From Schwartzia sp. (in: firmicutes) (lineage in GTDB: Bacteria > Bacillota > Negativicutes > Selenomonadales > Selenomonadaceae): a stretch of 36,485 bases of DNA. Location: assembly GCA_017458745.1 (NCBI GenBank), contig JAFTAB010000117.1:1-36485 (forward strand), given 5' to 3'. The translations under genes and the position numbers were made by a program. Each line of letters begins with the position of its first letter. Position 1 is the stretch's first letter. Positions 1 to 36,485 of this stretch are shown here, one piece after another. The notes under the pieces are model-generated. The model ran no database searches. It was not told the DNA's origin and was given only the letters and a program-made list of their open reading frames with translations.

Positions 1-143
1 CGCATTATGAGTCCTGCGTGCGTATACCTATGATATCCGAGTCGCGCTCATTGAATTTATCGAATGCCGTTGCCGTGGCATCATATGAGGCTTTGCGCCA
101 GCTCAATTGTAAAGGGCTAAAACAAGAAGGGAAATTAATTTAA
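1..143 (+). CDS. trmL: tRNA (cytidine(34)-2'-O)-methyltransferase, TrmL/SPOUT family (3' end only)
   Basis: The window opens inside a gene. In the frame whose first complete codon is at position 3, about 46 residues are read before a TAA at 141-143. They include RIPM followed by [19 protein letters not shown], the typical C-terminal signature of SPOUT methyltransferases of the TrmL (YibK/CspR) group, where this loop belongs to the knotted SAM-binding site. TrmL 2'-O-methylates the wobble nucleotide of certain leucine tRNAs. The 5' part lies outside the window, so length and start cannot be judged. murB follows 19 bp downstream on the same strand, so the two are probably co-transcribed. Other SPOUT 2'-O-methyltransferases share this tail, so the exact target is less certain than the family. 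Confidence 0.85.
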
Positions 144-162
144 TAAAAAAGGAAGACATAAT

Positions 163-1083
163 TTGGATAATCAAAAATATAAAAAAATAATTGATGCGTT
201 AAATGAATTTCTGCCAAATGATAATATTTTGCTCGACGAGCCAATGAGGCTTCATACGACGTTTCGCGTTGGCGGGCCTGCCGATATTTTTGTGCTGCCA
301 TCGTCTGTAGATGAGCTGAAAAAGATTTTTGAGGCTGCGAGAAAATTTGATGTTCCTGTCACTGTCTTGGGGAACGGCTCAAATGTGCTTGTGAGTGATC
401 GTGGGATTCGTGGCGTTGTCATTGAAATTGGGAAAAATCTTTCATTTATTCGCAGGGATGGCGCCACGCTTTTTATCGGAGCCGGCACAATACTCGGGGC
501 GGCCTCAAAATTTGCAATGGAACATGGACTGACGGGGCTGGAGTTCGCGGTGGGAATCCCCGGGAGCGTCGGAGGCGCGGCGTATATGAACGCCGGCGCT
601 TACGACGGTGAAATGAAAAATGTCATTAAAAGCGTAAAATCACTTGATATTAATGGCAACTTGCGCGAGCGAGAGGCAGGCGAGCTTGGGCTCGGGTACA
701 GGCAGAGCATCTTTCAGTCCAATGGAGAAATAATAGTTGAAATAGTTTTGTCACTGATGGTCGGTGATAAATCTTTGATTAAAGAGAAAATGGACGGCTT
801 CACAAAAAGACGCATGGAAAAGCAGCCTATTGAGCTGCCGAGCGCGGGAAGCACATTCAAGCGTCCAAAGGGATATTATGCCGGCACGCTGATTGAGAAC
901 GCGGGACTAAAAGGGCTTTCCTGCGGCGGGGCACAGGTCTCGCCGAAGCACGCGGGATTCATTGTGAATACCGGCAACGCCACGGCGAGTGACATAATTG
1001 AACTCGTCAGGGAAGTGCAGCGGAGAGTTATGGAAAAGCATGGAGTCATGCTTGAGCCTGAGGTAAGGATAATAGGGGAATAG
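163..1083 (+). CDS. murB: UDP-N-acetylmuramate dehydrogenase (UDP-N-acetylenolpyruvoylglucosamine reductase)
   Basis: The 306-residue cytoplasmic flavoenzyme reduces UDP-GlcNAc-enolpyruvate to UDP-MurNAc with NADPH, an early step of peptidoglycan precursor synthesis. Visible signatures are TTFRVGGPAD near residues 32-41, the FAD-binding GNGSNVLVSD (70-79), GIPGSVGGAAYMNAGAY (131-147), Arg180 in GYRQS, the proton-donor Ser230 in SAGSTFKRP and Glu300 near the C-terminus. Length and motif spacing fit the short type II MurB of Firmicutes. The start is TTG at 163, preceded by an AAAGGA ribosome site at 148-153; no better start lies nearby. The TAG stop at 1081-1083 is itself the first three bases of a repeated motif, TAGCATCGGATAAAA. 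Confidence 0.97.
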   Translation: MDNQKYKKIIDALNEFLPNDNILLDEPMRLHTTFRVGGPADIFVLPSSVDELKKIFEAARKFDVPVTVLGNGSNVLVSDRGIRGVVIEIGKNLSFIRRDGATLFIGAGTILGAASKFAMEHGLTGLEFAVGIPGSVGGAAYMNAGAYDGEMKNVIKSVKSLDINGNLREREAGELGLGYRQSIFQSNGEIIVEIVLSLMVGDKSLIKEKMDGFTKRRMEKQPIELPSAGSTFKRPKGYYAGTLIENAGLKGLSCGGAQVSPKHAGFIVNTGNATASDIIELVREVQRRVMEKHGVMLEPEVRIIGE

Positions 1084-1095
1084 CATCGGATAAAA
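1081..1095. repeat. Terminal motif of the 34.8-kb repeat family, overlapping the murB stop
   Basis: TAGCATCGGATAAAA at 1081-1095 is identical to 15 bases inside the repeat elements at 3416-3429 and 34934-34948. Only this end motif is present here; no hairpins accompany it. The murB stop codon is formed by its first three bases. It may be the remnant of a longer copy, or a short sequence recurring for another reason. Confidence 0.45.
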
Positions 1096-1124
1096 GCCGA
1101 AATTAATTTTAGGGAGTGATTTTT

Positions 1125-2735
1125 ATGCGTTTGCGTTTTTTAGGGGCGGCTCGTACTGTCACAGGCTCATCATATCTGATTGAGACAAATGACAAAAAAT
1201 TTCTGATTGATTGCGGGATGTTTCAGGGCGCAAGGCGTATCAGGTCATTGAATTATGAGGAATTTGCCTATAATCCCGGTGAGATTGATTGCCTTTTATT
1301 GACGCACGCGCATGTGGATCATTGCGGGCTTATCCCAAAACTATGCCGCGAAGGATTTGGGGGACCGGTATATGCTACAAAGACGACGACTGAGCTGGCG
1401 ATGATAATGCTCCCCGACTCCGCGCATATACAGGAGGCGGATGCGGAACTGCAAAATCGCAAGGGGCAAAGGAGCGGTGATGCGCCCGTAAAGCCGCTGT
1501 ACACGCTTCAGGATGCCTCAAACGCGCTGAAGCGTTTTTCGATTGTATCATATGACACGGAGCTTGAGCTTTCGGATAATGTCAAAGCGGTTTTCCGCGA
1601 CGCCGGGCATATCATCGGCTCTGCTATTATCGAGCTGTACGTCACCGAAAATGGGAAGACGACAAAGCTGGTGTTTTCCGGAGATCTGGGGCAACCTGAC
1701 CAGCCCATAATAAAAGATCCGACCATAATCAATGGCGCTGATTTTATCGTCGTGGAGTCAACTTATGGCGACAGGATTCATCAGATTTATGACAAGGAGG
1801 AGACGCTCGCCGAGATTATAAATGACACCATGGACAGAGGTGGCAATCTCATAATTCCCTCATTTGCCGTTGGCAGGACGCAAACGCTTTTGTATTATTT
1901 CTACAAGTTATGGAAAGCGGGGCGCATAGACGATGTCCCGATAATCCTTGATAGTCCGCTTGCAATCGCCGCGACGAGGATTTTCATGCGCAACAGTCAG
2001 GATTTTGATGAGGATGCCATCGCGCTCTTCAATAAAAACGGGAATATCTCCGAGCTTCCGCAGCTAAGAATTTGCGAGACGGCGGCTGAGTCAAAGGCAC
2101 TGAACAGCTCGGAGGGATCGGCGATAATCATATCCGCGAGCGGAATGGCCGATGCGGGGCGCATACTCCATCATCTGAAGCACAATCTTTGGCGCCCGGA
2201 GTCAACGATACTATTTGTTGGGTATCAGGCCGAGGGAAGCCTTGGGCGTCGCCTCGTCGAGGGGATGAAGCGCGTGAGGGTAATGGGCGAGGAGATAGCC
2301 GTCAGGGCAAAAATAATGATGCTGGATGGTTTTTCCGCTCATGCGGATGAGCGTCAGATTGTTGATTGGCTGGGTCATTTCAATAAGCCAAGGCCTGCCA
2401 AGGTGTTCATTGTTCATGGTGAGACGCCGGCGCAGGAGGCAATTAAAAGCGAAATTCAAAAGGAGCTCGCGCTTGAGGCGTATATTCCTTTCCGCGGCGA
2501 CGCGGCGGAGATAGAGGGCAGAGCCTGCAAGATGGAACTTTCGACAATTCCATCTGTTTCCGTGGAAAAGGACATGGAGGAGATACTGAAGAATTTCGAT
2601 GCCGACTACAGGGCAGTGAGAAAGAAGCTGCTGCAGCTTGTGATAAAGCGGCCTGAGCTAATGGAGCCAATCATTCGCACGCTGGAAAAGGGATGGAAAT
2701 ATCTGAAGCGTCTTTTCGCGGCATATAATATTTGA
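1125..2735 (+). CDS. MBL-fold/beta-CASP metallo-hydrolase, RNA-processing type
   Basis: The product (536 residues) is a beta-CASP metallo-beta-lactamase-fold protein of the CPSF/RNase J superfamily, members of which act as zinc-dependent RNA nucleases. The N-terminal MBL part carries HAHVDHCG (His61, His63, Asp65, His66), and SGDLG follows later. The beta-CASP part contains ESTYGD, an IPSFAVGRTQ stretch and SGMADAGR; the terminal MBL segment has GFSAHAD and VHGE. About 70 residues beyond the conserved core form a predicted helical tail. The start is ATG 1125, set by AGGGAG at 1111-1116; an in-frame GTG at 1116 lies on top of that site. It ends at a bidirectional terminator facing lptA. The RNA substrate is unknown, and it is not RNase J itself on visible motifs. 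Confidence 0.88.
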   Translation: MRLRFLGAARTVTGSSYLIETNDKKFLIDCGMFQGARRIRSLNYEEFAYNPGEIDCLLLTHAHVDHCGLIPKLCREGFGGPVYATKTTTELAMIMLPDSAHIQEADAELQNRKGQRSGDAPVKPLYTLQDASNALKRFSIVSYDTELELSDNVKAVFRDAGHIIGSAIIELYVTENGKTTKLVFSGDLGQPDQPIIKDPTIINGADFIVVESTYGDRIHQIYDKEETLAEIINDTMDRGGNLIIPSFAVGRTQTLLYYFYKLWKAGRIDDVPIILDSPLAIAATRIFMRNSQDFDEDAIALFNKNGNISELPQLRICETAAESKALNSSEGSAIIISASGMADAGRILHHLKHNLWRPESTILFVGYQAEGSLGRRLVEGMKRVRVMGEEIAVRAKIMMLDGFSAHADERQIVDWLGHFNKPRPAKVFIVHGETPAQEAIKSEIQKELALEAYIPFRGDAAEIEGRACKMELSTIPSVSVEKDMEEILKNFDADYRAVRKKLLQLVIKRPELMEPIIRTLEKGWKYLKRLFAAYNI

Positions 2736-2781
2736 AATAAAAAACGGCATCGTGAAAATTTTCGCGATGCCGCTTTTATTT
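2736..2781. terminator. Bidirectional intrinsic terminator between the convergent MBL gene and lptA
   Basis: A 14-bp self-complementary hairpin with one G-T wobble spans 2745-2772 (arms start CGGCATCG and end CGATGCCG). It is flanked by A-rich sequence on the left and T-rich sequence on the right, so it can terminate transcription from both sides. It occupies almost the whole gap between two converging genes. Confidence 0.9.
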
Positions 2782-2792
2782 ATTGACGCGTT

Positions 2793-3293
2793 TTATTCCT
2801 CTAAAATAAATTCACCTGTTATTACGTTATATTGCAAATGATTAATTTTCCTCGTGTTGCCTGCCTCCGTAATCTTGACATTGTTTTTGAAATCTGCGAT
2901 TTTTGTGTCCCAGCTGAAAGAAGCGTTGTCAGCGGTTATTTTTAAATCGCCGCGCTCGAAGAGCGTGTTGCCGTTTATATCCGCGCTGTTGCTGCCGCCA
3001 GCCACATGGAGAACATCGCCCCTGAAAAATATGTCGTCCTGACGAAGCGTGATGTTGTCCTGGGCCCATACCTCAAGTGTAGCGATGCTGACCTGCGCAT
3101 GGTCGGCCTTGATGACTCTGTTGCTCCATGAGACAGTGACATTGCCGTCGAGCACATAACGCATAGTCGAGAAATCGAAGCGCTGTGAATCTGATTTTAT
3201 GTCCGGTTTTTCGGCGAAACAGACTGCGCTCATAACGAGCAAGGAAAAAAGCGTCAGAGAAAGAATGTGAAAAAGTTTTTTCAGCGAGTTCAT
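2793..3293 (-). CDS. LptA/OstA-family periplasmic protein
   Basis: The 166-residue protein has a clear Sec signal peptide (MNSLKK, a hydrophobic stretch, then cleavage near VCFA-EKPD). The mature part is a beta-strand-rich OstA/LptA domain with the repeating strand pattern seen in DFSTMRYVLDGNVTVSW and RVIKADHAQV. LptA forms the periplasmic bridge that carries lipopolysaccharide to the outer membrane, so its presence in a Firmicute-like gene order suggests a diderm. The start is ATG 3293, preceded on the minus strand by GAAGGGAAG; a TTG 18 bp further upstream overlaps that site and is rejected. The gene stands alone, convergent with the MBL gene and divergent from dgt, so lptB, lptC and lptF/G must be elsewhere. 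It could be a paralogue rather than the main LptA. Confidence 0.8.
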   Translation of the reverse strand: MNSLKKLFHILSLTLFSLLVMSAVCFAEKPDIKSDSQRFDFSTMRYVLDGNVTVSWSNRVIKADHAQVSIATLEVWAQDNITLRQDDIFFRGDVLHVAGGSNSADINGNTLFERGDLKITADNASFSWDTKIADFKNNVKITEAGNTRKINHLQYNVITGEFILEE

Positions 3294-3380
3294 ATAAAAG
3301 CTTCCCTTCAAATTTATTTCAGTTGGATTTTACATATTTTCCATGAAAAAAAGGGAAAAACGGCGTATTTGTCGAATAAC

Positions 3381-3430
3381 ATAAAATGAGACTTATTTTT
3401 ATTTTAGTACCCGTTAGCATCGGATAAAAA
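3381..3430. repeat. Short (internally deleted) copy of the 34.8-kb intergenic repeat
   Basis: Positions 3381-3397 (ATAAAATGAGACTTATT) match 34819-34835 exactly, and 3405-3429 match 34924-34948 with two differences (the CCCGTTAGCATCGG part is identical). The 88 bp of hairpins lying between these blocks at 34.8 kb are replaced here by seven T/A bases. The copy lies in the lptA/dgt divergent region, upstream of the dgt ribosome site. Confidence 0.75.
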
Positions 3431-3477
3431 TGATTTTTATAATAGTTATTAAAATGCTGTTGGGAGGTTGTGGCATC

Positions 3478-4518
3478 ATGATGAGCGTCAGGGAACGCAC
3501 CGAGGAAATTGAGTATGAGATCCTTTCTGAGGATGCAGCGAAGAGCCGTGAGGCAAAACGCAAACATCCCATTGATGTTTGCCCTTTCCGTACATCGTTT
3601 CAGCGTGATCGCGACCGAATTCTTCACTCGAAATCTTTTCGTCGGCTGAAGCACAAGACGCAGGTTTATATAATGTCGGGTGATCACTACAGGACTAGAA
3701 TGACGCATAGCCTTGAAGTGGCGCAAATATCGCGCACCATAGCGCGAGGCCTTCGCCTCAATGAGGATCTTGTTGAGGCGATTGCTTTGGGGCATGATGT
3801 AGGGCATACGCCTTTTGGTCATTCGGGCGAGGCAATACTTGATAATCTGACAGGGCATTTTGCGCATAATGAGCAGAGCCTACGCATTGTTGAGTATTTG
3901 GAGCGCGACTGGGAGGGGCTTAATCTCACATATGAGGTCAAAGACGGCATTGTAAATCATACCGGTTCCGGCACGCCGAAGACGCTTGAAGGTAAAATCG
4001 TTCATATTGCGGATAGAATAGCTTACCTTTGTCATGATTATGATGACAGTCTTAGGGCGGGGCTGCTTAGTCCTTCCGATTTGCCGGCAGTGGTTTCCGA
4101 AAGGATCGGCACGGCGCACTCTGATATGATCACGGGGCTGGTCTCCGATGTTATCACGTCCTCGGAAGGGACTCATGACATTGTAATGTCGCCAAATGTT
4201 GATGAGGTTATGACCGCTTTCAGAAGTTTCATGTTTGAGCATATTTATCATTCAAAGGAGCTCGCGCATGAACGTGAACAGGCAGGATTTGTTCTGACGG
4301 AGCTTTATAAGCATTTCATCAAGCATTTCGATCATCTGCCAAGGGCTTTTCGTGAGCGCGAGGAAAAATGGGGAAGACAGCAGATTGTCGTCGACTATGT
4401 GGCCGGATTGACTGACAGCTATGCCGTCCAGCTTTTCAGCGAGATATTTGTTCCGCCTGTCGGCATGGTGTCGGGGCGGCTTGCCGAGCCGGGCATTGAT
4501 GTTCTCCATAAGCGGTAA
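3478..4518 (+). CDS. dgt: Deoxyguanosinetriphosphate triphosphohydrolase-like protein (HD domain)
   Basis: This HD-domain dNTP triphosphohydrolase (346 residues) cleaves dGTP or other dNTPs to the nucleoside and triphosphate, helping to set dNTP pools. It shows FRTSFQRDRDRILHSKSFRRLKHKTQV, the typical N-terminal signature, then the metal-binding residues His77 in MTHSLE and His106-Asp107 in LGHDVGHTPFGH, and a later HIADRIAYLCHD. The start is ATG 3478, served by GGGAGG at 3462-3467; the frame continues upstream to 3430 but those codons lie under the ribosome site and the repeat. It is the first gene of the dgt-dnaG-rpoD order common in Firmicutes, which ties it to replication. An A/T-only palindrome follows the stop. 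Confidence 0.92.
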   Translation: MMSVRERTEEIEYEILSEDAAKSREAKRKHPIDVCPFRTSFQRDRDRILHSKSFRRLKHKTQVYIMSGDHYRTRMTHSLEVAQISRTIARGLRLNEDLVEAIALGHDVGHTPFGHSGEAILDNLTGHFAHNEQSLRIVEYLERDWEGLNLTYEVKDGIVNHTGSGTPKTLEGKIVHIADRIAYLCHDYDDSLRAGLLSPSDLPAVVSERIGTAHSDMITGLVSDVITSSEGTHDIVMSPNVDEVMTAFRSFMFEHIYHSKELAHEREQAGFVLTELYKHFIKHFDHLPRAFREREEKWGRQQIVVDYVAGLTDSYAVQLFSEIFVPPVGMVSGRLAEPGIDVLHKR

Positions 4519-4588
4519 AATTTCTTTTCAAAAAATTATTAAAAAATTTTTTTAATAAAAAAGGAAATTTCATTTTTTTATTGAATAT

Positions 4589-4594
4589 TATAAT
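4589..4594 (+). promoter_or_regulatory. Possible -10 element for dnaG
   Basis: TATAAT lies at 4589-4594. The best -35-like sequence, TTTCAT at 4568-4573, is only 15 bp away, so the assignment is weak in this very A/T-rich stretch. Confidence 0.3.
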
Positions 4595-4642
4595 TGCGGA
4601 AAAAAGGATTTTAGAATTTCTGTTTTAGAAAAAAGGTGATTA

Positions 4643-4714
4643 ATGATTTGGCGAGCTTTGCGGGAAAAGATTCGGCGAGTAAGCGGACGATATAATCGGC
4701 GTTTCCTCAAATGA
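4643..4714 (+). CDS. Possible 23-residue Arg-rich small ORF upstream of dnaG
   Basis: ATG 4643 follows AAAGGTGATTA, a reasonable ribosome site, and the frame ends at TGA 4712. The peptide has seven Arg and two Lys in 23 residues, with Trp3 and scattered hydrophobic residues, which would make a strongly basic helix. It would be translated between the possible -10 at 4589 and the dnaG start, so it could be a leader peptide. I do not recognise it. Frames of this length arise by chance, and only conservation would make it a gene. Confidence 0.25.
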   Translation: MIWRALREKIRRVSGRYNRRFLK

Positions 4715-4756
4715 TGCCAGTGTACTGACACGATGATGATTGAACAATGACACCGC

Positions 4757-4837
4757 CTATGCCGCCATCTGCGTCGTTGTCGTCAGTCGGCATAGCACCG
4801 CTGTGCTTCCTTCTGAAACAGTCTGGTGGACTGTTTC
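4757..4837. repeat. GTCGTC-type palindromic intergenic repeat, copy 1
   Basis: CTATGCCG at 4757-4764 pairs with CGGCATAG at 4788-4795; GCATA at 4790 pairs with TGTGC at 4802; and GAAACAGTC at 4815-4823 pairs perfectly with GACTGTTTC at 4829-4837 around a 5-nt loop. The core (CCGCCAT, GCGT, TCGTCG/TCGTCA, GGCATAGC, CTGTGC) also occurs in the same order at 18708-18757 upstream of def, so this looks like a dispersed element. Confidence 0.6.
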
Positions 4838-4914
4838 TCCCAGCATTTGAGAAATATGCGACGCCGTTTTTTATTCAAAATCATCGTGGGTTGCATCAAG
4901 AGGTGGCATGTGAA

Positions 4915-6720
4915 ATGAGAAGCCCTGAGTGGGATGCTTTCACGGCTCGTGTGCGTGAGTCATCTGACATCCTGCGCGTCGTGGGGGCATATGTTTCGCT
5001 AAAGCAAAAGGGCAATAATTATTGGGCGTGTTGCCCTTTTCATAATGAAAAAACACCGTCATTTTCAGTTTCGCCGGACAAAGGGCTGTTTTATTGTTTT
5101 GGCTGCCACGCTGGCGGCGATGTCTTTAAATTCATTTCCATGATTGAGAATGTGAATTATGGCGAGGCTATAAAGTTGCAGGCGGAGCGACTTGGCATAC
5201 CGCTGCCCAGCAGGAAACGTGATGCCAAGGAAATTGCCCGAGACCAAAAAATTGCCGATATGCAGAAAGTAATGGCAATGGCTCGCGATTTTTTTCATAG
5301 CTGTCTTGTGAATACCAGATACGGCGTTTCAGGGCTGAAATATTTGCATGGTCGCGGTATTAATGATGATACAATTAAAAATTTCGCTCTTGGTTTTGCG
5401 CCAAATTCATTTGAAAAGCTGAAAAATGCTTTTATGAAGCGCGGCATATCCGAGCAGCTTTTGCTTGATTGCGGCCTCATTAAAAGGCGGCAGGACGGGA
5501 GCGGGACATATGACACCTTCAGAAATCGCGTCATGATTCCGATAGCCGATGAGATGTCACGTGTTGTCGCTTTCGGCGGCAGGGTGATGGATGACGCGCT
5601 CCCGAAATATCTCAATTCTCCCGAGACAATGATTTTTAATAAAAGAAAAATGCTTTTCGGGTTAGATCGCGCCAAAAAAGCAATCGGCAATGAGAAGTAT
5701 GCCATACTTGTCGAGGGATACATGGACGCCATATCGCTTTCGAGCGCGGGCGTTAAGAACGTGGTCGCATCGCTTGGCACGGCTTTTACAGTTGAGCATG
5801 CCCGAAAAATTCTTCGTCATGCGCCCGAGGTTTGTTTTTGCTATGACAGTGATGAGGCCGGGCAAAAGGCCACTATCAGGGCACTTTCCATAATACGCGC
5901 CACGGGGGCCAAGGTGAGAGTGCTTGTGGTACCTGATGGCAAGGATCCGGATGAGTTCATAAGGCGACATGGAGCCGACGCTTTCAAGGAACTAGCTAAA
6001 AATGCTCTTTCTGTTCCTGATTTTGAAATAAATTACGCGTTGAGCCATAACGACATTAGGACAATGGACGGCAAGACAAATGTGCTTCATGCGATGATAC
6101 CTGTTATAGCTGCTTCAAATACGATTGAAAAGCTGGATTTGATTGAGCGGCTTTCGCGTGTGCTTTCGATTGAAGACGGCATAATAAAGCAGGAACTTTC
6201 TCATTACCGTGGGGCAGATGCTGGGAGCTATGCTGAAAGCAGCGTGAGAAAAAGGAAACTCGTCAGAAGCGTCGATGACGCTGTTATGAAAGCAGGGCGT
6301 GTTGTCGTTAGAGTGGCATGGGATGATGTCGGTACTCTTGCCCATATTTCGTCGCTCGTGCCGATCGACGAGTTCCCCGTGGCGACTCATTGCGAGATTT
6401 TGAAATATATCATGGCTTGCGACGAAAAAGGCGAAAAATATGATGAATCGTCGGCGATGGCAAATCTCAGCGAGGAGGCTGCATCTGAACTTTCACGTAT
6501 TTTGACGGATGATTTTGCAGGGGAATTGCCAAGAGATATTTATGACAAATGCGCGAAAGTCATTTATTTGACATATTTGAAAATGCTTTATGAGGAGCAT
6601 CGGATAAAAGCTGATGAGCTTGAGAAACAAGGAAAAAGCGATGAGGCACTCCGCGAGCTCGATGAAAGCAGACAAATTTTTGATAAAATAAATAGAATTA
6701 AGGAAACGAGAAATGGATGA
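4915..6720 (+). CDS. dnaG: DNA primase
   Basis: DnaG (601 residues) makes the RNA primers for lagging-strand replication and works with the replicative helicase. The N-terminal CHC2 zinc finger is intact (Cys40, His43, Cys61, Cys64). The catalytic core follows with the conserved GFAPNSF segment, then the TOPRIM domain with EGYMDAISL and CYDSDEAGQ, whose acidic residues bind the metals. The C-terminal part is the less conserved helicase-binding region, ending in a Lys/Glu-rich helix. The start is ATG 4915, 8 nt after AGGTGG at 4901-4906. The frame stays open for 56 codons upstream, but that stretch is the translated palindromic repeat and resembles no primase N-terminus. rpoD follows after 90 bp, the usual macromolecular-synthesis order. 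Confidence 0.97.
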   Translation: MRSPEWDAFTARVRESSDILRVVGAYVSLKQKGNNYWACCPFHNEKTPSFSVSPDKGLFYCFGCHAGGDVFKFISMIENVNYGEAIKLQAERLGIPLPSRKRDAKEIARDQKIADMQKVMAMARDFFHSCLVNTRYGVSGLKYLHGRGINDDTIKNFALGFAPNSFEKLKNAFMKRGISEQLLLDCGLIKRRQDGSGTYDTFRNRVMIPIADEMSRVVAFGGRVMDDALPKYLNSPETMIFNKRKMLFGLDRAKKAIGNEKYAILVEGYMDAISLSSAGVKNVVASLGTAFTVEHARKILRHAPEVCFCYDSDEAGQKATIRALSIIRATGAKVRVLVVPDGKDPDEFIRRHGADAFKELAKNALSVPDFEINYALSHNDIRTMDGKTNVLHAMIPVIAASNTIEKLDLIERLSRVLSIEDGIIKQELSHYRGADAGSYAESSVRKRKLVRSVDDAVMKAGRVVVRVAWDDVGTLAHISSLVPIDEFPVATHCEILKYIMACDEKGEKYDESSAMANLSEEAASELSRILTDDFAGELPRDIYDKCAKVIYLTYLKMLYEEHRIKADELEKQGKSDEALRELDESRQIFDKINRIKETRNG

Positions 6721-6810
6721 GAAATGGCAAAGACTGTTGAAACAAAATTTTTAGGATGCGATTTTTTTAAAAGCATCTTGAATAAATATATTTGAGAGGG
6801 GGCGGATAAA

Positions 6811-8712
6811 GTGGCAACAGAGAAAAATGAAAAGAATAATCCTGCGGGGGCAAAGCCGGCGGCGAAAAATGCATCAGCTAAAAAGGCGACCAAAAAGGAA
6901 AATGATAAGGTCGATGAATTGAAAAAAAATGCAAAAACGCCGTCAACTGATGCCGTTGCAAGGAGAACTGCGCCTGCGAAGGGAGACAATCCGAATAAAG
7001 CCGCAGTGGCAGCCAATGACGAGAAAAAGACCACGACAAAGAAGCCCGCTTTGAACTCAGAAAAGGTTAACGGCAAAAAGCTTTCGGATAAGACAAATAA
7101 TTCCAAGGCGACTAAAACTTCTGAAGCGCAAGAGGTGATAAAAGATAAATCCGGCGCTCGGAAGATAAATAAGGCATCTGAGAAAAAAATGCCCGCTGAT
7201 GACAAAAGCAAAAAGTCAGCGGGAGAGAATGTTGCGCAGTCCGCTCAAAAAAAGGACAAGACAACGACGAAAAAAGTTGCTGTCAAAGGAAGAACAGCGG
7301 AGGATGGCGTTTCTAAGGCTGATGAGGATGTTGAAAAGTCGGCCGAAAAGGAAACCGAAAAATCTTTTGTTGAGGCTGATAAAAAATTATCAAAAATAGC
7401 AACAGCAAAGAAAAAAGCAGAAAAAAAATCCGATGATACTTTGACTGACGAGCCCGACAAGAAAGACAAGAAATCCGATGAGGATTTCGGCTCAGAAGAA
7501 AGCGTGGAAGCATTCAAGGAAGAACCGAATAAAAAACAGGAGGATAATAAAAAGAAAAAGAAATCCTCCAAGAAGATACCCGAGGAAGCGAGTGATGAGA
7601 ATCTGTCAGTCAATGCCAATGACGAAGAGGATAATCTTCCGACGACCGTCGAGGGTATTCTGAACGAGCTCATTGAGCGAGGGAAAAAGAATAACAGTAT
7701 TCTGACGTATGGCGAAATCATGGATGCGTTCCAAAAGCAGGAGCTTACTGCCGAGGAAATTGATGACATTTATGATGTTATAGGCAAGAAGGGAATAGAG
7801 CTTGCCGAGGAGTCTGCGGAAGGACCTGATGATGTTGAGTCAAAGCCGGACGAGGAGATTGACCTCTCGATTCCCGAGGGAATCAGCATTGACGACCCTG
7901 TTAGAATGTATCTCAAAGAGATTGGCAGGGTATCACTGCTCACGGCGGAGGAGGAGATTTACCTAGCAAAGCGCATGGAGCAAGGCGACATTGAGGCGCA
8001 AAAGCGTCTGGCCGAGGCAAATCTCAGACTGGTTGTCAGTATCGCGAAGCGATATGTTGGGCGTGGGATGCTTTTCCTTGATTTAATTCAGGAGGGGAAT
8101 CTTGGTCTCATAAAAGCAGTTGAGAAATTTGATTACAATAAAGGCTATAAATTCAGCACTTATGCTACATGGTGGATTCGTCAGGCGATAACACGCGCGA
8201 TTGCTGACCAAGCGAGAACTATTCGTATCCCGGTTCATATGGTCGAAACTATAAACAAGCTTATCAGGATATCAAGACAGTTGTTGCAGCAGCTTGGACG
8301 CGAGCCCACTCCCGATGAGATAGCGAACGAAATGGAAATCAGTGTCGAGCGTGTGCGAGAGATAATGAAGATCGCTCAGGAGCCTGTTTCGCTGGAGACG
8401 CCTATCGGCGAGGAGGAGGACTCTCATCTTGGCGACTTCATAGAAGATCACGACGCGCCCGCCCCGGCTGACGCGGCATCTTTCATGTTGCTGAAAGAGC
8501 AGCTTGAGGAAGTGCTTGACACGCTCACTCCACGCGAGGAAAAAGTGCTTCGCTTGCGTTTTGGCCTCGATGATGGACGTGCCAGAACTCTTGAGGAAGT
8601 CGGACAGAATTTTGGCGTCACGCGAGAGCGTATTCGCCAGATTGAGGCAAAGGCACTGCGCAAGCTGCGTCACCCCAGCCGAAGTCATAAATTGCGTGAT
8701 TTCCTTGATTGA
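6811..8712 (+). CDS. rpoD: Primary sigma factor of RNA polymerase, with a long Lys-rich N-terminal extension
   Basis: This is the housekeeping sigma-70 subunit (633 residues). Region 1.1 lies near residues 277-335 ([16 protein letters not shown]). Region 1.2 begins at [17 protein letters not shown] (361-377); region 2 contains [18 protein letters not shown] and [17 protein letters not shown]; region 3 follows [13 protein letters not shown]; region 4 has [17 protein letters not shown] and [20 protein letters not shown]. Residues 1 to about 270 are low-complexity, dominated by Lys, Ala, Ser, Thr and Asp/Glu, with no recognisable domain. B. subtilis SigA has almost nothing before region 1.1, whereas mycobacterial SigA has a comparable extension. 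The start is GTG 6811 after GAGAGGGGGC at 6794-6803. The stop overlaps the -35 of the tRNA-Asn promoter. Confidence 0.97.
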
Positions 8713-8737
8713 CATTGTTAAATGATAGGTGTATAAT
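8709..8737 (+). promoter_or_regulatory. Consensus sigma-70 promoter for tRNA-Asn
   Basis: TTGACA at 8709-8714 and TATAAT at 8732-8737 are both perfect hexamers separated by 17 bp. The -35 includes the rpoD stop codon. Transcription would begin near 8744, about 23 nt before the mature tRNA. Confidence 0.88.
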
Positions 8738-8766
8738 AGCTTTCGTTGATAAATTGTTTGTATTAT

Positions 8767-8842
8767 TCCTCTGTAGCTCAGCAGGTAGAGCAATCGGCTG
8801 TTAACCGATCGGTCGCAGGTTCGAGCCCTGCCGGGGGAGCCA
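8767..8842 (+). tRNA. tRNA-Asn (anticodon GTT)
   Basis: The 76 nt fold as a full cloverleaf. The acceptor stem pairs TCCTCTG (8767-8773) with CGGGGGA (8832-8838). The D arm is GCTC/GAGC, the anticodon stem is ATCGG/CCGAT with loop CTGTTAA and anticodon GTT at 8800-8802, and the T arm contains GGTTCGAGC. The discriminator is G and the CCA end is encoded at 8840-8842. Confidence 0.97.
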
Positions 8843-8850
8843 TGAATTGC

Positions 8851-8883
8851 AGGTCGCCTTTAATCGGCGACCTTTTTGTTTTT
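8851..8883 (+). terminator. Intrinsic terminator after tRNA-Asn
   Basis: AGGTCGCC (8851-8858) pairs perfectly with GGCGACCT (8866-8873) around a 7-nt loop, followed by a T-rich run. Only about 12 bp separate the run from the trmK start. Confidence 0.9.
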
Positions 8884-8894
8884 GTAAGAAAAGC

Positions 8895-9599
8895 ATGGTG
8901 ATGATTTTGACGCTTGATAATCGTCTTCTTGCAGTTGCATCCTTTGTGCCGCTTGGTGCCCGTGTTGCCGATATTGGGACAGATCATGCCTATCTCGCTA
9001 TATATCTTTATGGTGAGCGCGGCGCGAAAAAGGTCATAGCGACTGACAAAAATGAGGGACCGCTGGCGGCTGCGCGGCATACGATAAAAGAGGCGGGACT
9101 TTCGGAAAAGATTGATGCTCGACTTGGAGACGGACTAATTCCTATAGAAGCTGGCGAGGTTGACATAGTGTGTATCTCGGGGATGGGCGGAGAGCTAATA
9201 GCGGCAATTCTCGAAAGATCGCCCGATGTCTGCGTCGGTTTGTCAAGGCTTGTGCTTCAGCCAATGAGCGATGCTTCCTATTTAAGGCGTTGGCTGTATG
9301 ATAGCGGCTATCATATTGTTGATGAATCCCTTGCCGAGGCTGATGGGCGCATCTATGAGATTGCAGTTGCGGAGCATGGGATAGAGCCAATGCCGGAAAA
9401 TGCGCTATTGGAGCTGGGGCCTGTGCTTTGCAAAAAAAGGCCGCAGTTTTTTTCGCGTCATGCTGATGAAATACTTGCGCGAAAAAAAAGAATTTTATTT
9501 GAAATGGAAAAAAGTGAAAGGGCAAGAGAAAGCCATAAATATAAAAAAATTCAAAAAGAAATAGGAGAAATAATGTCATGCTTAAATGCCAAGTTATAA
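8895..9599 (+). CDS. trmK: tRNA (adenine(22)-N1)-methyltransferase, TrmK/YqfN family
   Basis: The protein (about 234 residues) is a SAM-dependent methyltransferase that places m1A at position 22 of a subset of bacterial tRNAs. The Rossmann motif I is VADIGTDHAYL, followed by ATDKNEGPL, ARLGDGL and CISGMGGELI, all typical of the TrmK family. The C-terminal part is a charged coiled-coil-like helix ending in a Lys/Glu run, also usual here. ATG 8895 (MVMILTLDN) is the likeliest start; ATG 8901 is possible, and neither has a strong SD. The frame stays open upstream to 8847, but those codons are the terminator hairpin of tRNA-Asn. The 3' end overlaps the Nif3 gene by 22 bp, the conserved yqfN-yqfO arrangement of Firmicutes. 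Confidence 0.92.
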   Translation: MVMILTLDNRLLAVASFVPLGARVADIGTDHAYLAIYLYGERGAKKVIATDKNEGPLAAARHTIKEAGLSEKIDARLGDGLIPIEAGEVDIVCISGMGGELIAAILERSPDVCVGLSRLVLQPMSDASYLRRWLYDSGYHIVDESLAEADGRIYEIAVAEHGIEPMPENALLELGPVLCKKRPQFFSRHADEILARKKRILFEMEKSERARESHKYKKIQKEIGEIMSCLNAKL

Positions 9600-10708
9600 T
9601 TGACGCAATGGAGCGCATCGCTCCCAAAAAGCTCGCGGAGTCGTGGGATAATCCCGGACTGCTGGTCGGAAATCCTGCGAATGATATTCATCGCATCCTT
9701 GTTTGCCTTGACGCGCGTGATGAGGTGATCGACGAGGCAATAGACAGGCACTGTGAGTTGATTATCGCGCACCATCCGTTTATATTTCACTCGATGAAAA
9801 AAATACGCATGGATCAGCCTGTCGGAAGAATGATTGAGAAGCTGATAAAGAATGATATTGCCGTCATGGCGGCGCATACCAATCTCGACATAGCCGAGGG
9901 CGGCGTGAATGATGTGCTGGCCGAGAAAATCGGAATTGACATGACGACGCTGTCCCCGCTAGATGTCACAATGACACATGAGCTGGTGAAGCTCGCTGTT
10001 TATGTGCCGCTGGATTATGCTGATGCCGTCAGGGATGCTATTGTGCGTGCGGATGCGGGTCATATAGGCGCATACAGCGGCTGCACGTTCAGCGTGAAAG
10101 GCGAAGGCACTTTTATCCCCGGCGAGGGAACGCATCCTTTCATAGGGATGACAGGCAAAATGGAGCATGTGAATGAGATTCGCATTGAGACGATTTTTCC
10201 CGTTGAGATAGAGCGAAATGTTATCCGTGCCATGCTTGCGGCGCATCCGTATGAGGAGCCGGCATACGACCTTTATCCGATGAGGAACGAGGGCAAAAAA
10301 GAAAGCCTTGGGCGTGTGGGGAATTTGAAAAAGCCTATGAAGATTGATGATTTTTCGGAAAGCGTCAGGGCGAATCTCAATGCCCCGTATGTGCGTGTCG
10401 TTCGCGCCAACAATCGCGAAATGATAAAAAAAGTTGGGCTGTGCAGCGGCAGCGGAGCTGAATTTATCGACAGGGCAAATATATCAGGGTGTGACGTATA
10501 TGTCACGGGCGACGTGCGTTATCATGAGGCGCAGAGAGCGAGGGAACTCAATATCAATGTAATTGATGCCGGTCATTTTGCAACGGAATATCCGATTGTT
10601 CCGGTGCTTGCAAATAGGCTGAGGGACGAATTGAAAAATTATAAGGGAAGTGTTGAAATTATCGTCGATGAGAGCGCAAAAGATTTTTTTGAAATTGTAA
10701 AAATTTGA
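9578..10708 (+). CDS. Nif3-like dinuclear metal centre hexameric protein (YqfO type)
   Basis: The 376-residue protein belongs to the NIF3/YqfO family, which forms toroidal hexamers with a two-metal site. Its function is unsettled; GTP cyclohydrolase I type 2 is a frequent database label without firm support. Metal ligands are visible in the first half (IIAHHPFIFH and AAHTNLDIAEGG) and near the end (GDVRYHEAQRA and DAGHFATEYP). A PII/CutA-like insert lies between them, roughly residues 130-230, with HPYEEPAYDLYP, as in the long Firmicute form. ATG 9578 follows AGGAGA at 9563-9568 inside the end of trmK, so the two are translationally coupled. rnpB starts 31 bp after the stop. Confidence 0.92.
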   Translation: MLKCQVIIDAMERIAPKKLAESWDNPGLLVGNPANDIHRILVCLDARDEVIDEAIDRHCELIIAHHPFIFHSMKKIRMDQPVGRMIEKLIKNDIAVMAAHTNLDIAEGGVNDVLAEKIGIDMTTLSPLDVTMTHELVKLAVYVPLDYADAVRDAIVRADAGHIGAYSGCTFSVKGEGTFIPGEGTHPFIGMTGKMEHVNEIRIETIFPVEIERNVIRAMLAAHPYEEPAYDLYPMRNEGKKESLGRVGNLKKPMKIDDFSESVRANLNAPYVRVVRANNREMIKKVGLCSGSGAEFIDRANISGCDVYVTGDVRYHEAQRARELNINVIDAGHFATEYPIVPVLANRLRDELKNYKGSVEIIVDESAKDFFEIVKI

Positions 10709-10733
10709 CGTTTCGTTTTCATTATGGTAAATT
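10705..10733 (+). promoter_or_regulatory. rnpB promoter
   Basis: TTGACG (10705-10710) and an extended -10 of TG, one base, then TAAATT (10725-10733) are separated by 17 bp. Initiation 7 nt downstream gives 10740, exactly the first base of the RNase P RNA fold. The -35 overlaps the end of the Nif3 gene. Confidence 0.72.
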
Positions 10734-10739
10734 ATTTTG

Positions 10740-11100
10740 GCGAGTTGAAAAGGCAATCGCTGACGCTTTTTGCGTTTGAGGAAAGTCCGGGCTCCACAGG
10801 GCAGCGTGCTGGATAACGTCCAGCGGGGGTGACCCTCGGGAAAGTGTCATAGAAAAGGAAACCGCCATCCTCGGATGGTAAGGGTGGAAAGGTGCGGCAA
10901 GAGCGCACCAGCGGCAGGGTGACCTGTCGGCTTGATAAACCCCACGCGGAGCAAGACCAAATAGGAGAGGGCTGACGCGGCCCGCCGACCTCTCGGGTAG
11001 TGTCGCTTGAGCCGCATGGCAACATGCGGATTAGATAAATGATTGCCACCGATTGCTTTTATAGTTAATCGGAACAGAACCCGGCTTATTTTCAACTCGC
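10740..11100 (+). ncRNA. rnpB: RNase P RNA, bacterial class A
   Basis: The RNA is the catalytic subunit of RNase P, which removes 5' leaders from tRNA precursors. Conserved regions are present: GAGGAAAGTCCGGGCTCC at 10778-10795 (CR I), AGAAAAGGAAACCGCC at 10851, GGTAAGGGTGGAAAGGTG, and ACAGAACCCGGCTTA at 11074-11088 (CR V). The ends pair, GCGAGTTGAAAA at 10740 with TTTTCAACTCGC at 11089-11100, forming helix P1 and giving a length of about 361 nt. Overall layout resembles the ancestral A type found in Negativicutes and clostridia rather than the B type of Bacillus. It is followed by a terminator shared with the convergent LysE gene. Confidence 0.97.
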
Positions 11101-11102
11101 AT

Positions 11103-11156
11103 GAAAAAAAGGGAAACAACGCAATGACTTGTTGGAATTGCATTGTTTCCTTTTTT
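11103..11156. terminator. Bidirectional terminator between rnpB and the LysE-type gene
   Basis: A 14-bp stem with one mismatch spans 11112-11150 (arms GGAAACAACGCAAT and ATTGCATTGTTTCC) around an 11-nt loop. It has an A7 run on the left and a T6 run on the right, so it serves both rnpB and the converging gene. Confidence 0.88.
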
Positions 11157-11161
11157 GATTA

Positions 11162-11797
11162 TTATTCAATTACAAGTATAACCGCGATAATGGCAAGAAC
11201 TGCTCCCTCCATGAAGCCCAGTATTCGAGGGAGATTTTTTATGCTCAATAAAAGCTCTCGAATTTTTCCGGCTGTGATTGCTATCAAGCTGAATATTATT
11301 ATGGTCTGCACGCTGAAAAGAAATCCAAGCAGCGCGATTTGCAGGCTGGCATGATCACTGTCGGAACTTATGAACTGAGGCAAAAAAGCGAGGAAAAAGA
11401 GGAGCACTTTTGGATTTAATATGTTCATCAGCAAGCCTCGCCGAAAAAGAGAAAAATAAGACGAGTTTTTATCGGCGTTTTTGCTTTCAATCTTTAGCTT
11501 GTCGCTTTTTTTCATGGCTCCGCGCAGCGCAAGGTATGAAAGAAAGATGAGATACGCCGCGCCGATGTATTTCAGCGCGGCAAAGGCAAAGGGCGATTCT
11601 TTTATTACTGCGGCCACTCCGAGTATCACAAGCGTCGTATGGAATATTATGCCGCTTGCTAGACCGCAGGAAAGCGCGACGCCTTTTTTAGTGCCATCGG
11701 CTATGCTCTTTGTCAAGAGATACATATTATCAGGACCCGGCGCTATTGTCAGGAGCACTGAGGCAATCAAAAAATATGATATTGTCGATAGCGTCAT
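11162..11797 (-). CDS. LysE/RhtB-family amino-acid exporter
   Basis: This 211-residue inner-membrane protein has about six hydrophobic segments and the family signature TIAPGPDNMYLLTKSIADG in the first 40 residues, followed by KYIGAAYLIFLSYLALRG. LysE/RhtB transporters export amino acids such as lysine, threonine, homoserine or leucine by proton antiport; the substrate cannot be read from the sequence. ATG 11797 overlaps the nadE stop in an ATGA arrangement, and its ribosome site (AGGTGATG) lies in the last nadE codons, so the two are co-transcribed with translational coupling. Nothing in nadE suggests a functional link. Confidence 0.9.
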   Translation of the reverse strand: MTLSTISYFLIASVLLTIAPGPDNMYLLTKSIADGTKKGVALSCGLASGIIFHTTLVILGVAAVIKESPFAFAALKYIGAAYLIFLSYLALRGAMKKSDKLKIESKNADKNSSYFSLFRRGLLMNILNPKVLLFFLAFLPQFISSDSDHASLQIALLGFLFSVQTIIIFSLIAITAGKIRELLLSIKNLPRILGFMEGAVLAIIAVILVIE

Positions 11798-13725
11798 TTG
11801 GCATCACCTAATAGACGAGCTTTTATTTCTTTATATTTCTTGGTGTAGTATGGCCCGTTTTGCGCCTCGCGATGGTCAAATCCGTATGCCCTGCGGCTCA
11901 ATGCGAGAATCGGAGGTGCCTGTATGCGTTTGGCCACGGCAAGGCCGCAGAAAGCATTCCACCATTTTTCAAGGTCGTCTATAAATTCTTTTTCATTTGA
12001 AAAATGTTTTTGTATTAGTCCGTTCTCGCATCCGATGTTTTCCTCAAGTGTGCCGGCTTCATACCATTCGAGTATATCCTGCGGAGTCGCTTTTTGCCAT
12101 TGCTCAACGAAAGAGCGGAACAAGGCATCATGGTATGGATAGAAAATCGGGTCGCCGTGCCCCTTTTCCACATCCTGCGATTTCGACAGCTCGGCGCTTG
12201 GAACGATGTCTATTGTTGCCTGAGGGATTACTTCCCGCTGATAGATTTCTTCGTTGATATAACGGGCAAGGTTATACACCTGATACTTCCACAAATCAGC
12301 GAGAGCCGCAAGGAATCCTGATTGGTCGCCGTAAAGAGTGGAGTATCCGACCGTGGTTTCCGCTTTGTTCGCGTTGCAAGTGAAGCCGCCGCCAAACGCC
12401 GCGGCGAGCGCGGCGAGGATACGAGCGGAGCGGTCACGCGCCTGAATGTTTTCAGCGACAAATGAAGTGACTTTTAGATTATGGGTCTCGCCTGTTGAGA
12501 GATTGGTGATAGGCGTTGCCTCGATTTCATTTATGGTATAGTCTACGGATTCCTGTATCGGCATGACGGCGTAAAAGCAGCCCAGATTATTTGCAAGCTC
12601 CCTTGCCAGGTCGCGCGTTGTCTTTGAATTATATATGCTTGGCATATTCACCAGCAGCACATTCTCGCTGCCTATTGAGTTGGCGTAAAGAGCGGCAGTC
12701 ACTGCGCTGTCAATTCCGCCTGATATTCCAATGACGACCTTGCTCATATTTATGCTTTTAAGAAAATTATTTATGCCGAAGTGAAGCGCTTTGTAAATTG
12801 CCGCTGTTTCATTTTTTTCTTTATGACTGCTTTTATTATTTATGGCGGCCGGAGCTTTAATTAATTCATCCAGATTGAAACATTTTATTGTTTCATCATA
12901 AGCGTCAGCTTCCATAAATATTCCCCCGTCTTTCCCGTACACGGTAGAAGCACCGTCAAAGGTGAAGACTGTTTTGCCGTTATTTTGTATGCCGATATTA
13001 TTGACGTACACTATCGGCGCGGGATGTCCCTCGTTCAAAGAGTCAAAAATAATTTTGCGAAAAATTTTATGGCGTTTTTCATTTTTTCCAAGCGTGAAGG
13101 GAGATGATGATATGTTGACATATAAATCGGGGTGATATTTTTTTAGTATATCGGCAGGCGCGATATTATAGTTTTCGCTCCATCCGTCCTCGCAGAGCAA
13201 GCATCCTATAGTGTATTTCACGTCTCGCACCGTGATTCGGATTGGCGATATTAAATCCTCCGGCTTGCATGACAATTCGTCGGCGAGAGGCAGCAGCCCA
13301 AAGAAATGGCGCGTATCATCAAACTCTCGGTAATTTGGCAGCAGTGTCTTTATTGTGAACGGATATGGCATCTTAAGAGGCTTTATTAATTCGCCGTGCT
13401 GCGCCGTGAAAAAAGCATTATATTTTCTTATGCGTCCATCAAAATTTTTCTTTAATGGGTCAACAGCGACGCTGCCAAACATGACTGTCATATCGTTGTC
13501 ATGCGTCGCCTCAATTATTTCCTCGTTGCATGAAATGCAATCGTCAATGAATGATGTCTGCTCCCATGTGTCTCCCAGCAGATATCCGGGCACTGCCATT
13601 TCAGGAAAAACCACAATGTCGGCGTGGCTGTTTTTTGCTTTATCAATGAACGCAAGAATTTTTTCGGTATTGATGTCGGGATGGCCGGGCACGACGGAAA
13701 TTTGAGCCAAAGCGATATTGAGCAT
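11794..13725 (-). CDS. nadE: Glutamine-dependent NAD+ synthetase
   Basis: This 643-residue enzyme amidates nicotinate adenine dinucleotide to NAD+ with ATP and glutamine. The N-terminal nitrilase-like glutaminase domain has the catalytic triad: Glu42 in VVFPEMAVPG, a Lys in the GELIKPLKMP segment near 115-118, and Cys178 in LLCEDGWS. The C-terminal synthetase domain carries the ATP-pyrophosphatase loop GISGGIDSAVTA. Length matches the long two-domain form. The start is ATG 13725, 7 nt after AAGGA on the minus strand. The frame is open for 77 further codons upstream, running antisense into ybaK, and those have no family similarity. The gene is divergent from ybaK and precedes the LysE-type exporter gene with a 4-bp overlap. 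Confidence 0.96.
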   Translation of the reverse strand: MLNIALAQISVVPGHPDINTEKILAFIDKAKNSHADIVVFPEMAVPGYLLGDTWEQTSFIDDCISCNEEIIEATHDNDMTVMFGSVAVDPLKKNFDGRIRKYNAFFTAQHGELIKPLKMPYPFTIKTLLPNYREFDDTRHFFGLLPLADELSCKPEDLISPIRITVRDVKYTIGCLLCEDGWSENYNIAPADILKKYHPDLYVNISSSPFTLGKNEKRHKIFRKIIFDSLNEGHPAPIVYVNNIGIQNNGKTVFTFDGASTVYGKDGGIFMEADAYDETIKCFNLDELIKAPAAINNKSSHKEKNETAAIYKALHFGINNFLKSINMSKVVIGISGGIDSAVTAALYANSIGSENVLLVNMPSIYNSKTTRDLARELANNLGCFYAVMPIQESVDYTINEIEATPITNLSTGETHNLKVTSFVAENIQARDRSARILAALAAAFGGGFTCNANKAETTVGYSTLYGDQSGFLAALADLWKYQVYNLARYINEEIYQREVIPQATIDIVPSAELSKSQDVEKGHGDPIFYPYHDALFRSFVEQWQKATPQDILEWYEAGTLEENIGCENGLIQKHFSNEKEFIDDLEKWWNAFCGLAVAKRIQAPPILALSRRAYGFDHREAQNGPYYTKKYKEIKARLLGDAK

Positions 13726-13737
13726 TGCAAGTCCTTC

Positions 13738-13766
13738 TTTCATGTTTATGGCTATTATGATATACT
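13738..13766 (+). promoter_or_regulatory. Possible ybaK promoter in the nadE-ybaK divergent gap
   Basis: An extended -10 (TG, one base, TATACT) lies at 13758-13766, with TTTCAT 17 bp upstream at 13738-13743 as a weak -35. On the other strand a partly symmetric TATCATAAT could serve nadE. Confidence 0.4.
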
Positions 13767-13814
13767 CATGGCTGAAATAATCATAGATTCTATTATTATC
13801 AGATGGTGAGGATA

Positions 13815-14306
13815 TTGGCGAAAAAAAGCAAGGAGAATAAAACGAATGCAGCGCGGATTTTGGATGGATTGGGAATCCCGTATGACCTGAAGCGGTATGA
13901 GGTAGATGAGAATGATTTGTCGGCCGTTCATGTTGCGAGCACGGCGGGGCTGCCAATAGAAACGGTGTTCAAGACTTTGGTGCTGCGCGGCGACAAGACG
14001 GGCATCATAATGGCTGTCATTCGTGGCGACTACGAGCTCGACATGAAGTCGATTGCGGCTGCCAGCGGCAACAAGCGCTGCGAGATGGTTCATCTGAAGG
14101 AGGTATTTTCTCTTACCGGGTATATTAGGGGAGGTTGTTCGCCGCTTGGCGCAAAAAAGGCTTATCCCGTTTATCTTGATGAAAATGCGATGTCAAAAGA
14201 GAAAATAGCGATAAGCGCGGGCATTCGCGGCGAACAGATAATTCTTTCCCCATCGGATTTGGTTAGAGCAACTAATGCCGAAGTGGCCAAAATCGCACGC
14301 GCATGA
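13815..14306 (+). CDS. ybaK: Cys-tRNA(Pro)/Cys-tRNA(Cys) deacylase, YbaK/EbsC family
   Basis: This single-domain trans-editing enzyme (163 residues) hydrolyses cysteine mischarged onto tRNA-Pro. Family features are KKSKENKTNAARILD at the N-terminus, the KTLVLRGDK strand, a lysine-containing MKSIAAASGNKR helix and the GYIRGGCSPLGAKK loop, which lines the active site. The preferred start is TTG 13815, 5 nt after GGTGA at 13805-13809 and giving the family-typical N-terminus; ATG 13803 would add four residues but has no upstream SD. It is transcribed away from nadE and stands alone before thrC. Confidence 0.9.
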   Translation: MAKKSKENKTNAARILDGLGIPYDLKRYEVDENDLSAVHVASTAGLPIETVFKTLVLRGDKTGIIMAVIRGDYELDMKSIAAASGNKRCEMVHLKEVFSLTGYIRGGCSPLGAKKAYPVYLDENAMSKEKIAISAGIRGEQIILSPSDLVRATNAEVAKIARA

Positions 14307-14390
14307 AATATATTTTATCATATTGTATTTTTTTTGTCGTGTCGACAAGTGAGAAGGGATAAAATTCGCACTGTTTTTTTATAGTTCTCA

Positions 14391-14399
14391 TGCTATAAT
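14391..14399 (+). promoter_or_regulatory. Extended -10 promoter upstream of thrC
   Basis: TGCTATAAT at 14391-14399 is a perfect extended -10. The position 17 bp upstream (CTGTTT at 14371) is a poor -35, which extended -10 promoters tolerate. The thrC start is 50 bp downstream. Confidence 0.55.
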
Positions 14400-14448
14400 A
14401 TTGCAACGTATTGTTAATCATTTATTATTTGAAGGGAATTGGTAGAAC

Positions 14449-15933
14449 ATGAAATATAGAAGCACCAGAGGAAATGGCGAAGCCGTCAATGCGGCTGCTG
14501 CCATAATAAGGGGACTAGCCTCTGACGGGGGGCTTTTCGTTCCGACGGAGATACCTCATATTGACGCTGGGTTTATCGAGTCTCTTGTCAGCGTGGATTA
14601 TCTTTCACGCGCCAAAAAAGTCCTCTCGCTTTTTCTTGATGATTATACTGACGGCGAAATAGCATCATGCGTTGAAAAGGCGTATGGCAATCATAAGTTT
14701 GACACGGATGAGATTGCGCCTATAAAGAGCGTGGCTGATGTGACGGTGCTGGAGCTTTGGCATGGCCCAACCAGCGCGTTTAAGGACATGGCTCTCCAGC
14801 TATTGCCGCAGACGATGTCAGTTGCACTGGGGAAAACAAAGGAAAGTCATGAGGTCTTGATTCTCGTCGCGACATCGGGCGATACCGGCAAGGCGGCGCT
14901 TGCCGGTTTTGCCGACGCAGATCAGATAAAAATAATGGTATTTTATCCTGATGGCGGCGTGAGCCAGATGCAGAGACTGCAAATGGTCACGCAGCAGGGC
15001 AAAAATGTTAGCGTCGTGGCTGTGAGAGGAAATTTTGATGATGCCCAGAGCGGCGTGAAGAAAATTTTTGGCGACGCGGAATTTAATGAAAAGCTTGGCA
15101 AGGAAAATTTCAGGCTTTCAAGCGCAAATTCCATCAACTGGGGGCGTCTTGTCCCGCAAATTGTATATTATTTCAGCGCGTATGCCGATATGATATCATC
15201 AGGCAGGATAAAGAACGGGGATGAAATTAATTTTACCGTCCCGACAGGCAACTTTGGGAATATACTTGCCGGATTTTATGCAAAAATGATGGGGCTTCCC
15301 GTTGGGCGTTTCGTTTGCGCTTCCAATGAAAATAATGTGCTGACTGATTTCATAAAGTCAGGCAAGTATGACAAAAATCGCAAGTTTTATAAAACCATTT
15401 CGCCTTCGATGGATATTCTGATTTCGAGCAATCTTGAGCGACTGCTCTATCATATTTCAAACGACGGGGAAAAGGTGCGCGGCTGGATGGAGTCGCTTGC
15501 TAAAAATGGCTGCTATGATTGCGGTGAAAATATAAAAAATAAGGTGGCAAAATATTTCTGGGCTGATTACGCGGATGACGTTAAAACGTCAGAGACGATT
15601 AAAGAAGTGTTTGATTCGACTGGCTATGTGCTTGACCCTCATACCGCCGTGGCATGGCATGCGGCTCATGCTTACATGAGCTCGACGAATGACGCCAGGC
15701 CGATGGTCGTCGTATCAACAGCAAGCCCGTATAAATTCAGCGCAAGCGTGCTGGAGGCTCTTAATGAAAGAGTGGATGATGACCCGTTTGCCGCGCTTGC
15801 TGCGCTTGAGGCGAGGAACAGCGTTCCCGCGCCCAAAGGTTTGGCATCGTTGCGCGGAGCGAGGATTCTGCATGAGGACATCTGCGACAAAGATGAGATG
15901 GAAAACAAGGTGTTTTCATTTGTAAAACGATAA
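14449..15933 (+). CDS. thrC: Threonine synthase
   Basis: ThrC (494 residues) is a PLP enzyme that converts O-phosphohomoserine to threonine in the cytoplasm. Recognised parts are the N-terminal RGLASDGGLFVP, the PLP-lysine motif GPTSAFKDMALQLLP near residues 104-118, the phosphate-binding ATSGDTGKAAL, and VPTGNFGNILAGFYAKMMGLP. The length and the long N-terminal part place it with the fungal/E. coli-like group rather than the short B. subtilis form. ATG 14449 is preceded by GAAGGGAATTGG, with somewhat long spacing. thrA (hom) and thrB are not adjacent, so the gene is probably a single unit transcribed from the extended -10 upstream. Confidence 0.96.
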   Translation: MKYRSTRGNGEAVNAAAAIIRGLASDGGLFVPTEIPHIDAGFIESLVSVDYLSRAKKVLSLFLDDYTDGEIASCVEKAYGNHKFDTDEIAPIKSVADVTVLELWHGPTSAFKDMALQLLPQTMSVALGKTKESHEVLILVATSGDTGKAALAGFADADQIKIMVFYPDGGVSQMQRLQMVTQQGKNVSVVAVRGNFDDAQSGVKKIFGDAEFNEKLGKENFRLSSANSINWGRLVPQIVYYFSAYADMISSGRIKNGDEINFTVPTGNFGNILAGFYAKMMGLPVGRFVCASNENNVLTDFIKSGKYDKNRKFYKTISPSMDILISSNLERLLYHISNDGEKVRGWMESLAKNGCYDCGENIKNKVAKYFWADYADDVKTSETIKEVFDSTGYVLDPHTAVAWHAAHAYMSSTNDARPMVVVSTASPYKFSASVLEALNERVDDDPFAALAALEARNSVPAPKGLASLRGARILHEDICDKDEMENKVFSFVKR

Positions 15934-16084
15934 TTTCAAAACGGTTCTGTATAATGAACTGTTATTTTCAATAAAATGCCCCTGCAAATATTGCAATACT
16001 GTTTCCATGCAGAGCTTTCAAAATGGAACACTTCAATGCATTTGGCTGATGAATGTATTATGTCTTTAGGGGAAGATGGGATTC

Positions 16085-17350
16085 ATGGAAATGTTAAGCG
16101 AGAAATCGCATGACAATAAATACAAGGCAACTGCGGTTCTCTGCATTTGCGCGATTTTGGCTGTCGTGACGTCTATATGGGATTCGCACGGCGGCAATTT
16201 TTTCAGCGGATTATTGTCGCGTGGCTTTATTGCCGCCACGATTGGCGGTCTTGCGGATTGGTTCGCGGTGACTGCGATTTTCAAAAAGCCGTTGGGGATA
16301 GGCTGGCGTACTGATATATTGCGGCGAAACCGCCCGCGCATCATGGGCGCGTTGAGAGACTTTATTGCAGGCGACCTTTTGAGCAGGCAGAACATAATGA
16401 GAACATTAGATAAAGAGGACTTTTCTGCGATGCTCATAACTTATCTCGATGAGAGAGGCGGACGCGAGAAAGCGTGGGCCATAGTGGATGTTCTGCTTTC
16501 AAAAACGGTTCATGGCGTCGATGCCGATAAACTGATGGGCAGACTCGAAAAGCCTTTGCGCGATGCCTTGCATAAAATTGATTTGGCTCCGATTGTAAAA
16601 AAGGGATTAGACGGAATAAACTGCGATGACAGCAGAAAAATCATCATACAGGCACTTTCACCGCTCGTGCGTCCTATGATAATGGATGACGATGTGCAAA
16701 GTATTATAATGGCCCATATAAAAAATGCTCGCGAGTCGTATGAAGGCGAAAACTCGATGCGTCAGGCAATGTTTGATTATCTTGACTTGTCGGATGAGAA
16801 ATTGCTGGAAATAGCCGACGAACATATAAATGAGTGGCTCATTAATTTGGAGAATGGCGAGGGGGAGATATACGGAAAAATCGACGGCGCAATTCATGAG
16901 CAGATTGCTTCGATGGAGGAAAATACTGCGATTTATGGAGCATTGGAAAAATGGAAAAATGAAAGAATAGACAATCTTGATATGAGGGCATTGGCGAGGG
17001 AGCGAATTCAAGATATCATAGCTCATGATTATGCCTCATGGCGCAATGAGGCAAGGCGAATTTTTGATGCGTATATAGATGATTTCAAAAACAGCGATGA
17101 ACGCCGCTTGAAATTTGACAGGTGGATAAAATCGTTTTTGGATCGGCTCGTTGATGAGCATCATGATATTATTCCGCGGACAATAGATGAGTATTTGAAT
17201 AAAATGAGCGACGATGAGATTATTGAGTTCGCGCAAAGCAAGGTTGATAATGATTTGCAGATTATCCGCATAAATGGCTCTATCGTGGGGGCTTTAGTTG
17301 GAATGGCGCTTTATGTCTTGATTTTTGCGATAGAGGGGGTGCCTTTATGA
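16085..17350 (+). CDS. DUF445 family membrane protein, copy 1
   Basis: The product (about 421 residues) belongs to DUF445 (YheB/YjiN-like), a family of unknown function. An N-terminal hydrophobic helix is followed by the family signature GGLADWFAVTAIFKKPLG, then about 300 charged, mostly helical residues, and a closing membrane helix after IIRINGSIVGALVGMALYVL. This architecture suggests a protein anchored at both ends with a large soluble middle. ATG 16085 has AGGGGA 11 nt upstream; ATG 16076 is only 2 nt from that site and ATG 16091 is a further option. It overlaps the second DUF445 gene by 4 bp, so the pair is co-translated. Confidence 0.88.
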   Translation: MEMLSEKSHDNKYKATAVLCICAILAVVTSIWDSHGGNFFSGLLSRGFIAATIGGLADWFAVTAIFKKPLGIGWRTDILRRNRPRIMGALRDFIAGDLLSRQNIMRTLDKEDFSAMLITYLDERGGREKAWAIVDVLLSKTVHGVDADKLMGRLEKPLRDALHKIDLAPIVKKGLDGINCDDSRKIIIQALSPLVRPMIMDDDVQSIIMAHIKNARESYEGENSMRQAMFDYLDLSDEKLLEIADEHINEWLINLENGEGEIYGKIDGAIHEQIASMEENTAIYGALEKWKNERIDNLDMRALARERIQDIIAHDYASWRNEARRIFDAYIDDFKNSDERRLKFDRWIKSFLDRLVDEHHDIIPRTIDEYLNKMSDDEIIEFAQSKVDNDLQIIRINGSIVGALVGMALYVLIFAIEGVPL

Positions 17351-18660
17351 TGGCTGTCACCGAATGGGTAAAAAATTGGAACAGCGCGGATAAGACGCTC
17401 GCATCAGCCGCCGCTCTTTTTGTCGTGGCGCTTATAACAAAAATATCAATTCCGAATAATGTTTTTGTTGAATGTTTCTTGTTTGTAACCGAGGCTGCGC
17501 TTGTCGGCGGGGTCGCCGACTGGTTCGCCGTGACTGCTTTGTTTGAAAAGCCGCTTGGTTTTCCATATCATACGGCAATACTACCTAATCGCCGTGAGGA
17601 GTTTATTGTTGCCGCGACGCATCTTGTGGAGCGTGAATTTTTTTCCAGAAAAAAAGTTTTTTCAATGATGGAGGCAGTTGACCTAAGAACGCCGCTTATC
17701 TCTTGGATAAAAAACAGCGATGTGAAAAATGATATAAAAAATGAATTGATGCGTTTGATACAAGGCTATGCGGAGCCTTTCGACTGTTCGTTGACAGCGG
17801 AAAAATGGGCGGGAGAGCTGCGCCATGCAGTCCTGTCCGTGCCGCTTCATGAGGTCATGGAAAGATTTCGATGCTGGCTGGTCGGGGGGCGCGACCGCGA
17901 GATTATAGCGCAAGCGTCGTCATTTATCCGTTCGCGTGTCGAGACTGATGAGGCGCGTGATAATATAAAAACGATGCTTCAAAAGATTTATGATGATAAA
18001 ATGGAGGGCGCGGGCTTGCTCGGAATGTTTGGAAGCCTTTTCGCCCAAGCGTTTGATGTAGTCAGTATTGATGACATGGCGGAGGTCATCCAAACGGAGA
18101 TACTTCGTCTGCTCGACGAGGCTGGCGAGGCAAATTCCGCGATTCAGACACGAATGCTCTCCGTATTTTATGATTACTTTGACAAGGTTGCGATTGATCC
18201 GGCGCTCGATGAGGATTTTGCAAAGTTAAAGTGCAATGTAATTCGTGATATGCCGATTGAAGATACAATAGGGACTGCCCTTTTGATTATAAAAAATAGC
18301 ATGACAGATGGCGGTGTGCCCGCCGGTATCGGTGAAGCATCCATTCATGGGGCGATTCAGACTCTGACAGGTGAGGTCGCTGAATCTTGCTTGTCAATCC
18401 TCGAAAGTGACCCGGATGTTCAAAAGGTTATCAATGTCCTCGTGCATGATGTGGTTGGCAGGAGCGCCTTGGAGGCAAGGGAGATGATGGGGGCTGTTAC
18501 TAACGAGGTCATGGCACATCTTACCGATGATGAACTCAATCGTATCGTGTATAGCAAGATTGAGCCGGACCTCTTATGGATTCGCATGAACGGTTCGATA
18601 GTCGGAGCTATAATCGGCTTTGCTCTATATGCAATAATGACGATGGCCAAATATTTGTGA
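17347..18660 (+). CDS. DUF445 family membrane protein, copy 2
   Basis: This second DUF445 protein (437 residues) repeats the layout of its neighbour: an N-terminal membrane segment, GGVADWFAVTALFEKPLGFPYHTAILP, a long helical middle, and a C-terminal membrane helix after LLWIRMNGSIVGAIIGFALYAI. The conserved ends are clearly alike while the middle regions have diverged, which points to an old tandem duplication. ATG 17347 overlaps the stop of copy 1 in an ATGA, with GAGGGGGT 6 nt upstream. The function is unknown; the 4-bp overlap suggests equal production and perhaps a hetero-oligomer. Confidence 0.88.
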   Translation: MMAVTEWVKNWNSADKTLASAAALFVVALITKISIPNNVFVECFLFVTEAALVGGVADWFAVTALFEKPLGFPYHTAILPNRREEFIVAATHLVEREFFSRKKVFSMMEAVDLRTPLISWIKNSDVKNDIKNELMRLIQGYAEPFDCSLTAEKWAGELRHAVLSVPLHEVMERFRCWLVGGRDREIIAQASSFIRSRVETDEARDNIKTMLQKIYDDKMEGAGLLGMFGSLFAQAFDVVSIDDMAEVIQTEILRLLDEAGEANSAIQTRMLSVFYDYFDKVAIDPALDEDFAKLKCNVIRDMPIEDTIGTALLIIKNSMTDGGVPAGIGEASIHGAIQTLTGEVAESCLSILESDPDVQKVINVLVHDVVGRSALEAREMMGAVTNEVMAHLTDDELNRIVYSKIEPDLLWIRMNGSIVGAIIGFALYAIMTMAKYL

Positions 18661-18669
18661 TACTGGGGA

Positions 18670-18757
18670 GAAGTGAATCAATAATCACTTCATTCTGCTT
18701 GCTTGAATCCGCCATGGCTGCGTTCTCGTCGTGAGGCATAGCCCCACTGTGCCTCAC
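18670..18757. repeat. GTCGTC-type palindromic intergenic repeat, copy 2
   Basis: GAAGTGA (18670-18676) pairs with TCACTTC (18685-18691). Further on, GTGAGGCATA (18731-18740) pairs with TGTGCCTCAC (18748-18757) with one wobble. The CCGCCATGGCTGCGT, CTCGTCGTG and GGCATAGCC blocks correspond in order to 4761-4806 upstream of dnaG. Sequence out to about 18795 (CTTCGCCTTGCC and onward) may belong to the element, but has no counterpart in the other copy. Confidence 0.6.
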
Positions 18758-18824
18758 TCCTTCGCCTTGCCATGACAAATTTATCCTGCGCGTAATGTAG
18801 CGATTATTTTCGCACAGCTCCTTT

Positions 18825-18857
18825 GGGCGGAAAAAACCGCCCTTATTTTGTTTTTTT
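18825..18857 (+). terminator. Intrinsic terminator after the DUF445 pair
   Basis: GGGCGG (18825-18830) pairs with CCGCCC (18837-18842) around A6, followed by a T-rich tract. The tract runs into the -35 of the def promoter, so the transcription unit boundary is sharp. Confidence 0.87.
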
Positions 18858-18883
18858 GTCTTTGAGATTGTTTGTGATATAAT
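18856..18883 (+). promoter_or_regulatory. Promoter of the def-fmt run
   Basis: TTGTCT at 18856-18861, a 16-bp spacer, and an extended -10 (TGA then TATAAT, 18875-18883). The def ribosome site begins 26 bp after the -10. The promoter directly follows a terminator. Confidence 0.7.
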
Positions 18884-18924
18884 ATATTGATTAAGTTTTA
18901 ACTGTTGTGAAAGGGAGTCGAGAA

Positions 18925-19398
18925 ATGGCGATCTTGAATCTTGAAATAGCAGGTTCTCCCGTGCTCAAGAAAAAATGTGAGCCGATTAAAAAAATTGATG
19001 CAAGGTTAAGGCACTTGCTTGATGATATGGCAGAGACGATGTATAAATATAACGGCATAGGCATTGCCGCGCCTCAAATCGGAAAAAATATTTGCGCTGT
19101 CGTTATTGACGTGGGGGATGGCAAAATAGAGTTGATTAACCCGGTCATAAAGTCGCGCGAGGGAAGCGAAATAGACTCTGAGGGGTGTCTCTCTGTCCCG
19201 GAGATTTTTGGCGATGTGGAGCGAGCCGCCAAGATAACATGCGAGTACACGACGCGTTATGGCAAACGACGCACTATGGAGGCGGAGCATTTGCTCGCTC
19301 GCTGCATACAGCATGAGTGTGATCATCTCAATGGCGTTCTTTTTATAGATATAGCGAAGAATCTAAGGCGGGAGACCGATGATGATGACGCGAAATAA
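18925..19398 (+). CDS. def: Peptide deformylase
   Basis: Def (157 residues) removes the formyl group from the initiator methionine of nascent proteins. All three signatures are intact: GIGIAAPQ (44-51), EGCLSVP with metal ligand Cys88, and HECDH with His130, Glu131 and His134. The start is ATG 18925, 7-8 nt after AAAGGGAG at 18910-18917; an in-frame GTG at 18907 lies upstream of that site. It overlaps fmt, which performs the opposite modification on initiator Met-tRNA. The gene has its own promoter just after a terminator, so it probably begins the long co-directional run. Confidence 0.97.
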   Translation: MAILNLEIAGSPVLKKKCEPIKKIDARLRHLLDDMAETMYKYNGIGIAAPQIGKNICAVVIDVGDGKIELINPVIKSREGSEIDSEGCLSVPEIFGDVERAAKITCEYTTRYGKRRTMEAEHLLARCIQHECDHLNGVLFIDIAKNLRRETDDDDAK

Positions 19399-20353
19399 AA
19401 AAAAGGCTTTGTTCATGGGCACACCTGATTTTGCTGTGCCTTGCCTAAAAAAACTATGCGAGATGGAGCGACTGGACGTAATCGGCGTGGTGACTCAGCC
19501 GGATCGTCCTCGCGGAAGAGGAAAAAAGCTTACACCCTCTCCCGTGAAAGAATGTGCGGCAGAGAAGAATATTCCTGTATATCAGCCGGAAAAGGTCAGG
19601 ACGGAGAGTTTTATTGAGGAATTAAGAAAAATTTCTCCGGACATCATTGTTGTCGTTGCTTTCGGGCAGATACTGCCAAAGGATATTCTTGATATCCCCG
19701 ATTTTGGCTGCGTAAATGTCCATGCCTCTCTTTTGCCTGCGTATCGCGGTGCGGCACCTATGCAGCGCTGCATAATGAACGGAGAATTGAAAACCGGCGT
19801 CACAACGATGATGATGGATGTCGGCCTCGATACCGGTGATATTCTTGAGCAAGCGGAAATAGATATTACGCGTGACATGACACTCGCTGAACTTTCTGAC
19901 AAACTCAGCATGATGGGGGCGGATTTACTGGTTTCCACTGTCAATAATTTGATTGATGGAAAAGTGACACCAAAAAAGCAGGACAATTCGAGCGTGGCTG
20001 AAAATGCGAGGTATTCCCCGATGATTGACCGCGAGACGGGGCATATTGATTTTTCAATGAGTGCAAAGTCAATACATGATTTATGTCGTGCGCTGGATTC
20101 TGTGCCCGGTGCTTTTGCCTCAGTAAATGGCGAAAAGCATAAGATTTGGAAAACGATTGCGCTGGAGGATAATCCATCATGCGCCGATAAAAAGAATGGC
20201 GAGATAATAAGTGTTTCTTCCGATGGGATTGCAGTTAAGACAGGAAGGGGCATAATTGAAATCAAAGAGATACAGGCTCCCGGGAAAAAGCGAATGAGCG
20301 CAGGAGACTATCTGCGCGGCCATTCAATGACAGTCGGGGATGTGTTTGTTTGA
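19382..20353 (+). CDS. fmt: Methionyl-tRNA formyltransferase
   Basis: Fmt (323 residues) transfers a formyl group from 10-formyl-tetrahydrofolate to Met-tRNA(fMet). The N-terminal formyltransferase domain shows MGTPDFAVPCL, TQPDRPRGRGKKLTPSPVK and HASLLPAYRGAAPMQ, including the folate-binding SLLP. A C-terminal OB-like domain follows, with a linker around residue 205 (YSPMIDRETGHIDF). Three ATGs run in tandem (19379, 19382, 19385); 19382 lies 7 nt from GGAG at 19371-19374 and is preferred. The 5' end overlaps def by 17 bp. A 158-bp gap with a strong inverted repeat separates it from the DUF116 gene. Confidence 0.96.
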   Translation: MMTRNKKKALFMGTPDFAVPCLKKLCEMERLDVIGVVTQPDRPRGRGKKLTPSPVKECAAEKNIPVYQPEKVRTESFIEELRKISPDIIVVVAFGQILPKDILDIPDFGCVNVHASLLPAYRGAAPMQRCIMNGELKTGVTTMMMDVGLDTGDILEQAEIDITRDMTLAELSDKLSMMGADLLVSTVNNLIDGKVTPKKQDNSSVAENARYSPMIDRETGHIDFSMSAKSIHDLCRALDSVPGAFASVNGEKHKIWKTIALEDNPSCADKKNGEIISVSSDGIAVKTGRGIIEIKEIQAPGKKRMSAGDYLRGHSMTVGDVFV

Positions 20354-20450
20354 TTGTTGATTTATTTGATACTGTTCTATGAAAATTCCTTATGCGTTAG
20401 CTGATGTCAGTTGCGCCATGGGCGCGTATGAAGCCTGTGAAGCAGACATT

Positions 20451-20486
20451 TCTCATATAAAAACTTCATAAAGATTTTATATGAGA
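20451..20486. promoter_or_regulatory. 12-bp perfect inverted repeat upstream of the DUF116 gene
   Basis: TCTCATATAAAA (20451-20462) and TTTTATATGAGA (20475-20486) are exact inverted copies around a 12-nt A/T-rich spacer, 25 bp before the DUF116 start. No T-run follows, so it does not look like a terminator; an operator or an RNA hairpin are both possible. A smaller GC-rich hairpin, GCGCC-ATG-GGCGC, lies at 20413-20425 in the same gap. Confidence 0.5.
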
Positions 20487-20511
20487 TTAGTATGAGTGAT
20501 GGTGTTTTTTT

Positions 20512-21339
20512 ATGGTCGATGCAATTGAGCTTGATTTTGAGCGTCCGCGCAAAAGGCTGTTTATCGCGCTTATGTCGCTCAGCCTTATAATAGTCGCGCT
20601 TTTGGGGTTTGGAGTATGGCGCGTGAGCTATCTGGGATTGCGCGAAATTTCATCATACCTGCCTACAATTATCGGCGGGCTTTTTGCCGTTGCAATCATA
20701 TTTACCGGGCTGGGCATAGTGAGCATAGTAGGCGCGATTTTGGGGCTTCCCTTTTTTTCGATATTTCAGCGTAAGACGTATGCCCTTATCAATGCGCTCT
20801 TCCCTGTTGCCGTGCTGATTGGAAAGATTTTTGGCGTTAGGCGTCGGAAAATTGAGCGTTCATTTGTCGCTGTGAGCAATCAGATAATTCATCAGCAGCA
20901 TATAAAAGTGAAAGCCGATGAACTGCTGGTTGTCACTCCGCATTGTTTGCAGCTCGCGAGTTGCCCTCATAAGATAACGCGCGACCCTATGAATAACTGC
21001 AAGCGGTGCGGCCAATGCGATATAGGCGCGCTCGTGACTCTTGCAGAAAAGATGGGATTTCATTTTTTCGTCGTCACGGGCGGAACGCTTGCCAGGCAGA
21101 CGGTAAAAAAAATACGCCCCAAGGCCGTGCTTGCCATTGCCTGCGAGCGTGATCTTACCAGCGGGATTCAAGATGTATATCCTTTGCCGGCTGTCGGTGT
21201 GATGAATTTAAGACCAAATGGCCCATGCTATAATACTCATGTCGATATGAACCTCGTTCGTGCCGAGATTGAGGAAATGCTTATAGAGACAAACGGCAAC
21301 TCAAATAAAACCGAAGAAAAGGAAAATGACAATGGATAG
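20512..21339 (+). CDS. DUF116 domain membrane protein
   Basis: The 275-residue product has two or three N-terminal membrane segments (about residues 17-37, 48-72 and 85-100) and a soluble C-terminal DUF116 domain. The domain is rich in conserved cysteines: TPHCLQLASCPHK, NNCKRCGQCDIG, IACERDL and PNGPCYNT. The spacing suggests a metal or iron-sulfur site, but no role is established for the family. ATG 20512 follows a GTGATGGTG stretch, a weak ribosome site. The gene ends 8 bp into rsmB, tying it to the rRNA methyltransferase genes; fmt-DUF116-rsmB order may be a lineage trait. Confidence 0.85.
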   Translation: MVDAIELDFERPRKRLFIALMSLSLIIVALLGFGVWRVSYLGLREISSYLPTIIGGLFAVAIIFTGLGIVSIVGAILGLPFFSIFQRKTYALINALFPVAVLIGKIFGVRRRKIERSFVAVSNQIIHQQHIKVKADELLVVTPHCLQLASCPHKITRDPMNNCKRCGQCDIGALVTLAEKMGFHFFVVTGGTLARQTVKKIRPKAVLAIACERDLTSGIQDVYPLPAVGVMNLRPNGPCYNTHVDMNLVRAEIEEMLIETNGNSNKTEEKENDNG

Positions 21340-22672
21340 GGCGCGGGAAATTGCGATGCTCGTTCTCAAGGACGTGCATGAAAATGGCGCATATGCAAAC
21401 GTGTCGCTTTTGCGGACAATGAAGAAGGAAAAAATATCCGATATTGACAGACGTTTTGCCACTGAGCTGGTTTATGGCGCTGTCAAGGCGGGCGAGACAC
21501 TGGATTGGATAATCGGAAAGTATGCCGATAGGCTCATGAAGAAGATGTCGCCTTATGTCAGGGAAGTGCTGCGCCTGGGAATATTTCAACTGTTTTACCT
21601 TGACAAGATTCCTGCTTCCGCTGCATGCAACGAGGCGGTCGAGCTTATAAAAAAATATGAGCCTAAAAATATTGGGGCAGCTAAGTTTGTCAATGCGGTG
21701 CTTCGCAATGCTGTTCGTGAACCTGATAGGGCCGCGTTTCCTAATGGCAAAGGTCATGCGACGGAATATCTTTCTCTGTCGTCTATGCACCCTTATTGGC
21801 TTGTTAAAAAATGGATTGAAGAATTTGGATATGATGACGCGAAAAAAATTTGCGATTTTGACAATTCACCTGCCGTTCTTTCTCTTCGAGCCAATACGCT
21901 GAAGACGACTCGCAATGAGCTCTTGGCAATCATGAGAGGCGAGGGCGCGGAGGTTGAGCCGTCGTCATGGTCTCCTGATGGGATATTATGCCATGGACAT
22001 GGCTCTCTTGACGAGATGAACTCTCTTAAGGAGGGCTTGTGGCAGGCGCAGGATGAGAGCTCAATGATGGTGTCCTATGTCGTTGCTCCTCGCCCCAATG
22101 AGGTGGTAATTGACGCATGTGCGGCTCCGGGCGGCAAATCGACCCACATTGCTGCGATGATGAAAAATGAGGGCAGAGTAATATCATGTGACATATATCC
22201 TTCAAAGATTGAGCGAATAGAAGAAAATGCCTCTAGGCTGGGGATAAACATAATAGAAGCAATCTGCCTTGATGCCAGAGATATTGGCGTTGAATATAGT
22301 GATATGGCTGACAGGGTGATTGTTGATGCGCCATGCTCAGGGCTGGGAGTGTTGCGTCGTCGGCCGGATGCGAGATGGCGTAAAACAAAAGAAGATTTAT
22401 CAAAGCTGCCATCTCTTCAGCTTGAGATACTTGAAGGCGCATCCGGAGCGGTCAAGAGTGGCGGCGTGCTGGTCTACAGCACATGCACGATGAATGAGGC
22501 TGAAAATGAAAATGTAGTAAATGAGTTTTTATCGGCGCATGATGACTTCGTGCTGGAAAATGCCGGGCGATTTCTGCCGATAAAAAAACGAGATGACGAT
22601 ATGCTTCATTTTTATCCTCAACGTGATGGCATTGACGGTTTTTTCATTGCCAGAATGAGAAGAAAGGTTTAG
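21332..22672 (+). CDS. rsmB: 16S rRNA (cytosine(967)-C5)-methyltransferase
   Basis: RsmB (Sun, 446 residues) methylates C967 in the decoding region of 16S rRNA using SAM. An N-terminal NusB-like RNA-binding domain (about 1-135, with DRRFATELVYGAVK) precedes the Rossmann methyltransferase. The latter shows DACAAPGGKSTHIA for SAM binding and the two catalytic cysteines in VDAPCSGLGVLRRRPDARW and VYSTCTMNEAENE. Of two candidate starts, ATG 21332 lies 8 nt from AAGG at 21319-21322 and is preferred over ATG 21326. The 5' end overlaps the DUF116 gene and rlmN begins 3 bp after the stop. Confidence 0.96.
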   Translation: MDRAREIAMLVLKDVHENGAYANVSLLRTMKKEKISDIDRRFATELVYGAVKAGETLDWIIGKYADRLMKKMSPYVREVLRLGIFQLFYLDKIPASAACNEAVELIKKYEPKNIGAAKFVNAVLRNAVREPDRAAFPNGKGHATEYLSLSSMHPYWLVKKWIEEFGYDDAKKICDFDNSPAVLSLRANTLKTTRNELLAIMRGEGAEVEPSSWSPDGILCHGHGSLDEMNSLKEGLWQAQDESSMMVSYVVAPRPNEVVIDACAAPGGKSTHIAAMMKNEGRVISCDIYPSKIERIEENASRLGINIIEAICLDARDIGVEYSDMADRVIVDAPCSGLGVLRRRPDARWRKTKEDLSKLPSLQLEILEGASGAVKSGGVLVYSTCTMNEAENENVVNEFLSAHDDFVLENAGRFLPIKKRDDDMLHFYPQRDGIDGFFIARMRRKV

Positions 22673-22675
22673 TAA

Positions 22676-23725
22676 GTGGAAAATATTTTTGGACTGTCAA
22701 TAAACGATATATCGAATTTAATCGCTCCTTTTGATGTGCCCAGATTCAGGGCAAAGCAGATTGCTGAATGGATGTACCGAAAAGGAGCGTCATCGTTTGA
22801 TGGCATGACTAACTTGTCTAAGGATTTGAGAAAAAAACTCAGCGATAATTTTTTTATTGGCAGGCCATCTCTCATAGATAAGTGGGATTCATCTGATGAT
22901 GAGACGACAAAATTTTTATTGGGATTTAAGGATGGTGTAGCTGTCGAGTGCGTGCTCATGCGCCATGATTATGGAAATAGTGTCTGTATTTCAACTCAGG
23001 CAGGGTGCAGCATGGGATGCAGGTTCTGCGCCTCGACGATTCATGGCGTGGAGCGTGACCTTCTGGCGGGCGAGATGCTCTCAGAGGTGATGTATATAGA
23101 TGAATATTTGAAAACGACTGATGAGAAGGCGAAGGTTGACACATTGGTCTTGATGGGGTCAGGGGAGCCCATGATGAATTATGATAATGTCATTTCATTT
23201 ATGCGTCTTATTCATGAGCCTTACACGCTTAACATGAGCTACAGGAGCATGACGGTATCGACGGCCGGAATAATTGATAAAATTGACAGCCTTGCAAATG
23301 AGGATATTCCGGTTTCGCTCGCCATCTCACTTCATGCGCCGAATGATGATATACGCGATTTGATCATGCCTGTAAATAAAAAATATGGAGTCGATGATTT
23401 GATAGCGGCAGGTAAACGATACGGGGACAAGACAAAACGGCGCGTGACGTATGAATATATTTTGATTGCGGGACTGAACGACAGCGACGACAACGCGAAG
23501 GAGCTTGCAAAAAGGCTGCGAGGGCAGCTTGCAAGCGTAAATCTGATTCCGGTGAACAGCGTGATGAAAAGTGATTTCCAAAGACCTTCCAAGGATCGGG
23601 TCAATAAGTTTTGCGCTATACTGAATGAGCGGCATGTTGCCGCAACCGTGAGACGCGAGATGGGTTCAGATATTGCCGCCGCATGCGGTCAGCTCAGGAA
23701 CAGGCATATTGATTGCAAGTCATGA
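22676..23725 (+). CDS. rlmN: Dual-specificity rRNA/tRNA adenine-C2 methyltransferase (radical SAM)
   Basis: RlmN (349 residues) is a radical SAM enzyme that makes 2-methyladenosine at A2503 of 23S rRNA and A37 of some tRNAs. The 4Fe-4S cluster motif CxxxCxxC is present in AGCSMGCRFCAST, with GSGEPMMNYDNV, SLHAPNDDIRD and the catalytic cysteine in DIAAACGQL near the C-terminus. The start is GTG 22676, 8 nt after AAAGG at 22663-22667, three bases beyond the rsmB stop. The gene keeps its conserved Firmicute place between rsmB and the phosphatase/kinase pair, with an FHA gene inserted next. Confidence 0.97.
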   Translation: MENIFGLSINDISNLIAPFDVPRFRAKQIAEWMYRKGASSFDGMTNLSKDLRKKLSDNFFIGRPSLIDKWDSSDDETTKFLLGFKDGVAVECVLMRHDYGNSVCISTQAGCSMGCRFCASTIHGVERDLLAGEMLSEVMYIDEYLKTTDEKAKVDTLVLMGSGEPMMNYDNVISFMRLIHEPYTLNMSYRSMTVSTAGIIDKIDSLANEDIPVSLAISLHAPNDDIRDLIMPVNKKYGVDDLIAAGKRYGDKTKRRVTYEYILIAGLNDSDDNAKELAKRLRGQLASVNLIPVNSVMKSDFQRPSKDRVNKFCAILNERHVAATVRREMGSDIAAACGQLRNRHIDCKS

Positions 23726-23742
23726 AAAGGAGGTTTGACGTT

Positions 23743-24486
23743 GTGGGCTTCGGTAAATTTGGTTCTCTTATCGAAAAGCATATTGGCGGAATATTTCACA
23801 GAGGAATGACAAAAAAATTGATGCCCGAGGATGTCAAGATTGCAATCGAGGACGAGATTCGCGAGCGTAGGCGTGAGACAGCGAATGGGGCTGTCGTTCC
23901 CAACGCTTTTGATGTTACCATGAGCGTCGATGATTATCAGCGGCTTTCATCGCGGCGATTCATCGAGGACATAAATATGTTCATTGAGCGTGAGATAATA
24001 GTCACTGACAGTTTTATGGATGGCAGGCTGGCGGTCAGGGTTCTTGAGTCGTTAAACATGGATGCGGGCGATTGCGCCGTGTCCTCCCGCTACGAGGATA
24101 CGTTCAGAGGCAGCGGCGACGATAAAGCGGAGGGCAGCACTATAGTGCTTGAGCGATCGTCGTTTGATGTTCCGCTTAATTTGCCGCCTGTCAGGAGATT
24201 TGCCCTTCTTCGTGTCATCGAGGGGCCTGACGTCGAGAATATTCTTGAATTTGGCGAGAGAAAGATATACATCGGGCGGCGTGACAAAAATGAAATGATA
24301 CTTACGGATTCAAATGCCTCGCGTCTTCATGCGTATATTGAATATGAGCGTCATCGTCATGTGATTTATGATGCAAATAGTCTTAATGGGACATATATAG
24401 ACGGTGAAAAAATAGATTCCATGTGTCTTGATGACGGTGATGAGATAACGATTGGCAGCTCATTGCTCCGATACGAGGTGATTTGA
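23743..24486 (+). CDS. DUF3662 and FHA domain protein (FhaA-like)
   Basis: The 247-residue protein begins with a DUF3662-type domain (GKFGSLIEKHIGGIF, a LMPEDVKIAIEDEIRERRRE helix, VPNAFDVTMSVDDYQRL), then a linker of about 25 residues and a C-terminal FHA domain. The FHA shows IGRRDKNEMILTDSNASRLHA and SLNGTYIDGEKI, so its phosphothreonine-binding Arg, Ser and Asn appear intact. DUF3662-FHA proteins such as actinobacterial FhaA bind substrates or partners of PASTA kinases. GTG 23743 is 9 nt after AGGAGG at 23728-23733; the frame extends 30 bp upstream through rlmN's end. The phosphatase and kinase genes directly downstream are probable partners, which is inference from context. Confidence 0.88.
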   Translation: MGFGKFGSLIEKHIGGIFHRGMTKKLMPEDVKIAIEDEIRERRRETANGAVVPNAFDVTMSVDDYQRLSSRRFIEDINMFIEREIIVTDSFMDGRLAVRVLESLNMDAGDCAVSSRYEDTFRGSGDDKAEGSTIVLERSSFDVPLNLPPVRRFALLRVIEGPDVENILEFGERKIYIGRRDKNEMILTDSNASRLHAYIEYERHRHVIYDANSLNGTYIDGEKIDSMCLDDGDEITIGSSLLRYEVI

Positions 24487-24487
24487 T

Positions 24488-25198
24488 GTGATTAGGTGCT
24501 ATATGGCAACGGATATAGGTCAAATGCGCCCTAATAATGAGGACAGGGTACAGCGCATAGAGCCTGAGACGTATATTGTCGCTGACGGAATGGGGGGCCA
24601 TGCGGCCGGTGAGGTAGCCAGCGCGATAATGATTGATGTTGCAAATGAAATGCTCTCGTCTGTGAGCGAGTCAAGCAATGTCAGCGAGATGACATTGAAA
24701 AAAATTATATTGAGGGCAAATGAAAGAATACTTGCCACTGTAAGCGAGCATAAAGAGTATGATGGAATGGGCACTACCGCGACGATGTTTCATTATTGCG
24801 ACGGAATAGGATATTTTGCGCATGTCGGAGACAGCAGATTGTATTATCTGCGGGACGGAGCGTTAAAACAGGTGACGCATGATCACACGTATGTAAACGA
24901 CCTTTTGGCGAAGGGAAAGATAACGCCTGAGGAAGCTGAAAATCATCCTCAGAGGAATGTGCTTATGAGGGCAGTCGGGATTGAAGAAAACTTGATTGTT
25001 GACACGGGCACTTTCAATGTTCGCTCGGGCGATTGCATTATGATGTGCAGTGATGGGCTGTATTCAGTTGTGCATGATACTATAATAGAAAAAATTTTGA
25101 ATGACAGCTCAGATAATGACAAGGCAAAAGAGCTTGTCACAGCTGCGCTTGAAAATGAAAGCAAAGATAATATCTCGGCTATTGTCATATTTTATTGA
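24488..25198 (+). CDS. prpC: PP2C-family Ser/Thr protein phosphatase (PrpC/Stp type)
   Basis: This 236-residue metal-dependent phosphatase reverses phosphorylation by the adjacent kinase. It has the short bacterial PP2C plan: TDIGQMRPNNEDR at the start, VADGMGGHAAGEVAS with metal-binding Asp and Gly, GMGTTATM, HVGDSRLYYLRDG, MCSDGLYSVV and DNISAIVIFY at the end. No membrane segment or extra domain is visible. The start is GTG 24488, 7 nt after GAGGTG, which lies inside the last codons of the FHA gene. The kinase start follows 33 bp after the stop. In B. subtilis the equivalent PrpC-PrkC pair occupies the same place after rlmN. Confidence 0.95.
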   Translation: MIRCYMATDIGQMRPNNEDRVQRIEPETYIVADGMGGHAAGEVASAIMIDVANEMLSSVSESSNVSEMTLKKIILRANERILATVSEHKEYDGMGTTATMFHYCDGIGYFAHVGDSRLYYLRDGALKQVTHDHTYVNDLLAKGKITPEEAENHPQRNVLMRAVGIEENLIVDTGTFNVRSGDCIMMCSDGLYSVVHDTIIEKILNDSSDNDKAKELVTAALENESKDNISAIVIFY

Positions 25199-25231
25199 TA
25201 TATGAAGATTGTTTTTGAGGAGGAAATAACC

Positions 25232-26944
25232 ATGGAGCGCGGTGTTTTAGGGAATCGCTATGAGATTCTTGAGCACGTCGGCGGCGGAGGCATGGCTGAT
25301 GTTTATAAAGCACATGATTTGACACTTGATCGAATTGTTGCAGTGAAGATACTTCATGCGCAGCTTGCGAGCGACGCGAATTTTTTATATAGGTTTCAGC
25401 AGGAGGCTCAGGCCGCCGCGCGTTTGTCGCATCCAAATATAGTGAGCATTTATGATGTCGGCGAGGATAAAGGCGTCCACTATATCATAATGGAATATGT
25501 CGCGGGCGAGACGCTGAAGGACATGATTGAGCGCGAGGGAAATCTTCAAGTTGAGGATGCGCTTCGGATTGCGCGGGAGATTGCCAGTGCGCTCTCCCAC
25601 GCCCATATGAATAATCTCGTTCATTGCGATATAAAGCCGCATAACATACTTGTGATGCCTGATGGACGTGTCAAAGTAGCTGATTTTGGAATTGCAAGGG
25701 CCATTACTTCATCGACGATGACTTATAATGGCAATGTTGTCGGCTCGGTGCATTATTTTTCGCCTGAGCAGGCAAAGGGGACTCAGATAACGCCAAAATC
25801 TGATGTCTATTCATTGGGAGTAGTTCTCTATGAGATGCTCACTGGGCGATTGCCATTTACGGGGGAAACGACAGTAAGCGTCGCACTAAAGCATTTGCAG
25901 GAAGAGCCATCGGCTCCTCGTGAGATAAAACCTGAAATTCCGCCGATTGTTGAAGCTATTGTTATTAAAGCCATGGCAAAGGATCCGGTGGAACGTTTTA
26001 CGTCAAGCGAGATGATAGAGGACATTCGCCAGGCTGAGAGACTTTTGGGATTTGACGTTTTATCCTCTGCGGCTGACCCTTTTGCAACTCGTGTCATGAC
26101 TCCGGTGACGGAGGATGAGATTGAGCGAGGCGATAGACAAGCGGGCAAAAAAAATTCTCATTCAATGCTCTATGTGCTGGGAGCAGTCGCGCTATTAGGC
26201 ATTGCTTTTTGGCTGTTTTTTTCATTCGGAGGTATGCTTGGCAGCTCCGAGGTAGCAGTACCCGATGTCGTCGGGAAAAAAATGTCGCTGGCAAAGGAAA
26301 TTCTGGAGACGGCGCATCTCAGAGTGAATGTTGCGGAGGTCTATGATAATAAAGTTCCTGCCGGTGAAGTAGTTTCGCAGTCTCCGGAAGCAAAATCAAA
26401 GGTCAAGGAGAACCGTGTCGTAACCATAAATGTGAGCAGGGGCGGTCAGGAAATGTCAATGCCCGATTTGAAAGGACTTTCCAAATATGCTGCCGAGGAT
26501 AAGCTTTCAAAGATGGGGCTTAGAATTGGCGCGATATATGAAAAAGAATCAGAGTCCGATAAAGGAACCGTGCTGGGTCAGAATCCGGCCGTCGGCGTTA
26601 AGATTGAGCAGGGGAAAAGTGTCGAGTTGACTATAAGCAAGGGAAAAACTATAAACATGATCCCCGTTCCTGATTTCACGGGAAGCACTGTTGAATCCGC
26701 GAGGACGAGTCTGAAGTCGTTGAGATTGAGTGTTGGAAAGATTACCAAGGCTTACAGCAATGAGAAGCCCGGCACAATCATAAGTCAGACACCCGCTGGC
26801 GGCAGCACTGCGGAGGAGGGCGATGAGGTGGATTTCGTTGTGGCCGAGAAAAAACCGAGCAATGGCGGCAACAGCACTGGCGGAGGAAACAGTCAAGGCC
26901 CGACTCCCAGCCGCGGCAGTGACAACGGAAAAAGCGATAAATAA
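25232..26944 (+). CDS. prkC: PASTA-domain Ser/Thr protein kinase (PknB/PrkC/Stk family)
   Basis: The 570-residue membrane kinase senses cell-wall fragments and phosphorylates proteins in wall growth, division and translation. Residues 1-270 form the kinase domain: glycine loop [10 protein letters not shown], Lys39 in AVKIL, catalytic HCDIKPHN (131-138), and DFG at 151-153. Cys replaces Arg in the HRD motif, a form also seen in other Firmicute homologues. A membrane helix at about 311-333 ([18 protein letters not shown]) is followed by three extracytoplasmic PASTA repeats near 340-405, 407-470 and 475-540, then a Gly/Ser-rich tail. ATG 25232 lies 8 nt from GAGGAGG; ATG 25202 has no such site. 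The usual next gene, rsgA, is missing. Confidence 0.95.
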
Positions 26945-26958
26945 GGGAGAGGTCACAA

Positions 26959-27600
26959 ATGATAAAAGTTGCGCCGTCAATTCTTTCCGCAGACTTTTCT
27001 AAACTTGGCGATGAGATAAAAAAGGTCAGCGACGCAGGAGCTGACTGCATACATATTGATGTAATGGATGGCAGATTTGTGCCTAACATAACGCTCGGCG
27101 CTCCTATTGTAAAATGTGTCAGGCATATAACGAAAAAACCTTTTGATGTTCATCTGATGATAGAGCATCCGGAAGACATGATAGAGTCATTTTCGGACGC
27201 TGGCGCGGATATTATCACGTTCCATGTTGAGGCGACTCATCATTCGCATCGGCTGATTCAAGCGATAAAAAAGCTGGGATGCCGTGCAGGTGTGGCTATT
27301 AATCCGGCAACGCCTGCCTGCATGGTCGAGCCGATAATAGAGGATATTGACATGGTGCTTGTCATGACGGTAAATCCCGGGTTCGGAGGGCAAAAATTCA
27401 TTCCGTCGACGCTGAGGAAAATTCGTGATATACGCAATATGGCTGATAAATGTGAGCACGATATTGACATAGAGGTCGACGGCGGCATAAATGATCTGAC
27501 AGCAAAAGATGTCATAGCAGCCGGGGCAAACGTGCTAGTCGCAGGCTCGTATGTATATGGTGCCAGCGACGTGAAAAGGGCCATTGCTTCTTTAAGGTGA
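26959..27600 (+). CDS. rpe: Ribulose-phosphate 3-epimerase
   Basis: Rpe (213 residues) interconverts D-ribulose 5-phosphate and D-xylulose 5-phosphate in the pentose phosphate pathway. The TIM-barrel signatures are [14 protein letters not shown] at the N-terminus, [47 protein letters not shown], and the closing [10 protein letters not shown] with the phosphate-binding [11 protein letters not shown] 26959 follows GGGAGAGG. The gene starts 14 bp after the kinase stop; in B. subtilis rsgA lies between these two. No further pentose-phosphate genes are adjacent. Confidence 0.97.
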
Positions 27601-27616
27601 AAAGGGGAAAATGGAT

Positions 27617-28303
27617 ATGGTTAAAGAAAAAGCGGTCGTGCTCCTTTCGGGGGGATTGGACTCAACGACTTGCATGGCTGTTGCGAATGACGCCGGATAT
27701 GAGCTTTACCCGATAAGTTTTAATTATCATCAGCGTCATGTCATTGAGCTTGACAGCGCTAAAAGCGTAGCCGAATATTATCGCGTCAAAAAGCATCTCA
27801 TTATTGAAACAAATATGGATATGATAGGCGGCTCCGCTTTGACTGATAGTAATATTGATGTTCCTGTAGGCGATGTCGATAGAAATGATGTGCCGCCGAC
27901 GTATGTCCCTGCGCGAAATTTAATTTTTTTGAGCTATGCGGTGGGCTATGCCGAGACGATTGACGCACATCATGTTTTCATAGGCGTGAATGCCGTTGAT
28001 TACTCGGGCTATCCTGATTGCAGAAAAGAGTTCATAGAGAAATTTCAAAGCCTATCCGACTACGCGACAAAGATGACGGCTGTTGATGGCGAGCGTATTG
28101 TAATCGAGACACCTCTTCAAAATTTGTCAAAAAGGGATATAGTGCTTTTGGGCATAAAATTGAAAGCGCCGTTTCATCTTACTCGAAGCTGCTACAATGG
28201 CGGCAAGGTCGCTTGCGGCATTTGCGATAGCTGCAAGCTGAGACTCAGGGGATTCAAAGAGGCAGGGATGGAGGATCCTATTGAATACGCGGTACGGGAG
28301 TGA
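27617..28303 (+). CDS. queC: 7-cyano-7-deazaguanine synthase
   Basis: QueC (228 residues) converts 7-carboxy-7-deazaguanine to preQ0 with ATP and ammonia, a step toward queuosine in tRNA wobble positions. The ATP-pyrophosphatase loop is VVLLSGGLDSTTCMAVA; later come TYVPARNLIFLSYAVGYAE, GVNAVDYSGYPDCR and the C-terminal zinc site in NGGKVACGICDSCKLR. ATG 27617 is 9 nt from AAAGGGG and preferred; ATG 27611 would add two residues and lies only 3 nt from it. Its stop overlaps the start of folE2, whose product supplies the pathway's first intermediate. queD, queE and queF are not in the window. Confidence 0.96.
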   Translation: MVKEKAVVLLSGGLDSTTCMAVANDAGYELYPISFNYHQRHVIELDSAKSVAEYYRVKKHLIIETNMDMIGGSALTDSNIDVPVGDVDRNDVPPTYVPARNLIFLSYAVGYAETIDAHHVFIGVNAVDYSGYPDCRKEFIEKFQSLSDYATKMTAVDGERIVIETPLQNLSKRDIVLLGIKLKAPFHLTRSCYNGGKVACGICDSCKLRLRGFKEAGMEDPIEYAVRE

Positions 28304-29097
28304 ATGAGTTGAAGGATATTCAAAGCAGCGCAGACCACAGAGGAATTGAGATTCAAAAGGTCGGCATAAATGATGTGTATATGCCGTTTATGATAAAAAC
28401 AAAGGAAGGCGGATTTGAGTCCGTTACATCGAGGATTCGTTTCACCGTGTCGCTCCCGAAAGAGTTCAAGGGGACGCACATGAGCCGTTTTGTCAGTATA
28501 CTCAATAAATGGAGCGGACAGCCGATTGCCGAGCCGGAAATGGAAAAAATGCTTGACGAGGCTCTTTATCGTCTTAACGCGACAAGCGCGGAACTTGCAA
28601 TAGGGTTCAAATATTTTGTCAATAAGGTTGCGCCGGTGAGCGGAGAACATTCCGTGCTGGATCTAGATTGTGCGTTTGTCGGAAAAAAATCAAAAGGGGA
28701 AAATTTTATTTTTGAGTTGGGCGTTGACGTGCCTTTTACATCGCTTTGTCCATGCAGCAAAGAAATATCGGACTATGGCGCGCACAATCAGCGTAGTTTG
28801 GCCAGAATTAATGTCAGATTCCGTGATGGCTATGACTGCATATATATAGAGGATTTGGCTGAACTCGTAGAGAATGAGGCATCTTGCCCGATTTTTCCGC
28901 TGCTGAAACGCGAGGATGAAAAATTTGTCACTGAAAAAGCATATAATAATCCAAAATTCGTGGAGGACGAGCTGCGTGACCTCGTGCTTGCCATGAGGAA
29001 GATAGAAGGTCTTGAGTGGTTCTCTCTTGAGTGTGAGAATTTTGAGTCCATTCATAATCATAATGCCTATGCCAATCACGAGGAATACATAGAATAA
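28300..29097 (+). CDS. folE2: GTP cyclohydrolase FolE2 (GCYH-IB)
   Basis: FolE2 (265 residues) converts GTP to 7,8-dihydroneopterin triphosphate, the shared first intermediate of folate and queuosine. It differs from FolE in sequence and does not strictly need zinc. Family motifs are VGINDVYMPF, FTVSLPKEFKGTHMSRF, VDVPFTSLCPCSKEISDYGAHNQRS with the conserved metal-binding cysteine, and FESIHNHNAYA at the end. GTG 28300 overlaps the queC stop; TTG 28309 is an alternative because GGGAG at 28296-28300 is better spaced for it. The coupling with queC points to queuosine supply, without excluding folate. Confidence 0.95.
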   Translation: MNELKDIQSSADHRGIEIQKVGINDVYMPFMIKTKEGGFESVTSRIRFTVSLPKEFKGTHMSRFVSILNKWSGQPIAEPEMEKMLDEALYRLNATSAELAIGFKYFVNKVAPVSGEHSVLDLDCAFVGKKSKGENFIFELGVDVPFTSLCPCSKEISDYGAHNQRSLARINVRFRDGYDCIYIEDLAELVENEASCPIFPLLKREDEKFVTEKAYNNPKFVEDELRDLVLAMRKIEGLEWFSLECENFESIHNHNAYANHEEYIE

Positions 29098-29137
29098 AAG
29101 AGTTTTGAGTTTTATTATTATTGAGGGGCGAGTGCGA

Positions 29138-30145
29138 TTGAATAAATTTTATAAGCGTCTCGCATTTTTGGTAGTGCTTGTGATTGCGATTTCGAGCGCG
29201 GTTATATATTTTACTGTTGATATAAACACTCTTTCAAATTTGACGATTTTTAAGCCGCAATCTGTTTTGATGGCAATTTTTTTTATCGGTTTGGGGCTTT
29301 TTCTCGATGGCACTCGGCTTATGCGTTTAGTTCGTATATCCAATGAAAATATTAAGCTTTCGGATGCAGTTCAGGTCGTTTTTGGCAATTATTTTTTAGC
29401 GCTTCTGACCCCAGGCATGACGGGGGGGGCTGTCGCGCAGCTGATGTTTTTGCGCCATGCGGGCGTGCCGACCGGCAAGGCGACGGTTGTTGTTCTCGTC
29501 CGCACTATCGTTTCTATTTTTTTTCTGATTCTTTGCTTGCCTTTTATATTTATGCATGACCAGTATATTTTTCCCGGCTTGTCAAATGCTCATTTGATGG
29601 TTATATCCCTCACTGTTTTTTTGATGATATTGCTGATGATCATTGGCATAAGAAAAAATATGCTTAATCATCTTGCAGTTTATATAGCGAGAAAACTTCC
29701 GCCGAAATATCGCTCCCGTTTTATAAAAATGTATAGAGATATTCAGTCGGCGACTCGTTTGCTTGCCGCATCGCCTTGGCAGATGACGCTGGCATTTGTC
29801 GAGTCGGGGCTTTCACTCATAGCGATATATGCCGTAGTGCCATGCCTCATAATCGGACTGGGAGTGAATGATGCTGACTGGTACGCTGTAATGGGGCGAA
29901 TGATTTTTTTGAATATGCTTCTTTACTTCATGCCTACTCCCGGTGGCTCCGGCATAGCAGAGGGCGGATTCGTGTGGCTTTTTTCTGATATTGTTCCTGC
30001 CGGAACGGTCGGAATTGTGGCTGTTTCATGGCGGCTGATTGCGGAATATCTACCTTTTTTAATAGGCTTTTACTATACATTGAAGGTGTTTGGAGCAAAT
30101 TTTTTGGCAAAAAAAGAAATAGAAGCCGCTGAAAAAATGCCATAG
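29138..30145 (+). CDS. Flippase-like integral membrane protein (UPF0104/LPG-synthase TM-region family)
   Basis: The product (335 residues) is an integral membrane protein with about eight hydrophobic segments and no soluble domain. It carries family marks: FGNYFLALLTPGMTGGAVAQL near residue 80 and YFMPTPGGSGIAEGGFVWLF near residue 270, as in UPF0104 proteins and the membrane half of MprF. Characterised relatives move lipids or lipid-linked sugars across membranes. The C-terminal synthase domain of MprF is absent. TTG 29138 is 9 nt from GAGGGG at 29123-29128; GTG 29132 is only 3 nt away. rfbA follows 46 bp after the stop, so a role in envelope polysaccharide assembly is plausible but inferred. 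Confidence 0.82.
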   Translation: MNKFYKRLAFLVVLVIAISSAVIYFTVDINTLSNLTIFKPQSVLMAIFFIGLGLFLDGTRLMRLVRISNENIKLSDAVQVVFGNYFLALLTPGMTGGAVAQLMFLRHAGVPTGKATVVVLVRTIVSIFFLILCLPFIFMHDQYIFPGLSNAHLMVISLTVFLMILLMIIGIRKNMLNHLAVYIARKLPPKYRSRFIKMYRDIQSATRLLAASPWQMTLAFVESGLSLIAIYAVVPCLIIGLGVNDADWYAVMGRMIFLNMLLYFMPTPGGSGIAEGGFVWLFSDIVPAGTVGIVAVSWRLIAEYLPFLIGFYYTLKVFGANFLAKKEIEAAEKMP

Positions 30146-30191
30146 ATTGACGGTAATTAATATATGATTTTTGTATTTAGGAGGGGATTTT

Positions 30192-31070
30192 GTGATAAAA
30201 AAGGGGATTATTCTCGCCGGCGGCTCGGGAACTAGATTATACCCTCTGACTAAAGTTGTATCAAAGCAGTTGATGCCAATATATGATAAGCCGATGATTT
30301 ATTACCCGTTATCGACTTTGATGATTGCGGGCATAGAGGACATACTTGTGGTCACTACGCCGCATGACAGCAAAAACTTTGAGATGCTGCTTGGCGATGG
30401 AAGTCAGTGGGGCATATCTATTTCTTATGCTGTTCAGCCGAGCCCTGATGGTTTGGCGCAAGCATTCATCATAGGCGAGAATTTTATAAATGGTGATGCC
30501 TGTGCGCTGGTGCTTGGGGATAATATTTTTTACGGCTCGAGTCTGCCAAAGGCCACGCAAAGAGCGGCCTCGCATGATGAGGGGGCGACCGTGTTCGCAT
30601 ACTATGTGCGCGACCCTGAGCGATACGGCGTTGTCGAATTTGATGATAAAGGGAATGCTCTGTCATTGGAGGAAAAGCCGAAAAAACCGCGTTCAAATTA
30701 CGCTGTGACAGGCCTGTATTTCTATGACAGTGATATTGTCGATATTGCAAAACATGTGAAACCTTCGGACAGAGGCGAGCTTGAGATTACGGATGTCAAT
30801 AAGGTGTACCTCAATGAAAAAAAACTCCGTGTGGAGAAGATGCGTCGTGGGTATGCTTGGCTTGACACTGGAACGCATGAGTCATTGATGCAGGCAGCGG
30901 CATTCGTGCAAACAATACAGGCAAGGCAGGGGCTTAAAATATCATGTATAGAGGAGATAGCTTATCGAATGGGTCTGATTGATGCAGAGCAGGTCAGGAG
31001 ACTAGCGGAGCCTCTCAAAAAGAATGAATATGGTCAATATTTGCTAAGGCTTGTGGATGAGAAATTTTGA
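30192..31070 (+). CDS. rfbA: Glucose-1-phosphate thymidylyltransferase
   Basis: RfbA/RmlA (292 residues) forms dTDP-glucose from glucose-1-phosphate and dTTP, the first step of dTDP-6-deoxysugar synthesis. The nucleotide-binding motif [16 protein letters not shown], then [50 protein letters not shown] and [18 protein letters not shown] are all intact, and the length is standard. The start is GTG 30192, 5 nt after AGGAGGGG at 30179-30186; a TTG at 30171 precedes that site. rfbC and rfbB follow closely, while rfbD is missing from this cluster. A TTGACG lies just upstream at 30147, without a convincing -10. Confidence 0.97.
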
Positions 31071-31093
31071 TTTTAATGGAGGAAGATTTAATC

Positions 31094-31663
31094 GTGGACG
31101 TACAGGAAACAAAACTTAAAGGCGTGTATGTGATAACGCCGCAAGTGTTTGGCGACGCGCGAGGCTGGTTCATGGAGAGCTGGACCAAAAAGAAATTTGA
31201 TGACGCGGGAATCCATGTGGATTTTGTGCAGGATAATCAATCCTTTTCCGCGGAAAAGGGCACATTGCGCGGCCTGCATTATCAGCTGAATCCAATGTGC
31301 CAGGCAAAACTCCTGCGATGCACGCGCGGAGAAATACTCGATGTCGCGGTTGATATTCGCAAGGGCTCGCCGCAATACGCTAAATGGGTCGGCGTCAAAC
31401 TGTCAGCTGAAAACAAAAAGCAACTTTTCATTCCCCGCGGCTTTGCTCATGGCTTTATAACTCTCACGGACGATGTCGAAGTGCAGTACAAGGCGGATAA
31501 TTATTATGCGCCTGAATGTGACGGCAATATTCGTTGGGATGACCCCGACATCGGTGTGAACTGGGGCATGAACCCTGTCGTTTTGTCGGACAAGGACAGA
31601 AACGCTCCAACGTTGAGGGAAAGAGCCACGGAGAGCCTCAATTTTGTGTATGAGGAGGCCTGA
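31094..31663 (+). CDS. rfbC: dTDP-4-dehydrorhamnose 3,5-epimerase
   Basis: RfbC/RmlC (189 residues) is a cupin-fold epimerase that inverts C3 and C5 of dTDP-4-keto-6-deoxyglucose, giving the L-configured precursor of dTDP-L-rhamnose. The sequence shows FGDARGWFMESW, FVQDNQSFS, GTLRGLHYQLNP with the active-site His, DVAVDIRKGSP, FIPRGFAHGFITL and the Tyr-containing VQYKADNYYAPECDG. GTG 31094 is 10 nt from GGAGGA at 31078-31083; a TTG at 31067 overlaps the rfbA stop but lies upstream of that site. Its presence makes an L-rhamnose-type sugar likelier than the D-sugars made directly from RfbB's product. Confidence 0.96.
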   Translation: MDVQETKLKGVYVITPQVFGDARGWFMESWTKKKFDDAGIHVDFVQDNQSFSAEKGTLRGLHYQLNPMCQAKLLRCTRGEILDVAVDIRKGSPQYAKWVGVKLSAENKKQLFIPRGFAHGFITLTDDVEVQYKADNYYAPECDGNIRWDDPDIGVNWGMNPVVLSDKDRNAPTLRERATESLNFVYEEA

Positions 31664-31665
31664 TC

Positions 31666-32694
31666 ATGAACATTGTTGTCACCGGAGGAGCGGGCTTTAT
31701 TGGGAGCAATTTTGTTTATTATGAATTAGCTAATCATATTGATGATACGATTATCTGCTATGATGCTTTGACATACGCTGGCAACCTTGAGACGCTTGAC
31801 GCGGCAATGAAAAATCCAAAGTTCAAGTTCGTGAAGGGTGATATAACTAATCGCGAAGAGGTCAATGCGCTTTTTAAAAATGAGAAGCCTGACATAGTGG
31901 TGAATTTTGCCGCTGAGAGCCATGTCGATCGCTCAATAAATAATCCTGACTTGTTTTTGCGTACGAACATCATGGGCACTTGCGTCCTGATGGATGCCTG
32001 TCGCAAATATGGCATTAAGCGTTATCATCAAGTGTCCACGGACGAGGTTTATGGTGATTTGCCGCTTGAAAGGCCCGACCTTTTCTTTACCGAGACGACC
32101 AATCTCCATACTTCAAGCCCATATTCCGCCTCAAAAGCGTCCGCTGATTTGCTGGTGATGGCTTATCACAGGACGTATGATTTGCCATGCAGCATATCGC
32201 GTTGCTCGAATAATTACGGGCCGTACCACTTCCCCGAGAAGCTGATACCTCTCATGATAATCAATGCCCTGCATGATAAAAAATTGCCCGTGTATGGCGC
32301 GGGGGAAAATGTGCGGGACTGGCTGTATGTGGAGGATCATTGCTCCGCCATAGACCTCATTATTCGTAAAGGAAAAGCCGGTGACCTGTTTAATATTGGC
32401 GGTCATAATGAAAAGCGCAATATCGATGTCGTGAAAATTATTTTGAAGGCGCTGGATAAGCCTGAGAGTCTTATAGAGCATGTGACTGACCGAAAGGGGC
32501 ATGACCGCCGATATGCGATAGACCCGACAAAGATAAAAAATGAGCTTGGGTGGTCGCCAAAAATAAATTTTGATGATGGAATTAAGAAGACAATAAACTG
32601 GTATCTGACTCATAAAGAGTGGTGGGAGCATATAATAAGCGGCGACTATCAAGAGTATTATAAAACGATGTATGGAAATCGAGCAAAATTATAA
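31666..32694 (+). CDS. rfbB: dTDP-glucose 4,6-dehydratase
   Basis: RfbB/RmlB (342 residues) converts dTDP-glucose to dTDP-4-keto-6-deoxyglucose with bound NAD+. Features are the Rossmann motif GGAGFIGSNFVYYELA, AAESHVDRSI, STDEVYGDLP with the catalytic acidic residue, YSASKASADLL with the Tyr and Lys of the short-chain dehydrogenase site, and SNNYGPYHFPEKLIPL. ATG 31666 follows GAGGAGGCC, three bases after the rfbC stop. It is the last gene before the tRNA-Ala promoter. No rfbD or glycosyltransferase gene follows, so the sugar's final reduction and use are encoded elsewhere. Confidence 0.97.
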   Translation: MNIVVTGGAGFIGSNFVYYELANHIDDTIICYDALTYAGNLETLDAAMKNPKFKFVKGDITNREEVNALFKNEKPDIVVNFAAESHVDRSINNPDLFLRTNIMGTCVLMDACRKYGIKRYHQVSTDEVYGDLPLERPDLFFTETTNLHTSSPYSASKASADLLVMAYHRTYDLPCSISRCSNNYGPYHFPEKLIPLMIINALHDKKLPVYGAGENVRDWLYVEDHCSAIDLIIRKGKAGDLFNIGGHNEKRNIDVVKIILKALDKPESLIEHVTDRKGHDRRYAIDPTKIKNELGWSPKINFDDGIKKTINWYLTHKEWWEHIISGDYQEYYKTMYGNRAKL

Positions 32695-32704
32695 TAAAAA
32701 ATGC

Positions 32705-32733
32705 TTGCAATAAATCTTTTTTGGCTGTATACT
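32705..32733 (+). promoter_or_regulatory. Promoter of tRNA-Ala
   Basis: TTGCAA (32705-32710) and TATACT (32728-32733) are separated by 17 bp. Transcription would start near 32740, inside the left arm of an 11-bp hairpin that precedes the tRNA. Confidence 0.82.
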
Positions 32734-32736
32734 ATC

Positions 32737-32762
32737 ATCTGTTGGGCGTGAGCTCAACAGAT
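32737..32762 (+). other. Leader hairpin of the tRNA-Ala transcript
   Basis: ATCTGTTGGGC (32737-32747) pairs with GCTCAACAGAT (32752-32762) over 11 bp with one G-T wobble. It is capped by GTGA, a GNRA tetraloop, and ends 6 nt before the mature tRNA. Confidence 0.65.
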
Positions 32763-32768
32763 ATCCTC

Positions 32769-32844
32769 GGGGGTGTAGCTCAGCTGGGAGAGCGCCTGCA
32801 TGGCATGCAGGAGGTCAGGGGTTCGATCCCCCTCATCTCCACCA
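32769..32844 (+). tRNA. tRNA-Ala (anticodon GGC)
   Basis: The 76-nt cloverleaf is complete. The acceptor stem pairs GGGGGTG (32769-32775) with CATCTCC (32834-32840), including the G3-U70 wobble that specifies alanine. The anticodon stem is CCTGC/GCAGG with loop ATGGCAT, anticodon GGC. The discriminator is A and CCA is encoded at 32842-32844. Confidence 0.97.
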
Positions 32845-32891
32845 TTGATTTTAAAACTTGTCATTATGTCATTGACAAGAATGGCAGATTA

Positions 32892-32931
32892 AAGAAGACC
32901 GCTATCATGCTTAGCGGTCTTCTTTGTTTTT
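32892..32931 (+). terminator. Intrinsic terminator after tRNA-Ala
   Basis: AAGAAGACCGCTA (32892-32904) pairs perfectly over 13 bp with TAGCGGTCTTCTT (32912-32924) around a 7-nt loop, followed by TGTTTTT. Confidence 0.92.
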
Positions 32932-32934
32932 ACA

Positions 32935-32966
32935 CATTGCCTTATGGTTAAATTCGACTAGATTCA
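32935..32966. repeat. Reverse-oriented fragment of the 34.8-kb repeat family
   Basis: The 18 bases TAAATTCGACTAGATTCA at 32949-32966 are the exact reverse complement of 34859-34876. Just before them, CATTGCCTTATGG (32935-32947) matches 34879-34891 in direct orientation, so the small hairpin loop is flipped relative to the other copy. The paired terminal blocks of the family are absent. Confidence 0.65.
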
Positions 32967-32972
32967 CTTCAT

Positions 32973-33000
32973 AAAACGAAAAATATTTTTTTCGTTTTTG
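32973..33000. terminator. A/T-rich hairpin upstream of pckA
   Basis: AAAACGAAAAA (32973-32983) pairs with TTTTTCGTTTT (32988-32998) over 11 bp around TATT, with a further T. It resembles a weak bidirectional terminator backing up the one at 32892. Confidence 0.45.
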
Positions 33001-33026
33001 CAGGATTTTTTTTGCTTTTGTAGAAT
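32998..33026 (+). promoter_or_regulatory. Possible pckA promoter
   Basis: TTGCAG (32998-33003), a 17-bp spacer and TAGAAT (33021-33026). The -10 is good but the -35 is poor. Transcription would start about 90 bp before the pckA start codon. Confidence 0.45.
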
Positions 33027-33038
33027 TATATGTTAAAT

Positions 33039-33067
33039 GTGGAATAAGAATAAATGCGATATTCCAC
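33039..33067 (+). promoter_or_regulatory. Inverted repeat in the pckA leader
   Basis: GTGGAATA (33039-33046) and TATTCCAC (33060-33067) are perfect inverted copies around 13 nt. They lie just downstream of the possible promoter, where a bound repressor could block elongation or the RNA could fold. Confidence 0.45.
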
Positions 33068-33122
33068 AATACATAGTTCACATTTTGTCTCAAATAAATA
33101 AAAGGGGAAAGGGCTGAACTAC

Positions 33123-34739
33123 ATGAGCAAAGTTGATTTGACGCAGTACGGTATCACGGGGACGACGGAGATTGTTTATAATCCGTCATATGAAACGCTT
33201 TTTGATGAGGAGATGAAATCGGGGCTTGATGAGTTTGAGCGCGGGCAGATGACAGAGCTTGACGCGGTTGCCGTTCAGACGGGGAAATTTGTCGGACGTT
33301 CACCTAAGGACAAATTCATTGTCATGGATAAAAATTCAAAAGATACAGTGTGGTGGACTACGGACGATTATCCTAATGACAATCACCCCGCGAGTGAGGA
33401 AGCATGGGCGGCAGTCAAGGAGGTCGCAAAGAAGGAGCTGTCAAATAAGAGGCTTTTTGTCGTGGATGCTTTTTGCGGTGCCAATAAGGACACGAGGATG
33501 GCAGTGCGGTTCATAATGGAGGTCGCTTGGCAGGCTCATTTTGTGCGCAATATGTTCATAAAGCCTTCAAAGGATGAGCTTGAAAATTTCAAGCCGGATT
33601 TTGTCGTATATAATGCCTCAAAGGCAAAGATTACAAATTTCAAGGAGCTTGGGCTGCGCTCCGAGACATGCGTGATGTTCAACATCACGAGCCGTGAGCA
33701 GGTCATAGCAAATACATGGTACGGCGGCGAGATGAAAAAGGGCATGTTCTCGATGATGAATTATTATCTGCCGCTGAAGGGAATCGCATCGATGCATTGC
33801 TCGGCTAACACAGACAAAGAAGGCAAAAACACGGCTATTTTCTTTGGACTGTCTGGCACTGGCAAGACGACTCTTTCCACCGATCCCAAGCGTCTCTTGA
33901 TAGGCGATGACGAGCATGGCTGGGATGACGAGGGCGTCTTCAATTTCGAGGGCGGTTGCTATGCCAAAGTCATAGACCTTGACAAGGATGCCGAGCCTGA
34001 CATTTATAACGCTATCAAACGTGACGCGTTGCTGGAGAATGTCATAGTCGATGAAAAGGGCAAGATTGATTTTGCCGACAAGAGCCGCACGGAGAATACT
34101 CGTGTTTCGTATCCGATTGACCATATTAATAATATCGTTCAGGGCAAGGTGAATGACCGCTCGGCAGCCCCGCCTGCGAAGAGTGTGATTTTCCTTTCCG
34201 CTGACGCGTTCGGTGTTTTGCCTCCTGTTTCAATTTTGACTCCGGAACAGACAAAGTATTATTTCCTTTCGGGCTTTACCGCGAAAATCGCCGGAACCGA
34301 GGTCGGCATCACTGAGCCGACGCCGACTTTCTCGGCTTGCTTCGGGCAGGCATTTTTGGAATTGCCGCCGACAAAGTACGCGGAGGAGTTGCTTCGCAAG
34401 ATGGAAATGAGCGGAGCAAAAGCGTATCTCGTGAATACCGGATGGAACGGCACGGGCAAGCGTATCTCGATAAAGGATACCCGCGGGATAATTGACGCGA
34501 TTTTGTCAGGGGCGATTAATGACGCGCCGACAAAGAAACTGCCAATATTCAATCTTGAAGTGCCGACCGAGCTCTCGGGCGTGGATACGAAGGTACTTGA
34601 CCCGCGCGATACTTATGATGATCCGAAGAAATGGGAGGAGCACGCAAAGGATCTCGCAACAAGATTTAACAAAAATTTTGTGAAATATAAGCAGTACGAT
34701 GAAGACGGCAAGCTTGAGGCTGCCGGTCCGAAACTGTAA
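33123..34739 (+). CDS. pckA: Phosphoenolpyruvate carboxykinase (ATP)
   Basis: PckA (538 residues) interconverts oxaloacetate plus ATP and phosphoenolpyruvate plus CO2 plus ADP. Intact motifs are GRSPKDKF for substrate, the P-loop [37 protein letters not shown] with the metal-binding Asp and kinase-2 residues, and [11 protein letters not shown]. In propionate- or succinate-forming Negativicutes the enzyme could run toward oxaloacetate for the C4 branch; the sequence does not settle direction. ATG 33123 follows AAGGGG and AAAGGG. The gene is flanked by its own possible promoter, a leader inverted repeat and a strong terminator, so it appears monocistronic. Confidence 0.97.
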
Positions 34740-34754
34740 CATTGAGAGTATAAA

Positions 34755-34797
34755 AATAATCCGCTTGACAGTCAAATGTCGGCGGATTATTTTTTAT
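34755..34797 (+). terminator. Intrinsic terminator after pckA
   Basis: AATAATCCGC (34755-34764) pairs with GCGGATTATT (34782-34791), and GACA with TGTC extends the stem above a small internal loop. A T-run follows. Confidence 0.9.
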
Positions 34798-34817
34798 TGG
34801 CACATCACATTCATCGT

Positions 34818-34956
34818 GATAAAATGAGACTTATTCAGTGGGAGTTTTATACTCCCACTGAATCTAGTCGAATTTACCCATTGCCTTATGGGCGCTTATC
34901 TCCCGCTTAAGAAGCGGGCGTATTAGCGCCCGTTAGCATCGGATAAAATGAGACTT
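34818..34956. repeat. Longest copy of the modular palindromic intergenic repeat
   Basis: Direct copies of GATAAAATGAGACTT bound the element at 34818-34832 and 34942-34956. Between them are three hairpins: ATTCAGTGGGAG/CTCCCACTGAAT (34833-34863, 12 bp), CCCAT/ATGGG (34877-34892), and GGGCGCT/AGCGCCC (34890-34931) enclosing CCCGCTT/AAGCGGG (34902-34918). The CCCGTTAGCATCGGATAAAA end is shared with 3.4 kb. No coding frame is evident. The direct-repeat ends could be a target duplication or part of the element. Confidence 0.75.
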
Positions 34957-34965
34957 GTTTATACT

Positions 34966-34999
34966 TGTCTCATTTCAAAATTATAAACGATAATTTTGA
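34966..34999 (+). promoter_or_regulatory. Possible permease promoter with an overlapping palindromic operator
   Basis: TTGTCT (34966-34971) and GATAAT (34989-34994) are 17 bp apart. TCAAAATTAT (34975-34984) and ATAATTTTGA (34990-34999), perfect inverted repeats around AAACG, cover the spacer and the -10. This is the usual place for a repressor site. Confidence 0.5.
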
Positions 35000-35002
35000 A
35001 CC

Positions 35003-35056
35003 TAGATACGCCTGCGAATCGCTTATCATGCAGTCTAAATAGAGATTTAAAAATCT
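35003..35056 (+). promoter_or_regulatory. Structured leader of the permease mRNA (class unknown)
   Basis: TAGA (35003-35006) pairs with TCTA (35034-35037) and CTGC (35012-35015) with GCAG (35030-35033), leaving a one-sided TACGC bulge and a 14-nt loop. AGATTT/AAATCT (35043-35056) forms a second hairpin. The sequence does not match the purine or preQ1 riboswitch consensus that I know. Confidence 0.3.
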
Positions 35057-35112
35057 TAACTGAGACTCGTATGGATGTGGCTAATGATTTGAAAGACAGA
35101 AGGTGGGAGAGC

Positions 35113-36411
35113 ATGAAGAGATTGGCTGACGATTTTTTTTCTGCTTTTGCCGCCTTTTTTAGCGTTCTTTTTTCTATCGTTTTTGTGCCGATGATGTATT
35201 CCCGTGCCGGAATGGATTTTATCGGGTGCTATTCTGCGACGGTGATTTTCAGCGCAATCTCGACATTCTGCGCGGGACATTTTGCCAATATTCCTCTTAT
35301 CATTGTTCCGAGCATTGCTCTTAATGGCTATCTTGCTTACTGCGTCATCATATCGAAGGGAATACCGTGGCAGGACGCATTGGGATTGTACCTGATTGCC
35401 TCAGCGATATTCGCGTTGCTTGTTCTTTCAAATTTGCGTGATAAATTTGTGGATTCATTTCCGCCTGCTGTTAAAAAAGGATTAATGGCGGGGATTGGTA
35501 TTTTTATTGCTGTTTTCGCACTTATGCAGGGGCATCTCATAATGCCGTCACCGGTGACGCTGGTGACGCTTGGCGACTTGGCAGACCCTATGGCATATCT
35601 TTCTTTGGTTGGACTGGTTTTGGCAATGATGCTGTCGGCGTTAAAAGTTCGCGGGGCATTTTTTTATGCCATGATGTTTACTGCCGTCTTAGCTTTTATT
35701 GAAGGTTCTTTTGAAATACCGAGGTCACCTTTTATGTTGCCAATCAATATCGACAAGGTTTCCGTTTCGGTGTATTTTGGATATCTGCTTGAGATTTTGG
35801 ATATGGGCGATTCAGGTGATGTCGGGGAAATATTGACGATCATTCTTACTATTTTTTCGGTAATGGTTTTTGAAACGATGGGAGTGATTTCTCCCGCTGT
35901 TCAATCATTGAATGATGAGAATATAAATAAAGAAGATGCCGAAAAGAAATCGTTGATTGTGAGTGCGTTTTCGTCAGCGATTGGTATTCTTGCCGGGGCT
36001 GTTGGATTGTTGCCCTCCATGGGCACGTTTGTCACGTCGAGGACAGCTGCCAACAGAAGCAAGGCAGCGAAAATTGCATCATTTTTATTCTTGATTGCTC
36101 TTTTTTGTGCGCCAACGGTAAAAGCGATTGCGGAAATGCCGGCAATTATTGTGCCGCCGCTAGTCATGGCAGGGGCAATGCTTTTTTTTCACGGTGCTTC
36201 TTTTGCGTTTGAAAAAAGAAATGATGTTACCGAGATATTGCCGGCATTTTTGACAATGGTGGCAATTCCTTTTTCATATAGCATCGCGGATGGCATAGGC
36301 ATAGGAATCATTTCTTATGTGGTATTGAAGGCGACGACAAAGCACTGGAAAGAAATAAACGCCCTTACAATTTTTTTTGCAATTATTTGGCTAATACATT
36401 ATATTTTTTAA
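35113..36411 (+). CDS. Divergent NCS2-family permease (AzgA/PbuG-like)
   Basis: The product (432 residues) is an integral membrane protein with 12-14 hydrophobic segments. Its order of motifs follows AzgA-type guanine/hypoxanthine permeases: SRAGMDFIGCYSATVIFSA, a PSIALNGYLAY stretch where AzgA has PGMGLNAFFAY, WQDALGLYLIASAIFALL, VKKGLMAGIGIFIAVFALM, and VTLVTLGDLADP. Later motifs differ: FETMGV replaces the usual FDTxGT, and the ESAAG and GGRTG segments are not recognisable. The transported substrate is therefore uncertain. ATG 35113 is favoured by AAGGTGG at 35100-35106; ATG 35071 is an alternative with a weak site, adding 14 residues. Confidence 0.78.
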   Translation: MKRLADDFFSAFAAFFSVLFSIVFVPMMYSRAGMDFIGCYSATVIFSAISTFCAGHFANIPLIIVPSIALNGYLAYCVIISKGIPWQDALGLYLIASAIFALLVLSNLRDKFVDSFPPAVKKGLMAGIGIFIAVFALMQGHLIMPSPVTLVTLGDLADPMAYLSLVGLVLAMMLSALKVRGAFFYAMMFTAVLAFIEGSFEIPRSPFMLPINIDKVSVSVYFGYLLEILDMGDSGDVGEILTIILTIFSVMVFETMGVISPAVQSLNDENINKEDAEKKSLIVSAFSSAIGILAGAVGLLPSMGTFVTSRTAANRSKAAKIASFLFLIALFCAPTVKAIAEMPAIIVPPLVMAGAMLFFHGASFAFEKRNDVTEILPAFLTMVAIPFSYSIADGIGIGIISYVVLKATTKHWKEINALTIFFAIIWLIHYIF

Positions 36412-36462
36412 GATATGATGTACTCTGCGATAGGGCGAGGCAAAATGTTGGCCGTTTTGTGG

Positions 36463-36468
36463 TATACT
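36463..36468 (+). promoter_or_regulatory. Possible -10 element near the window end
   Basis: TATACT at 36463-36468 could begin a transcription unit beyond the window. No convincing -35 at 16-18 bp was seen; TTGGCC is only 9 bp upstream. Confidence 0.25.
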
Positions 36469-36485
36469 GCTATATATCTAAAATA

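Follow-up and report, generated by a model that had tools for sequence, protein, structure and literature searches.

The window, that is, the whole 36,485-nucleotide stretch of Schwartzia sp. DNA analyzed here, contains a class A RNase P RNA (10741–11103), tRNA genes (8767–8839 and 32769–32841) and several pieces of a structured repeat. A first-pass annotation had placed blocks of this repeat at 34818–34956, 3381–3429, 32935–32966 and 1081–1095, and all four were found as claimed. The long copy at 34818–34956 was confirmed, and its exact unit, 34819–34948 on the minus strand, was set by the ends that it has in common with other copies; the minus-strand reading was chosen because the right end is fixed and the left flank variable. 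Judging from their sequences, the 3.4-kb, 32.9-kb and 1081–1095 pieces are variants of one family with the long copy. The pieces are:

34819–34948, minus strand: full-length 130-bp element, identified from about 40 genomic copies with exactly the same unit, from its fold and from covariation over 44 diverse copies. On the minus strand, the left structure consists, after the left TTTTAT, of an outer stem CC(G)..(T)GG and a long inner hairpin GGGCGC..GCGCCC; the right part consists of the linker AAATTCGACT, the right hairpin ATTCAGTGGGAGT..ACTCCCACTGAAT inside GACT/AGTC, and then the right end TCATTTTAT.
34940–34948, minus strand: left end of the full copy, a target-like TTTTAT followed by CCG, the 5′ arm of the outer stem; the left pentamer is variable and is TTTAY in most copies.
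34819–34827, minus strand: right end of the full copy, the invariant TCATTTTAT, in near-invariant alignment columns.
34947–34974, minus strand: solo right-end palindrome AATGAGAC-AAGTATAAACAA-GTCTCATT adjoining the full copy, recognized from sequence and fold.
3381–3429, minus strand: mini copy with both ends kept (left TTTTATCCGATGCTAACGGG, right AATAAGTCTCATTTTAT) and the internal hairpins deleted.
32927–32966, plus strand: flipped-loop variant with the left part TTTACACATTGCCTTATGGTTAAATTCGACTAGATTCA and its right end lost; two other genomic copies have the same left end.
1081–1095, minus strand: orphan left end TTTTATCCGATGCTA, an exact 15-base match to element positions 1–15.

In short, the unit reads TTTTAT-CCGATGCTAACGGGCGCTAATA-hairpin-GCGCCCATAAGGCAATGGGTAAATTCGACTAGATTCAGTGGGAGTATAAAACTCCCACTGAATAAGTCTCA-TTTTAT on the minus strand, with CCGATGCTAAC as its left and AATAAGTCTCATTTTAY as its right end. 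The mini copy retains both terminal blocks and lacks the hairpins, as had been described, and other mini copies of about 50 bp occur at further loci of the host genome and in genome G169. In the piece at 32935–32966, the internal block TAAATTCGACTAGATTCA follows a loop copy that is reversed (CCATAAGGCAATG to CATTGCCTTATGG), in agreement with the flipped loop noted earlier, and the flipped-loop left end TTTACCCATTGCCTTATGGGTAAATTCGACT is also present in two host-genome copies (L336:1832 and L342:2403). The orphan left end is located right at the stop codon with which a gene ends at 1083. At 6596–6609, within an open reading frame, 14 bases match the element left end exactly, which could be coincidental or a remnant. 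Direct GATAAAATGAGACTT repeats had been reported to bound the long element; these are real but do not represent a target duplication, since the second is the end of the solo palindrome, and TTTTAT is both the element's own right end and its preferred target. The full copy appears to have been inserted into the TTTTAT of this palindrome, and tandem element copies with one common TTTTAT were seen elsewhere too.

A search of the host assembly (2.05 Mb in 230 contigs, 83% complete) with the long copy returned about 40 dispersed near-full copies at 88–100% identity, as well as fragments, which excludes chance for the long copy. The flanks of the copies were unique and unrelated to one another, and their alignment gave consistent ends, so that the outcome was a multicopy family with defined boundaries rather than a few copies with none. 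The median nearest-neighbor identity was 0.969 among the 35 analyzed copies, indicating that the spread was recent. The element has no coding capacity and its copies are intergenic: none of the 44 copies scored for gene context, namely those with surrounding sequence (6.6–20-kb stretches and the 36-kb window), overlapped a called gene. Among 189 Selenomonadaceae genomes, carriers numbered 24 by DNA search and 26 by covariance model, the latter search placing the family in 12 of 30 genera; the order-level search comprised an equal number of genomes (189), all of them Selenomonadaceae. The distribution across Selenomonadaceae is patchy, and the same-genus genome G001 (98% complete) had zero copies. 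Named records with the exact right end were mostly from Anaerovibrio, Selenomonas and Schwartzia, and a scan with the exact right-end pattern gave two chance matches outside the family, in Sedimentibacter and Polynucleobacter. Plasmid, phage and viral collections and contigs contained no match to the element. The family has so far been seen only in Selenomonadaceae.

The ends and insertion sites were compared over 138 copies. The outer flanks were random and the right pentamer was almost always TTTAT or TTTAC, whereas the left pentamer, mostly TTTAY, was varied (TTTAT, TTTAC, TTAAC, TTTGC, TTGAC, CTTAC and others). This combination of a variable left pentamer, often unlike the near-fixed right one, with random outer flanks rules out target duplication. 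The element right end is an invariant TTTTAY and the target, on the element's 5′ side, is the looser TTTAY; the pentamer pattern is consistent with a preference for insertion 3′ of TTTAY. The final base in each pentamer tracks the subfamily, and no terminal inverted repeats were present in the copy alignment.

Three copies (L034, L035 and L039) occupy gaps bordered on one or both sides by genes syntenic with G001, and the insert is absent from all three gaps in that genome, giving the empty sites that had been proposed as a check, although these are not base-exact because the flanks have diverged. The window-copy locus has no synteny with this sister genome. Copy orientation was unrelated to the neighboring genes (44 copies), which, with the absence at syntenic sites, rules out a fixed leader of neighboring genes. 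No lagging-strand bias was detected by GC skew (25 of 43, p = 0.36), and an insertion preference behind terminator hairpins, as for group IIC introns, was not seen.

The minus strand folds with a z-score of −10.5 as RNA and −9.4 as DNA. In 44 diverse copies, 92.7% of the cells of a 25-pair structure were paired and 15 of the 25 pairs had changes on both sides, bearing out the covariance check suggested in the first-pass annotation. On the left, compensatory changes fell in the outer stem and in the inner hairpin; on the right, both parts of the hairpin had them. None of 500 shuffles, which do not correct for relatedness, reached any of five measures, and slid structure controls fell to 33–50% pairing, a comparison that leans toward the structure because it was drawn from the same alignment. 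G-T mismatches outnumbered A-C mismatches on the minus strand (76 versus 49), which leans to the minus strand and leaves it undecided whether RNA or single-stranded DNA is the folded form. The hairpin structure at both ends is backed by covariation.

Within this frame, modules were lost and gained. The left hairpin was lost between GGG repeats at five host-genome loci, several copies had a 72–74-base two-hairpin insert within the right hairpin, and Anaerovibrio RGIG5102 had, within the left structure, a module of about 100 bases that was doubled in one case and formed a tandem array of three 103-base units in another. The array (L190:5405–5708; Anaerovibrio sp. RGIG5102, JAFVER010000075.1) holds the 103-base hairpin module three times at 98% identity; the same module is present twice in L250 and singly inside long element versions, and judging by sequence this is probably an element whose internal array can expand. 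These copies show that the ends and hairpins are conserved and that hairpin modules in the middle can be freely lost, flipped or gained; for the deleted forms, movement as such and deletion after insertion are both compatible with the data. Solo right ends were also found folded back into near-perfect palindromes (L340:933–977, L353:9716–9758, L339:12108–12164 and L349:11024–11081), and those with A and T runs at their sides could act as bidirectional terminators. In the copy at L168:526–657, the right end doubles back and continues as the copy's left linker in inverted form, an arrangement that template switching at a hairpin would give.

Together, the dispersed copies, the consistent ends, the insert-free syntenic gaps and the modules lost, inverted and gained support the earlier proposal of a non-autonomous element with modular hairpins, and the mobility of this gene-free, roughly 130-base element of Schwartzia sp. 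is well supported. We found no description of it in the literature searched.

A single Y1 gene and no TnpB were found in the host genome; the ends of this Y1 locus are unrelated to those of the element, and the gene was without flanking element copies, unlike the clustering of REP/RAYT systems. BLAST comparison of the element ends with about 60 Y1 and TnpB loci and with the Y1 loci of carriers, a non-exhaustive sample, found none shared, and a full-length relative with tnpA or tnpB between the element ends, which the first-pass annotation had thought worth seeking, was absent from the loci examined. The boundaries of a three-copy IS200 in G047 were unrelated to the element, and translations upstream of right-end-only fragments, read by eye, revealed no transposase-like gene. 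A short tnpA (Y1) fragment adjoins element copies at L245:4020–4400 in Anaerovibrio RGIG5102. Copies with nearest neighbors at 97% identity or above occurred in G000, G012, G016, G020, G047 and G184, copies per genome being sampled rather than exhaustive. All six of these genomes had a Y1 match (a fragment in G012) versus 2–3 of 7 genomes with older copies only (p about 0.02–0.05 by our own arithmetic). Judged by eye, the Y1 proteins of the recently active genomes fell into at least three different groups, so that no single mobilizer stands out, and the near-complete carriers G006, G009 and G010 had neither Y1 nor TnpB matches. RVT_1 had no match in the recently active G000, G012, G020, G047 and G184, and a Y2 transposase was found among active genomes in G012 only; neither a reverse transcriptase nor a Y2 transposase is common to the active genomes.

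Among known systems, we compared the element with the palindrome-associated transposable elements (PATEs). Those of Haloquadratum walsbyi are transposase-free, with near-terminal palindromes and core deletions (PMC3119063). Like them, the element lacks genes, inverted terminal repeats and target duplication, and it has palindromes near its termini, a fixed terminal oligonucleotide, repeat-mediated core deletions and small inserts inside palindromes (PMC3119063); however, H. walsbyi PATEs share their ends with resident IS605-type transposons, and no such partner was found here (PMC3119063). IS608 inserts 3′ of TTAC, which is kept in the left flank (PMC5934647), and the element resembles IS200/IS605 members (IS608 and ISDra2) in its insertion 3′ of a short target, its hairpins inside both ends and its lack of duplication. 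Unlike them, it is without tnpA or tnpB and without strand bias, its left hairpin stem starts at the terminus, and its right end is the target word TTTAY itself, whereas the IS608 right TCAA differs from the target TTAC. CTAA occurs 5′ of the inner hairpin on the left and close to the right-hand hairpin; the IS608 guide relation (TTAC/AAAG, TCAA/GAAT) does not fit, and the left hairpin follows directly on the target, without a separate guide word between them. Of the link to IS200/IS605 hairpins that had been thought conceivable, the architecture thus still stands as possible, and the linked transposase and strand bias were looked for and not found. Since none of the loci compared had ends in common with the element and the guide rule was not fitted, it is a putative rather than an established member of the PATEs or of IS200/IS605. 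The element is small, transposase-free and dispersed like a MITE, but has neither terminal inverted repeats nor target duplication.

The reading that we favor, giving it an even chance, is that the element is non-autonomous and PATE-like and is mobilized in trans, with a single-strand transposase of the Y1 (IS200/IS605) type as the most plausible enzyme. The single-stranded top strand (the minus strand in the window) would form the left and the right hairpin by folding, a Y1/HUH transposase acting in trans would cut after TTTAY at each end, and the excised single-strand circle would then be joined behind another TTTAY. Joining behind TTTAY would make the preferred target and the element right end the same word, and cutting and joining at TTTAY would explain head-to-tail copies with one common TTTTAT. 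The presence of a Y1 match in every recently active genome strengthens this reading, and it is weakened by the lack of shared ends, the Y1-less carriers, the missing strand bias and the several Y1 groups, although one survey of IS200/IS605 was also without strand bias (10 of 22; PMC7290912).

The same observations, namely that the element ends recur at none of the Y1 and TnpB loci examined, that some carriers have no Y1, that the Y1 groups of the active genomes are unlike and that there is no strand bias, would suit an element that is mobile and has this anatomy but owes its movement to a non-Y1 enzyme, perhaps of a type not yet described, as would the retention of a long covarying structure far beyond the needs of a minimal IS200 end. 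We consider such an enzyme a possible but rather doubtful mobilizer, because older copies in Y1-less genomes may be relics and because the mobilizer may be missing from a fragmented, 83% complete host assembly. Somewhat less probable still, we think it unlikely that this covarying, modular, gene-free family is spread by neither Y1 nor any mobilizer searched for, with the folded strand itself recognizing TTTAY.

An RNA-level element, whose folded transcript a reverse transcriptase would copy into TTTAY sites in the manner of a group II intron or SINE, would account for the very stable fold, the conserved loop and linker and the slight excess of G-T over A-C mismatches; we nevertheless regard it as very improbable, given the active genomes without an RVT_1 match, the indifference to terminator hairpins and the absence of an Rfam match. 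To our knowledge, the element ends match no group II intron boundaries, which also counts against this route. Movement of a REP/BIME-type repeat by a RAYT (TnpA_REP) seems slightly less credible again: REP, BIME and REPIN sequences are likewise intergenic, palindromic and of high copy number (PMC6006769, PMC3733652), and fold-back right-end palindromes are present here, but the element is a longer (130 bp versus a 20–40-bp palindrome), asymmetric unit whose two ends differ and whose target is defined, has no dedicated RAYT adjoining it, and flanks no Y1 gene in the host genome or in the examined carriers. The least probable reading is a functional family of regulatory or structured RNA (leader, terminator or sRNA) that simply occurs in repeated form, its covarying structure and the terminator-like A and T runs of some solo palindromes being outweighed by placement and orientation independent of neighboring genes, absence at the syntenic sites of the sister genome and absence from Rfam, which gave no match above the gathering score within the element and only weak, irreproducible sub-threshold matches. 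A sub-threshold match to the Enterococcus sRNA_0030 at one locus was gone in a narrower scan.

Returning to the element itself, its copies run to dozens in several rumen and gut Selenomonadaceae genomes, and full, mini, flipped-loop and module-bearing versions stand side by side as natural experiments on the requirements of a minimal single-strand mobile element. Should its mobilizer prove not to be a Y1 enzyme, there is a new mobilization route to be found.
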